From Peptococcaceae bacterium (GTDB taxonomy: Bacteria; Bacillota; Dehalobacteriia; UBA4068; UBA4997): 64,000 bases of DNA. Positions 1-64,000 of the stretch are shown here, piece after piece. The notes beneath the pieces are model-generated. The model had not been told where the DNA came from, ran no database searches, and saw nothing but the letters and a program-made list of their open reading frames with translations. Position numbers and translations under genes: made by a program. The number at the start of each line of letters is the position of its first letter. The first letter of the stretch is position 1. Location: contig JAAWKH010000003.1 of the NCBI GenBank assembly GCA_022797295.1, forward strand, positions 1-64,000, read 5' to 3'.

Positions 1-180
1 CAATTATCCGATGAGGTTGTGGACAAGCTTAGTTATGATATATTCAACTATTTTTCGGCAGGCACCGAAACAGCTCTTTTGTACGGTATCCAAGTGGCTG
101 CCTCTTTGAATGAAATTATCAGCAACCCCAATGTATATTCAAATTACATTATGGAAAATATGCTAAAAGCGAATGAATAA
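1..180 (+). CDS. C-terminal end of an unknown protein (5' truncated)
   Basis: An open frame enters at base 1 and stops at a TAA ending at 180, giving the last 59 residues of a protein whose start lies outside the window. The tail is acidic and helical-looking and ends in KANE. I do not recognise a family. A strong hairpin with a T run follows five bases later, which supports this being the real end of a transcription unit. Confidence 0.6.
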   Translation, partial: QLSDEVVDKLSYDIFNYFSAGTETALLYGIQVAASLNEIISNPNVYSNYIMENMLKANE

Positions 181-184
181 GCAA

Positions 185-225
185 TCAACTAGCCGCGCTC
201 TTTAGGGTGCGGCTAGTTGATTTTT
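185..225 (+). terminator. Rho-independent terminator
   Basis: TCAACTAGCCGC at 185-196 pairs perfectly with GCGGCTAGTTGA at 209-220 and is followed by TTTTT. It ends the upstream partial gene. The remaining bases to 323 show nothing further. Confidence 0.9.
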
Positions 226-323
226 GAAAATTGAGGCGATGATTATTCCGCCATTAAAAATGTTTTTGTTAAGCTGTATTTTATAAAAAAAGTTGCATAG
301 AAAATTTTCTGTTTGGATTAGAT

Positions 324-2486
324 TTAGGATTGTTCCTGCCATTCGGCAGCCAGTTCTTCTGGAGTGGCCAGGCGCAAACCGCTTAGTTCGCCTTGTTCGT
401 TGTAAACCGTCCGCACAACGTCCGCCGCTCCTTGTTTGGCGCTGCTTTGCACGCTGAACACCGCTCCGCCAGGTTGAACATCCACAAAGCCTTTCAACAG
501 CTGACCCTGATAGTAAATACTGCGCTGGATACCCTCCGCTTTGTTAATCTCCTGGTATTCCAAGCCGAATTGCTCATATTTCGCCAATTTCTGGGCAATG
601 GTCAGGCCGGGGTCGGCGGGCTGCTTGTCGTCGCCGGCAACCGCGATGTAGGCCACGTTCTGCTCGGTTACGCTTTCAATATGCTCCGGGTTTTCCTCAA
701 TCAGTGCATCTGCGCTATCGTAAGTTATGCGTTGAGCCGCCGGTTGCAGCAAGTCGCTAAAGTTTTCCTCTTGGTAAACCTCCAAACCTAGCAACGGACC
801 CATTCCGTTGGTGCTGCCATCAGCGTTGTCGATAATCTGCCGGCGACAGCGCAGGTCAATCTCACCCTCCGGGTCAATCAGCTCAAACTTGAGGGCCCGG
901 CCGATGACCTCGTCATCCACCACATCAAAGCCGTCCCAAAAGTAACGCACGCGCTGGCCCTGGTAGAACAACTGCCCGGCCTCGTTCATTTGCAAACCAA
1001 ACGGTTCATATTCCCGGATTAATGGGCGGCTGGCGTTGGCCCGCTGTTTGTTCCATTCAGCTTGCTCCGCCGCGTTGGCCCAACGCAACCCGCTGAGCTG
1101 ACCGTCCGTGTAGACGGTGTGCAGCTCGCCGGCTCCGGCTCCAAAACCAAGCCCGGCGTGTTCCGTAAACCAGCTGTTGGTTTGCTCGTCCCAAATGCCG
1201 CGCACCTCGCGCCCTTGGTAGAACATTTGCAGGCCCTGGCCGTCGCCGTCGGGGTCGTCATACTGCCAGCTGAGGCCAAATTTCTCGTAGGGAGCCAGCT
1301 GCTTTGCCATATTCCGGCGGGTTTCTTCCACAGAAAGCTGGTGCAGCGCCTCGTCGCTCAATTCGCCGTCAGCAATTCCACTGACAATCAGGGTTGATTC
1401 AGTCCTCATTACGTCAAAAGAGTTATTATTCGGGTTTGGCTCTGCCGAGTTGGTAGCAAATGCCACGCCGCCAACCAGCAGCAAACCAGCCACAGTCAGG
1501 CTCAAAAAGCTCACTTTTTTCACATTCATAATCGCCACTATCCTTTCTTCCATCACATTTTTGCCAAAATTATTGTAGAGGCTAGTGCTCAGCTGGTTGT
1601 CGGCCAGGGTTAGCCGCCGCTGCTCCCAATCCAACAGAGCGCTGGCATAGGCCTGCCGCTGAGGTAACTTGCAACCGGTGTTTTGCAGCACGGCGGAGTC
1701 GCAGGCCAGCTCCAAATCCCGGCTGAACAGGCCAAAAAACAGCCAGACCAGCGGGTTAAACCAATGCACGCACAAAGCGGCGGCAGCTAGCAGCTTGGCT
1801 GCTGCGTCAAAATGGCGGATATGCGTCCATTCGTGTAGCAGGGCAAAGTGCATAGCTTGCTCGCGGCTGAAATCAGCATTGGCCGGCAGCAGAATTACCG
1901 GGTGCAGCAATCCATAAGTCAACGGCGCGTCAATATCCGGCGAGAGCAGCACGCGCACCGGCCGGCGCAGTGGATGAGCAGCCAACCAATCGGCCAGAAA
2001 CGCGGCAGCTTGCCCCTCCGGCTGGATTGCTTGCTGAAAACGCCGGCGGCAACGCCAGTAAGCCAGACCAAAATAAGCGGCACAGAGCAGCGCGCCGACA
2101 GCCCAAAGCAACAACCAAGGCGAAAGGGTTACCGGGCTGGTTGCGCCAGCCAAATTGTCAACCGGCAAATCCAGGTTGGCCAAAGGTTCTGTCATAGTTT
2201 CTTGCGTTGATTGCAGCAAAAAACCGTCCGTTGTTTTGATGGTGTTAGGGGTGATATAGTCCATTTTATCGCCAGCCGTAAGGTTTGGCAACCAATTCCA
2301 AACGCTAATCGGGCAGGGCAGACGCAACGGCAGCAACAAACGCAACAATGCCAGCCACCAAAGCAAGCGCCGGGTTTGGGCAGGCAGACGACCGCGGCTC
2401 AACCAGCGCAGGGCCGCCAGCACGATAATTAGCAGGGCTGCGTTGAGGCTTAGTTGGGGTAGACTTAAAAACAGAGGGCTGTTCAT
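324..2486 (-). CDS. BlaR1/MecR1-type M56 membrane protease with three extracellular repeats
   Basis: A 720-residue integral membrane protein of the M56 (BlaR1/MecR1) family, which in known systems senses an envelope signal and triggers removal of the paired BlaI-type repressor. Several N-terminal membrane helices are followed by the zinc-protease motif HEWTH near residue 218 and a downstream ELACD that fits the third ligand. A last helix near residues 325-345 leads to an outside region. Instead of the penicillin-binding domain of BlaR1, that region holds three copies of a module with the pattern YExFGL, FYQGxxVRG, TVYxxGxLSGLR (about residues 390-480, 485-560, 630-715). The ATG at 2486 overlaps the repressor stop as ATGA, so translation is probably coupled; the TTG two codons earlier is less likely. 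The ligand is unknown. Confidence 0.88.
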   Translation of the reverse strand: MNSPLFLSLPQLSLNAALLIIVLAALRWLSRGRLPAQTRRLLWWLALLRLLLPLRLPCPISVWNWLPNLTAGDKMDYITPNTIKTTDGFLLQSTQETMTEPLANLDLPVDNLAGATSPVTLSPWLLLWAVGALLCAAYFGLAYWRCRRRFQQAIQPEGQAAAFLADWLAAHPLRRPVRVLLSPDIDAPLTYGLLHPVILLPANADFSREQAMHFALLHEWTHIRHFDAAAKLLAAAALCVHWFNPLVWLFFGLFSRDLELACDSAVLQNTGCKLPQRQAYASALLDWEQRRLTLADNQLSTSLYNNFGKNVMEERIVAIMNVKKVSFLSLTVAGLLLVGGVAFATNSAEPNPNNNSFDVMRTESTLIVSGIADGELSDEALHQLSVEETRRNMAKQLAPYEKFGLSWQYDDPDGDGQGLQMFYQGREVRGIWDEQTNSWFTEHAGLGFGAGAGELHTVYTDGQLSGLRWANAAEQAEWNKQRANASRPLIREYEPFGLQMNEAGQLFYQGQRVRYFWDGFDVVDDEVIGRALKFELIDPEGEIDLRCRRQIIDNADGSTNGMGPLLGLEVYQEENFSDLLQPAAQRITYDSADALIEENPEHIESVTEQNVAYIAVAGDDKQPADPGLTIAQKLAKYEQFGLEYQEINKAEGIQRSIYYQGQLLKGFVDVQPGGAVFSVQSSAKQGAADVVRTVYNEQGELSGLRLATPEELAAEWQEQS

Positions 2487-2842
2487 TGCCAATCTCCCAC
2501 AATTTCGCGCAGCTCCGCCAATTTCTCCTCTGTTAGTTGCTTGCGGCCCAGCAGCGCGGCAAACAGCTGGTCGGCGGAACCGTCATAAATTTTGTTAATC
2601 AGCTCGTCAGTGGCAGCCGCCTGCACCGCCGCTTTGTCAATCAACGCCCGGCACTGAAAATGCGGCTCCTCTCGCTGCACCGCCCCTTTGTTGATACAAC
2701 GCTTAATCAGAGTGTAAGTGGTGTTCACATTCCAGCCTACCTCGGCCTGCAAAATCTCCGCCACCTGCTTGGCCGTGGGCTCACCCAACCGCCAAATCAC
2801 ATTCATCACCTTTAGTTCCGAATCCACCAGTTTAATAGCCAT
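2483..2842 (-). CDS. BlaI/MecI/CopY family transcriptional repressor
   Basis: A 119-residue winged-helix repressor of the BlaI/MecI (penicillinase repressor) family. The N-terminal half has the typical pattern LVDSELKVMNVIW, then NTTYTLIKR as recognition helix, and the C-terminal half is a dimerisation helix region. AGGAGG precedes the ATG. It is the first gene of a two-gene operon with the M56 protease and probably represses that operon, since two good dyads sit on its promoter. In the family, the protease partner causes cleavage of the repressor and derepression. Confidence 0.93.
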   Translation of the reverse strand: MAIKLVDSELKVMNVIWRLGEPTAKQVAEILQAEVGWNVNTTYTLIKRCINKGAVQREEPHFQCRALIDKAAVQAAATDELINKIYDGSADQLFAALLGRKQLTEEKLAELREIVGDWQ

Positions 2843-2860
2843 TTTCTCATCCTCCTACAA

Positions 2861-2929
2861 TAGAGTAAACGTTTGCTCTAAACATATACTACCACAGTAG
2901 TTTGAATTTGTCAATACTACTACAGTAGT
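2861..2929 (-). promoter_or_regulatory. blaI-type promoter with two operators and a third palindrome
   Basis: On the minus strand TTGACA (2909-2914) and TAGTAT (2886-2891) are 17 bp apart. Two dyads of the BlaI/MecI type, ACTACCACAGTAGT (2888-2901) and ACTACTACAGTAGT (2916-2929), cover the spacer and lie next to the -35. A separate 20 bp palindrome, with a single mismatched pair, spans 2861-2880 between promoter and start codon and has a different sequence. The layout indicates autorepression. Confidence 0.85.
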
Positions 2930-2977
2930 TTGTTTGACAAAATTGAACGGTCAGTCCGATTTTTATTGCAAAAAAGC

Positions 2978-3006
2978 TTGTAAAATAGGCCGGATTTTAG
3001 TATAAT
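2978..3006 (+). promoter_or_regulatory. Promoter of the nucleotidyltransferase gene
   Basis: TTGTAA at 2978-2983 and TATAAT at 3001-3006 with a 17 bp spacer, 44 bases before the start codon at 3050. Confidence 0.75.
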
Positions 3007-3049
3007 AATAAGTAATATATTTTTTTGTTCAATTTTGGAGGAAGATGAT

Positions 3050-3781
3050 ATGTCTGAAAATTTGTCTGGTATCTGCGCCGTAATTTTGGCGGCTGGTGCC
3101 GGCAGTCGCCTGGGCTATCCCAATGAGCGCGGCGGCAAACCAATGGTGGAGGCGTTGGGCAAGCCTCTGTTGGCCTATGGGCTGGAAAGGCTGGCCGGGG
3201 CTGGCTTGCGGGATGTGGCTTTGGTGGTGAACCCCACCAACCGGCCAGTGATTGAGGCCTATGCCGGCGACGGCAGCAAGTGGGGTTTGGCAATCACCTA
3301 CGTGGTGCAGGAAACGCCGCTGGGCATTGCACACGCACTTTCGCTCTGCCAGGAATTCAGCGGGCAGCGCAACGTGTTGCTGTTGCTGGTGGACAACCTT
3401 TTTGCCGCCAACATTGACGCGGCTGTGGCGGCTTACGCTCAAAACCCTGAGGACAAAGCGGAGATTTTTCTGGTGCCGGTGCCCAACCCACAGGATTATG
3501 GGGTGGCCGTGGTGGAGAATGGCCAGGTGCAGCGTTTGGTGGAAAAGCCGCAGCAGTTTATCAGCGATTTGGCAGTGATTGGCCTTTATTTTTATCCGCC
3601 CTCGGTTTATGATTTAATTCCGCAGCTGAAGCCTTCTGCCAGGGGCGAGCTGGAAATTACCGATGTGAACAGCCTGTTTTTGCAGCAGGGACGCTTGCAT
3701 AGCTGCGAGCTGGCCGGCTGGTGGATTGACGTTGGCAACACGGAACGACTAGCAGAAGCGGAACGCCTTTTGGCAGAATAA
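3050..3781 (+). CDS. Sugar-phosphate nucleotidyltransferase (RmlA/GalU-like)
   Basis: A 243-residue member of the NTP_transferase family, which couples a nucleoside triphosphate to a sugar 1-phosphate to give a nucleotide sugar for envelope glycans. The N-terminal nucleotide-binding signature AVILAAGAGSRLG with a downstream conserved GGKPM is clear, followed by QETPLGIAHAL and LVEKP. The usual GDN metal-site motif reads LLVDN here. Length fits the short glucose-1-phosphate thymidylyltransferase group. The ATG at 3050 has GGAGGA seven bases upstream; an in-frame TTG at 3035 overlaps that site and is unlikely. It stands alone between two terminators. The exact sugar and nucleotide cannot be told. 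Confidence 0.85.
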   Translation: MSENLSGICAVILAAGAGSRLGYPNERGGKPMVEALGKPLLAYGLERLAGAGLRDVALVVNPTNRPVIEAYAGDGSKWGLAITYVVQETPLGIAHALSLCQEFSGQRNVLLLLVDNLFAANIDAAVAAYAQNPEDKAEIFLVPVPNPQDYGVAVVENGQVQRLVEKPQQFISDLAVIGLYFYPPSVYDLIPQLKPSARGELEITDVNSLFLQQGRLHSCELAGWWIDVGNTERLAEAERLLAE

Positions 3782-3800
3782 TTACCGCTTTAATATTCAA

Positions 3801-3835
3801 AAAAAGGGAGCCGTTTTAACGGCTCCCTTTTGTTA
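3801..3835. terminator. Bidirectional terminator
   Basis: GGGAGCCGTT (3806-3815) pairs with AACGGCTCCC (3818-3827), with A runs before and T runs after, so it can serve the convergent genes on both sides. Confidence 0.85.
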
Positions 3836-3848
3836 TTTCATTATTTCA

Positions 3849-4427
3849 CTATTTCACTCGGTCAAATATATCATCCAAATTAATCAGCAAATCGTCATAA
3901 AGGCTGCACTTAAACTGGCAATTTGAGGCTTCCGCGCGTTCCTCCTCGGTCATTCTGGCCAACTGAAAATCTGGATAGACGGCATAAACGTTGTGCAAAA
4001 CCAGTTGGTCATTATCCAACAGATATTGCTCCACCGATTTTTCATTCGGGCTAACCAGCCAATATTCCCGCACCCCGCATTGCTCGTAAACCTGTTTTTT
4101 GTAAGTGCGGTCGCGCTTGGCTGTGGATGGAGAAAGCACTTCCACCACCAAATCCGGCGCGCCGTGAATGCCGTCGTTTTTGATTTTTTCCGGGTCGCAA
4201 ACCACCATAAAATCCGGCACAAAATAATCCTTTTCTGTTAGGAAAACAGCTACGCCATCAGGAAAAGATTGGCAGGTTTTACCTTTTAGGAAAATATTAA
4301 AAATGGTACTGATATTGTCGATAATTTTAACGTGGCTAATCGACGGCTGGGGCGACATCAGCACCACTTGGCCGTTAATCAGCTCTTCTTTAAGATATTC
4401 CTCTTTGTAAGCTAAACTGGTGTTCAT
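3849..4427 (-). CDS. Uma2 family (DUF820) PD-(D/E)XK nuclease-fold protein
   Basis: A 192-residue Uma2/DUF820 protein with the restriction-endonuclease fold. The core is visible as FVPDFMVV, then GAPDLVVEVLSPSTAKRDR and a following KK, which supply the acidic and lysine positions of the fold, and REYW near the end of the core. The ATG at 4427 has AGGAGG nine bases upstream, so the longer in-frame start is rejected. The role of single-copy Uma2 proteins is poorly known. A second member of the family lies at 32467-33027 and shares the same N-terminal MNTxLAYxEE, so the two are paralogs. Confidence 0.88.
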   Translation of the reverse strand: MNTSLAYKEEYLKEELINGQVVLMSPQPSISHVKIIDNISTIFNIFLKGKTCQSFPDGVAVFLTEKDYFVPDFMVVCDPEKIKNDGIHGAPDLVVEVLSPSTAKRDRTYKKQVYEQCGVREYWLVSPNEKSVEQYLLDNDQLVLHNVYAVYPDFQLARMTEEERAEASNCQFKCSLYDDLLINLDDIFDRVK

Positions 4428-4497
4428 TGCAATGCCTCCTTTGGTTAATACTATAACATTTTTAGGCGGCAAAAGCAAGAGCAAATTTTAGGCTTAA

Positions 4498-5880
4498 TCA
4501 AGCCGTTTTGTCTTTGGGCAGGGCCAGGTCAAGCAGCAGAATAAGCGCTGCCGCCAGCAGGCCGATAAACAGCGAGTCAAATGGCAGGTTGAGCAGGCGG
4601 GCGGCCAACATCACCACCACGCCTAGCACGCTGCTGGCCACTGCCAAGGCTGGCCGCACCCGGCCGGGCAGGAAAAGCGCAGTGGTCATAGGGGCCAGCA
4701 ACACCACGGCCCTAAGCCCCATAGACATTGACCCCCAGCTTAAAATGGCGGTGCCCAAATTGCCTAGCGTGAAAGTGGCCGAGGAAATCAAAGTCAGCAG
4801 GATAATCAGGCGGGAAACCAGCAGCAGCTGTTTGCCGTCGGCCTGGCGATTGATGAACTTTTTGTAAATATCGTTGCTGATAATGGTGCCAAAGCCCAGC
4901 GCCATGCCGCTGCCGGTGCCCACCACAGCTATCAGCAGGGTGGCTAGGGCCACGCCGGCCAACGGCCCCGGCAAAAAGTGCAGAATAAAAGTAGGAAAAG
5001 CCTCCGCCGCGGCAATCTGAGGGAAGTAAATGTGCATATACATACCGACAAACAGGCTGAAAAAGCCAATGGGCGGGGTAAGGGTGGCGGCGAACAAGCA
5101 GCCCTTCACGGCCTCTGCATTGCTGCGCCCGGCCAGTGCTGCTTGGATGTAGGTTTGGGTGGAGATGACCCCCAGGGCCACATTCAGCCCCACGCCAAAA
5201 TCAGTGCCAAAGCCACGGGCAAACAGGTTCATATACTGCACCTTGGGCAGGCTGGCGTAAAATTCACCCAGGCCGCCGTGCATCCGAATGGCCAGCAGGC
5301 CGCAGGCCACGGTGGCCATATAGAGCAACACCAGCTTAATCAGGCCCAGCAGTCCGCTGCCCTTAATGCCGCCGAAAAGCACATAGCAGGCCATAATCAC
5401 CACGCTAACCACGGAACACCAAAACGGATTTAGGCCAAACATAGAGCCAAGCAGTGCGTTGGCGGCCAAAATTTGGGCCACGATGTTCAGCACAATGCCG
5501 ATGGCGGTGAGGATGGAGGTTACCAGGCCGGCGGTGGGGCCGTATTCCGCGCTGATGATTTGCTGAATGGTGGTGCAATCACTGCGGCGCACCGGCCGGG
5601 CATAGATTAGGGCCAGCAGCAAGCAGCCGAGGGATGCGCCCAGGGTAAACCACCAAGCGGACAAGCCAAAGTTGAAGCCAAGCTCCGCCGTGCCGATGGT
5701 GGAGCTGCCGCCAATCAGAGTGCCGGTGATGATGCCGGCCACCAACAGCGCGCCGGCGCTTTTGCCGCCGGTGTTGAAATCCGCGGCGTTTTTCACACGC
5801 CGCCCGGAAAACACTCCTAAAGACATAATAATTAGCAAGGTCAACACTATGCTAACGATATGGATTGTGCTCAATGCCAT
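4498..5880 (-). CDS. Sodium:solute symporter (SSS family)
   Basis: A 460-residue polytopic protein of the solute:sodium symporter family, with about twelve or thirteen hydrophobic segments. The N-terminal part carries the family pattern DFNTGGKSAGALLVAGIITGT and SSTIGTAELGF, close to the region of the sodium site in the PutP/PanF group. It would import a small organic solute with sodium across the cytoplasmic membrane; the substrate cannot be told. GTTTAGGAGGTG stands seven bases before the ATG. A small ORF upstream runs 29 bases into this gene and may be co-transcribed. Confidence 0.9.
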   Translation of the reverse strand: MALSTIHIVSIVLTLLIIMSLGVFSGRRVKNAADFNTGGKSAGALLVAGIITGTLIGGSSTIGTAELGFNFGLSAWWFTLGASLGCLLLALIYARPVRRSDCTTIQQIISAEYGPTAGLVTSILTAIGIVLNIVAQILAANALLGSMFGLNPFWCSVVSVVIMACYVLFGGIKGSGLLGLIKLVLLYMATVACGLLAIRMHGGLGEFYASLPKVQYMNLFARGFGTDFGVGLNVALGVISTQTYIQAALAGRSNAEAVKGCLFAATLTPPIGFFSLFVGMYMHIYFPQIAAAEAFPTFILHFLPGPLAGVALATLLIAVVGTGSGMALGFGTIISNDIYKKFINRQADGKQLLLVSRLIILLTLISSATFTLGNLGTAILSWGSMSMGLRAVVLLAPMTTALFLPGRVRPALAVASSVLGVVVMLAARLLNLPFDSLFIGLLAAALILLLDLALPKDKTA

Positions 5881-6175
5881 TGCTGCACCTCCTAAACGGT
5901 TCGGCCAGGAAATCGCGCGCGGCTTGGGTCACAAAGGAAACCTCCGCCTGCTTAATGCAGCCGGTTTGCCGCTTCACGATTAAAACCAGCACCAAATTGT
6001 CATAAAGCCGCTGAGCGGAGGTGCCCACCGGCAGCTTGGCGTAAGCCGCCAGCAGAATGTTGTCCCGCTGGGGTTGCCATTGCCGTTTTGCTGTTTCCAT
6101 CACTTTTGCCTGCCTTTTTGTCAAATTTAAATATAAAAAAACCGCCAAAAGAACCGGTTGCAGCGCGCTGGGCAT
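5852..6175 (-). CDS. Small hypothetical protein upstream of the symporter
   Basis: About 107 residues from the ATG at 6175, with one hydrophobic N-terminal stretch (ALQPVLLAVFLYL) followed by a charged region. Its end overlaps the symporter start by 29 bases. No good ribosome site stands at the proper distance from any start, and I recognise no family, so it may be a real coupled gene or a chance frame. Apart from this frame, bases 5881-6368 hold only the promoter region of the response regulator. Confidence 0.4.
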   Translation of the reverse strand: MPSALQPVLLAVFLYLNLTKRQAKVMETAKRQWQPQRDNILLAAYAKLPVGTSAQRLYDNLVLVLIVKRQTGCIKQAEVSFVTQAARDFLAEPFRRCSNGIEHNPYR

Positions 6176-6368
6176 AACCGATTTTTCGCCGGCTCCTGTT
6201 TGGCTGCTGCCGCCACTGGCAGGTGGGGCCACCAAACAAAACAGCTATTCAATTAACTATTATTATAATGGATGTAGGCGGGAAATGCAAGAGGTTTTTA
6301 GCAAATTTTCTTACCGATTTCACACAGTTTCCACATGGCCATGCTATATTAAGGCGGGAGGTGCAAAA

Positions 6369-7034
6369 ATGGCGACATTACTTATCGTGGAGGATGACCA
6401 AGGCTGCAACGAGGCAGTCTGCGAATATCTGCAAATGGCCGGGCACCGGCTTTTGCCTGCTTATGACGGCGCAACGGCCCTACAAATTTTTGCCGAAAAC
6501 AACGTTGACCTGGTGGTGCTGGATATTATGCTGCCCAAGCTTTCCGGGCTGGCGGTTTTGCGGGCCATCCGGCGGCAAAGCAAAACGCCGGTGCTGATGT
6601 TAACCGCCCTGGAGGACGAATACACCCAACTGCAAAGCTTTGACGCCCAAGCGGATGATTACCTCACCAAGCCGTTTTCCCTGCTGCTGTTGGGGCGGCG
6701 CGTAACCGCCCTGCTGCGGCGTTGCGGCAAAGGGCGGCTGCCGGAGCAAATGCACTTTGGCGAGGTGGTGGTGAATTTTCCCGGCTACACCGCCCACGAC
6801 GCCAACGGGCAAATTGAGGTTACGGCAAAGGAGATTGCCCTGCTGAAACTGCTGGTGGAACACAAGGGGCTGGCGCTTACCCGCTCCCAAATTTTAGATG
6901 CGGTTTGGGGCCAGGATTGCGCCGTTTTTGAACGCATTGTAGATACTTACATCAAAAACCTGCGCCGCAAGCTGCGGTTAAACTGCATTGTGACGGTTAA
7001 AGGTATCGGTTACAAATATGAGGAGCAGCTATGA
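6369..7034 (+). CDS. OmpR/PhoB family response regulator
   Basis: A 221-residue two-component regulator. The receiver domain has the acidic pair at residues 9-10, phospho-acceptor Asp52 in VVLDIMLP and the conserved lysine in TKPF. The C-terminal winged helix ends with VDTYIKNLRRKL and VKGIGYKYE. The ATG at 6369 has GGGAGGTG just upstream; the frame stays open far upstream but without a ribosome site. It overlaps the kinase gene by 4 bp and probably controls the ABC transporter that follows, as in VanRS-like and other antibiotic-sensing cassettes. Confidence 0.93.
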   Translation: MATLLIVEDDQGCNEAVCEYLQMAGHRLLPAYDGATALQIFAENNVDLVVLDIMLPKLSGLAVLRAIRRQSKTPVLMLTALEDEYTQLQSFDAQADDYLTKPFSLLLLGRRVTALLRRCGKGRLPEQMHFGEVVVNFPGYTAHDANGQIEVTAKEIALLKLLVEHKGLALTRSQILDAVWGQDCAVFERIVDTYIKNLRRKLRLNCIVTVKGIGYKYEEQL

Positions 7035-8128
7035 AAAACTTAAAACTTATGCCCAAAATTTTTCTTTACACCCTTTTTAGCATGCTGCTGGTGGTTGGCC
7101 TCAGCCAAGGCCTGATTTATCTACTGGCGCCCCGGCTTCAGTTTGCGCTAAGCAACCAGGCGGATTTGGTTTTCAGCTTCAACAATTACCGGCTGGTGGC
7201 CGGAGCAATCGGCAGAGCCATGCCCTTTTCCCTAAGTTTTTCCCTGCTGCTTTCCTTTGGCTGTTCGCTGTTTTTTTCCCAGGCCCTCGCCCGGCGGTTG
7301 GGGCAAATTTCCGCCGCCACAGAGCAAATGCGCCGGTTGGAAAAAGCGGCCGCCTGCCCGGTGGGCGCCCAGGATGAAATCGGTGCGCTGGCGCAAAATG
7401 TGAATGTGCTTTACGGCAATCTGCTGGCCACCATTGAACATCTGGAGCAGGAAAAGGCGGCGGTGCAGGAGCTGGAGCAGGCCAGGATGGATTTTCTGCG
7501 GGCCGCCTCGCATGAGCTGAAAACGCCGCTGACAGCCCTTAGTCTAACTTTGGAGAATATGCTTTTGGGCGTTGGCAAGTATCAGGAACATGCAGTTTAT
7601 TTGCCGCTTTGCCAGGAGCAGGTAAAGCGGCTGAGCAATATGTTGCAGGAGATTTTGGCGGCCACCCGGCTTAATCCGGCGGCCGAGCCGGCGCAGACGT
7701 TAAACCTGGCCCAGCTTTTGGCGGAAATCTGCCAGCCCTATCAGCTGATTGCAGCAGCCCATCAGGTGCAGTTTCGGCTGGAGCTGCCGGAGCAATGCCC
7801 GGTTTGCCTGGCCGGTGGGCTGTTCCGCAAGGCGGCCTCCAACATCATTGCCAATGCCGTCGCTTACACTGCGGCCGGCCGCTCCGTAAGCGTGCGCCTG
7901 GAGGCGCGCCGCCTGGTGGTGCAAAACGAGTGCCCACCCCTGCCGCCGGAAGCTCTGCGCCGCTGCTTTGAACCCTTTTGGCGGCCGGATTTTGCTCGCA
8001 GCCGGCAGCAAGGCGGCAACGGCCTGGGGCTTTACATCGTGGCCAACGCTTTGCAGGCGCTGGGCCTGACTTACACATTTGAGCCTATGGCGGCAGGCGA
8101 CGGAATGCAGTTTATAATTAATTTTTAG
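7031..8128 (+). CDS. Sensor histidine kinase
   Basis: A 365-residue membrane kinase partner of the preceding regulator. Two membrane helices (about residues 8-32 and 63-86) enclose a very short outside loop, so ligand sensing through a large domain is unlikely. A HAMP-like linker leads to the H-box AASHELKTPL near residue 161, an N-box with NIIANAVAY and a G-box with GGNGLGLYIV. The short loop is typical of kinases that take their signal from a partner transporter or within the membrane; that is an inference. Confidence 0.92.
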   Translation: MKNLKLMPKIFLYTLFSMLLVVGLSQGLIYLLAPRLQFALSNQADLVFSFNNYRLVAGAIGRAMPFSLSFSLLLSFGCSLFFSQALARRLGQISAATEQMRRLEKAAACPVGAQDEIGALAQNVNVLYGNLLATIEHLEQEKAAVQELEQARMDFLRAASHELKTPLTALSLTLENMLLGVGKYQEHAVYLPLCQEQVKRLSNMLQEILAATRLNPAAEPAQTLNLAQLLAEICQPYQLIAAAHQVQFRLELPEQCPVCLAGGLFRKAASNIIANAVAYTAAGRSVSVRLEARRLVVQNECPPLPPEALRRCFEPFWRPDFARSRQQGGNGLGLYIVANALQALGLTYTFEPMAAGDGMQFIINF

Positions 8129-8215
8129 TTTTTTCCTTTTTTTCATACTACCTCCACATTGCCGGGCTATGCTGTTAATGCGCGCAAAAAAATATCAAAA
8201 AACGGAGGTATCACA

Positions 8216-9631
8216 ATGAATATCAGCCAAAGGGCGTTTTATTACGTCACTCGCAAAAAGGGAAAAAGCCTGCTGCTTTTGGCAATTTTGCTGGCAATGG
8301 GCAGCTGCGTGTTAACCGGCCTGGCCATCTGGCGGGCGGCTGGAGAGGCCCAGCTGGAGCTGCGGCAAAGCCTGGGCGGCCGCCTGGCAATCTCTGTGGA
8401 TTGGCAGAACAGCCCCTACGTGGTGGAGGAAAAGCTGGCGGAAAGTTACGATGAAACCAGCGGCAAAACCTCAATAAGCTCTCTACTCTATTCCACCAAA
8501 CAGCTGACGCCAGAAAACATCGCCGCCATTAAGGGCGTGGCAGGTGTAAAATATTGCAGCGGCCGCTTTGAGGGGCTAACCCCTCTGCCGGAGCTTTCCC
8601 TGCTGCCGGGCACCGTGCCGATTGACCCGAAATATCAGGGCTGCACCAAAACCCTGGGCGTTTACAACAGCCGGGATGATGAGCTTTTCAGCGACGGCAG
8701 CCTACAGTTGACCGCCGGGCGGCACCTTGGCCCAGATGACCGGCAGGCGGTGTTAATCAGCGAGGATTTGGCGGCTAAAAGTGAGCTGCAAGTGGGCGAT
8801 TACCTAACTGTCCGCTGTTACAGCCCAAAGGACGAGTCCTACAGCGGAGCCACGTTGCACCTGCAAATCGTCGGCCTGTTTGCGCCAAAGGAGGTGGAGG
8901 CGTTTGGGAAAATTATCCCCACCTACGATAAAATCCAAAACCTGGTTTTTATTGACCTCCCCTCGGCCCTGGCCATTGATGGCAGCGATTTTAACTACGG
9001 CTTTTCCGCCCTGAGCGTCGGCATAGAGGACCCGGCGGAGATGGCGCGGGTGCTGGCGGAAATTCAGTCTCTGCCGGAAATTGATTGGCAGGCCTTTACG
9101 GTGGAGGCGGACAATGAGGCTTATCTCAATGCAAGCGCCCCCTTAAACGCCCTGAGCGAGCTGCTGCCCACCCTGCTGGCGGTAATTATCCTGGTCAGCG
9201 GCATTATTCTGACCCTGATTTTAACCCTTTGGAGTAAAAGCCGGCTGCATGAAACCGGCGTGCTGCTTTCGCTGGGCTTCAGCAAGGCCGCCATCATCGG
9301 CCAGTACCTGCTGGAGGTTTTGCTGCTTGCAATTTTGGCCTTTGGCCTTTCCTATTTCAGCAGCTGCACGGTGGCGGAGCAAATTGGCAACCAACTGCTG
9401 GCCCAAAGCCTGCCGGCGGAAAACGAGGCCGCAACGGCAGCCGCTGTGGAATTTGGCGTTAAGGGAGGCGAGGCCATAGCCGTAACCGACGGTATTAAGG
9501 TTGCGGTGGAGCCGTTTGATTTGGCAATGCTTTATCTAATTGGCCTGGGAGTCATCATTGCCGCCGTCTGTCTTGCCTCGGTGCCGGTAATGCGTCTGCG
9601 GCCGCGCGAAATTTTGAGCAAAATGAGCTGA
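8216..9631 (+). CDS. ABC transporter permease, MacB/FtsX type
   Basis: A 471-residue permease with one N-terminal membrane helix, a large extracellular domain (about residues 45-320) and three C-terminal helices, the FtsX/MacB topology. The family is involved in export or sensing of peptides and drugs rather than uptake. The ATG at 8216 has GGAGGT six bases upstream; an in-frame start 57 bases earlier lacks one. The ATPase follows after 22 bases. With the two-component genes it forms a four-gene unit that probably answers envelope stress or an antimicrobial peptide. Confidence 0.87.
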   Translation: MNISQRAFYYVTRKKGKSLLLLAILLAMGSCVLTGLAIWRAAGEAQLELRQSLGGRLAISVDWQNSPYVVEEKLAESYDETSGKTSISSLLYSTKQLTPENIAAIKGVAGVKYCSGRFEGLTPLPELSLLPGTVPIDPKYQGCTKTLGVYNSRDDELFSDGSLQLTAGRHLGPDDRQAVLISEDLAAKSELQVGDYLTVRCYSPKDESYSGATLHLQIVGLFAPKEVEAFGKIIPTYDKIQNLVFIDLPSALAIDGSDFNYGFSALSVGIEDPAEMARVLAEIQSLPEIDWQAFTVEADNEAYLNASAPLNALSELLPTLLAVIILVSGIILTLILTLWSKSRLHETGVLLSLGFSKAAIIGQYLLEVLLLAILAFGLSYFSSCTVAEQIGNQLLAQSLPAENEAATAAAVEFGVKGGEAIAVTDGIKVAVEPFDLAMLYLIGLGVIIAAVCLASVPVMRLRPREILSKMS

Positions 9632-9653
9632 AACAAGCTGAAAGGAGGATTTT

Positions 9654-10304
9654 ATGTCTACATTGCTATTGCAAAACATCTGCTACAGCTATGAAAAGGG
9701 TCGTCCCGGCCGGCCAATATTAAACAACCTTAACGCCGAGTTTGCCTCCGGCCGATTTTATGCTATTCTGGGGCCGTCCGGCTCCGGCAAAACAACCCTG
9801 TTAAATCTGTTGGGCGGGCTGGACGCGCCGCAGCAGGGACGGATACTGTTTGCGAAAGAGGATATTGCCCAGCGAGGGCTGGCTTATCACCGGCGCAACC
9901 GGGTGGCCCTAATCTTCCAAAACTACAACCTGCTGGATTACCTGACGCCGCTGGAGAATGTGGCCTTAACCGCCAGGGAGGATGCAGCGGCGGCCCTGCA
10001 CCGGCTTGGCCTGACGGCGGCGGAGGCCCGGCGTAGCGTGCGGCAGCTTTCCGGCGGGCAGCAGCAGCGGGTGGCGATTGCGCGGGCCTTGGCCTGCGGC
10101 GCTCCGCTGATTTTGGCAGACGAGCCAACGGGCAGCCTGGACGCAGACACGGCCGCGGAAATTGGCGAGGTTTTGCGGGAAAACGCCCACCAGCTGCACA
10201 AATGCGTGCTGGTGGTAACTCATTCCGCCGCCCTGGCCGCGCAGGCGGACGTGGTTTTAAGCTTGGAGGGCGGCCGCCTGAAAATAAAAAACGTCATTTT
10301 GTAA
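9654..10304 (+). CDS. ABC transporter ATP-binding protein (LolD/MacB type)
   Basis: A 216-residue ATPase with Walker [10 protein letters not shown] near residue 41, Q-loop region [18 protein letters not shown], signature LSGGQQQR and Walker [13 protein letters not shown]. This pattern is that of the lipoprotein/macrolide/bacteriocin exporter ATPases. AAAGGAGG precedes the start. It pairs with the upstream FtsX-like permease. Confidence 0.95.
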
Positions 10305-10333
10305 AAAAGCGACTTGAATTTGCTACCCAGCTC

Positions 10334-10362
10334 TTGACAAACCCCTGGCAGAGGGCTATAAT
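10334..10362 (+). promoter_or_regulatory. Consensus promoter of cysK
   Basis: TTGACA at 10334-10339 and TATAAT at 10357-10362 with a 17 bp spacer, a perfect sigma-A match. The leader to the ATG at 10420 is about 50 bases, too short for a T-box. Confidence 0.93.
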
Positions 10363-10419
10363 AAAGCCTATAAAACAACTAGGTTTATATTTTAGGATAG
10401 ATTCAAGGAGGTTTTCAAA

Positions 10420-11349
10420 ATGAAGATTGCGCAAACACTAACTGATTTAATAGGCAACACACCTATATTGGATTTGACTCAATTTAGCCAAAAGCGAGAG
10501 TTGCCGGCTAGGCTGCTGGTCAAGCTGGAATATTTTAACCCGGCGGGCAGCGCTAAGGACCGGATTGCAGCGGCGATGTTGGCTGATGCGGAAAGCCGCG
10601 GCCTGTTGCCAGCGGACGCGGTGATTATTGAGCCAACCAGCGGCAACACCGGCATTGGGCTGGCGGCGGTGGCGGCGGCCCGCGGTTGGCGGGTTATCCT
10701 GACAATGCCGGACACGATGAGCGCTGAGCGGCGGAATTTGCTGAAAGCTTATGGTGCGGAGCTGGTGCTGACCCCTGGCGCGCAGGGGATGAGTGGGGCT
10801 ATTGCCAAAGCTGAGGAGCTGGCGGCGGAAATTCCGCACAGCTTTATTCCCAGCCAGTTCAGCAATCCGGCCAACCCGGCGGCGCATCGCAGCAGCACTG
10901 GCCCGGAAATCTGGCGGGATACGGAGGGGCAGGTGGCTATCTTTGTGGCAGGCGTGGGCACCGGCGGCACCATTTCCGGCGTTGGCGCTTATTTGAAGCA
11001 GCAAAATCCGCAAATTCAAGTGGTGGCGGTGGAGCCGGCCAGCTCGCCGCTGCTTTCCTCAGGGCAGGCCGGCGCGCACAAAATCCAGGGCATTGGCGCA
11101 AACTTTGTGCCGGAAACCCTGGATAGAACGGTGTATGATGAAATTGTGCTGGTGACGGACGCCGACGCAATGGCTACCGGCCGGGCCTTGGCTAGAGAAG
11201 AGGGCCTGTTGGTGGGCATATCCTCAGGCGCGGCGGTTTGGGCGGCGGCGCAGTTGGCCAAACGCCCGGAAAACGCAGGCAAGATTATTGTGGCTCTGCT
11301 GCCGGACGGCGGCGAAAGATACCTCTCCACGCCAATGTTTGCGGATTGA
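10420..11349 (+). CDS. cysK: Cysteine synthase A (O-acetylserine sulfhydrylase)
   Basis: A 309-residue PLP enzyme that makes cysteine from O-acetylserine and sulfide. The PLP lysine motif is NPAGSAKDR near residue 45, the phosphate and substrate loop is TSGNTG near residue 72, and the PLP-phosphate loop is GTGGT near residue 180. The C-terminal [11 protein letters not shown] is typical. AAGGAGG precedes the start. It has its own strong promoter and is convergent with the next gene only seven bases away. Cystathionine beta-synthase is excluded by length and motifs. Confidence 0.95.
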
Positions 11350-11356
11350 TTGGCTG

Positions 11357-12031
11357 TTATCTTGGCAATTTGCGGGGCGGCTCGTTGCTCAGGCGTAGCC
11401 GGTGATAATCCTGGTTTTCCTGCTTCCAAAAGCCGCGCAGCACGCAATGGTCGGCATTGGTGGCGGCGGGGTGCAGCTGGGATAGTTGATTGAAAAGCGT
11501 TGGGTGCAGGCGCGGCGGCAAGTCCAAATAGCCGCTGTTGCCCTGCTCGTCCACCACCGTCAGGCGTACTTTGTTGGAAAGGAATGATTTGCGCAGTTCT
11601 TCAAAGAAAATGCCGACGATTTTGGCTCGTGGAAAAACGTGGCCGGGCAAAATCAGCCATTCCTCGCCTAGGTAAAGCGGCGCGGGCGGATTTGGTTGCC
11701 AGCAAATGTCCTCATCCAACACGGCGTAAGGGTCGGCGGCCAGGTGTTCCGGCAGCCAGTGTGCCAAATCGCGGCGTAGGCGGCCGGTGTAGTTGAAGCG
11801 CGTAACCAGGCGGGTCAGCAGATTGCCCAGGCTGATTAAAAAAGCGACTAAATCAACGCAGCAAATTCCGCCCATTATATAGGGATAGGTGTGGTAAAAA
11901 AAATCCAGCGGGCCGTAAAACAGCTCAATTTGCCCGTAACACAGCAGGCAAACCAAAGCAAACCAGAAGATTGCCCAGCGCAGTTTGCCAGCAAAATAGG
12001 CTCGCATAATTTTCTTGATGGAGTAATTCAT
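11357..12031 (-). CDS. Membrane protein with two helices and a soluble C-terminal domain
   Basis: A 224-residue protein with two hydrophobic segments in the first 80 residues (around IFWFALVCLLCYG and IMGGICCVDLVAFLISL) and a soluble remainder containing a stretch reading LYLGEEWLILPG that resembles a PH/YcxB-like beta domain. I do not recognise the family with certainty. AGGAGAGG lies about ten bases before the ATG at 12031, favoured over the ATG ten codons upstream. It converges on cysK. Confidence 0.65.
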   Translation of the reverse strand: MNYSIKKIMRAYFAGKLRWAIFWFALVCLLCYGQIELFYGPLDFFYHTYPYIMGGICCVDLVAFLISLGNLLTRLVTRFNYTGRLRRDLAHWLPEHLAADPYAVLDEDICWQPNPPAPLYLGEEWLILPGHVFPRAKIVGIFFEELRKSFLSNKVRLTVVDEQGNSGYLDLPPRLHPTLFNQLSQLHPAATNADHCVLRGFWKQENQDYHRLRLSNEPPRKLPR

Positions 12032-12117
12032 ATTAGCAACATCCTCTCCTGTTTCTTCCATTTATTTTGGGGTTGAGTGTTGGTGTAACTTGTTCAGGGT
12101 GTAGCCAGCACTCTTTT

Positions 12118-12285
12118 TTATTTTTTATTAACCGCCTCTATTCCTTTTCGTATAAGTTCCAACAAAGTAAAACCAGATTTTTTTGCTGCTGCTTGTATCT
12201 CTGCTTTTTCTGCTGGTGTAACGCGAATATAAAGACGCTCACTTTTAGGGTTGTCGCTATGCGGTCTGCCCTGTGTTGGGGACAT
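12118..12285 (-). CDS. Small ribbon-helix-helix (Arc/CopG-like) DNA-binding protein
   Basis: A 55-residue basic protein: SERLYIRVTPAEKAEIQ is the beta strand and first helix of a ribbon-helix-helix fold, and SGFTLLELIRKGIEAV is the second helix. AAAGGAGGTG stands six bases before the ATG at 12285. Such proteins are antitoxins, copy-number or mobilisation regulators. No partner toxin gene of ordinary size is adjacent, but a 15 bp-arm palindrome covering a divergent promoter lies 70 bases upstream and could be its target. The bases between 12032 and 12117 hold a hairpin with a plus-strand T run. Confidence 0.75.
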   Translation of the reverse strand: MSPTQGRPHSDNPKSERLYIRVTPAEKAEIQAAAKKSGFTLLELIRKGIEAVNKK

Positions 12286-12315
12286 TTTTACACCTCCTTT
12301 TCTGTCCGCACATTT

Positions 12316-12344
12316 ATTATATAGCGTGCGTACAAAAAAGTCAA
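12316..12344 (-). promoter_or_regulatory. Promoter of the ribbon-helix-helix gene
   Basis: Minus-strand TTGACT (12339-12344) and TATAAT (12316-12321) with a 17 bp spacer. CCGCAC and GTGCGT on either side of the -10 form an inverted pair that could be an operator. Confidence 0.85.
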
Positions 12345-12355
12345 TAGTTTTTTTC

Positions 12356-12394
12356 ATAACATTTCAGATTGACAAAAGCAATCTGAAATGTTAT
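12356..12394. repeat. Perfect palindrome over a promoter
   Basis: ATAACATTTCAGATT (12356-12370) and AATCTGAAATGTTAT (12380-12394) are perfect inverted repeats with a nine-base centre. They span the plus-strand -35 through the -10 and lie beside the ribbon-helix-helix promoter, so they look like an operator as much as an RNA hairpin. Confidence 0.9.
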
Positions 12395-12397
12395 AAT
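12369..12397 (+). promoter_or_regulatory. Consensus promoter inside the palindrome
   Basis: TTGACA at 12369-12374 and TATAAT at 12392-12397 with a 17 bp spacer. It would start a plus-strand RNA near 12404 with no ordinary ORF, running against the small-ORF transcript. Confidence 0.85.
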
Positions 12398-12425
12398 AAT
12401 AAAAAAGGCACCGCAAGTAAGCGGT
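12398..12425 (-). terminator. Terminator of the minus-strand small-ORF transcript
   Basis: On the minus strand ACCGC, a six-base loop, GCGGT, then GCC and six T. It ends a transcript that begins near 12734. Confidence 0.6.
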
Positions 12426-12490
12426 TAGCTTTCGTTAGTGATTAAAACATTACTGCTTCAACCGTCACTGGGCCAAGTGGCGGTTGTTTC
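12404..12490 (+). ncRNA. Candidate antisense RNA to the small-ORF mRNA
   Basis: The plus-strand promoter at 12369-12397 would produce an RNA antisense to the 3' end of the minus-strand small-ORF mRNA. A ten-base-pair hairpin at 12460-12485 followed by GTTTCT is a possible but weak terminator. The RNA starts with AGGCACCGCA (12406-12415), the same ten bases found near the 5' end of the opposing transcript. Confidence 0.5.
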
Positions 12491-12557
12491 TATGTCTAAA
12501 CTTAATTTCAATCGAAATTTTAAAAATTCCAATATGAAACGTCAGCTTAATTGGCAC
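12465..12557 (-). CDS. 30-residue basic peptide, possible type I toxin or small regulator
   Basis: GAAAGGAGGTGAGG precedes a GTG start at 12557 that opens a 30-codon frame, MPIKLTFHIGIFKISIEIKF and a basic tail ending HLAQ. The alternating hydrophobic pattern suggests beta strands rather than a membrane helix. The ribosome site is one of the best in the window, which is the main reason for calling it. It lies on a roughly 330-base transcript between its own promoter and terminator and is opposed by an antisense promoter. I do not recognise a family. Confidence 0.5.
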   Translation of the reverse strand: MPIKLTFHIGIFKISIEIKFRHRNNRHLAQ

Positions 12558-12647
12558 AGGCCTCACCTCCTTTCGAGGGATATTGACTAACCGTTAAGTG
12601 AGCAGTTAGCGATTGCCAAGTCCTGCGAAGCTGGACGCAGGCAGAGC

Positions 12648-12725
12648 TTAGTGCGAACAAATACCGCAGGTGCAAAAAGGATTGTACGAAAACAAAACTT
12701 TGCCCCTGCGGTGCCTACCGTTCAT
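12648..12725 (-). CDS. Possible 25-residue leader peptide
   Basis: An ATG at 12725, about ten bases from the predicted transcript start, opens a 25-codon frame with four Arg/His-rich residues first and three cysteines near the end (CTCGIC). It has only a poor ribosome site. Its coding bases form a strong hairpin (CCGCAGG...CCTGCGG, 12661-12712), so the region may act as RNA rather than as a gene. Confidence 0.25.
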   Translation of the reverse strand: MNGRHRRGKVLFSYNPFCTCGICSH

Positions 12726-12740
12726 TACGATGCCTTGTTA

Positions 12741-12769
12741 ATTATACAAATTATTTGTCGTATTGTCAA
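12741..12769 (-). promoter_or_regulatory. Promoter of the small-ORF transcript
   Basis: Minus-strand TTGACA (12764-12769) and TATAAT (12741-12746) with a 17 bp spacer, a perfect match. It faces the promoter at 12369-12397. Confidence 0.88.
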
Positions 12770-12785
12770 GCCAAATTTTATTAAT

Positions 12786-12820
12786 AAAAACCCCCAGTTT
12801 CTTCAGAAACTGGGGGTTGA
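12786..12820 (-). terminator. Terminator of the cold-shock gene
   Basis: AACCCCCAGTTTC (12789-12801) pairs with GAAACTGGGGGTT (12806-12818); T residues follow on the minus strand. Confidence 0.9.
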
Positions 12821-12840
12821 ATTTTTAGTGTTTGGTTTGC

Positions 12841-13056
12841 TTAGTCAACTTTGCAAACGTTGGCAGCACGCAGTTTGCTGGGGTTTTTGGGGTCAGTTTC
12901 CACTTCAAAGGTTACTTTCTGGCCCTCGTCCAGAGTGCGGTAACCGTCAGTCTGGATAGCAGAGAAATGCACAAATACGTCGTCGCCGCCTTCATCGTTG
13001 GCAATAAAGCCGAAGCCTTTTTCTGCGTTGAACCATTTTACTGTACCGTTATTCAT
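12841..13056 (-). CDS. Cold-shock domain protein (CspA family)
   Basis: A 71-residue single cold-shock domain with both RNA-binding motifs, [12 protein letters not shown] (RNP1) and DVFVHFSAI (RNP2). Such proteins melt RNA structure and act as RNA chaperones in cold and in growth transitions. AGGAGGT precedes the ATG at 13056. The leader is about 95 bases long, which fits the long regulated leaders of csp mRNAs. Confidence 0.96.
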
Positions 13057-13158
13057 TTTGGGTACCTCCTGTTTGATATTTTCGTACCCATAGAAAATGA
13101 ACAAATATCGCCAAACTAAAACGTGCAATACTAAGCTATTATCCTGAATACATGCACC

Positions 13159-13187
13159 AGTATATCACGTTGACTGCTTAAAGTCAA
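13159..13187 (-). promoter_or_regulatory. Promoter of the cold-shock gene
   Basis: Minus-strand TTGACT (13182-13187) and TATACT (13159-13164) with a 17 bp spacer. Confidence 0.8.
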
Positions 13188-13260
13188 GGGTTTTTGCGTA
13201 TTTACATTGGCATTTTTTTAGTTGTTGGCGATTGTGAGCGGCTGGCGGCGCGGTTTTTAG

Positions 13261-15069
13261 CTATTTCTGCAAAAGGGCGGCCAGCTCATCCAGCATATCA
13301 GCAAAAACTTGCATAGCGCTTTCCAGCGTTTTCGGGCTTTCCATATCAACACCAGCGCCGCGCAGCAGTTCCAGCGGGCTTTGGCTGCTGCCGCCGGACA
13401 AAAAGCCGATATAAGCGGCCACCTTTTCCGCGTCGCCGCTTAGGATATTCTGAGCCAGCGCCGTGGCCGCGCACATGCCAGTGGCGTATTTGTAAACGTA
13501 AAAGGCCCGGTAAAAATGAGGGATACGGCTCCATTCCATATCAATTTCTTGGTCAACCTGCATATCGGGGCCAAAGTAATCCAAATTCAGCTGATAGTAA
13601 ACATCCTGGAAGTAGCGGCAGGAGAGGGCTTGGCCGTCCTCCGCCGCGGCGTGAATCAGCTTTTCAAACTCGGCAAACATCGTCTGGCGGAACACGGTGC
13701 CCCGGAAGTCGTCCAGATAATGATTAACCAGCAACAGCCGTTGGGCCGGGTCAGTTTCCCGGTTCAGCAGATAGCGCAGCAGCAGGTTTTCATTAACCGT
13801 GCTGGCCACCTCCGCCACAAAAATCTCGTAGTCCGCGTAGATATAAGGTTGCTTGGTGTTGGAAAACCAGGAGTGCATAGAGTGGCCCAGCTCGTGGGCA
13901 AGCGTGAACACGCTGTTCAGGTTGCCCTGCCAGTTCAGCAGAATAAACGGCTTGGTGCCGTAAACGCCGCTGGAGTAGGCCCCGCTGGTTTTGCCCTGAT
14001 TTTCTGCCACATCCACCCAGCCCTCGCTGAAAGCGCGGCTGGCAATGCTCACATATTCCTCGCCCAACGGCTGCAAGGCTTGCAGAACCAGCTGGCAGGC
14101 CTCTGGATAAGAGATTTCCCGCGGGCGTTCCTGGGCCAGCGGCGTGTAAATATCATACATATGCAGCTCATCCAGGCCCAAAGCCTGCCGACGCAGCTGC
14201 AAATAGCGATAGAACAGGGGCAGATGAGCCCGCACGCCGGCTAGCAGGTTATCATAGACGGCAGGGGGAATGTCCTCGGCGAACAGAGCGGCGGCCAATG
14301 CGCTATCATAGCGGCGCACCTTGGCGGCAAAAACGTCCTTTTTCACGCTGCCGGCTAGCATTGCGGCCAGAGAGTTTTGCCAGGCGGCGTAAGTGGCATA
14401 TAAACCCTTAAAGGTTTCCTCCCGCACTTGGCGGCTGGGGCTTTCCATCAAATGGGTGTAATTGCCGTGGGTGATTTCCACCAGCGCGCCGGTTTCATCC
14501 CGCACGGTGGGGAAGTGCAAATCCGCATTGTTGAACATGCCAAAGATACCGCGCGGCGCGGCGCAGACCTCACCGGCCAAAGCCAGCATTTCCTCCTCGT
14601 CGTTGGTGCGGATGTGGGGCTTTTGGCGCAGCAGCTCCGCAAAAAAGCGTTGGTAAACAGCCAGCTCCGGCCGCATCAACCAACATTCCAGCTTGTTTTC
14701 GTCAATGCTCAGCAGTTCCGGCGCTTCAAAGGCCAGCGCGGCGGAAACGCGCACTCCCAAATTTTGGGCGCGGTCGGCCAATCCCTGATAGAGGTGGTTG
14801 GCGTTGTCCTCGTCGCGTTTCATTTGGGCGTAAAGGAAAAGTTTGTCCAGTTTTTGCAGCATAGTGCAACGTAGCTCCAGATATTCCGCCAAATGCTCCG
14901 GGCTTTGGCCCAGTGTGCCAGCATAAGCCGCGGCCTGTTCCGGCAGGGCCTCCGCTTCAGCAAAGGCGGCCTCCCAGGCGTCGTCGTTAGCAAACACAGA
15001 AGCCACGTCCCATTTCAGTTCTGCCGGCACCTGGTCGCGCTGGGGCAGTTTTTTTACATTTTCAGTCAT
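13261..15069 (-). CDS. pepF: Oligoendopeptidase F (M3 family)
   Basis: A 602-residue cytoplasmic zinc metallopeptidase that cuts oligopeptides of roughly 7-17 residues. The active site is LAHELGHSMHSW near residue 388, with the third ligand in the following EVASTVNE, the typical M3B arrangement. Length and the C-terminal GSSQSPLELLRGAGVDM fit PepF. GAGGAGGC precedes the ATG. It stands alone, with the DnaA-box-like region upstream. Confidence 0.95.
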   Translation of the reverse strand: MTENVKKLPQRDQVPAELKWDVASVFANDDAWEAAFAEAEALPEQAAAYAGTLGQSPEHLAEYLELRCTMLQKLDKLFLYAQMKRDEDNANHLYQGLADRAQNLGVRVSAALAFEAPELLSIDENKLECWLMRPELAVYQRFFAELLRQKPHIRTNDEEEMLALAGEVCAAPRGIFGMFNNADLHFPTVRDETGALVEITHGNYTHLMESPSRQVREETFKGLYATYAAWQNSLAAMLAGSVKKDVFAAKVRRYDSALAAALFAEDIPPAVYDNLLAGVRAHLPLFYRYLQLRRQALGLDELHMYDIYTPLAQERPREISYPEACQLVLQALQPLGEEYVSIASRAFSEGWVDVAENQGKTSGAYSSGVYGTKPFILLNWQGNLNSVFTLAHELGHSMHSWFSNTKQPYIYADYEIFVAEVASTVNENLLLRYLLNRETDPAQRLLLVNHYLDDFRGTVFRQTMFAEFEKLIHAAAEDGQALSCRYFQDVYYQLNLDYFGPDMQVDQEIDMEWSRIPHFYRAFYVYKYATGMCAATALAQNILSGDAEKVAAYIGFLSGGSSQSPLELLRGAGVDMESPKTLESAMQVFADMLDELAALLQK

Positions 15070-15142
15070 TTTTGCCTCCTCTTGACTAATCGAACAATTA
15101 TTTTTGGGTTTTTTTTAGTACTAAACTAAAAATCGTTTCCAA

Positions 15143-15299
15143 GGTGGATTTTCCACCGAACAAAATAAATCACCAGCTAACGGGGTTGAGCTTTTCCACC
15201 AACTTTTGGTGGGTTATTAAATTTTATTAACGGCCAATGCCTACAAATGGCTTGGGCAAAGGCTTAAAGTTATGCACAGAGTTTTCCACATTTTCCACA
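15143..15299. other. Cluster of DnaA-box-like sites in a 307-base gene-free gap
   Basis: The gap 15070-15376 holds TTATGCACA at 15270-15278 (a good DnaA box) followed by two tandem TTTTCCACA (15282-15290 and 15291-15299, one mismatch each). Two small hairpins containing TTTTCCACC lie at 15143-15157 and around 15191-15212, with an AT-rich run at 15214-15231 between. The same-strand 9-12 base spacing is like that of replication-origin or DnaA-regulatory sites. No dnaA or dnaN is in the window, so this is not evidence for oriC by itself. Confidence 0.5.
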
Positions 15300-15376
15300 G
15301 GTTTATCCCCTGCCGCCGTGGGTAAATTCCCTAAAAATTTGGGCAGGATGGCGAAAGATTGCTTGCATAAATTGGA

Positions 15377-16042
15377 TTAGGCCGGCTGAAAAATTTTGGC
15401 CCAAAGTTCCGGCCCTGCCAAATCCTGCAATTTAGCTTGCGCCCAATCGGCCGCCGGCAGATTGGAAAAGGCATTTGGGGCATAATCCGCCAGGCTGCAC
15501 TCTGCCAGGCGGTCGGCCCAGGGCGGCTGGGGCAGGCTCAACAGCTGGCGCACCAGTTCATCCTCGCCGGCGTTGATGAGAACCTCTCGCAGGGCTTCCG
15601 CCCGCTCCGTTTTGGGTAGGCAGCAGTGAGAACGGCAGGTGAAGCTGCGCCAGGGGTGGATGGTGCAGCATTTTTGCTTTTCGTCCAAAAATTGGCAGGA
15701 ACCGTTTTCGCTGCGGCGCAGCGTGAGATCCACCGCCGGGCCGCAAAAGCTTAGCTCCGCCCAATCCAACAGCCATTCCGCCAGTCCGCCGGCAGGCTCG
15801 CCGCTGTGGCCGGATAGTTGCCAATCGGCAATCGTCAGCGGGGCGCGCTCGTGGCAACAGCCGTCACAGCCTTTGCAATCTGCCAAAGTGGCGGCTTGAA
15901 ATTCCGCCAAGCCAGTCAGATAATCGCCCACGGTGGCCTCCGGCTGCAAAACTGCCAAATCATAGGCCATTTGCGGGCCCAAAAAGGGGTCTGCTTCAGC
16001 CTCCGGCACAGGGGTTAGCCAAAAGCGGATTTGCTCAGCCAT
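15377..16042 (-). CDS. YkgJ-type cysteine-cluster protein
   Basis: A 221-residue protein with the CxxCxxCC cluster (CKGCDGCCHERAPL, near residue 55) and later cysteines in CQFLDEKQKCCTIH and FTCRSHCC, the arrangement of the YkgJ/FliB zinc- or iron-sulfur-binding family. Function of the family is unclear. The ATG at 16042 overlaps the folD stop by eight bases, so translation is probably coupled to it. Confidence 0.75.
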   Translation of the reverse strand: MAEQIRFWLTPVPEAEADPFLGPQMAYDLAVLQPEATVGDYLTGLAEFQAATLADCKGCDGCCHERAPLTIADWQLSGHSGEPAGGLAEWLLDWAELSFCGPAVDLTLRRSENGSCQFLDEKQKCCTIHPWRSFTCRSHCCLPKTERAEALREVLINAGEDELVRQLLSLPQPPWADRLAECSLADYAPNAFSNLPAADWAQAKLQDLAGPELWAKIFQPA

Positions 16043-17003
16043 GGTGCGCCGCCTGCCTTTCCGCGGCTTCAATCACATTGCGGCAGAGGATGGCGGTGGT
16101 CACCAGACCCACGCCGCCCGGCACCGGTGTGATGGCCTCCACCATAGTTTGGGCGGCTTCAAAATCCACATCGCCGCACATTTTGCCGCCGCGTTCTGGG
16201 TCTGGGTTCATGCCCACGTCAATCACGGTTTGGCCAGGACGCAACCAGCCGCCTTGCACCAGGCGGGCTTTGCCCACCGCCGCCACTACAATATCCGCTT
16301 GCCAGCAGACCTGCGAGAGGTTCTCGCTTTTGGAATGAGCCACGGTGACGGTGGCGTTGGCGGCCAACAGCAGCTGGGAGAGCGGCTTGCCCACCACCAG
16401 AGAGCGGCCCAGCACCACGGCCTGTTTGCCCGCAATGGGGATTTGGTAAAAGCGCAGCATTTCCATCACCGCCGCTGGCGTGCAGGGGGCAAATGCGCCG
16501 GGCTGGTTCAGATAAAGGGCTGCTTGGGCGGCGTTGGATAGGCAGTCCACATCCTTGGCAGGCGGAATTAAGCTGCGCAAATGCGCTTCATTCAGATTGG
16601 GCGGCAGCGGGCTGAAAAAGAAAATGCCGTGAATGGTGTGGTCCTGCACCGCTTGCGTTAAGATGGCGGCAAATTCATCCTCCCGAATGGTTGGCGGCAG
16701 AGTCATCGTTTGGCAACGCACGCCCACCTGCTCGCAATGCCGCTTGATGGAGTTTTCATAGTAAATATCATCAGGGCGTTTGCCCACCCGGAACACGGCC
16801 AACGTGGGCGGGCGTTTTTGGCTGTTCAAACGAATACAGCGGGAAAGGTTGTCATCCATAATAGACTCGGCCACCGGCTTGCCGTGCAGCAGCTTGGCCT
16901 GCGGTTGTTCTTCCAGCAGGCTGTTCATCAACTGTTCTTCCAACAGAATTTCATCCATTGGGTTCAGGTTTTCATCATTTAGATTGGCAAATTTATCAAG
17001 CAT
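16035..17003 (-). CDS. folD: Bifunctional methylenetetrahydrofolate dehydrogenase/cyclohydrolase
   Basis: A 322-residue FolD-family protein, about 35 residues longer than usual because of an acidic N-terminal extension. Conserved FolD parts include the region with KDVDCLSN, AVVLGRSLVVGKPL (cofactor loop) and TPVPGGVGLVT. In E. coli FolD the catalytic tyrosine and lysine lie in YVASK; here the matching stretch is IYYENSIKRHCEQVG, which keeps the tyrosine but has no lysine at the usual position and appears to carry one extra residue. The protein may therefore use another lysine or have lost one activity. It sits between the phospholipase-like gene and the YkgJ gene. Confidence 0.88.
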   Translation of the reverse strand: MLDKFANLNDENLNPMDEILLEEQLMNSLLEEQPQAKLLHGKPVAESIMDDNLSRCIRLNSQKRPPTLAVFRVGKRPDDIYYENSIKRHCEQVGVRCQTMTLPPTIREDEFAAILTQAVQDHTIHGIFFFSPLPPNLNEAHLRSLIPPAKDVDCLSNAAQAALYLNQPGAFAPCTPAAVMEMLRFYQIPIAGKQAVVLGRSLVVGKPLSQLLLAANATVTVAHSKSENLSQVCWQADIVVAAVGKARLVQGGWLRPGQTVIDVGMNPDPERGGKMCGDVDFEAAQTMVEAITPVPGGVGLVTTAILCRNVIEAAERQAAHHG

Positions 17004-17031
17004 AAAATTTTTTCCTTCCTTAATATATAGT

Positions 17032-17805
17032 TTATATCATCCATTTAGCTTTCAGCAGGTTAAACACCTCGTCAAACCATTGCCAAAGCTCCTCTTTAAG
17101 ATCCGCGCGGATTTGTTCCAGCAGCTCGGCCAGGGCGGCTTGGCTGCCGCCGCTAATCTGGTGGCGTTTGTCCAGCTGCTGCAAGTATTTGGCGGCGCAG
17201 CCGGCGGCGGTGGTTTCCTGCACGTCAAAGCGTTGGTTCATCGTCTGCAAAATTGAGCGCATCCGGGGCGGCTCGGCCTCTGTTCCGGCATATTCAGCCA
17301 GCGCTTGGCCCAAAATATCCATAACCTCGGTTGTGTGCACGGCAGCCAAAAGGCGCGGCCCCAGGTGTGGGTAGGCAGCAGCCAGTTCCAGCTCCGCGGC
17401 CAGTTCCACCAGGTTGTGCGCTTTCCAAAGGGCAAATTTGCGCGGCAGATTGCAGGCCAACACAGCGTCGGGTATGTAGGGCAGGCATTTCAGGAAGCAC
17501 CAGCCCATTTTGCCCTGCCAAACCTCGTCGGCGTAGGTGTCGAAGCCAAAGCCGTCGTCGCCGTGCAGGCGCACGCCCAGGGCCAAAGCTTGTGGCAGAG
17601 GCCCAAGCCCCTGGCAGAAGCTTTGAAAATCCGCGCTTTGGCTGTGCCAGATGTTGCGGTCAAAACCCATGCCGCAGATAAAATCCGGCAGAATAGAGCC
17701 CACGTAAATAAGCTGCTGCTCCAAAATGGAGTACGGCTGGGCAAAAGGGCCAACTTGAGCCGTTAGCATTCGCTCCGCCATATAATTGTGCGCAAGTGGG
17801 AACAT
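17032..17805 (-). CDS. Zinc-dependent phospholipase C-like protein
   Basis: A 257-residue helical protein. It starts MFPLAHNYMAERML and has YVGSILPDF, HSQ, RLHGDDGFGF and KAHNLVELAAE, histidine and aspartate positions spaced as in the zinc-dependent phospholipase C family found as uncharacterised proteins in Bacillota. There is no signal peptide. AAGGAGG precedes the ATG. It is first in a likely operon with folD and the YkgJ-type gene. The family call is tentative. Confidence 0.55.
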   Translation of the reverse strand: MFPLAHNYMAERMLTAQVGPFAQPYSILEQQLIYVGSILPDFICGMGFDRNIWHSQSADFQSFCQGLGPLPQALALGVRLHGDDGFGFDTYADEVWQGKMGWCFLKCLPYIPDAVLACNLPRKFALWKAHNLVELAAELELAAAYPHLGPRLLAAVHTTEVMDILGQALAEYAGTEAEPPRMRSILQTMNQRFDVQETTAAGCAAKYLQQLDKRHQISGGSQAALAELLEQIRADLKEELWQWFDEVFNLLKAKWMI

Positions 17806-17873
17806 AAATCCTCCTTAAAACAAGCTAATAACGAATTAAAAAAATGTTAAACAGAAAAATGCAAAAAAAGGCT

Positions 17874-17901
17874 TTGCAAAATTGCTGCTTTGTGCTATTA
17901 T
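17874..17901 (+). promoter_or_regulatory. Probable promoter of the YitT-type gene cluster
   Basis: TTGCAA at 17874-17879 and TATTAT at 17896-17901 with a 16 bp spacer. It lies so close to the ATG at 17906 that translation more likely starts at 17957. Confidence 0.6.
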
Positions 17902-17956
17902 TTAAATGGTCTATATTCACATTATACTAAATGAAAGGAAAAAAATAAATATCATA

Positions 17957-19201
17957 ATGCAAAATTTTCAAAAATTAATTAAATTACCCCAGTTATTTTT
18001 ATTTTTGTTGGGCAATGCTTTTGTGGCTTACAGCTATCAGGGCTTTGTTTCGGCCAATGATTTTCTTTCCGGCGGTACTTATGGTATGGCTGGTATTGTT
18101 ACCTACTTTTTGGATTTTCTGCCTTTTTCGCTGGTTGTGTTGCTTTTCAATTTGCCTTGTATCATCTGGGCCTGGCGGGAGTTGGAAAAGCGTTTTGTGG
18201 TGCTCACTGCTGTGGCTCTGCTGTTGCAGGTGGTCTTTTTGCAGCTGTTTGAGGGCGTGGTGATTTATAACAACGATTTGTTGTTGGCGGCCATTTTTGC
18301 CGGTGTGTTTGTGGGCGGCGGCGATGCTTTGGTGCTGCGCAGTGGCTCCGGCAGCAGCGGCGTGCATTTGGTGGCGATGGTTTTGCGCCAAAAATACGGC
18401 ATTACGGTCAGCACCGTCACCACTTCCATCAATGCGGTGATTATTTTGCTTTCCACTGGTATCTTTGGCATTGAAAAAGGTCTCTATACCCTGATTTTGA
18501 TTTTTGCTTCTGGTCAAACTCTGCACGCCATTTTAGACGGCTTATCCCGTAAGCGTACGGCTTTCATTATCACCAGCCGGGGCGAGGAAGTGGGCGCGGC
18601 CCTGATGCAGGGGCTGCATCGCGGCGTTACTTTGGTTCCGGCCGTGGGGCTTTACAGTCACACGGATGTTAGCCTGCTGATGTGCGTTACTAATATGCTG
18701 GAGGTGGGCCGCCTGAAAACGCTGGTGCAGGCCCAGGATCCTTATGCTTTTATTACTTTCTATGAAACTACTGATTTTAGCGGCCATTTTCTGCGGCATA
18801 ATATTATTATTGACCGTGAAGAGGATGATGAAGCCGCGCCAATGCCGGCGGTGCAACGTCCTAGTCGGTCGGTGCAATCTGCGGCCAGGCCAGCGGCGGA
18901 AGAGCCGAAGCCCCAGAATGTTAAGTTGAACAAAACGGCCAAAGGCGGCAAGTTTAAGTTGTCCAGTTTGTCGCATATGGGACGCAAGCAGGAGCGTAAA
19001 TCAGATGATAAACAGCAGGCGGTTAGCCAACCAGTTGCGCCTGTTGAGCCGGCTCCTGAGGCTGCGCCGGCGTCTGCGCGTCCTAAGCCGCGCCCGGCTG
19101 ATTCCACTGACTTTGCAGCGGATATTGCTTCACGTTTGGTTTCACGTTATGTGGCCAATGTTGATAAAATCGAAAGAAAAGATGATTTTTGGGAGGAATA
19201 G
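17957..19201 (+). CDS. YitT family membrane protein with a long disordered tail
   Basis: About 414 residues. The N-terminal half has five or six membrane helices and the GGGDALVLRSGSGSSGVHL segment of the YitT (DUF161) family; then comes a soluble DUF2179-type domain with FIITSRGEEVGAAL and ending at FYETTDFSGHF. After residue 280 the protein has an unusual tail of about 130 residues rich in Pro, Ala, Arg and Lys, ending KDDFWEE. Members of the family are integral membrane proteins of unknown transport role. Start choice is uncertain: AAAGGAA lies 16 bases before the ATG at 17957, while the ATG at 17906 has no site. Confidence 0.8.
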   Translation: MQNFQKLIKLPQLFLFLLGNAFVAYSYQGFVSANDFLSGGTYGMAGIVTYFLDFLPFSLVVLLFNLPCIIWAWRELEKRFVVLTAVALLLQVVFLQLFEGVVIYNNDLLLAAIFAGVFVGGGDALVLRSGSGSSGVHLVAMVLRQKYGITVSTVTTSINAVIILLSTGIFGIEKGLYTLILIFASGQTLHAILDGLSRKRTAFIITSRGEEVGAALMQGLHRGVTLVPAVGLYSHTDVSLLMCVTNMLEVGRLKTLVQAQDPYAFITFYETTDFSGHFLRHNIIIDREEDDEAAPMPAVQRPSRSVQSAARPAAEEPKPQNVKLNKTAKGGKFKLSSLSHMGRKQERKSDDKQQAVSQPVAPVEPAPEAAPASARPKPRPADSTDFAADIASRLVSRYVANVDKIERKDDFWEE

Positions 19202-19203
19202 CT

Positions 19204-19725
19204 ATGAAAAACGTATTTGAAGTGATTAAAGACCGTCGTTCCACCCGTGCTTTCAAGCCGGAACAGATTGAGCGCGCCGATTTGGAGCAGATTTTGGAGG
19301 CTGGCAGTTGGGCGCCCAGCGGCAAGGGCTTTCAGGGTTGGCATTTTTGCGCTTTGCACAATCAGGAAAAGGTGAGCCAGCTGGCGGCGGCCATTCGCAC
19401 TGCCTTGCATCTGCCGGATAGCTATTGCTTTTACGGTGCGCCCACTTTGGTAATTGTTTCCTATTTGCGGGATCATCAGCATGCCTGGTTGGACGGTTCC
19501 GCTGCGGTGCAGAATATGCTGCTGGCGGCTGAGGGCCTGGGGCTGGGCAGCTGTTGGATTAATCAGCTGCGCACCTGCTGTGACGACCCGGCCGTGCGTC
19601 CGTTGCTGACGGAGCTTGGCGTGCCGGAAAATCATTTGGTAATCGCCTGCGTGGCCCTGGGGCATATCGCTCAACCAACCGCGCCCAAACCGCGGGCAGA
19701 GGGCGTAATCAACATTGTAGAGTAG
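19204..19725 (+). CDS. Nitroreductase family protein
   Basis: A 173-residue flavin oxidoreductase of the nitroreductase family. DRRSTRAFKPEQI is the FMN-binding N-terminus, SWAPSGKGFQGWHF follows, and LAAEGLGLGSCWI is the second FMN contact. The short length suits the small NfnB/NfsA-like group. GGGAGG precedes the ATG only two bases after the YitT stop, so the genes are co-transcribed. The substrate is unknown. Confidence 0.88.
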   Translation: MKNVFEVIKDRRSTRAFKPEQIERADLEQILEAGSWAPSGKGFQGWHFCALHNQEKVSQLAAAIRTALHLPDSYCFYGAPTLVIVSYLRDHQHAWLDGSAAVQNMLLAAEGLGLGSCWINQLRTCCDDPAVRPLLTELGVPENHLVIACVALGHIAQPTAPKPRAEGVINIVE

Positions 19726-19733
19726 GTGAGATT

Positions 19734-20453
19734 ATGCAGGATGAGATTAAAACCCTGGCTGAATGGTTGCAGGAGAGTCAGCGCGCTGTCTTCTTTGGCG
19801 GCGCAGGCGTTTCCACGGCCAGCGGTATTCCAGATTTTCGCTCAACGGATGGCCTTTACAATCAGCAATATGCTTGGCCGCCGGAAACAATTTTGAGCCA
19901 TACCTTTTTTGAGGAGAATCCACGGGAGTTTTACCGCTTTTACCAGGATAAAATGCTTTGCCTGGAGGCTAAACCCAATGCTTGCCATCTGCGCTTGGCT
20001 GAGCTGGAGGCGGAGGGCCGTTTGCGCTCTATCGTCACTCAGAATATTGACGGACTGCACCAGGCGGCGGGTAGTAAGCGAGTTTGGGAGCTGCATGGCT
20101 CCGTGCTGCGCAATTATTGTCAAAGCTGCGGCCGTTTTCATGACGCTGTTTATATGAAGCAGGCGGATGGCGTGCCCCGTTGCGCCAACTGCGGCGGCTT
20201 GGTGAAGCCGGACGTGGTGCTTTATGAGGAGGGGTTGGATAGTGAAATCCTCACCGGCGCTATTGAGGATATTGCCCAGGCGGATTTGCTAATTGTGGGC
20301 GGCACCTCGCTGGTGGTTTATCCAGCGGCCGGCCTGCTGAACTATTATCGCGGTCGGCGGCTGGTGCTGGTGAACAAAACCGTCACCCCGGCGGACAAAC
20401 GCGCTAATTTGGTTATTCACGCGCCGATTGCTGATGTTTTTAGCCAGGTGTGA
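19734..20453 (+). CDS. cobB: NAD-dependent protein deacylase (sirtuin)
   Basis: A 239-residue sirtuin that removes acyl groups from lysines using NAD. GAGVSTASGIPDFRS near residue 21 binds NAD, TQNIDGLH and the catalytic histidine in ELHGS follow, and CQSC with CANC forms the zinc ribbon. GGTSLVVYPAAG is the C-terminal NAD contact. It lies eight bases after the nitroreductase stop. Confidence 0.93.
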   Translation: MQDEIKTLAEWLQESQRAVFFGGAGVSTASGIPDFRSTDGLYNQQYAWPPETILSHTFFEENPREFYRFYQDKMLCLEAKPNACHLRLAELEAEGRLRSIVTQNIDGLHQAAGSKRVWELHGSVLRNYCQSCGRFHDAVYMKQADGVPRCANCGGLVKPDVVLYEEGLDSEILTGAIEDIAQADLLIVGGTSLVVYPAAGLLNYYRGRRLVLVNKTVTPADKRANLVIHAPIADVFSQV

Positions 20454-20475
20454 GGTCGATTAGACAGGGGGCAAT

Positions 20476-20766
20476 ATGGTGCTTAGTGTGCAAAAAATTA
20501 TTGACAATATGGCAGTGGTTGCTAAGGAGTATCCAATAGAGCGGGCAGAATTGTTTGGTTCCTACGCTAATGGCCAGAGCACTGCAGCAAGCGATGTGGA
20601 TATTATTATGGAATTTAGCACGCCGCAGGTTTCGTTGCTTATGTTAAATGATATAAGGTATCGTTTGGAGGAGCTTTTGCAAACTAAAGTTGATTTAGTT
20701 CATGGCCCGTTACCTGCGGATGGTTTGCTGGAAATCGACAGGAGGATAACTTTGTATGGGGCATAG
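20476..20766 (+). CDS. mntA: MntA-type nucleotidyltransferase antitoxin
   Basis: A 96-residue minimal nucleotidyltransferase with the GSx10DxD motif as GSYANGQSTAASDVD near residues 28-42. In characterised MntA-HepT pairs this protein adds AMP to the HepT tyrosine and neutralises it. AGGGGG precedes the ATG. It overlaps the HEPN gene by 11 bases. Confidence 0.88.
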   Translation: MVLSVQKIIDNMAVVAKEYPIERAELFGSYANGQSTAASDVDIIMEFSTPQVSLLMLNDIRYRLEELLQTKVDLVHGPLPADGLLEIDRRITLYGA

Positions 20767-21097
20767 GGATGAGGTTATTCTAACAAAGATTTTATCTGAA
20801 ATCAGTATCGCCCAGGAAATGCTGGGTGTGCTTTCGCTGGCCGAATTTGAAGCTAATGAGCTTTTGAAACGGGCAATCTGCATGACGGTTATCAATATTG
20901 GCGAATTAGTAAAAAATCTGTCAGATGAATGCCGTGAAAAGTGTCCTGCAGTGCCTTGGCGGGCGATTGCTGGTTTTAGGGATATTGCAGCTCATAAATA
21001 TCAAACGCTGAAAATGGCCGATGTTTATGAAACTGTAAAAACTGATTTCCCCAATCTTTATATGAAAATCTCTCAAATGCTTGAGGATAAGAGGTAA
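20756..21097 (+). CDS. hepT: HepT-type HEPN toxin (DUF86)
   Basis: A 113-residue all-helical HEPN-domain protein of the DUF86 group. The RNase motif Rx4HxY is intact as RDIAAHKY near residues 79-86, including the tyrosine that MntA modifies. Together with the overlapping mntA it forms a complete MntA-HepT toxin-antitoxin module. AGGAGG lies ten bases before the ATG. A decayed copy of such a pair is present at 28638-29064. Confidence 0.9.
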   Translation: MGHRDEVILTKILSEISIAQEMLGVLSLAEFEANELLKRAICMTVINIGELVKNLSDECREKCPAVPWRAIAGFRDIAAHKYQTLKMADVYETVKTDFPNLYMKISQMLEDKR

Positions 21098-21104
21098 TAT
21101 TTTA

Positions 21105-21779
21105 ATGCGGAAATATCAAAAAATAGTCCTGTTTTTGGGCTTGTGGGCGCTGTTAGGGTTGCTTGGCGGTTTGTTTTCCGTGCTGATGGCTGGTAAGATA
21201 GCCGTTTTGCCGGATGCGAAGAATGACCGCTTGTTTGCTTATGTGGGGCCGGAACTGCCAACTTCCTGGCAGCAGCCGGTCGATTGGCAGTTGAGTGCTC
21301 AACTGCCGGAGGTGCGGGCGGTTTGCGGCACGGTTGGGGTGGAGCCGGCCCGTGGCGCTGGCGAGTGGACTTACTTTGCCGATAGCTTCAGCCGCCAAAA
21401 TGGCCTGGTGACAAGCTGGCAGGCCTATGGCCTGCAACCTTTGCGGGCGCAGGAGCAGGGCCTGTTGCCGATGCTGATTTTGCCTGCTTTGTCGGAGGCG
21501 GAAAAACTGCCGCCATTGCAGCTGTTTTGGCAACGGGAGCCGCAACAGTTGACACTGACGCTTTATGATTACAGCTGGTGGCACAGTTATGGCAGAGGCA
21601 CTGATAATTTTGCTCGTGCGCCCAAACAGGAGCTTAAACCAGCCGCCGATGGCTCCTACACGCTGCCGCATGATGGCAAGTCTTATGTGGTGGCGATTGA
21701 TGCGGAGTGGCGCACTGGCGAGAATGGCTTGGGCGGCAAGGCGCAGCTGTGTTTTTTCCTGCCGGGGGAGTTAACATAG
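21105..21779 (+). CDS. Membrane-anchored hypothetical protein (YDYSWW paralog 1)
   Basis: A 224-residue protein with one N-terminal helix (KIVLFLGLWALLGLLGG), predicted outside the membrane. It contains YDYSWW in its second half and ends FFLPGELT. The following gene has the same motif in the same place and a similar end (AFLVE), so the two are tandem paralogs. No known family recognised. GAGGT precedes the ATG. Confidence 0.65.
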   Translation: MRKYQKIVLFLGLWALLGLLGGLFSVLMAGKIAVLPDAKNDRLFAYVGPELPTSWQQPVDWQLSAQLPEVRAVCGTVGVEPARGAGEWTYFADSFSRQNGLVTSWQAYGLQPLRAQEQGLLPMLILPALSEAEKLPPLQLFWQREPQQLTLTLYDYSWWHSYGRGTDNFARAPKQELKPAADGSYTLPHDGKSYVVAIDAEWRTGENGLGGKAQLCFFLPGELT

Positions 21780-21836
21780 CAAATATTGTGGCATATTCCC
21801 TAGTTATCGGGTATTAGTATAAAGGGGATGATGACA

Positions 21837-22505
21837 ATGCGCAAATTGCAATGGTTAATGCCGGCCCTAATTTTGGGATTGCTGCTGGTGGGTTGCCAAA
21901 AGCAGGAATCTATTGCCGGGCTGCCTGATGAGGGGCAAGATGAGCTTTTGGCTCTGCTACCAGAGGATTGGCAATGGCTGCCGGATTGGCAGCAAGCGGA
22001 GGATTTGCCGCGCCTGCTTTTGCTTTACGACGGCGCTTGTGTGGAGCCGCTGCTGTGCGGCCACAGTTGGGCGCGGCAGCTACAAAATGGCGAGATGGCG
22101 CAGTATATAGCTTGCGGTGCGCACCCGTTGGAGTTGCAAGCTGAAATGCCGCATTTGGCGCATCCGCAAACTGCGGATGACGGTCAGGTGAAGCTGGTTT
22201 GGCAGGCTCAGCCCACCAGCTTTCGGGCGGTAGCTTATGATTACAGCTGGTGGGAAAAGCGGCAGGGGCTTGATTTGGGTTTAACGCTGGACGATGTGCC
22301 AAAGTCTCAAATGGCGCCGTCGGATAACACACTGACTTTGTTTATGGATAGTACGGGCGCTAGTTACAATATAGCTAGTGAGTTCGGCTGTTTTGTGCAG
22401 AAAATTCCACCAGGTAGTTATTTATACGTGGTGCGGGCGGAGTGGCAAACTGAGGCGGAGGCCGGGCCCGGCGGCTATGCGGAATGGGCTTTTTTGGTGG
22501 AGTAG
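21837..22505 (+). CDS. Lipoprotein (YDYSWW paralog 2)
   Basis: A 222-residue lipoprotein: signal peptide with lipobox LLVGC and Cys near residue 20. It shares with the upstream protein the segments on evaluating VRAEW and YDYSWW, so it is a diverged tandem copy. AAAGGGG precedes three possible ATGs at 21828, 21831 and 21837; the last has the best spacing. Function unknown. Confidence 0.65.
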   Translation: MRKLQWLMPALILGLLLVGCQKQESIAGLPDEGQDELLALLPEDWQWLPDWQQAEDLPRLLLLYDGACVEPLLCGHSWARQLQNGEMAQYIACGAHPLELQAEMPHLAHPQTADDGQVKLVWQAQPTSFRAVAYDYSWWEKRQGLDLGLTLDDVPKSQMAPSDNTLTLFMDSTGASYNIASEFGCFVQKIPPGSYLYVVRAEWQTEAEAGPGGYAEWAFLVE

Positions 22506-22567
22506 GAAACGCTTGTTTGACAAATATTATTATATGTGATATATTAATATTGCTGGGGTATGAATTT

Positions 22568-22753
22568 ATGAAAGTTAGTGAATTGATTAAGCTTTTGCAG
22601 CGAAATCAGTGTTATTTGTTGGAACATGGTAAGGAACATGATAAATGGCATAGTGAGCGCACCGGCAAAATTTTTCGTGTGCCGCGGCATCCGGGCCGTG
22701 AGCTACCAACTGGAACTGCGAATAAAATATTAAAAGACGCTGGTTTAAAGTAA
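22568..22753 (+). CDS. hicA: HicA mRNA interferase toxin
   Basis: A 61-residue double-stranded-RNA-binding-like fold protein. The family pattern is seen in HGKEHDKWHSE, VPRHPGRELPTGT and ILKDAGLK. HicA cuts mRNA in the ribosome-dependent stress response. A longer open frame exists upstream but the ATG at 22568 matches the family start. HicB follows after 26 bases. Confidence 0.9.
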   Translation: MKVSELIKLLQRNQCYLLEHGKEHDKWHSERTGKIFRVPRHPGRELPTGTANKILKDAGLK

Positions 22754-22779
22754 ATTCGTTGCGCAGAAAGGAGCTTGAT

Positions 22780-23124
22780 ATGCGAAGATATTATTTTCCT
22801 GCTGTTTTTACACCAGAGGATAATGGCAAATTTTCAGTGGATTTTCCTGATTTATCTAGTTGTTACACCTGCGGCGATGATATGGCTGATGCAATTATTA
22901 TGGCAGAGGACGTTTTGGCAATGACGCTGGTCGATTATGAAACGGATAATTTACCTATTCCCATTCCATCAGCTTCAGATATGATACCGCTTAAAACAGG
23001 CGAATTTATTAATTATGTTGCCTGTGATACTATTGCTTATCGAAAAGCAGTTTTGGGTGAATATTTGTTTCACGCAGATTTGCAGAATGAACAAACTAAA
23101 AAGAAAAATCCCAAACAGATTTAA
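22780..23124 (+). CDS. hicB: HicB antitoxin
   Basis: A 114-residue HicB. The partly degraded RNase H-like fold is shown by YYFPAVFTPEDNGKFSVDFPD and ADAIIMAEDVLAMTL. No clear ribbon-helix-helix domain follows, so DNA binding is not evident. AGAAAGGAG precedes the ATG. The stop codon lies in the loop of the transcription terminator. Confidence 0.9.
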   Translation: MRRYYFPAVFTPEDNGKFSVDFPDLSSCYTCGDDMADAIIMAEDVLAMTLVDYETDNLPIPIPSASDMIPLKTGEFINYVACDTIAYRKAVLGEYLFHADLQNEQTKKKNPKQI

Positions 23125-23141
23125 TTCTGTTTGGGATTTTT
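23104..23141. terminator. Bidirectional terminator
   Basis: AAAAATCCCAAACAGA (23104-23119) and TCTGTTTGGGATTTTT (23126-23141) are perfect inverted repeats, shared by hicB and the convergent hybrid kinase. Confidence 0.92.
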
Positions 23142-23144
23142 CTT

Positions 23145-25703
23145 TTATTTCATATACTTATCAAGCTGTGTCAGCACATCGTGCACGTCAATCGGTTTGG
23201 CAATGTGGGCGTTCATACCGCAATCCAGGCAACGCTGGATGTCCTCGGCAAAAGCGTCGGCCGTCATTGCAATGATGGGAATGGTTTTAGCGTCTGGGCG
23301 GGAGAGGGAACGGATTGCCTCGGCAGCTCCGTAACCGGTTAGCACCGGCATCCGAATATCCATCAGGATAGCGTCATAGTATCCAACCTCTGATTGCTGG
23401 AACATCTCCACGCAAACCTGACCATTTTCTGCCCAATCCAGTTCCAGGCCTTCCTCTGTCAGCAGGGCTTCGGCAATTTCCCAGTTCAGGTCGTTATCCT
23501 CAGCCAGCAAAATCTTCTTGCCGGTAAAATCTCGGTTGGAAACTTTCTTTTTAGGTTGGGCCGGCTCATCATTCTGGGTTTCTGCATAAGGTCGCAGGCC
23601 GTAGTACAATGTGGATTTGAAAAGCGGTTTGCAGATGAAGCCGTTAATGCCAGCCTCGCGTGCGTCGCTTTCAATCTCGCTCCAATCGTAAGCAGAAATC
23701 AGCATAATCGGCACATTATCGCCCAAAATATGCCTAATCTCTTTGGCGGTTTCCACACCGTTAATACCAGGCAGTTTCCAGTCCAGCAGAATAATTTGGA
23801 AGTCCTCGTGTTGTTGGTGGCGTTTTTGCACCAGCTTCACGGCGGTTTCTCCATCCATCACACTTTCCGCTTGCACGCCAATATCCAACAGCGCCGCAGT
23901 GGCGCTTTCACAAAGCAGCGGGTCGTCATCCACTAGCAGCATGCGCCAGGGCGGCAGCACCATATCCATTTCCTGCACGCTGGCTTTTTGCAAGTCCAGA
24001 CTGACATAGAAAGTGGAACCTTTGCCTTGCTCGCTCTCCACTGAGATTGTGCCGCCCATCGTGTCGATAATATATTTGGTGATGGCCATGCCCAGGCCGG
24101 TGCCCTCGGTTTTATGCACACGGTCGGTGTCCTCACGGGAGAATGAATCGAAAATGCGTTTGCAGAATTCTGGCGACATACCGTAGCCGGTGTCGTGCAC
24201 TTCCAGATGAATTTGCACATAATCGTCGCCTTTTTCCGATTCATCTTGGTAAAGTACCAATGTGATGGTGCCTTTTTCCGGGGTGAATTTGATGGCGTTG
24301 GAAAGCAGGTTCAGCAGCACCTGGTTTAGGCGCACACTATCGCAGCAAACGTTTTCTGTGCTTATATCGTGAATAGACACGTTAAAGGTTTGCTTTTTGG
24401 CTCGCATTTGGGGTTGCACGATGCTGACAATACTATCCATAACCTCCCGCAGGGAAATTTGGTCAATATTCATATTCAGCTTGCCGCTTTCAATTTTGCT
24501 CATATCCAGCACGTCATTAATCAGGCCTAGCAGGTGCTTGCTGGAGAGGGCAATTTTGCCCAGACAGTTTTGCAGCTGTTGTTTGTTGTCAATGTTGGCG
24601 GTGGCGATGGCCGTCATGCCAACAATGGCGTTCATTGGCGTGCGTATATCGTGGCTCATGCTGGAGAGAAAATCACTTTTGGCTTTGTTGGCGTTCTCAG
24701 CTTCACGCTGCGCCCGCATAAGCTCCTGCATTTGGGTTTTGTTAATATCATTGTAGCAAATGAACAACACCAGCAAGCCGATTAGCAAAATAGCGCAACC
24801 TAAAAAGGCCATATTCATAGAGGAACGGCTCAACTGGTTTACAGACTCATCCAAAAGTCCGAAAGGCATACGAGTGGTTAGATACCAGTTGGAATAGGGC
24901 AGTTTGGTGCAATACCAATGATTGCGCTCGCCGCTCAGGGTTATCATCACAGAATAATTCTGGCCATTTTCCATGGCCTGTAAAAATTCCTGATTGTAAT
25001 GGCTGAGCATTTCCATTTCATCTGGCTGAGCCAACTCCTGCAAACGCTCCAAAAAAGTGGTGGCGTTGCTGTTGTCGCTGCGGAGAGAATAGCTGCCATC
25101 GCGGCGGATGATGTGGGAAGAAACGAGGGAATCGTCAGTGTCCAAAAGCTGTTGCAGATATTCCAACGGCATGCCGGCAATCAAGCCGCAGCTTGGCGTG
25201 CCGTCAAACATCGGGTAATTGATGGGAATTCCCAACAGCAAAATGGTTTCACCGTTTTCATCAAATCCGGTGGCCACCCAGCGGTCGCCATCGTTTAGGG
25301 CTTCCACAAACAGGTCTTGCGCGTACATTTTAATCTGTCCGCCGTAAAGCGAATCCAGCCAGCCGTCACTGCCACAGAGAACCAACTGTTTAAGGTCGTG
25401 TTTTTCTGCCGCGTCGGACAGATAGGCGTGCAGCTTGGTGGTGCTTGTGGCGTCTTCAGGGGGGAGTTCATCAATAATTTCCTGTAGCTGATTAAAGCGA
25501 TAATCCATAGATGTGCGGAAGTGCATTGTTACCCGTTCGTTGAGGCCGTTCATATACATATTGCCAACTTCATTAATGGTTTCCGTGGAGCGGGTGCGCA
25601 CAAAGTAGGATAAATACCAGAAGATAGCAATGCAAACAATCCCCACTAGAATGCTGCAAAATACCAGCAGCCTGTTCTTTTGTTTTAGATTAGCAGTATG
25701 CAC
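23145..25703 (-). CDS. Hybrid sensor histidine kinase with two receiver domains
   Basis: An 852-residue membrane kinase. A first helix near residues 12-32 and a second near 303-325 enclose a Cache-like sensing domain of about 270 residues. Then come the HisKA box FLSSMSHDIRTPMNA, a HATPase domain with NLLSNAIKF and GTGLGMAI, a first receiver (acceptor in ILLDWKLPG) and a second receiver (acceptor in ILMDIRMPV) at the C-terminus. The start is GTG with AAGGAG eleven bases upstream. The next gene upstream encodes a free Hpt protein, so phosphate probably passes from kinase to receiver to Hpt to the REC/HD-GYP/GGDEF protein. Confidence 0.94.
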   Translation of the reverse strand: MHTANLKQKNRLLVFCSILVGIVCIAIFWYLSYFVRTRSTETINEVGNMYMNGLNERVTMHFRTSMDYRFNQLQEIIDELPPEDATSTTKLHAYLSDAAEKHDLKQLVLCGSDGWLDSLYGGQIKMYAQDLFVEALNDGDRWVATGFDENGETILLLGIPINYPMFDGTPSCGLIAGMPLEYLQQLLDTDDSLVSSHIIRRDGSYSLRSDNSNATTFLERLQELAQPDEMEMLSHYNQEFLQAMENGQNYSVMITLSGERNHWYCTKLPYSNWYLTTRMPFGLLDESVNQLSRSSMNMAFLGCAILLIGLLVLFICYNDINKTQMQELMRAQREAENANKAKSDFLSSMSHDIRTPMNAIVGMTAIATANIDNKQQLQNCLGKIALSSKHLLGLINDVLDMSKIESGKLNMNIDQISLREVMDSIVSIVQPQMRAKKQTFNVSIHDISTENVCCDSVRLNQVLLNLLSNAIKFTPEKGTITLVLYQDESEKGDDYVQIHLEVHDTGYGMSPEFCKRIFDSFSREDTDRVHKTEGTGLGMAITKYIIDTMGGTISVESEQGKGSTFYVSLDLQKASVQEMDMVLPPWRMLLVDDDPLLCESATAALLDIGVQAESVMDGETAVKLVQKRHQQHEDFQIILLDWKLPGINGVETAKEIRHILGDNVPIMLISAYDWSEIESDAREAGINGFICKPLFKSTLYYGLRPYAETQNDEPAQPKKKVSNRDFTGKKILLAEDNDLNWEIAEALLTEEGLELDWAENGQVCVEMFQQSEVGYYDAILMDIRMPVLTGYGAAEAIRSLSRPDAKTIPIIAMTADAFAEDIQRCLDCGMNAHIAKPIDVHDVLTQLDKYMK

Positions 25704-25737
25704 GTTTGTTTATACTCCTTACTTTGGGGTGATGGAT

Positions 25738-26091
25738 TCATTCAGCGTCCAGCTGGCGCAGAGCGTTGATGGTTTGTTGATAATCCGCCCGCACTTGTTC
25801 CACCAGGCCGGCTGCGGCGTCAGTCCAGCCGCCGCGCAGAGATTCCGTCAGCTGGTCGCTGGAATTGCCCAGCTTGTTAAAGGCCAAATTTTGGCAAACG
25901 CCTTTGATGGTGTGAGAGGCCCGAAATGCCTCGCTATAATCTTGGCTGGCCAAGGAATCCTCCAGCAGTTGAAAGCTGGGGTCTGCCAAAAACTTGATGG
26001 CAAATTTGCGCACCAGTTTTTCGCTGCGCAGCCTGCCAATGGCGTCGGTGTAGCTGCCTTCCAGCGCAGCGTAACATTCTTCTAAAGTCAT
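25738..26091 (-). CDS. Free Hpt-domain phosphotransfer protein
   Basis: A 117-residue four-helix protein with the phospho-accepting histidine in SHTIKGVCQNL near residue 59. It lies 34 bases before the hybrid kinase on the same strand and would relay phosphate between receivers. Bases 26092-26214 contain no gene. Confidence 0.9.
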   Translation of the reverse strand: MTLEECYAALEGSYTDAIGRLRSEKLVRKFAIKFLADPSFQLLEDSLASQDYSEAFRASHTIKGVCQNLAFNKLGNSSDQLTESLRGGWTDAAAGLVEQVRADYQQTINALRQLDAE

Positions 26092-26214
26092 AGGGGGTAG
26101 CCTCCTTGCATAAAATTCATTAAAAAATGCTATTTTTAGTCTATTTTAGTCTATATTATTATATTTTAACTATGTTAAGCCAATATTAATTTGCCGCCTG
26201 GCGGTAAAAAGTGG

Positions 26215-28323
26215 TTATTCATTCAGCAGTTTTTGATGTTCAGGGTCGTTGCTTTCAATCTCTGTGATGGCGGAGGCGTCAGTGTTGGACAATGTATCGG
26301 CCATGTCAGAGGTGTAAATGCGATATTTGCCACGGCCGCCCCGTTTGGCTGTGTAAAGCGCGGTATCGGCGGCGTGAAAGAGGGTTTCATAATCGTTATC
26401 GAAAAACTCCGTTTGCACCACGCCCATACTCACCGTAAACTCAAAATCTTCATATTTACCTATTAAAATATTAAAGATACGTTCAATAATCGGTTCCACC
26501 TCATCGGCGTACTTCAGGAAGATCAGGAACTCATCACCGCCAATGCGGGCGGCAATATCCCCAGTGCGCAAACTATCTTTCAGCTTTTGAGCTTCCAGCT
26601 TCAGCACCTCGTCGCCAAAGATGTGGCCGTAGGTGTCGTTGGCGTTTTTGAAGTGATCCAAATCAAAGATAATCAGGGCGTACTTCTCGTGCGGATGGCC
26701 CTCCAGCTGCTCAATAATTTGCTTACGGGCGCTGGCGTGATTAAGCAGGCCGGTTAGGGAATCGTGATTGGCCTTGCGCTCCAAATCCGCCAAACGCTGC
26801 TTGGAATCGTGAATATCCAGCACTTTGCCAATGGCTCCCTGGAAGATCGGTTCTTCCTCTTCTTCCTGCCAAATGGCGCGGGCAATTACGCGGTGCCAGC
26901 GCAATTCGCCGTTATATTGCAGCTTGCAGTCGTAGGTGATGGCTGGCTTTTCTGGGGTGGTATTCAGCAACATTTGCTTAACGGCACACCAGGTTTCCTC
27001 GCCCATAATCGCCATAAACTGCGGGTTTTGGTGCGGTTCCATAATAATTTCGTCTAACCCTAGTTTTTGCGTGCCCCAGGGGTTGAGGGTTAGGGTGGGT
27101 GGGTCTATGTTGTATTCAAATTGAATTTCCTTGGTCAGCGCGGCGAAGAATTTGTACTTTTCCCGCTCCTTTTCCAGCAGGCGCAGAGTGCGCTCGCTGG
27201 CGCTAATTTGATTGTTGCGCAGCATTTCCGCGGCCACGTTTTGTTTGGCTCGTTTGCGGTCTAGGGCGACAACATCCTTGGCCAGGGTGTCGCGGATGGT
27301 GTTGGCCACCTCCTGCAAACATTCCAGCAGCAATGGATTAAAAGCGCCGCATTTGCCATCCACAATCATCTGGATGGCTGTTTCGTGCGGCAGGGCTTTT
27401 TTGTAGACGCGCTCGCTAGTCAGGGCGTCGTAAACGTCGGCCATAGACACAATTTGGGCGGAAATTGGTATTTCATCGCCTTTAAGTCCATCTGGATAGC
27501 CGCTGCCGTCATAGCGTTCGTGGTGCCAGCGGCAGATTTCATAAGCAGTTTGCACCAGCTTATCATCTTTGTAAGGCGTGGCCTCCGAGAGCATTTTTGC
27601 GCCAATCATCGAGTGCGTTTTCATAATTTCAAACTCCTCGTCGGTTAGGCGGCCGGGCTTGTTCAGAATGCTTTCATCAATGGAGATTTTGCCTATGTCA
27701 TGCAGGGCGGAAGCCATGCTAATCATCGCCATTTCCTCCCGCGACAAATTATTGTAGCGGTCAGTTTTGTTAAACAGATGATTTAGCAAAAGCTCCGTTA
27801 GCATACGCACGTGAATAACATGCAAGCCGCTTTCGCCGTTGCGGAACTCCACAATGTGGCTTAAAATATCCACCATCAGATTGCTGCGTTCTTCCTTTTC
27901 CATCAGCTGGGTCACCAGCAAATCAGTCAGCTTCTTCTGCTTGGCGTAAAGCAAAATAGTGTTGATAACACGCCGGCGAACAATCAACGCGTCAAACGGC
28001 CTGCTGATAAAATCATTAACGCCCATATCATAAGCGCGTTCCACAAATGTTTGTGCGCTTTCAGATGAAATCATAATCACCGGGATTTCGTCAATCCAGT
28101 GGTGCTGATTCATCAAATCCAGCACGCCGAAGCCGTCCATTCTGGGCATAACAACGTCCAGAAGCACCACGGAAATTTCCGTGCCATACTTCTGGATAGC
28201 CGCAACGCATTCCACGCCGTCTTCAGTTTCAATAATATCATACTTGTCCTCAAGTATGTCCGCCAGAATTGAACGATTCATCTCCGAATCATCCACGATC
28301 AGAATTTTCTGCTTGTTATTCAT
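26215..28323 (-). CDS. Receiver protein with HD-GYP and GGDEF domains
   Basis: A 702-residue cytoplasmic protein. Residues 1-125 are a receiver with acceptor in VVLLDVVMPRMDGF. Residues about 150-345 are an HD-GYP phosphodiesterase with HDIGKI, HHERYDGSGYP and SMADVYDALTS. A PAS-like region follows near 390-500. Residues about 530-690 are a GGDEF diguanylate cyclase with RIGGDEF and an inhibitory-site RTGD five residues before it. Both enzymatic motifs look intact, so it could make and degrade cyclic di-GMP under phosphorelay control. AGGGAGAG precedes the ATG. Confidence 0.94.
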   Translation of the reverse strand: MNNKQKILIVDDSEMNRSILADILEDKYDIIETEDGVECVAAIQKYGTEISVVLLDVVMPRMDGFGVLDLMNQHHWIDEIPVIMISSESAQTFVERAYDMGVNDFISRPFDALIVRRRVINTILLYAKQKKLTDLLVTQLMEKEERSNLMVDILSHIVEFRNGESGLHVIHVRMLTELLLNHLFNKTDRYNNLSREEMAMISMASALHDIGKISIDESILNKPGRLTDEEFEIMKTHSMIGAKMLSEATPYKDDKLVQTAYEICRWHHERYDGSGYPDGLKGDEIPISAQIVSMADVYDALTSERVYKKALPHETAIQMIVDGKCGAFNPLLLECLQEVANTIRDTLAKDVVALDRKRAKQNVAAEMLRNNQISASERTLRLLEKEREKYKFFAALTKEIQFEYNIDPPTLTLNPWGTQKLGLDEIIMEPHQNPQFMAIMGEETWCAVKQMLLNTTPEKPAITYDCKLQYNGELRWHRVIARAIWQEEEEEPIFQGAIGKVLDIHDSKQRLADLERKANHDSLTGLLNHASARKQIIEQLEGHPHEKYALIIFDLDHFKNANDTYGHIFGDEVLKLEAQKLKDSLRTGDIAARIGGDEFLIFLKYADEVEPIIERIFNILIGKYEDFEFTVSMGVVQTEFFDNDYETLFHAADTALYTAKRGGRGKYRIYTSDMADTLSNTDASAITEIESNDPEHQKLLNE

Positions 28324-28443
28324 GGCAACAACTCTCCCTTTGCCTCATTAAAAACAGCACAACCTGCGGCTGGAACCAACTTGAAGCAGAATAATGCGCT
28401 TAAAAAAGGATGCTTTAACCCCTTAAAAAAGTTCATCACTATT

Positions 28444-28472
28444 ATTTTATTATATAATCAGCTAAAAATCAA
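28444..28472 (-). promoter_or_regulatory. Probable promoter of the REC/HD-GYP/GGDEF gene
   Basis: Minus-strand TTGATT (28467-28472) and TAAAAT (28444-28449) with a 17 bp spacer, about 120 bases before the start codon. It is the main content of the 314-base gap together with the element and terminator next to it. Confidence 0.55.
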
Positions 28473-28499
28473 TAGCCTAAATGCAGAATAAATGCTTCA

Positions 28500-28575
28500 A
28501 AGCTAGAAAATATATCTGTTTGGCTAGCGATAGACTAGCCGCCAAGGCTTTGCGTCCCGCTGGTTGATTAATAAA
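28500..28575 (-). other. Structured element resembling part of a cyclic di-GMP-I riboswitch
   Basis: Minus-strand GGGACGCAAAGCC (28546-28558) is identical to the hallmark core of the GEMM cyclic di-GMP-I riboswitch and is followed by a GGCTAG/CTAGCC hairpin. The usual 5' half (GGCAAACC with a GNAA-capped stem) is not found, and the best promoter lies downstream of it. It is suggestive only, being next to a cyclic di-GMP enzyme gene. Confidence 0.3.
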
Positions 28576-28580
28576 ATAGA

Positions 28581-28626
28581 GCTTGCCAAGCTGTTTTGCT
28601 TTCACAGCCAAAACAGTCTGGCAAGC
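28581..28626 (-). terminator. Long-stem terminator
   Basis: GCTTGCCA and CTGTTTTG (28581-28598) pair with CAAAACAG and TGGCAAGC (28609-28626). On the minus strand the stem is followed by TCTATTTTATT, ending the MNT/HEPN-remnant unit. Confidence 0.75.
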
Positions 28627-28637
28627 TTTAGTGTAAA

Positions 28638-28781
28638 TCAATAGACAACGGATAGATTTTGTAATGATGTAATCAGGGGTGGCAGGTCTTCATTAAATTT
28701 ATCATAGCTATAGCCAGTGCAATAATTATTAATTTTGTTGGCATAGGTAAGCATTTTTTGAATAAGCTGTTCATTTTTCAT
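28638..28781 (-). pseudogene. Truncated HepT-like HEPN remnant
   Basis: A 47-residue frame overlapping the MNT gene end by 11 bases, the normal mntA-hepT layout. Its sequence (KMLTYANKINNYCTGYSYDKF) fits the first helices of DUF86 HEPN proteins, but it stops before the Rx4HxY RNase motif and runs straight into the terminator. It looks like a decayed toxin; a retained short peptide cannot be excluded. Confidence 0.65.
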
Positions 28782-29064
28782 AAATTGTAACTCCACTGGT
28801 TTGAATTTCTCTTTCCAGGCGTGAACCTTTTTCAATATGTGATACGTCAAAAATGTCCACAGGCAAGCCGGAGGCCTGTCGCACAGCTTCCATAAAGCCA
28901 ACAAAGCGCAATCCGCGTAAGCGACTTTCCACCATAAGGTCAAGGTCGCTTGTTTCTGTTGCTGTTCCTGCGGCAAGAGAACCAAACAGTACAGCGCGTG
29001 AAATATCATAAGAGGCAAAAACTGGAGCTAGTGTGTGTTTGAGTTCTGTCAAATTTTGCAGCAT
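28771..29064 (-). CDS. MNT-type nucleotidyltransferase (solitary antitoxin)
   Basis: A 97-residue minimal nucleotidyltransferase with GSLAAGTATETSDLD near residues 27-41, the GSx10DxD motif intact. It has AGAGG before the ATG. Its normal HEPN partner is truncated, so it is either an orphan antitoxin or acts on another HEPN protein such as the HepT at 20756. Confidence 0.82.
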   Translation of the reverse strand: MLQNLTELKHTLAPVFASYDISRAVLFGSLAAGTATETSDLDLMVESRLRGLRFVGFMEAVRQASGLPVDIFDVSHIEKGSRLEREIQTSGVTIYEK

Positions 29065-29102
29065 AAAAAAACCTCTTTCATAAGCTGATGTAAGCTGTTC
29101 TC

Positions 29103-29903
29103 TTAATCCCACCAAAAGTACCAAACGGTGGAAAGGCTCAGCGTTTCCGCCAGCGAGCCCACAGTGAAGCCCTCGGCCGCCTGGTCGACGGTATCCGGCG
29201 CAAAGCAATAAAGCTCCACAGCCAGCGGGCGGGCTTCCTCAGCGGTGGCCGCCGCCGGCTTGGGCAGAATGTATTCCAGCGTGTCCATAGTTATCACTGC
29301 TGGAGCAGCGTCGTAAAGCTCAAACCAGCGTTTGGCTGCGGCCATATGCTGTTCAGTGTCGGGGCAATCGTTCCAGCCGCCAAAGGGAACCCAAGCAAAA
29401 ACTTCCCAAGGGTTGGCTGTGGGAATTTCCGCCAGCAGCATCGGCTGGGTGTCCCTGGTGTGATAATTCCAGTAGCCGATGAAACGGTCGTTGTCCTCGC
29501 CGCCGGTTAAATCGCCGCCAATCGCTTCCTCCCAATCCCAGCCGTCCTCCTCAGCGCATCCTTGCCAGTCCGCCTGCATTTCCTGCAAAACCTCTGTGCT
29601 CTCCGGCAACGGCGCAGCCAAAATTTTCTGCCGGGCAGCCGTCACGGCCGCTGGGTCAAAATTGGGGCAATCATTGTAATCCGGCAAGGTGTTGTAAAGG
29701 CAGGATTCCAGCAAATTTTCCTCCAGCGTCAGCAAAACCGGCGTGAAGCCCTCCTTTCGGCCGCGCTCCCTGGCCGCCTGATAAGCCTGCCAAATTGGCT
29801 CGTCGTCACGCATTGGTGCAAAATATTGGCAAGGGCAAGCCAAAAAATTCTGCAAAGTTTGGGCCATTTCCGGCCAATCTTTTTCTTCTATTATATTAGT
29901 CAT
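29103..29903 (-). CDS. DUF4253 family protein
   Basis: A 266-residue acidic cytoplasmic protein. The C-terminal half has the DUF4253 pattern: FGGWNDCPDTEQHMAAAKRWFELYDAAP, a central VITMDTLEY and the ending STVWYFWWD. DUF4253 proteins are found among polymorphic-toxin immunity genes, but no toxin is nearby here. It is followed upstream by DUF2262 and SUFU proteins on the same strand, an immunity-type cluster. Confidence 0.8.
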   Translation of the reverse strand: MTNIIEEKDWPEMAQTLQNFLACPCQYFAPMRDDEPIWQAYQAARERGRKEGFTPVLLTLEENLLESCLYNTLPDYNDCPNFDPAAVTAARQKILAAPLPESTEVLQEMQADWQGCAEEDGWDWEEAIGGDLTGGEDNDRFIGYWNYHTRDTQPMLLAEIPTANPWEVFAWVPFGGWNDCPDTEQHMAAAKRWFELYDAAPAVITMDTLEYILPKPAAATAEEARPLAVELYCFAPDTVDQAAEGFTVGSLAETLSLSTVWYFWWD

Positions 29904-29921
29904 TTTGCTATCCTCCCAAAA

Positions 29922-30764
29922 TTATCCGGCAATATAAGCGTCGCTAATTTCGCCGTTGATGTTGCCTTCCACCAAAATCACGTGGCCCCAAAACAAATCG
30001 TCGTCGTCATAGTAGGCGGTGAAATCGCCGTCTGGGTTCATATTAAATTCGCTGATTGAAATTCGCCGGGCAAATTCCGCCTCGGTCAGCGGCTGATATT
30101 CCTTTTCTTCGTTCTCCGCAGCATCCGCCTGCCAGTCGTTGGCGTTTTCCGTCAGCTCCGCGGCGGCAAAGGCGCGGAATTTGGCGTCCCATTCCGGCAG
30201 CTTGGCATAAAGCTGTTTGAATGCGGTCAGCGCAGCGTTGGCGGTGTCCGAGTTGTCGTCGTCAATTTCCAGCGAAACGCTGCATTCCTCACCCAGCCAG
30301 TCCAGACTGGCGTTGAACCAGTCAAACTGGCGCTCCAGCTCAAACACCACGCCGGGAAATGCCGCGTCTTCCAGCATCACCGGTGTGAGATAGGCCTGTC
30401 GGATTGGCTCCAGCCGCGGCTCAGTTTCCAGGGTTTCCAGCACTTCCAGCAGCATAAAATATTTCCCGGCGGCCGGTCCCTCTTTCAGGGCGCGGGCTCG
30501 CACCCGGTAAATGGTGAGCTTGCGCAGGCCAAAGCCCCATTCCGGCTGCATACCCTCCTCGGCTAGCCAGCTGAGGCAGCCGTCCTTTTGCAGCTGGCCG
30601 TCAGCCAGGTCAATCCAGGCTAGCAGCCCGGCAGATGGCTTCCACAGTCCTTTTCTGCCCCAGCTACCAGCGTTGCCAACCGATTCCGAGGTGAGCACCA
30701 ACAGCTCCTGCACCTGCTCATCGTAGCGGCTGGCAAATTGTTTCCGCTCTTTTTCCGTAATCAT
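29922..30764 (-). CDS. DUF2262 domain protein
   Basis: A 280-residue acidic protein. The last 55 residues match the DUF2262 pattern with AYYDDDDLFWGHVILVEGN and SDAYIAG; the first 220 residues are unassigned. It lies 18 bases upstream of the DUF4253 gene and 24 bases downstream of the SUFU gene, so the three are probably one operon. Confidence 0.75.
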   Translation of the reverse strand: MITEKERKQFASRYDEQVQELLVLTSESVGNAGSWGRKGLWKPSAGLLAWIDLADGQLQKDGCLSWLAEEGMQPEWGFGLRKLTIYRVRARALKEGPAAGKYFMLLEVLETLETEPRLEPIRQAYLTPVMLEDAAFPGVVFELERQFDWFNASLDWLGEECSVSLEIDDDNSDTANAALTAFKQLYAKLPEWDAKFRAFAAAELTENANDWQADAAENEEKEYQPLTEAEFARRISISEFNMNPDGDFTAYYDDDDLFWGHVILVEGNINGEISDAYIAG

Positions 30765-30788
30765 AGCTTGCTCCTTGTCGCTTTATGT

Positions 30789-32435
30789 TTATTCGTCATC
30801 CTCTGGTTGGTTTTCCGCTTCCTCCTGCCAGCGGGCAAACTGGCGGTCAATCTGCCGGGCCATCGCCTGATAATAATCTTCATTCCAAGGTACAAACAGA
30901 TAAGCCTCGTCCTGGAATTCCTCGCTGTTGTAGCGCTCCTCGCCGAAAAATTCGCGGGCGTGATTATCAATATCGCAGGGGAAATAGTGACTGCGGTCAT
31001 AGTCCTCAGAGCTGTAATACCACTCCGCAAAGGCCGCGCCGTCGCCGTTGAAGTAATTGCGCAGCAGGCTGCCGTTTAAATCGGTGTTGTTGCGTAGCAG
31101 CCAACGCAAATCCGGCTGCTCATCCGGGCGGCCTTGGTTAGCCATCACGCCGTTTACAAATTTGCGATATTTCCGTTTAAATATGTCGCTCATCAGGTCA
31201 TGCTCAATACACCAGCGCAGATAAATGGCCAGATGATTGTAGGCGCAAATTTCCCGTACCGGCAGTTTTTTATCCCGAATGGAATCCAGATGCGGCAGCG
31301 CGCAATCCATCACCAGCGGGCCGTAGTTGTAAAGCAGCTGTTCGTCTGGGTCGGTTCCAGGCGATTCGTGCAGCAAATTGGTGCGTTTAATATCCACCAC
31401 ATATTCCACATTGGCCGCGTTGAACATATCCAGCAGGGGTTCGGCTCCATTGCTGCATTTAAACCCAATCTCTTCCTCATAAAGTGGAGTTAGCTGGTAA
31501 AAATTAACGTCGTCGCCATCTGGCAGAGTACACCAGGCCGCGCCGTCGGTGCAACCCAACGGGCCGGTCAGCATAGCCCCGCAAAATTTGGTGTTGTCCG
31601 CGTAGGTTTCACCAGCGTTCAGGCCAATGGTGTGGCCCCAACCCAGCCAGGTATCGTTGGTGATAGGCAATCGGGCGGAGCTTTTCAGCAAGCGAATAGG
31701 CCAATACCAATTTTCATCCTGCATAGACTCCCGGTCCAGCCGCCATTCCGCCGGCAGGGCAATCAGCAGCTCGGCTCGCTCCAGCTTTTTGTCCGCCAGT
31801 TCCGACGGCACATTCATACGGTGCGCGCCCATACCAAGCGTTACCAGGGTGTAATAGGGGCGCTCGCGGGTGGGCGGCACCAGGCAGATGTCCACATGAA
31901 TGTCCGGCGAGGTTATCTCATGAAAAACTTTTAGATATTCGCCAAAGTAAGTGTTGATGTGATCCTCCACCACATCCCATTCGGTTTGGGTGTAAACCTC
32001 CGGCGCGTCCTCTGCTTTGCGGCTGAGGATCCGCCGGCAGTTGTCGATAAAATCATCCACATCATCCTGGTCTGGGTTCAACTCGCGGGAGCGTTCAAAG
32101 CAATCCAAAGCTTCCATTTCCCGATCCAAAAAGTATAGGGCATAGCCCAGGCGAAAATGCCAAATATAATTGTCTTGGCTTTGCTCCGCCACTGATTGCA
32201 GCAGTTCCACAGCCTTTTCCAGCTGAGCCTGATCAATTTCCGGGTTTTCCCGTTTGGTCATGCCATCGCCCATAACCGCCAGATTGTTGTAGGCGCGGGC
32301 CTGTTGGGAAATCAGCTCCGGGGTGCGTTCGTCTGACGGCAGGTCGTCAATCGCTTTAATAATCTGTGAAAATTCGTTATCATCGTGCCATTGTTCAATT
32401 TGTTTAAGTAGGGCTTGCAGTTTTTCCTGTTCCAT
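30789..32435 (-). CDS. TPR plus suppressor-of-fused (SUFU) domain protein
   Basis: A 548-residue acidic protein. Residues about 10-125 are helical repeats of TPR type, including LGYALYFLDREMEALDCFER. Residues about 150-340 fit the bacterial SUFU domain, with HVDICLVPPTRERPYYTLVTLGMG and AELLIALPAEW. The remaining 200 residues are unassigned. SUFU-domain proteins serve as immunity proteins in polymorphic-toxin systems. It heads the three-gene immunity-type cluster. Confidence 0.8.
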   Translation of the reverse strand: MEQEKLQALLKQIEQWHDDNEFSQIIKAIDDLPSDERTPELISQQARAYNNLAVMGDGMTKRENPEIDQAQLEKAVELLQSVAEQSQDNYIWHFRLGYALYFLDREMEALDCFERSRELNPDQDDVDDFIDNCRRILSRKAEDAPEVYTQTEWDVVEDHINTYFGEYLKVFHEITSPDIHVDICLVPPTRERPYYTLVTLGMGAHRMNVPSELADKKLERAELLIALPAEWRLDRESMQDENWYWPIRLLKSSARLPITNDTWLGWGHTIGLNAGETYADNTKFCGAMLTGPLGCTDGAAWCTLPDGDDVNFYQLTPLYEEEIGFKCSNGAEPLLDMFNAANVEYVVDIKRTNLLHESPGTDPDEQLLYNYGPLVMDCALPHLDSIRDKKLPVREICAYNHLAIYLRWCIEHDLMSDIFKRKYRKFVNGVMANQGRPDEQPDLRWLLRNNTDLNGSLLRNYFNGDGAAFAEWYYSSEDYDRSHYFPCDIDNHAREFFGEERYNSEEFQDEAYLFVPWNEDYYQAMARQIDRQFARWQEEAENQPEDDE

Positions 32436-32466
32436 AGCTCTGCTCCTTTGAAAATGAAAAATAGGT

Positions 32467-33027
32467 TTAGTTTACTCTTTTAAATATATCAGCCAATTTA
32501 ATCAGTAAATCGTCATAAAGGCTGCATCTAAATTCCTGTACAAATTCTGCGCACTCTTCCTCGGTGAAATAATCAGGCGGAATAGTGTAAATTTCGTTCA
32601 GCAGCAGCTGACCGTCCGTCAGCAAATATTGTTCGATTGATTTTGTTTCAGGAACCGCAATCCAGTATTCCTTAACGCCATATTTAGCGTAAACATCCTT
32701 TTTGTAGCCACGGTCATTTTTGGCGGTGCTGGGCGAGAGTACCTCCACCACCAAATCTGGTGCACCAAAAACACCACGGCTTTTAATTTTGTTAGGGTCG
32801 CAAACTATCATTCCATCTGGTATAAAACGGTCTTTTTTTGACAAATAAAGGTCAATGCCATCAGAAAAAGGCTCGCATTTTTTACCTTCAAGATAATCAC
32901 TTAAAATACGATAAATATTACTGGCGATACGATTATGATTGACCACAGGCCGTGGCGACATCATAACAATACGGCCGTTCAACATTTCATCCCAGATTTC
33001 CTCCTGGTAAGCTAAATTGGTGTTCAT
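32467..33027 (-). CDS. Uma2 family (DUF820) protein in a toxin-antitoxin operon
   Basis: A 186-residue paralog of the Uma2 protein at 3849-4427, with the core FIPDGMIVCDP, GAPDLVVEVLSPSTAKNDRGYKK and KEYW. The start at 33027 has AAAGGAG upstream; the in-frame start six codons earlier is less likely. It lies 17 bases downstream of the HigA antitoxin gene, apparently as third gene of the higBA operon. Confidence 0.86.
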   Translation of the reverse strand: MNTNLAYQEEIWDEMLNGRIVMMSPRPVVNHNRIASNIYRILSDYLEGKKCEPFSDGIDLYLSKKDRFIPDGMIVCDPNKIKSRGVFGAPDLVVEVLSPSTAKNDRGYKKDVYAKYGVKEYWIAVPETKSIEQYLLTDGQLLLNEIYTIPPDYFTEEECAEFVQEFRCSLYDDLLIKLADIFKRVN

Positions 33028-33044
33028 AGATGGCGCTCCTTTCA

Positions 33045-33359
33045 TTACTGAGCCTTTTGGTTTTGGGTTTGTTTGTTTGCATTTAAGGGCAAAAATTCTA
33101 TTTTTAGCTGGGTGTTCATACCAGCTGCCAATCTTTGTAAGGTACGTAATGAGGGGTTGGCGTTGCCATTTTCCAGTTTGCTAATAGCCGCCGGGTTTAG
33201 GCCGCAACGTTCAGCCAGTTGTTTTTTTGTCAATCCGGTTTTTTTACGGGCGTCAATCATTGCTTGAATTATCGTAAATTCGGGCGCTTGAGCAATCCAT
33301 TCCTGCTGAAGCTCAAGGTCTTGTAATTGTTCTGCTAAAAAGTCGTTAAATTTAGTCAT
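33045..33359 (-). CDS. higA: HigA-type XRE antitoxin
   Basis: A 104-residue protein with a helix-turn-helix at about residues 40-75 (GLTKKQLAERCGLNPAAISKLENG) and a Gln/Asn/Lys-rich tail. It overlaps the upstream toxin by 4 bp, the toxin-first order typical of HigBA. It would neutralise the toxin and repress the operon promoter. Confidence 0.85.
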   Translation of the reverse strand: MTKFNDFLAEQLQDLELQQEWIAQAPEFTIIQAMIDARKKTGLTKKQLAERCGLNPAAISKLENGNANPSLRTLQRLAAGMNTQLKIEFLPLNANKQTQNQKAQ

Positions 33360-33715
33360 TTTGCTTGCTCCTTTCTGGCTAGAAAGTCCTTGCGATAGCG
33401 TTTTGCTCGTTCAATTTCAGTTTCTGGTGTGTTTTGGCTTTTTTTCACAAAACCATTAGTTAAAACAATCTGCCGACCTAAAATGAAAAAATATAAAACC
33501 CGTGAAATATCCGAACCCACATTAGCTCGTAGTTCAAAAATACCATTATCCAAAGCTTTGGAATAAGGTTCTCTAAGCAAAGGGTCGTTTTGGGCCAGGA
33601 TTTGGATTGTTCTCAACATTTTAACACGCATTTTCTTATCCAGCTTAAGGATAAACTCTTTAGCCGGTTCATTGCCGTTTGCTTTTGCATAAAAGACAAC
33701 TTCAAATTGCTGCAT
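33356..33715 (-). CDS. higB: HigB/RelE-type toxin (Gp49-like)
   Basis: A 119-residue RelE-superfamily protein of the phage Gp49/HigB group. The pattern EFILKLDKKMRVKMLR, LREPYSKALDNGIFELRA and SRVLYFFILGRQIVLTNGFVKKS is characteristic; the last stretch carries the basic active-site face. Such toxins cut mRNA on the ribosome. Confidence 0.87.
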   Translation of the reverse strand: MQQFEVVFYAKANGNEPAKEFILKLDKKMRVKMLRTIQILAQNDPLLREPYSKALDNGIFELRANVGSDISRVLYFFILGRQIVLTNGFVKKSQNTPETEIERAKRYRKDFLARKEQAK

Positions 33716-33741
33716 TGTATTAGTACCTCTTTATTACCTAT

Positions 33742-33770
33742 ATTATATAGTATATATAACGCAACGTCAA
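33742..33770 (-). promoter_or_regulatory. higBA promoter
   Basis: Minus-strand TTGACG (33765-33770) and TATAAT (33742-33747) with a 17 bp spacer filled with TATA-type palindromic sequence, a likely operator for the HigA protein. Confidence 0.8.
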
Positions 33771-33831
33771 GGGGTAGGCTAAACGACAATAATCTGGGTG
33801 AAGCGGCGGGATCATCTTGTTCAGATTAAAT

Positions 33832-33864
33832 AAAAGGCGGCCAGAATAATCTGACCGCCTTTTA
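33832..33864 (-). terminator. Terminator of the tRNA gene
   Basis: AAAAGGCGGCCAGA and TCTGACCGCCTTTT pair with one mismatch around an ATAA loop; T residues follow on the minus strand. Confidence 0.88.
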
Positions 33865-33867
33865 TTA

Positions 33868-33955
33868 TGGTGCGGATGAAGGGACTTGAACCCCCACGAA
33901 GTTAACCCTCACTAGAACCTGAATCTAGCGCGTCTGCCAATTCCGCCACATCCGC
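33868..33955 (-). tRNA. tRNA-Leu (CAG)
   Basis: An 88-base cloverleaf with a long variable arm of the class II type. The acceptor GCGGATG pairs with CATCCGC, the anticodon stem CTAGA/TCTAG encloses TTCAGGT with anticodon CAG, and GGTTCAAGTCC is the T arm. The CCA end is encoded. Confidence 0.97.
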
Positions 33956-33967
33956 AAGTGCTTATAT

Positions 33968-33996
33968 ATAATAGCATATTCCGCCAGGGAAGTCAA
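33968..33996 (-). promoter_or_regulatory. tRNA-Leu promoter
   Basis: Minus-strand TTGACT (33991-33996) and TATTAT (33968-33973) with a 17 bp spacer, ending 12 bases before the tRNA. Confidence 0.85.
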
Positions 33997-34064
33997 GCGG
34001 TTTAACGTAAAAAAAATGAAAAATTTTGTAATTATAGTTGTAATTATAATAGGCGCATAATATA

Positions 34065-34098
34065 AGCGCTACCGTTGGGGGAGAATAACGGTAGCGCT
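34065..34098 (-). terminator. Hairpin after the sigma/anti-sigma operon
   Basis: AGCGCTACCGTT and AACGGTAGCGCT form a perfect 12 bp stem with a ten-base loop. The following minus-strand sequence has only scattered T, so termination may be weak. Confidence 0.6.
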
Positions 34099-34113
34099 CT
34101 AAATTAGCAGAAG

Positions 34114-35331
34114 CTAGATAAGTTCAGCGATATACAAGGCATCTTGGCCCTGATTTGTCGCCAAAAAGATGATTGTCTGGTTATCTGCGCTCCAGCAGAC
34201 GTCTTTAACGCTTAAATCAGTAATCTGATAAATGCGCTTTTCCAGCGGATAGCTCATAAAGAGCTGGCCATCTGCGTTGGTGAACAGTAACTTGGAAGCG
34301 TCAGGCGACCACGCCAACAGATTGCCGCCCATTTCCTCATCGGAGATGTTGTAAACCTCGCCTTCAGACAAGGAAATCCAAATACCATCGTGGCTGTTTT
34401 GAGCCATAATAGTGCCATCTGGTGAAGCCACCAATTCAGTGGGTTGGCATTTGGCAGTGGTGGGGGAAAGCAAAGCGCTAAGCTCAGCCGGTTCCATATC
34501 ACTGCGCGAGGTTACCAAAGTAACCTCTGGCGAGTTGGCTTCTGTCAAGTTCGCCCGCCAGCTGTAAACGTTATCCGCATCAGCGGTGTAGAAGCTGGCA
34601 GCCGTGCCGCGCCCGTTGATAGCAGGGCTGTAAATCTGGCTGCTTGGCACTTCAGCCAACAAACGAACGGACAAGGTACCTTGCGCGTCGGTGCCGTAAG
34701 CAGCTTGCGGCAAAATTAACTCGCCGTTGCCGGTTTCATCAGCCGGCGGCTCCAATTCCGCTTGGGTTGGCTCAACAGCTACAGGGTCAACATTTGTCGG
34801 TGTGGTTTGCTGGGTCTTTGGCGTTTCATTGAGCGTTCTGGTTTGCACCGGCGGCTCAGTTTGCACTGGCTCAGCTGGTTTGGCTGGTTCAGGTTGGTTT
34901 GCAACAGCATTTTGGTCAGATTGCTGCTGGCCTGGATTAAATTCTTCTGAATTTAGCTCAGGGCGCTGCGGGCCGACTGGCTCATGCTGCCGCACAATCT
35001 CTGCCGTTTGCAATCCTGGCACAAAAGGCCGGGCTTGCGGTTCGTCGGAGCCTGCCGGCAGGCCAAAGGCTGCCCAAAACAACACCAGGCTGGCGGCAAT
35101 GGTGCCCAGGCCCGGCCAAAAACTGGGGCCAAAGCGCCGAGCTTGCCGGTTGCCGGTTTTGGAAAAGGGAACAACCTGCGGGGCTGCTGCTTTTTGCTGT
35201 TTCTCCTGGGCCACAGCTGCCATCACGCGGCTGGAAAAATCTGCTGGAGGCTGAATGGCAGTTAGGCTTTGCCGCAGCAGCATTTCAAATTCTTCATCTG
35301 ATTGCCAAGGTTTCTGCTTAGCCATTGCCAT
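34114..35331 (-). CDS. Membrane-anchored probable anti-sigma partner with propeller-like outer domain
   Basis: A 405-residue single-pass protein. A cytoplasmic N-terminus of about 75 residues is followed by a helix near 75-93 (GTIAASLVLFWAAFGLPAG), a long Pro/Gln/Glu-rich linker to about residue 200, and an outer domain with WSPD and WSADNQTIIFL repeats like a beta propeller. It lies 82 bases downstream of an ECF sigma gene, the usual place of its anti-sigma factor, although no zinc anti-sigma motif is seen. Two ATGs (35331 and 35325) share one AAAGGAG. Confidence 0.7.
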   Translation of the reverse strand: MAMAKQKPWQSDEEFEMLLRQSLTAIQPPADFSSRVMAAVAQEKQQKAAAPQVVPFSKTGNRQARRFGPSFWPGLGTIAASLVLFWAAFGLPAGSDEPQARPFVPGLQTAEIVRQHEPVGPQRPELNSEEFNPGQQQSDQNAVANQPEPAKPAEPVQTEPPVQTRTLNETPKTQQTTPTNVDPVAVEPTQAELEPPADETGNGELILPQAAYGTDAQGTLSVRLLAEVPSSQIYSPAINGRGTAASFYTADADNVYSWRANLTEANSPEVTLVTSRSDMEPAELSALLSPTTAKCQPTELVASPDGTIMAQNSHDGIWISLSEGEVYNISDEEMGGNLLAWSPDASKLLFTNADGQLFMSYPLEKRIYQITDLSVKDVCWSADNQTIIFLATNQGQDALYIAELI

Positions 35332-35413
35332 CCATCTCCTTTCCTGTAAATTGGTTAAAACTTAAAATTGAAACTGAAAACAAAACTTAAAACTGCCAAA
35401 AGTAAAGTGTTGC

Positions 35414-35995
35414 TTAATTTGCTTGCATTAAGCGCAGCAAATTCTTTTGCAGTTGCTTTCTGCCGCGGAAAAGCCTGGTTTCAATGGTGGAAACCGGCAA
35501 ACCGCAAATTTCTGCAATCTGCTGATAGGATAGGTCCTCGATGTAGCGCAGATAAACAACCTCGCGATAATTGTCCGGCAGTTGGGCAATCGCCTCGTCA
35601 ATGTTTTGCCTAAGCTCGCGGTTTAGATAATTCTGTTCCGGTTCGGCTGTGGAGGCCGCCTGGGCGGCGTCGGAGCCCTCCGGGGCCAGATATTCCTCCG
35701 CGTTTTCCACGGGGATAACATTGTGCGGGCGTTTGTTCAAGGTGTTTAGGCAGCTGTTTTGAGCCACCCGATACATCCAGGAGAAGAACTTTTTTTGCGG
35801 GTCGTATCTGTCCAGCATACGGTAAATCCGCAAAAAGGCCTCTTGAGCCAAATCGGCTGCTTCGTCGTAATCGCCGGCCAACCGATAGGCCATGCTGAAG
35901 ATTTGTCGCTCGTAGCGGTGCACCAATTCGGCAAAGGCGTCGTCGTCACCCTGTTGGGCCGCGCGTGCTAAATCTTCATCAAGGAGGTTTTTCAT
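35414..35995 (-). CDS. ECF RNA polymerase sigma factor
   Basis: A 193-residue sigma-70 family regulator with region 2 (ELVHRYERQIFSMAYRLAGDYDEAADLAQEAFLRIYR) and region 4 (LPDNYREVVYLRYIEDLSYQQIAEICGLPVSTIETRLFRGR). It resembles the SigW/SigE-like group. AGGAGG lies seven bases before the ATG at 35995; the ATG at 36001 is too close to it. It is divergent from gyrB. Confidence 0.94.
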   Translation of the reverse strand: MKNLLDEDLARAAQQGDDDAFAELVHRYERQIFSMAYRLAGDYDEAADLAQEAFLRIYRMLDRYDPQKKFFSWMYRVAQNSCLNTLNKRPHNVIPVENAEEYLAPEGSDAAQAASTAEPEQNYLNRELRQNIDEAIAQLPDNYREVVYLRYIEDLSYQQIAEICGLPVSTIETRLFRGRKQLQKNLLRLMQAN

Positions 35996-36206
35996 AAACA
36001 TTCCTCCTACGCTATAATTACAGTTTTTTGGCGCAAAAACTTGCGCCCCTGGCTGATAATTTTCAAAAACAATATTGCTTTTAGTATGCCAAAAAAACGG
36101 AGTCTAAACTCTCAACATAATCCACAACATTATAACACAACTTGCCAAATTATACCAGCCTTTGTCCGTTTTTTTTTATAAAAATTCCAAAACTTAGCAA
36201 AACCCC

Positions 36207-36235
36207 TTGCCAAGGGCGGTTTGGTATGCTATAAT
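36207..36235 (+). promoter_or_regulatory. gyrB promoter
   Basis: TTGCCA at 36207-36212 and TATAAT at 36230-36235 with a 17 bp spacer. It leaves a leader of about 145 bases to the GTG start. The rest of the 384-base gap between the sigma gene and gyrB holds AT-rich promoter sequence for the sigma gene, with no gene or clear riboswitch. Confidence 0.85.
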
Positions 36236-36265
36236 ATTCAGATAGACCGGGTTGCGGCAGGCTGA

Positions 36266-38431
<2,166 letters not shown>

Positions 38432-38451
38432 AGCAGGAGGCAAACTGATTA

Positions 38452-41073
38452 ATGAGTGAAAATTATAAAGATGGCAACATCAAACGCAGCGAGATTAGCC
38501 ATGAAATGCGCTCCGCTTATCTGAAATATTCTATGAGCGTAATCGTGGGCCGGGCGCTGCCGGACGTTCGCGACGGCTTAAAGCCGGTGCACCGCCGCAT
38601 TTTATATTCGATGTATGAGCAGGGCGTCACCCACGATAAGCCCTACAAAAAATCCGCCCGTTCTGTGGGTGATATTATGGGTAAATATCATCCGCACGGC
38701 GACGCCGCCATTTACGACGCGCTGGTGCGTTTGGCGCAGGATTTCTCTATGCGCTATCCATTTGTGGATGGTCACGGCAACTTTGGCTCTGTGGACGGCG
38801 ATAGCCCGGCCCATATGCGTTACACCGAGGCGCGTCTGCAACGCTTTGCCCTGGAGATGATGCGGGATATTGACAAGGAAACCGTGGATTTTGTGCCCAA
38901 CTACGACGGTGAGGAAATGGAGCCCACCGTGCTGCCCGCAGTGGTGCCAAATCTGCTGATTAACGGTTCTGCCGGCATTGCGGTGGGTATGGCCACCAAC
39001 ATTCCTCCCCACAACCTGAACGAGGTGGTGGACGGGATTAACGCCTTGATTGACAATCCCGATATTGAGATTGAGCAGCTAATGCACTACATCAAGGGGC
39101 CGGATTTTCCCACCTACGGCCTGATTTTGGGTCAGCAGGGAATCAAGGACGCTTATTTGACCGGCCGCGGCGCTATTAAAATGCGGGCCAAAACCCACGT
39201 GGAGGTGACGGCCAAAGGCAAGCAGCGTATTGTGGTGACGGAGCTGCCCTACCAGGTGAACAAGGCCCGCCTAATTGAGCGTATGGCTAATTTGGTGCGG
39301 GAGAAAATCATCGAAGGGATTACTGAAATCCGCGATGAATCCAGCGGCGCGGGCATTCGGGTGGTTATTGAGCTGAAAGCCGACGCAGTGGCGAAGGTGG
39401 TGCTAAACCGCCTTTACAAGCACACCCAAATGCAGGACACCTTTGGCGCGATTATGATTGCCTTGGTGGATAACCAGCCGCAGGTGCTGAACCTGAAAGA
39501 GATTTTGCAGTGCTATGTTAAGCACCAAATGCAGGTGGTGGAACGCCGCTGCCGGTTTGATTTGGCCAAAGCGCAGGAGCGGGCCCACATTTTGGAGGGC
39601 TTAAAAATAGCCCTGGATTATATTGACGAGGTGGTGGCAACCATTCGCAACGCCGCCAACCCGGACGAGGCGCGCACCAAATTGATGGAACGCTTCGGCC
39701 TCTCCTACAAGCAGGCGGCGGCCATTCTGGAAATGCGTTTGCGGGCGCTGACCGGTTTGGAGCACGGCAAAATTGACGCGGAATATGCCGAGTTGATTAA
39801 AACTATTGCTTATCTGGAGCAGGTGCTTTCCAGCGAGCGGATGATGCTGGGCATTATCAAGGAGCAGCTGGTGGAGATTAAAAATAAATTCGGCGACGAA
39901 CGCCGCACCACGATTGTGGGCGAGGAGGGCGCGCCGCTGGATGAGGAAGATTTGATTGCCCAGGAGGATATGGTTATTACCATTTCCCACGCCGGCTACA
40001 TCAAGCGGCTGAACCTGAACACCTATCGCCAACAGAAGCGCGGCGGCCGTGGGGTGACGGGTATGACAACCCGCGACGAGGACTTTGTGGAGCAGATGTT
40101 TGTGGCCACCACGCACGATTATCTGCTCATCTTCACCAGCCGGGGCCGGGCTTTCCGTTTGAAAGTGCATGAGGTGCCGGAGGTTGGCCGCACTGCCCGC
40201 GGTTCTGCTCTGGTGAACCTGCTGGCTTTAGACGCTAACGAGAAGCTGCGCACGGTTATTCCTATCACCAGCCTGGATCGTCCCGGTTATCTGGTGATGG
40301 CCACCCGGAACGGCACGGTGAAGCGCACCGAGCTGGCCCAGTTTAAGAGCCGGCAAAACGGATTGGCGGCTATCAGCTTGCAACCAGACGACGATTTGAT
40401 TGCCGTGTTGCTGACCGACGGCGGCTCAGACGTGCTGCTGGCCACCGAGCAGGGTATGGTCTGCCGCTTCAGCGAGGAGGATATGCGCCCGATGGGCCGA
40501 GCCGCCCGTGGCGTGAAAGGCATTTCCCTGTTGCCCGGCGACCGCGTTGTGGCGATGACCAAGGTGGAGGAAAACAGCCATTTGCTGGTGGTTTCCAAGC
40601 TGGGCTTTGGTAAGCGCACCGCTCTCACCCAGGATAATTACCGGCGCATTGGCCGCGGCGGCAAGGGTGTTTACACCATGCGTTGCAGTGAAAAAACCGG
40701 CCCGCTGGTGACGGCGATGAATGTGCGCGAGGACGATGAGCTAATGCTCATCACCAAGGGCGGCATGGTTATTCGGATTAACAGCGGCGAAGTTTCCGAG
40801 CAAAGCCGGATTACGCAGGGCGTAACCCTGATTAATTTGGAGGGCGACGACGCGGTGATGGATGTGGCCCGCGTTGCCACCAAGGAGGAATCTGACGCTA
40901 AGGAGCAGAGCCAGCAAGCCGGCCTGGAAGTGCGAGACGCTGAGGATGACGCTGCTCATCTGCCAGCCGGCCTGCATGTTAAGGAAGAGGATAAGCAGGC
41001 GTTGGAACAGCAACAGATTGGCGATTTGTTGGCCAGAGCTGAAGCTGACGCGGAAGATTTGGATGAGGAATAG
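38452..41073 (+). CDS. gyrA: DNA gyrase subunit A
   Basis: An 873-residue breakage-reunion subunit. The region around the catalytic tyrosine reads HMRYTEARL, and the quinolone-resistance region reads [22 protein letters not shown], with D and A where E. coli gyrase has S83 neighbours. The C-terminal domain has the GyrA-box QQKRGGRG near residue 525 that marks gyrase as against topoisomerase IV, followed by six propeller blades and an acidic tail. AGCAGGAGG precedes the ATG. Confidence 0.97.
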
Positions 41074-41096
41074 ACTTCTGTTTTGATGAAAGTTCC

Positions 41097-41126
41097 TTGA
41101 CAAAATTCATTGCAGAGTGCTATAAT
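41097..41126 (+). promoter_or_regulatory. Promoter of the antitoxin RNA
   Basis: TTGACA at 41097-41102 and TATAAT at 41121-41126 with an 18 bp spacer, 24 bases after the gyrA stop. Confidence 0.88.
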
Positions 41127-41132
41127 AATAGC

Positions 41133-41206
41133 AGAATGAAAATAGCAGATTCATTTTATCACAAAAAAAGTAAAACGAAAAACCCCCGGTGCAAGCGGGG
41201 GTTTTT
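41133..41206 (+). ncRNA. Candidate antitoxin small RNA (par/Fst-like)
   Basis: About 75 bases from the consensus promoter to the shared terminator, without an ORF. It contains TAGCAGATTCATTTTATCAC (41143-41162), the exact complement of the ribosome-site-to-codon-4 region of the toxin mRNA made from the other strand (41326-41345). It could therefore block toxin translation, as RNA II does in the par/Fst locus. Confidence 0.75.
41143..41162 (+). repeat. Direct repeat, copy in the small RNA
   Basis: Twenty-base perfect direct repeat of 41326-41345. Because the two transcripts run in opposite directions, the repeat gives RNA-RNA complementarity. Confidence 0.95.
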
Positions 41207-41207
41207 C
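41178..41207. terminator. Shared bidirectional terminator of the toxin and antitoxin RNAs
   Basis: AACCCCC (41181-41187) and GGGGGTT (41197-41203) form a stem flanked by A and T runs on both sides, able to stop both converging transcripts. Confidence 0.88.
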
Positions 41208-41247
41208 TATGTTGTTTAATCTAGGCACAACCTGAAGCCTAGGCTGA

Positions 41248-41337
41248 TTATCGCCGCCTGTCGTCCAGCCATTTGCAAATATAATAGGAGATTACGTTTG
41301 CCAAGACGGTAGTGGCTATAGTAATTAGCAGATTCAT
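41248..41337 (-). CDS. 29-residue hydrophobic peptide, candidate type I toxin
   Basis: AGGAGGTGATAAA precedes an ATG at 41337 that opens a 29-codon frame. The first 20 residues (MNLLITIATTVLANVISYYI) form one membrane helix and the rest is CKWLDDRRR, a charged tail. Size and shape match Fst/Ldr-type and holin-like membrane toxins. A CTAGGC/GCCTAG hairpin follows the stop and the shared terminator ends the mRNA. It is a real gene most probably, given its promoter, ribosome site and complementary small RNA. Confidence 0.82.
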   Translation of the reverse strand: MNLLITIATTVLANVISYYICKWLDDRRR

Positions 41338-41345
41338 TTTATCAC
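41326..41345 (-). repeat. Direct repeat, copy over the toxin start
   Basis: Twenty-base perfect repeat of 41143-41162. It includes the start codon at 41335-41337 and touches the ribosome-binding site, so pairing would hide both. Confidence 0.95.
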
Positions 41346-41370
41346 CTCCTATCTGCCGAGGCGATAATTA

Positions 41371-41399
41371 ATTATATTATAGCATAGAATGACTGTAAA
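41371..41399 (-). promoter_or_regulatory. Promoter of the candidate toxin
   Basis: Minus-strand TTTACA (41394-41399) and TATAAT (41371-41376) with a 17 bp spacer. Confidence 0.82.
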
Positions 41400-41515
41400 T
41401 GAAATAGTTTAGCTAAAAAGGGATTAAAAGGGGCTATTGTTTGGGGGCAGTTGCTTTTTATCTGTAAATTTGTTAAAATATAGGCAAATATACAATATAG
41501 AAAGGTGATAGTGAG

Positions 41516-42667
41516 ATGAAAAGGTGTTTGCTATGCTTGGTGTTGCTTTTGGTGGGTTGCGGCCTGCTGACTGGCTGCAACGAGGCGGCCGGGCCGCAGG
41601 TTGCAGAGCTGGCTGAACCGCAGGTTTTACAGCTTGATGAGCTGATGGAGCTGCCGGAGCAGTCTTTGTTTTTGGATAGAGCCTATTTTTTGCCGGGCGG
41701 CGATTATTTGCTTTATGGCGATTATGTGCTGCCGGAGGGGCGGCAGGGGTTATTGTTTCGCTTGGCTGCTGGAGCTGAGCTGAACGCAGATAATGTGCAG
41801 CAGCTTTGCATTTGGCCGGAGCGGGAGTTTTTTGCTGCTGCCGATTGCTTGCAGCCATATTTTTTGGCTCGTTCGGGAATTTGTGTGTTGAGCAATCAGC
41901 AGCAGCATAAATTTTTGCTGTATGATGTGGCAACCGGCGGCACGCAGGAGGCAGCCCTGCCGGCGCGGCTGAATTTAACGGCGGAGGATAAGGCGCTTTG
42001 GTTGGCGGATGGGCAATATCTGTTATTCCGCTTGCAGGTTGATGCTAAGGAGCCGCAACGGGTGAACACGCAAATTAGCCTTTACGATGAGGCGACCAAT
42101 CAGGAGCAGGCTTTGGCGGAATTTTCCGGCGGGTTAAGTAGCTGTCTGCCGCCGGATGAGGAGCACGAAAACTGGCTGCTGTTGACTGCCTGGGGCGATT
42201 TGCTGGAGCTGAGCCTGCCGTCAGCGGGTCAGCCGCAGGTGCGGCAGAGAAATTGCCCGGACAAGTGGCCTGCGCCGCAGCCCTGGCTTTATTATAATGA
42301 TATGCAGTGGGTGCGTCAGGCGGACGGGGATTATCTGGCCTTGCAGGTTTGGTGTGAGGACGGCGCATACTATCAGATAGTGGATTTGCAGGGCGGGGAG
42401 ATTGGCAACTGTCCTTTTGAAGATGAAAATGGCGGCGGTTTGCTGGCGGCGCAGGGCAGTAGGCTTTACTTCGCTGGCGGCAATGCGCAACCAGAGGATT
42501 ACGGCCAGATTTGGGCCTGGGATTTCAGCAGCGACGAGCGAGAGCAGCTTTTTGGCACGGCGGCGGATAATATGTGGGACGTGAACGGTGGCGCTCTGCG
42601 GCCGGATGGCAGGGAATTGTTGCTGTTCAGCCAGGGCAATTTGCTTAGCCTGCCGCTGGCGGAGTGA
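41516..42667 (+). CDS. Lipoprotein with propeller-like repeats (paralog 1)
   Basis: A 383-residue lipoprotein; the signal peptide ends with LLTGC. The mature part has repeated strands with LYDEATNQEQALAEF and LYFAGGN..IWAWDF, like a beta propeller. The next gene encodes a paralog with the same order of segments, for example YQIVDLQGGEIGNC against YQLVDLQSGELQAS. Substrate unknown. GAAAGGTGATAG precedes the ATG. Confidence 0.7.
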   Translation: MKRCLLCLVLLLVGCGLLTGCNEAAGPQVAELAEPQVLQLDELMELPEQSLFLDRAYFLPGGDYLLYGDYVLPEGRQGLLFRLAAGAELNADNVQQLCIWPEREFFAAADCLQPYFLARSGICVLSNQQQHKFLLYDVATGGTQEAALPARLNLTAEDKALWLADGQYLLFRLQVDAKEPQRVNTQISLYDEATNQEQALAEFSGGLSSCLPPDEEHENWLLLTAWGDLLELSLPSAGQPQVRQRNCPDKWPAPQPWLYYNDMQWVRQADGDYLALQVWCEDGAYYQIVDLQGGEIGNCPFEDENGGGLLAAQGSRLYFAGGNAQPEDYGQIWAWDFSSDEREQLFGTAADNMWDVNGGALRPDGRELLLFSQGNLLSLPLAE

Positions 42668-42672
42668 TTGAG

Positions 42673-43989
42673 ATGAAAAGATTGTTAGCGATGGCCTTGC
42701 TGGTGTTGGCGTTGGTTTGGTTCGACGCAGCATTTATGGAGCACGGGGCATTGGTTTGGCCGCTGCCGCAGCCTAAAGGCGGCGTTTACGCGCTGGCTTG
42801 GGTGAACAACACGGATTGCCTGTTGGTGGCTCAAAACCAGGTGGAGCCGGATGAGCAGCGGCGTAATCAATATACTTATGATTTTTATCTGCAAAGCGAC
42901 AATCAGCCGCCGCGTTTGGTTGGTTCCTTGCCGGCAGGAGTTTTTTTGCGTTGGTTGCAGGTTTTGCCGCTTTCTGACGGCCTAATGTTGGATTTGCATT
43001 GGCGCGATGAGCTTTGGTTTTACGACGAGCGCAGCCAAACGATACAGCGGCAGCCGGACGCTGACCGCCCCCAACCGGAGGAGGGGGAATATATGAACGC
43101 ATTTTGGCTGGCGCACGGGTTGTATTTGCTTAGCGGGGATTTGGCAGGCGGCGGCGTTGGCCTCAGCCTTTACGACAGCCGCACTGGGCAGGAGCAGCTG
43201 CTGGCGGAGTTGCAATTTGAGTGGGAAATTGCTCAGTTTGCGCCGGGCGCTTATCTGGGGCCGCAGGCTGGGCGCGGCCGTTGGCTGGCATTGAACTGGC
43301 TGGGCGAGCTGGTGGAGATTACTTTGCCGGAGCCGGAGGGCGATTTGCCGGCGGAAGCGCGGCTTTGGCAGGCGGCGGAGCAATGGCCGCTGCCTGAGCC
43401 AGACAAAAATTGCTGGTATTGGCATTTTGGGCCGGTGCAGGGTCGGAATGGCGATTGCTGGCTGCTGGAGGTAATCTTGCCAGGCCGCCAAAGCGCGCTT
43501 TATCAGCTGGTGGATTTGCAAAGCGGCGAGCTTCAGGCTAGTTTGGAGTTGCCCTGTACGGAGGCGGAAAATTATAATTTTCTGGATGTTTATGGCAGCA
43601 AGCTTTACTTTGCCCAATCGCCTGCTTTGGATAGCTTTTGGGGCAACAAAATTTGGGAATATGACTGCCAAACCGGGGAGCGTCAGCTTATCTGGCAGGA
43701 TAATTTAACCCGGTGGCGTAATCTGGTGTTTGATGGATATAATATGCCGGATTATATCGGCAGCGGAACGGTTAGCCCAGACGGTAAGGAGCTGCTGTTC
43801 TGCTCTAGTCAGGGTTATGTGCGGCGGCTGGCGCTGGCGAGTTGCGGAAAGGCGGCCGGGCTTGTTAATGTAAGGGTTTTTTACGCAAACAAAAGAGGAA
43901 AGAGCGGCTCAATCCACAGAGTCCGCTCTTTTTCTCTATGCAGTTTTACCTTGCAAAGCTTGCAACACATTCAAGCGCAAACTGTTTGA
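42673..43989 (+). CDS. Membrane-anchored propeller-like protein (paralog 2) with read-through tail
   Basis: A 438-residue protein with an N-terminal helix (LLAMALLVLALVWF) and no lipobox. It parallels the preceding lipoprotein through most of its length. The paralog stops after LSLPLAE, while here the matching RRLALAS is followed by TGC (43843-43845) and 48 more codons that pass through a transcription terminator. The tail is therefore probably new, from loss of a TGA stop by one base change. It begins six bases after the paralog's stop. Confidence 0.7.
   Translation: MKRLLAMALLVLALVWFDAAFMEHGALVWPLPQPKGGVYALAWVNNTDCLLVAQNQVEPDEQRRNQYTYDFYLQSDNQPPRLVGSLPAGVFLRWLQVLPLSDGLMLDLHWRDELWFYDERSQTIQRQPDADRPQPEEGEYMNAFWLAHGLYLLSGDLAGGGVGLSLYDSRTGQEQLLAELQFEWEIAQFAPGAYLGPQAGRGRWLALNWLGELVEITLPEPEGDLPAEARLWQAAEQWPLPEPDKNCWYWHFGPVQGRNGDCWLLEVILPGRQSALYQLVDLQSGELQASLELPCTEAENYNFLDVYGSKLYFAQSPALDSFWGNKIWEYDCQTGERQLIWQDNLTRWRNLVFDGYNMPDYIGSGTVSPDGKELLFCSSQGYVRRLALASCGKAAGLVNVRVFYANKRGKSGSIHRVRSFSLCSFTLQSLQHIQAQTV
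43909..43935 (+). terminator. Terminator inside the extended reading frame
   Basis: AGAGCGG with an inner CTC (43911-43920) pairs with GAG and CCGCTCT (43920s-43929), followed by TTTTTC. It lies within the last codons of the upstream gene. Confidence 0.8.
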
Positions 43990-44025
43990 AAACTATAAAT
44001 TAGACGCACAACAAAATATATATAA

Positions 44026-45096
44026 TTATTTTGTTGGAGGAATATATCTTTCAATAATTGCAGATGTATAATTTTGAGGATTCCATTCCGAAGCCAAGCC
44101 AATACTAAGACCTGCATTAGGACCAGAACTTGATAAACCAGCAGACAAAGATGGAACAGCCGTTAGTTTCCTTGTTGCATGTGAGTACGTGCCTACAGAG
44201 GAAAAATTTTTAGGAGATGTATAATCAATAATACCTCCCTTATATTCATAATGTACATTAAAATTATCATATTTAATGCTCAGTCCATCACCACCAGACA
44301 TATCAGTGGGCAATTTAAAAATGCCTGCTACGCCAGATCCATCAGAGAATGGTATTATCCTATTCTCTACAAATTTTGTTCCGCGAATAGTTTCTTTTTT
44401 TACATCACCATCTGTAACTGTTGTCTGATTATAACTCCAAGAGCCATAAATTGTATGAGAATCAAGATTTGTGGATTGTGATGCACAACTAATAGAATCA
44501 TACCCCCTATCTCTAGGCATTGTTTTCCAATGAGCATTCGTACTAAACGTATACATAGTATTTCCTTGATAAGCAGCACCATGATATACATCGATATAAG
44601 CGGAAATTTCTGTATTGCCAACATACGGGGTAATATCATTATTTAATTGTTCTTGTATTGCCAAAACTGCAGCAACTTCTCTATCCGATACTTCTTTAGG
44701 AATCTGTATTAAAGTATCATCTTCCTCATTAAGTTTATAACAAGCTAAACTTATCGTAGCTTTCTCACTATTTGCAAATGCAAGTATGCTTTCATCAGTC
44801 CAGAGTTCTAACCCTTCTTCATCCATACCAAGTGCAATTAATAAGGCTTTGGCCTTATCAACATCATCATTTATAATCATTAATTGAGCATCCGGGTTGA
44901 CATATGTGCGAACAATAGTAAAATTCTCATCAACCTTTTCCTGAATATCAAAGGAATAGCCGTTTACTTCTACTGTCGTGTTCTCCAAAGGCTCATTTGT
45001 CACTTCGTCCGCAGCAAACGTCGGCACTGCCATTACCATGCACAGGCACAGGCACAGCGCTAAAAACAATGTAGGAATACAAACATCTTTTTTCAT
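44026..45096 (-). CDS. Secreted protein of unknown function in an AT-rich block
   Basis: A 356-residue protein with a signal peptide (LFLALCLCLCMVMAVPTFA, cleaved near residue 29). The mature part has a two-strand N-terminal domain, a Tyr/Ser/Thr-rich middle and an end with SLSAGLSSSGPNAGLSIGLASEW. I recognise no family. Base composition is clearly more AT-rich than in gyrA, pointing to recent acquisition of the 44-47 kb block. AAAGGAA precedes the ATG. Confidence 0.7.
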   Translation of the reverse strand: MKKDVCIPTLFLALCLCLCMVMAVPTFAADEVTNEPLENTTVEVNGYSFDIQEKVDENFTIVRTYVNPDAQLMIINDDVDKAKALLIALGMDEEGLELWTDESILAFANSEKATISLACYKLNEEDDTLIQIPKEVSDREVAAVLAIQEQLNNDITPYVGNTEISAYIDVYHGAAYQGNTMYTFSTNAHWKTMPRDRGYDSISCASQSTNLDSHTIYGSWSYNQTTVTDGDVKKETIRGTKFVENRIIPFSDGSGVAGIFKLPTDMSGGDGLSIKYDNFNVHYEYKGGIIDYTSPKNFSSVGTYSHATRKLTAVPSLSAGLSSSGPNAGLSIGLASEWNPQNYTSAIIERYIPPTK

Positions 45097-45219
45097 AATT
45101 ATTTTTCCTTTCTTACAATAAAATATTAAATTTTCTTAAAACAAAATTAAATTAGTCCAACGGAATCACCCCTTTCAAATTTTCCCCCAAATGGGGAAAG
45201 CTCACCCAACTTAACAAAA

Positions 45220-45618
45220 TCACTTATTGTCGTAGGCATAAACGGTGATATTATCCGTGCCGCCGCTGCCATTAACAACCACATCACATTTAATGCGATA
45301 GCTGCCGCTATCGCTGGCCGAACCGGTTGCCGAAAAACGCAATTTTCCGGTGCCGGTCTGATTAGTCCAGCTTTGCTGCGTTGTATAGTTTCCCCGGCTA
45401 TTCTGTTTTTGTAGGGAAATATTAGCTGTAATCTTATCGGAACTACTAGCGGGGTCCACATTCAAAGTACAGTAAGCATTGTTGCCACTAATAACTAAAT
45501 TAGGTACGCACTTTGCATTGGAATTCCAAAACGGCATAATCTCACTGGCCACAGCCACTGAGCTAAAAGCCATTGCCAAACAAAGCAGCAGAACGAAAAG
45601 AAATCTTTTGTTTCGCAT
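45220..45618 (-). CDS. Small secreted protein, Ig-like fold
   Basis: A 132-residue protein with a signal peptide (FLFVLLLCLAMAFSSVAVA). The mature 105 residues are beta-rich with two cysteines and the end SGSYRIKCDVVVNGSGG, a pattern like an immunoglobulin-type domain. AGGTGAAAAA lies before the ATG at 45618. It is upstream of the 356-residue secreted protein on the same strand and could be co-transcribed with it. Confidence 0.7.
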   Translation of the reverse strand: MRNKRFLFVLLLCLAMAFSSVAVASEIMPFWNSNAKCVPNLVISGNNAYCTLNVDPASSSDKITANISLQKQNSRGNYTTQQSWTNQTGTGKLRFSATGSASDSGSYRIKCDVVVNGSGGTDNITVYAYDNK

Positions 45619-45751
45619 TTTTTCACCTCCCCTCATTTTTTGGTAAAATCCTTTTGGATTTCACCCTCTGTATATATAACAATTCAGACCTACCAAATGT
45701 GACAAGCATTTCCAAATTTTTTTATAATTTTTTTATTTTTTTTAATACACA

Positions 45752-45791
45752 AACAAGGAGCCCTCTACCTAAAAGCAGAAAGCTCCTTGTT
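45752..45791 (-). terminator. Terminator of the second sigma/anti-sigma operon
   Basis: AACAAGGAGC and GCTCCTTGTT form a perfect 10 bp stem with a 20-base loop, just after the stop at 45807. Confidence 0.7.
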
Positions 45792-45806
45792 TTAACCCTA
45801 TTTTTT

Positions 45807-46514
45807 TTACTTGCAAATTATGCCATTGGCAATTTTCAGCATTTCCTCCTTGGGCAAATGGCCCACAATGCTGAAAATAATTTTTCCATCTGGGCTTGTC
45901 CACGTTAAATCATTAGGCCAACCATTCTCCGTTGCTTCCAAAAACCTATCCTCCAAAGCATTATCCAAAACAACATCCTTATTTATCCTATGTTCATTAT
46001 CAGCGTACATATTCAAATTGTCGCTGGCAATAACAGCATAAATTGCTAAAATTTGATTATCAGCGTTTACATAATCAAAGTTAGCGGAAAAACCAAACGG
46101 GTTTTGGTAATCCTCCAATTCATATCCCTGCGGCACATAGGTAACTTCAATTTCCGGCAGCACAACTTCGCCTTTTGTTCCCTTGTAGGTAAAGCTGTAT
46201 TCCACATATTCCTCATGCCAGTCGGTCAAAATATTAACCGCCCAAACGCGCACCTGCGGAACCAGCAGCATAGTATATCCGCACAAAAATAAGAGCAAAA
46301 CCGCCGCCAAAGCCCACCTTTGCAGCTTATGAACCCAAGGCTCGCGGTATCTCAAAGCAAATTTCCAAGGGTCAGCCAGCATTTTTTCAATTTGCCTTGC
46401 TTCACTGCGTGTAAATTCAGGTTCAACAATGGGTATGGCTTCAAATTCCTTGGCGGAGGCCAAAATCAAACAATCGTGCAAAATCTCATCAAATTCCGAA
46501 TCCGTCAAAACCAC
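45807..46514 (-). CDS. DUF4367-type membrane protein, probable anti-sigma factor
   Basis: A 235-residue single-pass protein. The cytoplasmic N-terminus of about 70 residues is followed by a helix near 72-92 (WALAAVLLLFLCGYTMLLV) and an outer domain with VTYVPQGYELEDY and IFSIVGHLPKEEMLKIANGI, the DUF4367 pattern common in regulators next to ECF sigma factors. It starts 12 bases after the sigma gene with a GTG. Confidence 0.78.
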   Translation of the reverse strand: MVLTDSEFDEILHDCLILASAKEFEAIPIVEPEFTRSEARQIEKMLADPWKFALRYREPWVHKLQRWALAAVLLLFLCGYTMLLVPQVRVWAVNILTDWHEEYVEYSFTYKGTKGEVVLPEIEVTYVPQGYELEDYQNPFGFSANFDYVNADNQILAIYAVIASDNLNMYADNEHRINKDVVLDNALEDRFLEATENGWPNDLTWTSPDGKIIFSIVGHLPKEEMLKIANGIICK

Positions 46515-46526
46515 GCCCCGCCTTTC

Positions 46527-47045
46527 CTATTTTTTTTCTAATCTTTCTTTAAGTTTTTTCCTAGCCCGACTAACCCTTTGCCTGGCATTTTCCGGTGTAA
46601 TATTCAGTTGTTTAGCTATATCTTTCTCTGAAAAACCCCAAATATAATGCCACTGTAAAACATTTCGATACATTTCAGGCAAATTGTTTATCTCGTCAAC
46701 CAAAAAAATGTAATTTGCTAATTCCCCCAAAGTCCCCGGCCTTTCTTCAAACCAACCAGAATCAGTTGGTACAGAATGAGCCTCTTTTTTGTTAATATTA
46801 AGCGACTTGTTTTTTGTAACCAAACAAATCCAGGCTTTTATTTTTTCTTCTGAAAGGCTTTTAAGTAAATCAAAATTTTTGACAATCGCAATAAAAACTT
46901 CTTGAAAAACATCTTTTGCCATATCTTTTGAGCTAAGATACTTTAAAGCAATACTATAAATCAATTTATAATGGGTTTTGTATATTTGTCTAAAAAGTTT
47001 TTTATCTTCCTCAGTTTCCAACTGAGTCAAAAGTAAAGCCAGCAA
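46527..47045 (-). CDS. ECF RNA polymerase sigma factor
   Basis: A 172-residue ECF sigma with region 2 (THYKLIYSIALKYLSSKDMAKDVFQEVFIAIV) and region 4 (LPEMYRNVLQWHYIWGFSEKDIAKQLNITPENARQRVSRARKKL). The start is probably the TTG at 47045 with GGGAGTGG upstream. It is AT-rich, as are its neighbours, and may control the secreted-protein genes at 44-45.6 kb; that link is an inference. Confidence 0.9.
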   Translation of the reverse strand: MLALLLTQLETEEDKKLFRQIYKTHYKLIYSIALKYLSSKDMAKDVFQEVFIAIVKNFDLLKSLSEEKIKAWICLVTKNKSLNINKKEAHSVPTDSGWFEERPGTLGELANYIFLVDEINNLPEMYRNVLQWHYIWGFSEKDIAKQLNITPENARQRVSRARKKLKERLEKK

Positions 47046-47124
47046 ACAAAATCCACTCCCTATATAATTTTGCTCGTTAGCATATTATATTATATAATAC
47101 AAAAATTGTCAATTCATACAATTT

Positions 47125-49959
47125 TTAATTGTTGGCGATAAAGCCAATCTTGCGCGGTTTGGGTGGTTCCGGCTTTTGGTTATGCTGCTGTTTCTGTTTT
47201 TGCTTGCGCTCCGCTGCCAAAATATCCGCTTTGGTAAGCTGGGTTAGGTCTTGCACCGTCGGGTTTGGCAGCACGCTCACCCTGGCGGCCAGGCTTTGGA
47301 TCACCGCGTCAAAAAGGTTGCGCACTTCGCGGGCGTTGCCAAAGTTGTTGTCCCGTTTGTCGTACATCTCAGCGCAAATCCGGTCAACCTCCGCTTCTGC
47401 TCCCTCGCCAAACGTATAGCGTTTTTGCTGGACAATATCTCGGAAAATCTGGGCCAACTCCTGGCCGGTGTAATCATCAAAATGAATGTATCTGGTGAAG
47501 CGAGATTCCAGGCCGGGGTTGCTGTTGATAAAATCCCGGATTTCCTCCTGATAGCCGGCCACAATAACCGCCAGGCTTTCCCGCTTGTTCTCCATTTCCG
47601 TTAAAAGCACGTTGATGGCCTCCGTGCCAAAATCATTTTCACCGCCTTGGTTCAGGGTGTAGGCCTCGTCAATGAACAAAACGCCGCCCACGGCCCGCTT
47701 AATGGCCTCCTTGGTTTTGGGCGCGGTGTCACCTATGTTGTTGCCCACCAAATGCTCCCGCTTAACTTCCACCACGTGGCCTTTGGGCAGCAGGCCCAGT
47801 TCCTTGTAAATTTTTCCCACCAAGCGGGCCACGGTGGTTTTGCCGGTGCCGGGGTTGCCGCTGAATACCATGTGCATCGTGGGCGGCTCATCCAAAAGCA
47901 CGCCGCGCTCCCGGCACATTTTTTGGTAAATGGCCATCTGGTTCAGCTCCGTTACCTCTTCTTTAACGCGGCTCAGGCCGGTCATTGCCTGCAACTGTTC
48001 AATCGCCGGCGTTTCCGCCTCGTTCAGCTTGCCCAAAAGCTTGTCGATTGCAGCCTGAATATCCTCCTTAGTCAGGATAAAATCCTGTGGGTTATATTCC
48101 TCGATACTCCCCAGGCGGTTAATCTTCTGTTTGATAACCGTGTCAAAAAAGTTGCGCACATCTCTGGCGTTGCCAAATTCATCGTCCCGCGTGCGGTAAA
48201 TCCGCTCAAAATAATTCTCCAACAGCGGCCGGGCCGCGTCCTCAATCTGATTATTACTATCCGCCAGCATTTTATAAAAAATCTGACAAAGCTCGGCAGG
48301 TTTATAGTCCTCAAAGTGAATAAAATTGCCAAAGCGAGATTTCAGGCCGGGGTTAATATCCAAAAACTTCTGCATTTGCTTTTCATAGCCGGCGGCAATA
48401 ACCATCAGATGATCCCGGTTTTCCTCCATAGCGGTCAGAATGGTTTCCACCGCCTCATGGCCAAAATCGCGCGGGCTTTCCTTGTGCAGAGTGTAGGCCT
48501 CGTCAATGAACAAAATGCCGCCCATAGCATTGTTAAGACAATTTTGCGTTTTTGGCGCCGTCTGGCCGATATATTCCGCCACCAAATCGGTTCGTTTAAC
48601 CTCCACCACCTCGCTTTTGTCCAGCAGGCCAATCTCGTGATAAATTTCGCCAATCAGGCGGGCCACGGTGGTTTTGCCGGTGCCGGGGTTGCCGGTGAAC
48701 ACTAGGTTTTTGCCAATATGCAACGGCAGCATATTGAATGCCTTGCGCTTGATGTTAAACTGGTGCAGCTTGATGATATTGTTAATTTCCTCCTTAACGG
48801 AATCCAGGCCAATCAACGCCTGCAATCTATCCAGCGCGCTTTTAAGCTTTTCCGCTTGAACCGGATCTGCCTCGGCTGGAATTGCCGCCTCCTGCGCGTC
48901 CTGTGCCGTCTGTTCAGGCTCTCCCAGCTCCTTGCTTAGCTTTTCCACATATGATTTAAAACGGTTCGCCCCCATTGTCAAAGCTTGTTTGCAAACCGCC
49001 AACTCCTTTTGCTTATCCACCGGCACGCCGAACTGACCCTTTTCATAAATCCTTTGCAACTCGTAGGCGGCAAAAGTGTTGCCGCCATCCAGGGATCTAT
49101 GGATAAAAGACAAGCCTTTGGCAATGTCCTTTTCAATTCCCGCAGCCTCAAATCCTTTGAGATAGTACTTACCCAATTTAAGCAAGGCGTTCACCTCGCC
49201 CTGCTCAGCGGCCTTGTGGTAATATGCCATCGCTTTGTTCCAATTTTGATCCACCATATGCCCCATTGCATAAAGCTCGGCAGCCTCGTACTGCGCCATC
49301 GGATAGCCGTTATCAGCAGCCATTAAAAAGCATTCGGCCATTTTGACGTGATTTATGTAACCCAGCCAGCCCTGCTCATGAAAACGGCCCAGCTCATATT
49401 GCGCTCTGGCGTTTCCTTGCTCCGCGGCCAGAGTGAAACAAGCATAGGACTTTTCATAATCCTTTTTTGTGCCGTAGCCGCGGCAATAACAAACGCCCAA
49501 ATTACAGTTGGTGCGCGGGTGTTTGGGATCCTGCGCAAAAGCCTTTTGCAGCCAGTTGAAAGCGTTGCTGTTGTTCATCTTCACGCCCTCGCCGGTTAAA
49601 TAAAGCACGGCCAGGCCGTTTTGCGCGTCGATATGGCCCATATCCGCCGCGTTGGCAAAGTGCGCAAAGGCCTTTTCGGAATCCTTTTTTACTCCCTGGC
49701 CGTACAGATAACAGCAAGCTATATTGTAATTGGCGGCCGGGTGGCCATCTGCCGTCATCAGCACCTTTTGGAAACATTCCACAGCCAACGGGTAATTTTT
49801 CTCAATCCCATTGCCATTCAAATAACATTCGCCCAGCCGGTTTAGGGCTTCGATATGATACTTACTCGCCGCTGTTTTGAAATATCTAAATGCATCCTCG
49901 TATTTTTCCGCCTGCCAAAATTCTAAAGCCTTTTGGTAATATTCCTCTGCGTTTATCAA
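47125..49959 (-). CDS. Sel1-repeat protein with two CbbX/SpoVK-type AAA ATPase domains
   Basis: A 944-residue cytoplasmic protein. Residues about 1-330 are eight or nine Sel1/TPR repeats (AAxxGxxxAQxxLGxxYxxGxG). Two AAA modules of the CbbX/SpoVK/EccA kind follow, with Walker A GNPGTGKTTVARL and Walker B GILFIDEAYTLHK (about residues 425-490), and again GNPGTGKTTVARL with GVLFIDEAYTLNQ (about 700-760). The last 40 residues are Lys/Gln-rich. Such ATPases remodel protein assemblies; the target is unknown. Confidence 0.9.
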   Translation of the reverse strand: MINAEEYYQKALEFWQAEKYEDAFRYFKTAASKYHIEALNRLGECYLNGNGIEKNYPLAVECFQKVLMTADGHPAANYNIACCYLYGQGVKKDSEKAFAHFANAADMGHIDAQNGLAVLYLTGEGVKMNNSNAFNWLQKAFAQDPKHPRTNCNLGVCYCRGYGTKKDYEKSYACFTLAAEQGNARAQYELGRFHEQGWLGYINHVKMAECFLMAADNGYPMAQYEAAELYAMGHMVDQNWNKAMAYYHKAAEQGEVNALLKLGKYYLKGFEAAGIEKDIAKGLSFIHRSLDGGNTFAAYELQRIYEKGQFGVPVDKQKELAVCKQALTMGANRFKSYVEKLSKELGEPEQTAQDAQEAAIPAEADPVQAEKLKSALDRLQALIGLDSVKEEINNIIKLHQFNIKRKAFNMLPLHIGKNLVFTGNPGTGKTTVARLIGEIYHEIGLLDKSEVVEVKRTDLVAEYIGQTAPKTQNCLNNAMGGILFIDEAYTLHKESPRDFGHEAVETILTAMEENRDHLMVIAAGYEKQMQKFLDINPGLKSRFGNFIHFEDYKPAELCQIFYKMLADSNNQIEDAARPLLENYFERIYRTRDDEFGNARDVRNFFDTVIKQKINRLGSIEEYNPQDFILTKEDIQAAIDKLLGKLNEAETPAIEQLQAMTGLSRVKEEVTELNQMAIYQKMCRERGVLLDEPPTMHMVFSGNPGTGKTTVARLVGKIYKELGLLPKGHVVEVKREHLVGNNIGDTAPKTKEAIKRAVGGVLFIDEAYTLNQGGENDFGTEAINVLLTEMENKRESLAVIVAGYQEEIRDFINSNPGLESRFTRYIHFDDYTGQELAQIFRDIVQQKRYTFGEGAEAEVDRICAEMYDKRDNNFGNAREVRNLFDAVIQSLAARVSVLPNPTVQDLTQLTKADILAAERKQKQKQQHNQKPEPPKPRKIGFIANN

Positions 49960-50077
49960 AAAAATCTCCTACTTTCTTTACATATTAAAATGATTATAGC
50001 ATAATTTGTCTGAAAATGCAAGTTGGAGGCTTGTGCCGCAGGGCTGATTGTGTATGAACAATTTATAGCGGAAACCA

Positions 50078-50106
50078 TTGCTTATCCGGCCAAAGTTTGT
50101 TATAAT
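50078..50106 (+). promoter_or_regulatory. Promoter of the secreted stalk-domain protein
   Basis: TTGCTT at 50078-50083 and TATAAT at 50101-50106 with a 17 bp spacer. Confidence 0.75.
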
Positions 50107-50160
50107 GTAAACAGTGTTTACCGACAGATTTGGTAGTTGTTTTAGGAGGTATATCTGAGT

Positions 50161-51453
50161 ATGAAGAAACTGTTTGCGATGATGCTGTTGGCGTTGACAA
50201 TGCTGGCTGTTGCCTGTCCGGTTTGGGCGGCTGATGTGCCAATATATTTTCGGGGGCATTTAACCACCACCGGTTTGGAGCGGGACGGAGCAATTTACTT
50301 ATCCCAGCGGGCTTTGTTTGAGTCTATGGCGCTGGAGGTTAGCTACACCGAGGCTAGCCAAAAGATTAATCTGACCTTTAACGACCAGGCATTTCAGAAT
50401 GGCGGCCAGCTGGATATGCAGGTGGGCAGCCGGGACGCGGATTACAACCGGGATTACATAAATACGGAAAGCGGCGAGCAGGGCAGCGACCACGCCTGGT
50501 TTTATCTGGAGCACGTGCCTTTTGTGAAAGACGGGCTGGTTTATCTGCCCATACGCTTTGTGGCTGAGGATGTTTTGGGCTGTAATGTGGAGTGGAAAGA
50601 CGGCGCGGTTTATATTGACCTGCCCTATACAACCTGCACCGTTGGCGAGGATGAATACAGCCTTTGCCTGGCCTCCGGGGATTTTTATCACAATGGCGAG
50701 CGGGTTTTTCGCCTCAAGCTGCCGGGCTATGCGAACTGCCATAATTTGGCTGTAACCGGGGGTTTGCAGGTGCGCCGCACTGAGGCGGGCGCGTATCTTT
50801 TGCAGGCGGAGGGCCGCAACACCGGCGGGCTTATCAAAAGCCTGCGTTGGTATGCCTGGATTTTCCCCACGTCTGACGGCTATAGCAGCCAGGACGCTTA
50901 TATATCCACTATGCAGAGCGCCGATTGGCTGCCGGGCATAGTGCAAAGCCCCGGTCGGGTTTGGTTGAACGACGGTGGGCAAGTTTTCTGTTTGGATGAA
51001 GCCAGCGGCCAGGTGCAGACATTTGACCAGAACAGCTGGATGGCGCAGACTTTGGGCGATGATATGGCTTCCGGCTATCTGCAATGGACGGACGGCCGCT
51101 TGGCTTTGCTGGGCGACACCGACGGCTACGTGCTTTGGGATATGCAGGCGGAGCAGGGGGTGGACTTGACCCCGCTGCTGTTGACTGACGCAGTGCGGGG
51201 CGAAGCGGAGGAATATCTGCGGGCGGAAGCGTTGGTGGATTTTCGGCCGGACACGGATTTTGCCTATTATTGGGCGGGGCTGGGCAAGCAAAGCTTGGCC
51301 GTGGGCGACGTTTACCCTTATCTGCACTTTTTGGGCGAGGAAGCCGGCCGGCTGCAATTTGAGCTGCGCTGTCATTATCACACCAGCGGCTACGGCGACG
51401 CCGGCCAAGCGACCTTTCCTTTGTCTATTGACTTGGCGCAAATTCAATTTTAG
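50161..51453 (+). CDS. Secreted protein with copper amine oxidase-like N-terminal (stalk) domain
   Basis: A 430-residue protein with a signal peptide ending VWA-AD near residue 25. Residues about 30-160 fit the copper-amine-oxidase-N stalk domain, with YLSQRALFESMALEVSYTEASQKINLTF and VYLPIRFVAEDVLGCNVEW. The rest is beta-rich, with WTDGRLALLGDTDGYVLWDM like a propeller blade. No catalytic oxidase domain is present. AGGAGGT precedes the ATG. Confidence 0.82.
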   Translation: MKKLFAMMLLALTMLAVACPVWAADVPIYFRGHLTTTGLERDGAIYLSQRALFESMALEVSYTEASQKINLTFNDQAFQNGGQLDMQVGSRDADYNRDYINTESGEQGSDHAWFYLEHVPFVKDGLVYLPIRFVAEDVLGCNVEWKDGAVYIDLPYTTCTVGEDEYSLCLASGDFYHNGERVFRLKLPGYANCHNLAVTGGLQVRRTEAGAYLLQAEGRNTGGLIKSLRWYAWIFPTSDGYSSQDAYISTMQSADWLPGIVQSPGRVWLNDGGQVFCLDEASGQVQTFDQNSWMAQTLGDDMASGYLQWTDGRLALLGDTDGYVLWDMQAEQGVDLTPLLLTDAVRGEAEEYLRAEALVDFRPDTDFAYYWAGLGKQSLAVGDVYPYLHFLGEEAGRLQFELRCHYHTSGYGDAGQATFPLSIDLAQIQF

Positions 51454-51526
51454 GCATTGACATCCGGCTAAGAAAATATTAAAATTATAGAATATAAAAA
51501 TTTTTTTGATAAGAAAGGATATTACT

Positions 51527-52780
51527 ATGGATAATTTACAATTTGTAGCGCAAACCGATCCGGAACTGGCTGCGGTTATGCAGCAGGAGCTGGCCCGGCA
51601 GCGCAACAAAATTGAGCTGATTGCTTCGGAAAACTTCACCAGCCTGGCTGTGATGGAGGCTCAGGGCAGTGTTTTAACCAACAAATACGCCGAGGGCTAC
51701 CCCGGCAAGCGTTACTACGGCGGCTGCGAGCATGTGGACGTGGTGGAGGATTTGGCGCGTGAGCGGGCCAAAAAGCTTTTTGGTGCAGCGCACGCCAATG
51801 TGCAGCCCCACAGTGGCGCGCAGGCTAACACGGCGGTTTACTTTGCCTTGCTGCAACCGGGAGATAAGGTGCTGGGTATGAACCTGGCCCACGGTGGGCA
51901 TCTCACTCACGGCAGCCCGGTGAATTACTCCGGCAAAACCTACAACTTTGCAGCTTACGGTGTGGAGCCGGAAACTGAGGTTATTGATTACGACCATGTG
52001 CGCCAGATTGCCAGGCAGGAGCAGCCCAAGCTGCTTGTGGCCGGCGCTTCTGCTTATCCGCGGATTATTGATTTTGCCGCCCTGGCGGATATTGCCAAGG
52101 AGGTTGGCGCCAAGCTGATGGTGGATATGGCCCACATTGCCGGCCTGGTGGCGGCTGGTCTGCACCCAAGCCCGGTGCCGCATGCTGATGTGACCACCAC
52201 CACAACTCACAAAACTTTACGCGGCCCACGCGGCGGTATGATCCTCTGCGGCGAGGAGCTGGCTAAGGATATTGATAAGGCTATTTTCCCCGGCTGCCAA
52301 GGCGGCCCGCTAATGCATGTGATTGCCGCCAAGGCGGTTGCCCTGGGCGAGGCTTTGCAGCCCAGCTTTAAGGAATATGGCCAGAAGATTTTGACCAATG
52401 CGCAGGCTCTGGCTGAGGAATTGCTGGCGGCAGGTTTTCACCTGGTTTCCGGCGGCACGGACAACCACCTGATTTTGGTGAACCTGACCAGCAAGGGCCT
52501 GACCGGCAAATACGCCGAGCATCGCCTGGACTCTATTGGTATCACCTGCAACAAAAACGCGGTGCCGTTTGACACCCAAAGTCCTTTCATCACCAGCGGC
52601 ATTCGCTTGGGTAGCCCGGCTATGACCACCCGCGGCTTTGGCCCGGAGGATATGCGTCAGGTGGCCAAGGCGATTGACCTGGCCCTGAGCTACGGCGAGG
52701 ACGAGGCCAAGCTGCAACAGGCGGCAGCCATTGTTAAGGAGCTGTGCGCGGCGCATCCGCTTTACCCGGAATTGGATTAA
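51527..52780 (+). CDS. glyA: Serine hydroxymethyltransferase
   Basis: A 417-residue PLP enzyme that interconverts serine and glycine while loading one-carbon units on tetrahydrofolate, the same pool used by Fol[12 protein letters not shown] and [14 protein letters not shown] bind substrate and folate, and the PLP lysine is in [14 protein letters not shown] near residue 228. AAAGGA precedes the ATG at 51527. It heads a four-gene run ending with the AtpZ-like gene. Confidence 0.97.
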
Positions 52781-52797
52781 TTAAGGAGATTTTTGAA

Positions 52798-53268
52798 ATG
52801 CGCGAATCCTGGGACGAATATTTTATGCGCCTGGCTTATCAGGTAGCCACTCGAACAACCTGTCTGCGGCGTAGCGTGGGGGCGGTGGCCGTCAGCCCAG
52901 ACCACCGGATTATCGGCAGCGGTTACAACGGCGCTTTGCCCGGCGCGCCGCACTGCGACGAGGTGGGCGGTTGCCTGCGCGAGCAGTTGGGCGTGCCCAG
53001 CGGGCAGCGGCAGGAAATCTGCCGGGCCCAGCACGCGGAGGCCAACATTTGTAATTCTGCCGCCAAGCACGGTATTTGCTTGGACGGGGCGACAATTTAC
53101 GTCACCAACCAGCCTTGCACCACCTGTGTGAAAGCGATGGTGACCAGCGGCATTCGGCGGGTGGTTTTCGACGGGGCTTATCCCGACGATTTGGCTTGCC
53201 AGCTGGCCAAGGAGGCCGGGATGGAGCTGGTGAGCCTGGCGGAGCTGCGCGAGCGGGAGAAGAAATGA
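52798..53268 (+). CDS. comEB: dCMP deaminase (ComEB-type)
   Basis: A 156-residue zinc deaminase. The HAE motif (QHAEANICNSAAKHG, near residue 80) and TNQPCTTCVKAM give the zinc ligands. It would convert dCMP to dUMP for thymidylate synthesis. The start is 17 bases after glyA with AAGGAG upstream. Confidence 0.93.
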   Translation: MRESWDEYFMRLAYQVATRTTCLRRSVGAVAVSPDHRIIGSGYNGALPGAPHCDEVGGCLREQLGVPSGQRQEICRAQHAEANICNSAAKHGICLDGATIYVTNQPCTTCVKAMVTSGIRRVVFDGAYPDDLACQLAKEAGMELVSLAELREREKK

Positions 53269-53284
53269 GAGAAAGGGCGATATA

Positions 53285-54412
53285 ATGGAGCAGAAGAAGA
53301 TTTTACTGGTTTTCGGCACGCGGCCGGAAGCAATTAAGATGGCGCCTTTGGTGAAAACATTGCAGGCAGACAGCCGCTTTGAGGCCAAGGTGGCGGTGAC
53401 GGCCCAGCACCGGGAAATGCTGGACCAAGTGCTGGAATGTTTTGATGTGCACCCGGATTTTGACCTGAATATGATGAAGCACGGGCAAACTCTGGCGGAT
53501 GTGACCAGCGGGGCTTTGATTGGGCTGCAAAAGATTATCGCTGAGGAAAAGCCGCATGTGGTGCTGGTGCACGGCGATACCACAACCACGTTTGCCGGTG
53601 CTTTGGCCGCTTTTTACGAGCGTGTTCCTGTGGGCCATGTGGAAGCGGGCCTGCGTACCAGCGATAAATATGCTCCCTATCCCGAGGAGATTAACCGCCG
53701 TTTGACCAGTCAGCTGACGGACTTCCATTTTGCGCCTACCGAAACTGCCCGGCAGAACTTGTTGCATGATGGCATTTCCTCCAAGCAGATTTTTGTCACC
53801 GGGAACACCGTGATTGACGCTTTGCTGCAAACCGTGTCTGACGGCTGTGATTTGGAATCGTATTTGGGGGCGGATGTTTGTAAAAAAATTAATTGGGACA
53901 AAAAGATTGTGCTGCTCACCTGCCATCGGCGGGAAAATTGGGGTCAGCCAATGCGTGAGATTTTCAGCGCCGTGGCCCGTTTGGCTAGGGAGATGTCCCA
54001 TGCGATTGAAATTATTTATCCTGTGCATAAAAATCCGCTGGTGCAGCAGGCTGCGCACGAGCTGCTGGGCGGTGTGTCGAACATTCATCTGGTGGAACCT
54101 TTGGATTATCGCCCCTTTGCCCAGCTGATGAGTCTTAGCCATTTGGTGGTGACAGATTCTGGTGGTATGCAGGAGGAGGCGCCGGCTTTAGGCAAGCCAG
54201 TGCTGGTGCTTCGCGACGTTACCGAGCGGCCGGAGGCAATCAAGGCCGGCACAGCACGCCTGATTGGCACCAATGAAGAATCTGTTTATGATGGTATTCG
54301 CACGCTGCTCACTATCGGGAATAGTTATCATCAGATGGCCCACGCCGCTAATCCTTACGGCGACGGCCGGGCCGCCCAACATATTAGGGATATTCTGGCG
54401 GCTTTGCTGTAA
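53285..54412 (+). CDS. wecB: UDP-N-acetylglucosamine 2-epimerase
   Basis: A 375-residue non-hydrolysing epimerase of the WecB/MnaA family that forms UDP-ManNAc for wall teichoic acid or surface glycans. FGTRPEAIKMAPLV, HGDTTTTFAGALAAF, GHVEAGLRT and TDSGGMQEEAPALGKPVLVLRDVTERPEA are family signatures. It lies 16 bases after the deaminase. Confidence 0.95.
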   Translation: MEQKKILLVFGTRPEAIKMAPLVKTLQADSRFEAKVAVTAQHREMLDQVLECFDVHPDFDLNMMKHGQTLADVTSGALIGLQKIIAEEKPHVVLVHGDTTTTFAGALAAFYERVPVGHVEAGLRTSDKYAPYPEEINRRLTSQLTDFHFAPTETARQNLLHDGISSKQIFVTGNTVIDALLQTVSDGCDLESYLGADVCKKINWDKKIVLLTCHRRENWGQPMREIFSAVARLAREMSHAIEIIYPVHKNPLVQQAAHELLGGVSNIHLVEPLDYRPFAQLMSLSHLVVTDSGGMQEEAPALGKPVLVLRDVTERPEAIKAGTARLIGTNEESVYDGIRTLLTIGNSYHQMAHAANPYGDGRAAQHIRDILAALL

Positions 54413-54418
54413 TGCGTT

Positions 54419-54760
54419 ATGGCAGTTAATCTGAAAAAGCCGCCTAAGCCGCCCACGGAGGCGCAAAAGGCTTTTGAAGCCAAGGTGAAAAACGCCCAGC
54501 GTTCAGCGGCCAATGCTTCTTGGCAGCTGCTGCTAGGCTTTGGCGTTAGCTTTGCGGTGAGGGTTGGCCTGCTTGGCATTTGGCTGGGCAGCTGGATTGA
54601 CCGCCGCTGGTTGGGTGGCACCGGAATTGGCGCGGCTGCTATCATTGTTTTGGTGATTTTTTATTCCTTTTATATGCTCTATGCGGATTTAATGCGCTAT
54701 GAAAGGCGTATGCAAGCGGAAAAGGCGCAGGCAGAGGCTGAAATGCGAGAAAAGATATAA
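54419..54760 (+). CDS. AtpZ/AtpI-type small membrane protein
   Basis: A 113-residue protein with a basic N-terminus, two membrane helices (LLGFGVSFAVRVGLLGIWLG and GIGAAAIIVLVIFYSFYML) with GSWIDRRW between them, and a charged C-terminal helix. This is the pattern of AtpZ/AtpI proteins, which support assembly or ion supply of the F-type ATP synthase and are usually the first gene of the atp operon. Here a terminator follows at once and no atp structural gene is present. Confidence 0.8.
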   Translation: MAVNLKKPPKPPTEAQKAFEAKVKNAQRSAANASWQLLLGFGVSFAVRVGLLGIWLGSWIDRRWLGGTGIGAAAIIVLVIFYSFYMLYADLMRYERRMQAEKAQAEAEMREKI

Positions 54761-54767
54761 AGAAAAG

Positions 54768-54804
54768 CACCGGATTTGCTTTGTCAAGTCCGGTGGTTTT
54801 TCTT
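54768..54804 (+). terminator. Terminator of the glyA cluster
   Basis: CACCGGATTTG pairs with CAAGTCCGGTG with one mismatch, followed by GTTTTTCTTT. Confidence 0.85.
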
Positions 54805-54815
54805 TAATGAGTTTT

Positions 54816-55394
54816 TCAAATTTTTTCCAGCAAATTTTTTATTTGTTCCAACGCTTCATTATATTTTTCAACAGTTAGCGTTAACGCTTTGTTTGCACTT
54901 TCCTCTTTGGATAGTTTGTCTGTAAAATGATTATAACTGGAAAAAAAGTTGTTTGATATATGCGCCGTTGTATGCAGCAACCGCAGAGCCGCCGCCCGTT
55001 TATTTAGATCCTGTATATTCAGCGCTTGGGAAAGCTCTGCCAAAAGGCCGTCGGTATATTCTAATTCCTCATCTGAAATATCTTTAATGGTGGTTTGAAT
55101 TTTTTTCAGCAAATCAGATAGCTCATCTGCTGTTTGCGCTGTGGTTAATTGCTTGCGCTCGTTGTTCGGTAGGAAATCTCTTACATCTGTTTCCCCACGC
55201 AAAAAAGCGCCGCTGACATTAAAATATTCCTCTAAAGCTGCCATTGCTTTGGAATTTGGTTCTCTTAAACTATTTTCATAGCTTCTAATGGCGGTTTCTT
55301 TTAAGCCCGTTAATTGTGCTAATCGGGCTTGAGTTAGATTTTTAGATTTGCGAAGCTCTCTTATTCGCTGAGCCATTACGGTTTTTTCTTTCAT
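54816..55394 (-). CDS. XRE family regulator with helical C-terminal domain
   Basis: A 192-residue protein. Residues about 8-65 are a Cro/CI-type helix-turn-helix (KNLTQARLAQLTGLKETAIRSYENS); the rest is a long helical part with many Glu and Lys. The ATG at 55394 has AGGAG at ten bases; the ATG at 55400 is too near. It is divergent from a second XRE gene, with repeated 11-base sites between. Confidence 0.87.
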   Translation of the reverse strand: MKEKTVMAQRIRELRKSKNLTQARLAQLTGLKETAIRSYENSLREPNSKAMAALEEYFNVSGAFLRGETDVRDFLPNNERKQLTTAQTADELSDLLKKIQTTIKDISDEELEYTDGLLAELSQALNIQDLNKRAAALRLLHTTAHISNNFFSSYNHFTDKLSKEESANKALTLTVEKYNEALEQIKNLLEKI

Positions 55395-55417
55395 ATTCAT
55401 TGACTCCTAGAAAAAAC

Positions 55418-55496
55418 ATTATCAAATGTAAATATTTTATGATAGAAAACTATTGACATTAGCGAACGATAATATTATAATATATATTATCAAATG
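55418..55496. promoter_or_regulatory. Divergent control region with consensus promoter and repeated sites
   Basis: Plus-strand TTGACA (55453-55458) and TATAAT (55476-55481) have a 17 bp spacer. ATTATCAAATG occurs at 55418-55428 and again at 55486-55496, on either side of the promoter, and may be operator half-sites for the XRE proteins. The minus-strand promoter is not clear. Confidence 0.7.
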
Positions 55497-55664
55497 ACTA
55501 TATTTTTTAGAAAAGAGAACAACAACGCAAGCCGCAAAAAGTACACAAAAAATGTGTGCTTGCACTTCAAAGCCCACTTGTCTAAAAATTCTTTAATAGA
55601 TATATTATATCGTAAACAGATGTGTCTGCGCAAGTATAATTTAATTAGGCGAGGTGATTTTATA

Positions 55665-55964
55665 ATGAAAAAAGAAGATTTTGTTAAAAGATTGAGGGAA
55701 TTGAGGCATGTCAAAGGCGTTTCCGCCCGTGCGATGAGCTTGGCAATCGGCCAAAGCCCTAATTACATAAACAGCATTGAAAGAAGCAGAAACTTGCCGT
55801 CAATGAAAGTCTTTTTTGCTATTTGCAAATATTTAAATATTATGCCAGAAGAATTTTTTGATATGGATGTAGGTGGCCACAGCAATATAAATGAATTGAA
55901 ACAAGCCGTAAAACATCTAAATAGCAATCAGATAGACATGCTTATTCGTTTGCTAAAACCTTAA
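55665..55964 (+). CDS. XRE family regulator
   Basis: A 99-residue protein with a helix-turn-helix at about residues 6-62 (GVSARAMSLAIGQSPNYINSIERSRNLPS) and a short C-terminal extension. GAGGTGA lies eight bases before the ATG at 55665. The 180-base leader contains no other gene. It forms a divergent pair with the XRE gene at 54816, a layout seen at ends of mobile elements, but no integrase is present. Confidence 0.85.
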   Translation: MKKEDFVKRLRELRHVKGVSARAMSLAIGQSPNYINSIERSRNLPSMKVFFAICKYLNIMPEEFFDMDVGGHSNINELKQAVKHLNSNQIDMLIRLLKP

Positions 55965-56014
55965 ATTACCGCGATGTTTTTCTATTTCTTATACTTTTAA
56001 TGCTGTTCCAAATT

Positions 56015-56053
56015 AAACCCCCTTTGGTTTTGACGCCAAAGGGGGTTTTTGTC
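56015..56053 (+). terminator. Terminator of the XRE gene
   Basis: AAACCCCCTTTGG (56015-56027) and CCAAAGGGGGTTT (56036-56048) pair perfectly, followed by TTTGT. Confidence 0.9.
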
Positions 56054-56062
56054 AAAATTTGG

Positions 56063-56091
56063 TTGACATAACTTAGCAAAAGGCTTATAAT
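56063..56091 (+). promoter_or_regulatory. Promoter of the candidate toxin mRNA
   Basis: TTGACA at 56063-56068 and TATAAT at 56086-56091 with a 17 bp spacer; transcript start expected near 56098. Confidence 0.9.
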
Positions 56092-56097
56092 AAAACA

Positions 56098-56127
56098 AGC
56101 AGGGAAATGACGGTTTGACGGTTGCCC
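56098..56127 (+). repeat. Leader block shared by both converging transcripts (inverted copy at 56383-56410)
   Basis: AGCAGGGAAA (56098-56107) and GACGGTTGCCC (56117-56127) recur on the minus strand at 56410-56401 and 56393-56383, just after the opposing promoter, so both RNAs start with nearly the same 30 bases. Confidence 0.9.
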
Positions 56128-56160
56128 CAATGATATTCTGCGCGAGCGGAAAGGAGGGGG

Positions 56161-56202
56161 ATGTGCAGAAGCTCCGCAGAAAATCTTTCTGAAAGGGGTT
56201 GA
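56161..56202 (+). CDS. 13-residue leader peptide coupled to the toxin ORF
   Basis: AAAGGAGGGGG, the strongest ribosome site in the locus, lies directly before an ATG opening MCRSSAENLSERG. The stop TGA (56200-56202) overlaps the toxin ATG (56202-56204) as TGATG, so the leader can couple translation of the toxin, as mok does for hok. The spacing between the site and the ATG is very short, which lowers confidence. Confidence 0.5.
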   Translation: MCRSSAENLSERG

Positions 56203-56300
56203 TGCAGATTACTTTGACTACTTTAGGCAGTATTTGTAGTATTCTGGGCCTATGCTTTGCAATATATACTTATGTAAAAGCCGAAAGAAAGAAGAAGTGA
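56202..56300 (+). CDS. 32-residue membrane peptide, candidate type I toxin
   Basis: A 32-codon frame: MQITLTTLGSICSILGLC starts a single membrane helix of about 24 residues, followed by a Lys/Arg tail ending ERKKK. GAAAGGGG lies four to ten bases before the ATG. The shape is that of TxpA/BsrG/holin-like type I toxins. It is bracketed by a consensus promoter and a terminator and opposed by an antisense promoter. Confidence 0.75.
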   Translation: MQITLTTLGSICSILGLCFAIYTYVKAERKKK

Positions 56301-56407
56301 GCCGTCTGCTAGCACCAGATGGCTCACATTGTTAGTTTGAGGGGCTAACCTCAGATTAATAATGTTACAAGTTATCAAATGCGGGCAACCGTCTTACAAG
56401 TTTCCCT
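56290..56407 (-). ncRNA. Candidate antisense RNA over the toxin 3' end
   Basis: From the minus-strand promoter at 56414-56442 to the hairpin at 56297-56327, about 115 bases, with a T-rich tail on this strand (TTCTTCTTTCTTTC). It is complementary to the 3' end of the toxin mRNA, the TxpA/RatA type of overlap. Confidence 0.65.
56297..56327. terminator. Hairpin terminator over the toxin stop codon
   Basis: GTGAGCCGTCTG pairs with CAGATGGCTCAC (one G-T pair) around a seven-base loop. The tail is T-rich only on the minus strand, so it works best for the antisense RNA. Confidence 0.7.
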
Positions 56408-56413
56408 GCTTTT

Positions 56414-56442
56414 ATTATATGCTATTTGTGGCGTTTTGTCAA
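56414..56442 (-). promoter_or_regulatory. Promoter of the antisense RNA
   Basis: Minus-strand TTGACA (56437-56442) and TATAAT (56414-56419) with a 17 bp spacer, a perfect match. Confidence 0.9.
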
Positions 56443-56481
56443 GCCCGATAGTATAATTATAAAAAAAATTAGGAGGTACCA

Positions 56482-57279
56482 ATGGCAATTCGATATAACC
56501 CCACACCCCTTGATATTCTGAATTTTTTAGGCTGCACGTCGTCCGGCGGCCGGGCTGAATTGGAAAAATTTGAGACGGCAAACAATGTTAAATTGCCGCG
56601 GCTGCTTTTTGATTTTCTTAGCGCGGCCTGGAAGCAGCCCTTGTTTGCCACGTCTGATATATGGACGACCAAACGGCCGCACCTCTGGTTCTTTTACGAT
56701 GAATTGGCGGAAAGCATTGCTGATTTGCAGGAAGACTGGGCGGAATGCCCGGAACAGTATACGGATGATGTTTGTTTTAAGCTATCGCACCTGCCCAAGG
56801 AGCGTTGGCCGGAGATAGTGCCGGACTATCTGGAAATAGGCAGTGATTACAGCGCCGGCGTTGCAACCTTTGGTATCCGCCGGGACGAACTGGCGCAGCC
56901 AGACCCGCCGGTTTATATGCTCCACGAAGCGGATATGGAAACCGACTGGCATATTATAGATGAAACGCTTTCCCTTTTTCTTATGCGGATGCTTGCGGAT
57001 ACGCTGGGCTGTTCTATGTATAAAACCGCTCAGAATGTTTTGGCAAAAAAAGCAGGATGGCATTATTGCAGGATTAAAGACTCCACAGAAGCCAGGCAGC
57101 AGGCGGAGCAGCTGGGAATTGACCTGACAAAAGCCGCTTGCTGCGGCGCGCTTTATTCTGCTGCGGTAACACCGGATGTTTGCCGCTATTGCTACATAGA
57201 GGATAAAAAAACCTTTTTCCTTTTGATTGAGGATACCGGAAATAACAAAACGACCTGTGTTATTATATCTGCCAACTAA
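56482..57279 (+). CDS. SMI1/KNR4 (SUKH) family protein
   Basis: A 265-residue cytoplasmic protein. The N-terminal part, with LEKFETANNVKLPRLLFDFLSAAW, LWFFYDE and the later VPDYLEIGSDYSAG, fits the SUKH superfamily of immunity and structural proteins; the C-terminal 90 residues are unassigned. AGGAGGT precedes the ATG. No toxin is adjacent. It fits with the immunity-type cluster at 29-32 kb as stand-alone protection genes. Confidence 0.7.
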   Translation: MAIRYNPTPLDILNFLGCTSSGGRAELEKFETANNVKLPRLLFDFLSAAWKQPLFATSDIWTTKRPHLWFFYDELAESIADLQEDWAECPEQYTDDVCFKLSHLPKERWPEIVPDYLEIGSDYSAGVATFGIRRDELAQPDPPVYMLHEADMETDWHIIDETLSLFLMRMLADTLGCSMYKTAQNVLAKKAGWHYCRIKDSTEARQQAEQLGIDLTKAACCGALYSAAVTPDVCRYCYIEDKKTFFLLIEDTGNNKTTCVIISAN

Positions 57280-57297
57280 TTTAACCAGAAAAATAAA

Positions 57298-57335
57298 AAG
57301 CCGCCTCTCCCATTTTTAAGGGAGGGCGGTTTTGT
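57298..57335. terminator. Bidirectional terminator
   Basis: CCGCCTCTCCC pairs with GGGAGGGCGG with one bulge; A and T runs flank it between the convergent SUKH and DAHP synthase genes. Confidence 0.8.
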
Positions 57336-57357
57336 TAAGCCTCTCTATTGAAGCTCC

Positions 57358-58371
57358 TTATTGAAGCTCCTTGCCCTCAAAGGCGGCGCGTTTTTTAATA
57401 TCCTGCATTAATGCCTCAAACTGGGGCATGTCCAGGCTTTGCGCGCCGTCGCACAGGGCCGCCTTTGGGTTGTTGTGCACTTCAATCATCAGGCCGTCTG
57501 CACCGGCGGCCAGGGCCGCGCGGGAAAGCGGCTCAATCATCCAGGTGTTGCCGGCGGCGTGGCTGGGGTCTATGATGACCGGCAGGTGCGATTGCCGCTT
57601 CAAAACCGGAATGGCGGAAATATCCAGGTTGTTGCGGATACAAGTTTCAAAGGTGCGGATGCCGCGCTCGCAGAGGATAACCTGCTCATTGCCGCCGGCC
57701 AGGATATATTCCGCGCTCATCAGCAGCTCCTCAATGGTGTTGGCCAGGCCGCGCTTTAGCAGAATTGGTTTGTTGCAGTGGCCCAACTCCTTGAGCAGGC
57801 GGAAGTTCTGCATATTCCGCGCGCCCACCTGAATAATATCCACGTCGGCAAATTCGTCCAGCTGGGTTTCGCTCATAATCTCCGTGACGATGGGCAGGCC
57901 GGTGGCTTTTTTGGCGGCCGTCAGCAGGCGTATTCCCTCATCCTCCAGGCCCTGAAATGAGTAGGGGCTGGTGCGGGGCTTAAAAGCGCCGCCGCGCAGA
58001 AAAGCCGCGCCGCTGGCTTTAACAGAAGCCGCCACGGTGGCCATTTGTTCCTCGCTTTCCACAGAGCAGGGCCCGGCGATTACCGTGAAAGTGCCGGCGC
58101 CAATGCGCAAATCGCCCACCTGCACAATAGTGTCCTGCGGGTGAAAACTGCGGCTGGCCGCTTTGTAGGGCTCGGATATGCGGCGAACATCCCGCACAAT
58201 ATCAATGGTCAGGATTTTTTCCACATCAACATGGGCGGTGTCGCCCACCAAGCCCAGGATGGTGGTGTTGGCGCCCTGGCTGAAATGGACGGCAAAATTC
58301 TGCGCCTCAAAATCTTTAACCAGTTGTTGCACCTGCGTTTGTTCAACGTTGTTTTTCAAAATTACAATCAT
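57358..58371 (-). CDS. aroF: 3-deoxy-7-phosphoheptulonate synthase (DAHP synthase, type I beta)
   Basis: A 337-residue enzyme that joins phosphoenolpyruvate and erythrose 4-phosphate in the first step of aromatic amino acid synthesis. Residues 1-70 are an ACT/ferredoxin-like regulatory domain (MIVILKNNVEQTQVQQLV). The barrel has AGPCSVESEEQM, FKPRTSPYSFQG, CERGIRTFE and DPSHAAGN. AGGGAG lies nine bases before the ATG. It stands alone, with no other shikimate gene in the window. Confidence 0.95.
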   Translation of the reverse strand: MIVILKNNVEQTQVQQLVKDFEAQNFAVHFSQGANTTILGLVGDTAHVDVEKILTIDIVRDVRRISEPYKAASRSFHPQDTIVQVGDLRIGAGTFTVIAGPCSVESEEQMATVAASVKASGAAFLRGGAFKPRTSPYSFQGLEDEGIRLLTAAKKATGLPIVTEIMSETQLDEFADVDIIQVGARNMQNFRLLKELGHCNKPILLKRGLANTIEELLMSAEYILAGGNEQVILCERGIRTFETCIRNNLDISAIPVLKRQSHLPVIIDPSHAAGNTWMIEPLSRAALAAGADGLMIEVHNNPKAALCDGAQSLDMPQFEALMQDIKKRAAFEGKELQ

Positions 58372-58507
58372 ACTACCATACTCCCTTACTAATAATGATT
58401 AATAGTAGTTTAATCGAAAAAAAACAAAAAGTCAAGCTAAATTTTTTCCCAAAAAACACCTGCTGTTCATATAGAATTCACATAGTTAGTTTATTATATA
58501 ATCGTAG

Positions 58508-58620
58508 CTTGTGAGTGTAGAGAGATGAGGGCCGGCACAAACGAAAAGTCGGCCAAAACGCGAAAGGGGCGATGCGTATCGAGTAATAAAATATTGACGA
58601 GTTAAAAAATTATATTATCT
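58508..58620 (+). other. Unassigned transcribed-looking segment with a hairpin and a 26-codon frame
   Basis: The 474-base gap 58372-58845 is AT-rich. TATAAT at 58497-58502 precedes a GC-rich stretch with a GGCCGGC/GTCGGCC hairpin (58530-58553). An ATG at 58525 opens a 26-codon basic frame (MRAGTNEKSAKTRKGRCVSS and six more). It could be a leader peptide or a structured RNA; no known riboswitch core is seen. Two AAGAACCAAC repeats (58625-58634, 58653-58662) lie downstream. Confidence 0.3.
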
Positions 58621-58747
58621 TATTAAGAACCAACAAAAAAACTTGATTAAAAAAGAACCAACTTATTCTTCATTTTTTGTAAACTTTTCTGATTAAAATT
58701 AAAAATAACTTTTTCATCATTATAACCAAGTCCTATACAACTATAAC

Positions 58748-58774
58748 AAAAGGCCGGCGAAAACCGGTCTTTTG
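58748..58774 (+). terminator. Terminator before the two-component operon
   Basis: AAAAGGCCGG and CCGGTCTTTT form a short stem with a GC core and a T-rich end. Confidence 0.65.
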
Positions 58775-58791
58775 CTATACCTGGGCAAAGG

Positions 58792-58820
58792 TTGCGGTGA
58801 TGGCGGGTTAATGATATAAT
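58792..58820 (+). promoter_or_regulatory. Promoter of the two-component operon
   Basis: TTGCGG at 58792-58797 and TATAAT at 58815-58820 with a 17 bp spacer. Confidence 0.75.
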
Positions 58821-58845
58821 ATAAAGCAAAAAGGAGGCGTTGTCA

Positions 58846-59562
58846 ATGACTAAGCTGCTGATTGTGGACGATGAAGCCGGTATCCGGCAAATTATCAAAA
58901 AATACGCCCAGTTTGAGGGCTATGAGGTGGCGGAGGCTGCCAACGGAATGGAGGCTATTGATTACTGTCGGGAAAACGCCGATGTAGATTTGATTGTGAT
59001 GGATATTATGATGCCGGAGTTGGATGGGTTTTCCGCCTGTCGGGAAATCCGCAAAATACGTGATGTGCCGGTGCTGATGTTATCTGCCAGGGGCGAAGAA
59101 TACGACCGTATTCACGGTTTTGAGGCTGGCGGTGATGATTATGTGGTGAAACCCTTTTCCCCGCGGGAGCTAATGCTGCGCATTGACGCTATTTTGCGCC
59201 GGGCTGGATCTGCCGCCAAGCCGGACGAGGCCCAAGGCCAGGATGGCCACGAAGTGTTGCAAATCGGCGGCCTGTGCATTGATTTTTCCGCTCGTCTGGT
59301 TTATGTGGACGGCGAGCGGCGCAATATGTCGCCCAAGGAATATGAGCTGTTGTTTTATCTGGTGCAGAACCGCGGCCGGGCCTTAACGCGGGAAAAGATT
59401 ATCACCGAAATCTGGGGTTATGATTATTACGGCGACGACCGCACCCTGGACACGCATATTAAGCTGCTGCGCAAAAGCTTGGGCAAATACGCCGCCTGCA
59501 TTGTCACATTAAGAGGCGTGGGATACCGGTTTGAGGCCAAAGAGGATTTGGAAGAAAGGTAA
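58846..59562 (+). CDS. OmpR/PhoB family response regulator
   Basis: A 238-residue regulator with acidic residues at 8-10, phospho-acceptor Asp53 in VMDIMMPE, the lysine in VKPFSP, and a C-terminal winged helix ending DTHIKLLRKSL and LRGVGYRFE. AAAAAGGAGGCG lies before the ATG. The kinase follows after three bases. It belongs to the common envelope-regulating group. Confidence 0.94.
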   Translation: MTKLLIVDDEAGIRQIIKKYAQFEGYEVAEAANGMEAIDYCRENADVDLIVMDIMMPELDGFSACREIRKIRDVPVLMLSARGEEYDRIHGFEAGGDDYVVKPFSPRELMLRIDAILRRAGSAAKPDEAQGQDGHEVLQIGGLCIDFSARLVYVDGERRNMSPKEYELLFYLVQNRGRALTREKIITEIWGYDYYGDDRTLDTHIKLLRKSLGKYAACIVTLRGVGYRFEAKEDLEER

Positions 59563-59565
59563 ACT

Positions 59566-61179
59566 ATGCTAAGTTTCAAACGCAAAGCCAAAACCTTCAA
59601 ATATAAAATAGAGGGAACGGAGGCTGCCGGCCGCTTTCGGGCCAGGCGGCTTTTGGGTGGCATAAAATGGCGCATTTTTCGTCATTTTATGCTATTTTCC
59701 TTGATTATGCTGGTGCTGCTCTGGTTGGCGCAGACGGTTTTTTTGGATACCATTTACAAGCAGGTGAAAACCAACGATATGCGCCGCGTTTCATTGGAAA
59801 TTAGCCAAAGCCTGCAAAATGATGGTTTTGAAAGCGACGAGTTGTCTGATGTGATGTACGCCGTGGCTCGCAACAATTATATGTGCGTGTTGGTTGCCAA
59901 GCTGACCCCAGACGCCGGCCTGAATTTGCGGGCGCAAAGCGTGGATGTGAATGCCAGTTGCATTATTCATGAGCTTAACGCGGGCGAGGTGCTGGTTTTG
60001 GCGGCAGAGGCAGCCAAAAATGAAGGCAGCGTTTTCTATGAATTAGATTTTGGGCCTGGCATACATGAAAACAGTGAGCTGGCCCAGTTGCTGGGCAAGC
60101 GCTTTCGCTATCTCACCCGTTTTTATCAGTTGAATTATGATATTCCAACGATGTTGTTATCCGTGCGTTTGGTGGACACGGAAACAGACGGGCAATATGT
60201 GGTGCTGATAAACGGCAACATTGCTCCGCTGGACGCCACTGTCAGCACACTGCGCCTGCAACTGGTGCTGCTCACTGGGGTGATGATGCTGCTGGGCTTT
60301 ATTATGGCGTTGGTGGTGGCCGGCCACATTTCCCGGCCGATTATTCACATCAGCAAGCTTTCCCGCCGGCTGGCTCAAGGCGATTTTGAGCTGGATTTTA
60401 GCGTGCCCAAGGCCGATTTGGAAATCAGCGAGCTGGCGGAAACGTTGAACTATGCCGCTGTGGAGCTGGCTAAAACGGAGCAGCTGCAACGCGACCTTAT
60501 CGCCAACATTTCACATGATTTGCGCACCCCGCTAACTTTGATTACAGCTTACGGCGAGGCTATGCGCGACTTGCCCGGTGAAAACACGCCGGAAAATGTG
60601 CAGGTGATTATTGATGAAACAGAACGCCTTTCCGTGCTGGTGAATGATTTGCTGGATATGTCCAAATTGCAGGCCGGTGCTATCAAGCTGGAGCGGCGGG
60701 AGTTTGAGCTGACAGAGCTGATTGAAAGTATTATTGTGCGTTTTAACAAGCTGATGGCCACCGAGGGCTACACCATTGATTTTGTGCCGGCCGCCCGCCT
60801 GTGGGTGGAGGCGGATGAAATTAAGCTGACTCAGGTTATCTACAATTTGATTAACAACGCCGTCACTTACACCGGCCCGGATAAGCTGGTGAAAATCCGT
60901 CAGTTGCTGCACCGTTCCGGCCACGGCAGCCGTGTGCGTATTGAGGTTATTGACACCGGCGAGGGGATTGCTCCAGAGCAGATTAAAGACATCTGGCGGC
61001 GTTACTACAAAGGCAGCGCCAATCACCAGCGCAGCCGGGCCGGCAACGGGTTGGGCCTGGCCATTGTCAAGAATATTCTGGATTTGCATGGCGGGGCTTA
61101 CGGCGTGGAGAGTACCGCCGGCCAGGGCAGTTGCTTCTGGTTTGAGCTGGAGGTGAAGCGGCAGGAACCGCTGACCTAA
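59566..61179 (+). CDS. Sensor histidine kinase
   Basis: A 537-residue membrane kinase. Two helices (about residues 38-62 and 222-250) enclose an outside domain of about 160 residues. HAMP follows, then the H-box LIANISHDLRTPLTLI near residue 307, N-box NLINNAVTYTG, and G-boxes DTGEGIAPEQ and GNGLGLAIV. A soluble 35-residue basic N-terminus precedes the first helix. It partners the preceding regulator. Confidence 0.94.
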   Translation: MLSFKRKAKTFKYKIEGTEAAGRFRARRLLGGIKWRIFRHFMLFSLIMLVLLWLAQTVFLDTIYKQVKTNDMRRVSLEISQSLQNDGFESDELSDVMYAVARNNYMCVLVAKLTPDAGLNLRAQSVDVNASCIIHELNAGEVLVLAAEAAKNEGSVFYELDFGPGIHENSELAQLLGKRFRYLTRFYQLNYDIPTMLLSVRLVDTETDGQYVVLINGNIAPLDATVSTLRLQLVLLTGVMMLLGFIMALVVAGHISRPIIHISKLSRRLAQGDFELDFSVPKADLEISELAETLNYAAVELAKTEQLQRDLIANISHDLRTPLTLITAYGEAMRDLPGENTPENVQVIIDETERLSVLVNDLLDMSKLQAGAIKLERREFELTELIESIIVRFNKLMATEGYTIDFVPAARLWVEADEIKLTQVIYNLINNAVTYTGPDKLVKIRQLLHRSGHGSRVRIEVIDTGEGIAPEQIKDIWRRYYKGSANHQRSRAGNGLGLAIVKNILDLHGGAYGVESTAGQGSCFWFELEVKRQEPLT

Positions 61180-61242
61180 ACGCCAACGACAAAATACCAA
61201 TAATATCCGTGAAAATTTTGGGGATATTTTGGGGAAATAGTG

Positions 61243-61271
61243 TTGTAATTCTCACCGTTTCGGTGTAAAAT
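61243..61271 (+). promoter_or_regulatory. Promoter of the MBOAT operon
   Basis: TTGTAA at 61243-61248 and TAAAAT at 61266-61271 with a 17 bp spacer. Confidence 0.65.
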
Positions 61272-61338
61272 ATAAGGTACGGGTCATTTTGTACACCGTT
61301 TATAGACAATCTTGTGAGAGCGGAGGAGTTTTTGCAGC

Positions 61339-62826
61339 GTGCTGTTTTCCAGTGTTGAATTTTTGTGCGGCTTTTTGCCGTTTACCTTGATGGTATATTA
61401 TTTGTTGCCCGGCCGCCGGCTGCGCAACCGTTTCCTGTTGCTGGCTAGCTTGTTCTTTTACGCCTGGGGCGAGCCTCTTTACGTGTTGCTGATGTTGGCC
61501 TGCATTGCCGGCAATTACACGTTTGGCTTGCTGGCGGCTTTGTTTCGCCGCCAAGATGTAAAGTGGCTGGAAAAGCTGGGCCCCTGGCCGGCGCGCCTGA
61601 ATATCGTTTTGATGTTGGCGTTTAACCTGGGCCTGCTTGGCGTTTACAAATATGCCGGCTTTGTGGTGAGCAACCTGAACCAGAGCTTTGGTCTTCAGCT
61701 GGAGGACCCCGGCCTGGTGCTGCCGATTGGTATTTCCTTTTTCACCTTTCAGGGGATGAGCTATGTGCTGGACGTTTTCCGAGGCCAGGCGCAGGCCCGG
61801 CGTAATGTGCTGGATGTGGGGCTTTACGTGGCCTTTTTCCCGCAGCTGATTGCCGGCCCCATTGTGCGCTACAACACTATCGCCAAGGAGATTGACGGCC
61901 GCCGGGAAAACTGGCGCGATTTTGCGGCCGGGGTGGATTTGTTCATCATTGGCCTAGGCAAAAAGGTGTTGTTGGCCAACAACTTCGCTCTGATTGCGGA
62001 AAAGATTTTTGACGGCGCTACTTATGACAATCCGCTGGAGATGGCCGTGGCGGCCGCCTGGATTGCCGCCGTGGCCTACACCTTGCAAATTTACTTTGAT
62101 TTTAGCGGTTATTCCGATATGGCTTTGGGTTTGGGCCGCATGTTTGGTTTTCATTTTCTGCCCAACTTCAATTATCCTTACGTGGCCCGTTCCGTCACCG
62201 ATTTTTGGCGCAGATGGCATATGTCGCTTTCCAGCTGGTTTCGGGATTATGTTTACATCCCGTTGGGCGGCAACCGCCTGGGTCTGCCCCGGCAGATTGT
62301 CAATCTGTTTGCGGTTTGGCTGCTGACCGGTCTTTGGCACGGCGCTAACTGGACGTTTGTCGTTTGGGGGCTTTATTACTTCTGTTTTTTGGCGGTGGAA
62401 AAAATCTGCCGGGAAAAACTGCCCAAATTGGCCGGGCTGCTGGGTAAAATTCCGCTGTTGGGCAATCTGGTTACCATGTTGGTGGTGATTATCGGTTGGG
62501 TTATCTTCCGCAGTGCGGATTTGTCACAGGCGGTTCAGCACATCGGCCTGATGTTTGGTGTTTATGGCAACCCGCTGACGGATGAAATCTTTACTTTCCA
62601 AATGCTGGAAAATCGGGTGCAGCTGGCTGTGGCCTGCGTGGCCTGTCTGCCATTGTTGCCTCTGCTTAAACGCGGATTGCACCGTTTGCACGTGGTGTTG
62701 GGCCGGGGCTGGGTTGGCGTGCCGCTGGGCGTGCTGCGCGATTGCTGTTTGCTGTTGATGCTGCTGTTGGCGTTGGCCGCGCTGGCTAAGGGCAGCTACA
62801 ACCCGTTCATTTACTTTAACTTTTAG
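61339..62826 (+). CDS. MBOAT family O-acyltransferase (AlgI/DltB-like)
   Basis: A 495-residue polytopic protein of the membrane-bound O-acyltransferase family, closest in pattern to AlgI. SFFTFQGMSYVLDVFRGQ, the GGNRLG of WFRDYVYIPLGGNRLG and the active histidine in LLTGLWHGANWTFVVWG are typical. It passes acyl groups across the membrane to modify an exported polymer. The start is GTG with GGAGGAG upstream. The next gene encodes the usual extracytoplasmic partner. Confidence 0.93.
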   Translation: MLFSSVEFLCGFLPFTLMVYYLLPGRRLRNRFLLLASLFFYAWGEPLYVLLMLACIAGNYTFGLLAALFRRQDVKWLEKLGPWPARLNIVLMLAFNLGLLGVYKYAGFVVSNLNQSFGLQLEDPGLVLPIGISFFTFQGMSYVLDVFRGQAQARRNVLDVGLYVAFFPQLIAGPIVRYNTIAKEIDGRRENWRDFAAGVDLFIIGLGKKVLLANNFALIAEKIFDGATYDNPLEMAVAAAWIAAVAYTLQIYFDFSGYSDMALGLGRMFGFHFLPNFNYPYVARSVTDFWRRWHMSLSSWFRDYVYIPLGGNRLGLPRQIVNLFAVWLLTGLWHGANWTFVVWGLYYFCFLAVEKICREKLPKLAGLLGKIPLLGNLVTMLVVIIGWVIFRSADLSQAVQHIGLMFGVYGNPLTDEIFTFQMLENRVQLAVACVACLPLLPLLKRGLHRLHVVLGRGWVGVPLGVLRDCCLLLMLLLALAALAKGSYNPFIYFNF

Positions 62827-62846
62827 GCGGAAAGGGGAGGCTGATT

Positions 62847-64000
62847 TTGGACAAAACAAATGCAGATAAGCAGAAGTTGCTGGAGAAATATCCGGCTCTG
62901 CAAGCCTGGTTGGGACAACGCGGCCAAAAACGTCGGCCCCAGCCCCGGCGTTGGTTTTTGCCGGCGGCCTTTCTGCTGGTGATATTTGCTATGTGCGTGA
63001 ACACTTACGGCATTAATATTGTTGAATTTTACAATGAAATTGGCAAGGTTGCGGACGGCGCGGAGGAAAAGGACCTTACTTGGTATGAGGCCAGCGAGGC
63101 TTTGGTGGAGCATTGGACGGATAAAACCGTGGAGGAAATGGCCTTTAAGGATTTGCTGGTGGAGCTGCACGGCCTGGAAATGCGCCTGCTTGACCGCCAT
63201 TTTGTACGCGACGCCGACTATTCCTATTCCATTGTTAAGGATAACCACGATTGGCTGCAATTCATCACCTTTGAGGCGCAGCCCAGAGAGATTGTGCGGC
63301 GGATTGAAATTTTGCAGGATTTAGACATTCCGATTTTATACGTGCAGCCGCCAACCAAGCATATTGAGGGCTACACGGAGTTTCCCGTCACCCTGAACGA
63401 CCATTCCGACGAGAATGTGGCGGCCAACTTTGCCCTGCTGGATGAGGCCGGCGTGCCGTATTTGGATTTGCGGCAGGCGGCCGAGGAGGACGGGCTGGAC
63501 AAGGAGCGCATGTTTTATCGCACCGACCATCATTGGCGGGTGGAAACGGCTCTTTGGGCGGTTGGGCGCACCGTGCAGGAGATTGAGGAGCTTTTCGGCT
63601 GGCAGCTGGATCCGGACGGCGATTTTTGCGACCCTGCCAACTGGCGCAAAACGGATTATGGTCAAAACTTTTTGGGCAGCCAGGGCCGGCGTGTGGGGCC
63701 ATATTACGCTGGGCTGGATGATTTCACTCTGCTCACGCCGCTTTTCGACACTAAATTCCAGACGGAGCTGAAACAGCACACCGGCGAGCTCAAGGTGTTC
63801 TATGGCGATTTTGTCACAACGATTATTGACAAAACCTTGCTCACCGAGCCGTCCGTTTACACCAACCGCTACGGCGCTTACTGGGGCGCGGATTATCCCA
63901 CCTTGTTGGCGGATAATCTGAACAACAGCCGCGGCAAGACGGTGCTGCTGATTAAGGATTCCTACGGCCTGCCTTACGGCGCATTTTTGGCCACGATGGT
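62847..64000 (+). CDS. DHHW/AlgX-type SGNH acyltransferase partner (3' truncated)
   Basis: At least 384 residues, running off the window. A basic cytoplasmic N-terminus is followed by a membrane helix near residues 35-52 and an outside domain. The motif YRTDHHW (near residue 226) and a later LIKDSYGLPYG fit the DHHW/AlgJ-AlgX-like SGNH hydrolase fold, where Asp-His and the Ser of DSY make up the active site. It probably completes acyl transfer begun by the MBOAT protein. The start is a TTG with AAAGGGGAGG upstream, 20 bases after the MBOAT stop. Confidence 0.88.
   Translation, partial: MDKTNADKQKLLEKYPALQAWLGQRGQKRRPQPRRWFLPAAFLLVIFAMCVNTYGINIVEFYNEIGKVADGAEEKDLTWYEASEALVEHWTDKTVEEMAFKDLLVELHGLEMRLLDRHFVRDADYSYSIVKDNHDWLQFITFEAQPREIVRRIEILQDLDIPILYVQPPTKHIEGYTEFPVTLNDHSDENVAANFALLDEAGVPYLDLRQAAEEDGLDKERMFYRTDHHWRVETALWAVGRTVQEIEELFGWQLDPDGDFCDPANWRKTDYGQNFLGSQGRRVGPYYAGLDDFTLLTPLFDTKFQTELKQHTGELKVFYGDFVTTIIDKTLLTEPSVYTNRYGAYWGADYPTLLADNLNNSRGKTVLLIKDSYGLPYGAFLATM

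What the first reader, a model, noticed from the sequence alone, without database searches (positions are those of the whole stretch)
12356..12769. Third convergent-promoter locus with tiny ORFs and a promoter-spanning palindrome
Two perfect promoters at 12369-12397 (+) and 12741-12769 (-) face each other. The minus transcript of about 330 bases has a structured leader, a poorly started 25-codon frame, a very strong ribosome site before a 30-codon basic frame, and its own terminator. The plus promoter is buried in a 15 bp-arm palindrome and would make an antisense RNA. Both RNAs carry AGGCACCGCA near their 5' ends, echoing the shared leaders at 56 kb.
Basis: partly seen in the sequence, partly recalled or inferred. 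Interest (0 to 1): 0.72.

Follow-up and report, generated by a model that had tools for sequence, protein, structure and literature searches.

The report
Antisense-controlled tiny beta-hairpin peptide locus
The stretch is one copy of a widespread, unannotated gut-bacterial gene family that makes a 24-30 residue peptide, predicted to fold as a beta-hairpin, next to an opposing small RNA, laid out like a toxin with an RNA antidote.

Summary
Two 12/12 sigma-70 promoters face each other across a structured mRNA that encodes a 30-codon basic peptide. It is one of about 70 related copies recovered here: 4 in this genome, about 20 in a congener, and copies in 69 of 300 Oscillospiraceae-group genomes, including the cultured human-gut bacterium Vescimonas fastidiosa. 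The family features are: an antisense promoter of at least 11/12 (93% of copies, 0% of shuffles); a Shine-Dalgarno site held in a GNRA-loop hairpin; an ORF under purifying selection (pN/pS 0.33, against 1.3-2.1 in the other frames); a terminator hairpin at the ORF end; and a 5'-3' closing stem with compensatory changes in most pairs. The antisense RNA begins with the same sequence as the mRNA 5' arm. The same RNA cassette elsewhere carries hydrophobic membrane-type peptides, and many stand-alone antisense units occur against almost no stand-alone peptides. Best reading: a type I toxin-antitoxin-like module whose presumed toxin is a predicted beta-hairpin, unlike the alpha-helical membrane toxins described so far. 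Toxicity is untested. The promoter-spanning palindrome and the 25-codon upstream frame are peculiar to this copy or not conserved. No Rfam, Pfam, NCBIfam or PADLOC family matches.

The parts
12741..12769 (-). promoter of the peptide mRNA (TTGACA-17-TATAAT)
   Evidence: 12/12 match; a sense promoter of 10/12 or better together with an antisense one in 45 copies
12398..12735 (-). predicted peptide mRNA, about 338 nt (ends inferred)
   Evidence: MFE -115.2, z -5.4; family median z -7.3
12725..12735 (-). 5' closing arm AGGCATCGTAA
   Evidence: pairs with UUGCGGUGCCU at the mRNA 3' end in the MFE fold; the equivalent stem covaries in 25 copies
12597..12714 (-). dispersed intergenic repeat inserted in the leader (boundaries approximate); contains most of the 25-codon frame
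   Evidence: its 60-nt core (12598-12658) matches about 30 other places in the genome; absent from short-leader copies
12564..12579 (-). hairpin holding the Shine-Dalgarno sequence (CCCTC-GAAA-GGAGG)
   Evidence: helix 4
12465..12557 (-). ORF MPIKLTFHIGIFKISIEIKFRHRNNRHLAQ (GTG start), presumed toxin peptide
   Evidence: about 70 homologues; pN/pS 0.33; AlphaFold2 beta-hairpin, strands 2-9 and 12-19, pLDDT about 89 there
12459..12486 (.). two-way terminator-like hairpin overlapping the ORF end (AACCGCCACT...AGTGACGGTT)
   Evidence: conserved and covarying; stand-alone antisense units end here
12407..12429 (-). 3' closing arm GCTAACCGCTTACTTGCGGTGCC followed by a T run
12369..12397 (+). antisense RNA promoter (TTGACA-17-TATAAT)
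   Evidence: 12/12; 11/12 or better in 93% of copies
12404..12492 (+). predicted antisense RNA, about 89 nt (presumed antitoxin)
   Evidence: z -3.9; same unit found alone elsewhere
12348..12402 (.). palindrome around the antisense promoter, specific to this copy
12118..12285 (-). ribbon-helix-helix (NikA/CopG-like) gene next to the antisense promoter; homologues lie beside several but not most copies
   Evidence: Pfam PF21983 E 8e-8, above cut-off

Best explanation
The locus is a type I toxin-antitoxin-like module. The minus-strand transcript encodes a 30-residue cationic peptide predicted to form an amphipathic beta-hairpin with a basic tail. The mRNA is born closed: a local GNRA-loop hairpin hides the Shine-Dalgarno site and a long stem joins the 5' leader to the 3' end. 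The opposing promoter makes a short antisense RNA that runs to the hairpin at the ORF end. It is complementary to the mRNA 3' region, and its own 5' part copies the mRNA 5' arm, so it can take that arm's place on the mRNA 3' arm and lead to RNase III cleavage or loss of the mRNA. If the antisense RNA is lost, the mRNA would open or be processed and the peptide made. Shown by sequence: promoters, conserved ORF, covarying structure, stand-alone antisense units, shared cassette with membrane-type peptides. Inferred: transcription, RNA ends, strand exchange and peptide toxicity.
For: About 70 unique copies with the same layout. Antisense promoter 11/12 or better in 93% against 0% of shuffles. pN/pS 0.33 against 1.28 and 2.13 in the other frames. 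Structure: 22 of 34 pairs with compensatory change, 92.1% of cells paired against 81.3% shuffled and 30-47% in slid controls. All 45 full copies close 5' to 3' (median 25 pairs against 9 shuffled; median z -7.3). Cognate 5'-3' duplexes -44.0 against -30.8 kcal/mol for non-cognate. Of 96 antisense units in 20 genomes about 17 lack the peptide half, while only 2 of 78 peptides lack an antisense unit. At two orthologous sites one species lacks the peptide half and keeps the antisense half. The same cassette carries hydrophobic, KKK-tailed single-helix-like peptides elsewhere.
Against: No transcription, translation or toxicity data. The peptide is less hydrophobic than membrane-type toxins and is predicted beta, whereas membrane type I toxins of known structure are alpha-helical (PMC8309996). 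The two decayed sites show no slower change in the antisense half than in the flanks, so retained function of solo units is not shown. In this particular copy the leader is enlarged by a repeat and nine non-cognate 3' regions pair with it better than its own.
Confidence: 0.72

Rival explanations
1. An antisense-regulated small peptide that is not a toxin: for example a membrane-acting regulator, signal or antimicrobial peptide made under particular conditions, with the antisense RNA as an ordinary tight off-switch.
For: Cationic amphipathic beta-hairpins resemble antimicrobial peptides (general knowledge); multi-copy, chromosomal, mostly intergenic placement, e.g. between jag and tatD in Vescimonas.
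Against: Excess of antisense-only over peptide-only units and sharing of the cassette with membrane-type peptides fit toxin control better; no transporter gene stood out next to the copies whose surroundings were read.
Confidence: 0.2
2. A MITE-like mobile element whose terminal inverted repeats happen to hold promoters, with the ORF as passenger.
For: Inverted end sequences, many copies per genome, copies at contig ends, tandem copies.
Against: The arms differ between copies but match within each copy, with compensatory changes, whereas transposon ends are alike between copies; the ORF is under purifying selection; stand-alone units end at the terminator, not at an inverted repeat.
Confidence: 0.04
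3. A purely structural RNA or attenuator whose ORF is incidental.
For: Very strong conserved structure.
Against: pN/pS 0.33 only in the ORF frame, strong conserved Shine-Dalgarno at the right spacing, ORF payload swapped for other small ORFs in the same cassette.
Confidence: 0.04

Closest known systems
par/Fst (pAD1) type I toxin-antitoxin family
   Same: Convergent promoters, short antisense RNA, two-way terminator, hairpin over the toxin Shine-Dalgarno, intramolecular pairing that covers the mRNA 5' end (features from PMC7472228).
   Different: par has direct repeats that make the two RNAs complementary at the start site; here the repeats are inverted, so the RNAs share a 5' sequence and the antisense RNA mimics the mRNA 5' arm. 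The peptide has no Fst match and is predicted beta, not a transmembrane helix.
hok/sok and aapA/IsoA type I systems
   Same: Full-length mRNA closed by a 5'-3' long-distance interaction (PMC6733600).
   Different: Here the Shine-Dalgarno has its own adjacent anti-SD; the closing stem lies outside it; the antisense RNA pairs with the mRNA 3' part; no sequence relation.
Bacillus txpA/RatA, bsrG/SR4, yonT/SR6
   Same: cis antisense RNA overlapping the 3' part of a short toxin mRNA (yonT/SR6: PMC5848175 abstract; the other two from general knowledge).
   Different: Those toxins are hydrophobic transmembrane helices; as far as I know their mRNA/antisense pairs are not described as carrying identical 5' arms.
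The 56-kb locus (56063-56440) and the membrane-type peptide cassettes (L235, L238, L241-L250)
   Same: Same inverted-arm design, Shine-Dalgarno and terminator layout.
   Different: Payload is a hydrophobic peptide ending in KKK or similar.

Membership tests
Type I toxin-antitoxin systems (general) | short ORF mRNA overlapped by an antisense RNA from its own promoter | tested here: met
   convergent promoters in nearly all copies; transcription itself not tested
Type I toxin-antitoxin systems (general) | untranslatable primary transcript with sequestered Shine-Dalgarno | tested here: met
   predicted and covarying hairpin; by prediction only
Type I toxin-antitoxin systems (general) | peptide toxic when over-expressed, relieved by the RNA | not testable with these tools
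   only indirect support: antisense-only against peptide-only asymmetry
Type I toxin-antitoxin systems (membrane class) | small hydrophobic peptide with alpha-helical transmembrane segment | tested here: not met
   AlphaFold2 beta-hairpin; hydrophobic moment higher at 170 than at 100 degrees (0.67 against 0.41), mean hydrophobicity 0.17 against about 0.6 for three cassette-mate peptides
par/Fst | Fst toxin profile | tested here: not met
   no NCBIfam match in any of 40 members and no relevant Pfam match
par/Fst | direct repeats DRa/DRb giving complementarity at the start site | tested here: not met
   repeats are inverted
Any Rfam 15 family | covariance model match | tested here: not met
   no match at gathering score for this locus and no plausible weak match

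The most novel reading that the evidence does not exclude
A new class of type I toxins that act as soluble or membrane-inserting cationic beta-hairpins. They ride on a payload-swappable RNA cassette in which the antisense RNA inhibits by copying the mRNA's own 5' arm, and orphan antisense genes persist as trans-acting antitoxins.
Probability: 0.4. Interest if true: 0.82.

Novelty: new variant of a known kind. Interest (0 to 1): 0.68.

Why it matters
If right, a sizeable share of gut and rumen Oscillospiraceae-group genomes, and this Peptococcaceae-related genus, carry an unannotated toxin-antitoxin family, up to about 20 copies per genome. The reviewed membrane-associated type I toxins are all alpha-helical (PMC8309996), so a beta-hairpin class would widen what such toxins can be. 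The mimic-arm layout gives a directly testable RNA mechanism. The covariance model and profile made here could be used to annotate it.

Tried and rejected
MITE reading: rejected because arms covary within copies. Palindrome as an operator: not conserved. 25-codon frame: not conserved. Known families: Pfam, NCBIfam, PADLOC, PDB and Rfam gave nothing; PHROGs gave only phrog_37754 (no function), E 0.0022 in 2 of 40 members. Phage and plasmid collections: no phage hit; one record, the 861-kb replicon of Vescimonas fastidiosa, so the family does not look phage- or plasmid-borne in those collections. Viral contigs: none. Alignment A5 held one mistyped row (MRITFHMSDRIRFRL...) and was only used for one genome search and to seed the copy list; later work used A7, read from DNA. 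Membrane-type cassette peptides look holin-like by eye but match no Pfam or NCBIfam model.

Full report
Observation. The minus transcript folds far better than shuffles (z -5.4), as does the predicted antisense RNA (z -3.9).

Family. A DNA search of the genome and of relatives showed that the locus is one of many copies. A peptide profile found 4 ORF copies in this genome, about 20 in congener G006, and fewer in G001 and G007. Named matches are Bacillota MAGs S4_Bin7 and S11_Bin2, an uncultured Peptococcaceae MAG and a sheep-rumen Oscillospiraceae MAG. Of 300 genomes drawn from the family of that last MAG, 69 were positive, with up to 11 copies. An isolate, Vescimonas fastidiosa MM35, has four matching places on its 861-kb replicon; the one examined lies between jag and tatD and is unannotated. 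After removal of four chance hits, 71 unique copies remain.

Anatomy. Reading each copy in the sense direction: sigma-70 promoter; 5' arm; hairpin CTCC-GNRA-GGAG over the Shine-Dalgarno; ORF of 24-30 codons in most copies; hairpin AACCGCCACT..AGTGACGGTT at the ORF end; about 40 nt; 3' arm; T-rich tract; then the antisense promoter on the other strand. The distance from the start codon to the antisense -10 box is 146-173 nt in all 45 full copies.

Peptide. Consensus about M(PI)RITFHIGxFTVTIxVKRxxKNRH. pN/pS over 16 core codons in 51 unique copies is 0.33, against 1.28 and 2.13 in the shifted frames; third positions vary most. AlphaFold2 on 40 DNA-derived sequences gives a beta-hairpin, strands 2-9 and 12-19, pLDDT about 89 in the first two thirds, low in the basic tail. 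Overall pTM is low (0.31), which is usual for a peptide this short, so the fold remains a prediction.

RNA. In an alignment of 25 short-leader mRNAs, 22 of 34 predicted pairs show compensatory change; 92.1% of cells pair against 81.3% in letter shuffles and 30-47% when partners are slid. The structure was derived from the same alignment, which favours it somewhat. An independent check without alignment: each copy's 5' leader pairs better on average with its own 3' region (-44.0) than with those of other copies (-30.8 kcal/mol), and all 45 folds close 5' to 3' (median 25 pairs against 9 in shuffles). Because the arms are inverted repeats, the antisense RNA begins with nearly the same sequence as the mRNA. 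This differs from par/Fst, where direct repeats make the two RNAs complementary at the start site (PMC7472228).

Antisense unit as a gene. A covariance model of the antisense half found 96 strong units in 20 genomes. 76 are paired with a peptide and 20 are not. Of these 20, two carry other small ORFs and one is unclear, leaving about 17 solo units. Only 2 of 78 peptides lack the unit. Solo units stop at the terminator hairpin, which suggests that the antisense RNA ends there, and most of those read keep a recognisable promoter. At G000:C5 against G006:C11, and at the window locus against G006:C21, flanks match on both sides and one species lacks only the promoter, leader and most of the ORF. 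Loss of the peptide with retention of the RNA is the direction expected for toxin and antitoxin, although the retained halves evolve no slower than their flanks.

Payload exchange. Lower-scoring matches to the same model carry hydrophobic peptides such as MSTMEVYTLCLVIIGICNLFIQLLNKKK, MTTLEVLTLLILLVDFAGLLLNFRNKK and MFWLNIAAVVMQAIQLAIQAVEFILEHCKQK with the same arms, Shine-Dalgarno and terminator layout. These have the look of membrane type I toxins but match no Pfam or NCBIfam model. That one cassette serves both kinds is the best indirect argument that the beta-hairpin peptides are toxins too.

This copy. The leader of the window copy is enlarged by a dispersed repeat whose 60-nt core recurs about 30 times in the genome, mostly without the ORF. 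The 25-codon frame lies mostly in that insert. The 16-bp palindrome around the antisense promoter is not shared by other copies. A ribbon-helix-helix gene (12285-12118) lies next to the antisense promoter here and beside several related copies in G000 and G006; its role is open.

Reading and limits. I commit to a type I toxin-antitoxin-like module with a new kind of peptide (0.72). Shown: anatomy, conservation, covariation, distribution. Inferred: expression, RNA ends, strand exchange, toxicity. Membership of the membrane class is not met (helix), nor of par/Fst (profile, repeat orientation); it works like a type I system. No family in Rfam, Pfam, NCBIfam, PADLOC or PDB matches; PHROGs gives only a weak match of two members to an unnamed family. 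Most copies come from metagenome-assembled genomes; the Vescimonas isolate shows that the layout is not an assembly artefact.

Noticed in passing
window 56063-56440 (+): A further convergent-promoter locus of the inverted-arm type: peptide MQITLTTLGSICSILGLCFAIYTYVKAERKKK; both RNAs start AGCAGGGAAA, and the predicted mRNA closes 5' to 3'.
   Followed up: partly
window about 41100-41380 (-): par/Fst-like layout: peptide MNLLITIATTVLANVISYYICKWLDDRRR, a terminator, and a 20-nt direct repeat GTGATAAAATGAATCTGCTA at the start codon and again near the antisense start; only a weak Fst profile score, E 0.25.
   Followed up: partly
window 12598-12658 and about 30 places in G000: Dispersed 60-nt hairpin repeat (GTTCWCACTAAGCTCTG...GCTAAGTGTTCAC), often preceded by CAACTAGCCGC/GCGGCTAGTTG and often at contig ends, so it may break the assembly.
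   Followed up: partly
window 12118-12285 (-): NikA/CopG-like ribbon-helix-helix gene beside the antisense promoter; homologues beside other copies.
   Followed up: partly
G000:C44:26041-26165 (L235) and G000:C47:5880-6004 (L238): Same RNA cassette with hydrophobic peptides MTFLEVSALLILLITVADFAIKHCNKK and MFWLNIAAVVMQAIQLAIQAVEFILEHCKQK in the window's own genome.
   Followed up: partly
L173 4190-4310: In Vescimonas fastidiosa a solo antisense unit lies directly behind a full copy.
   Followed up: no
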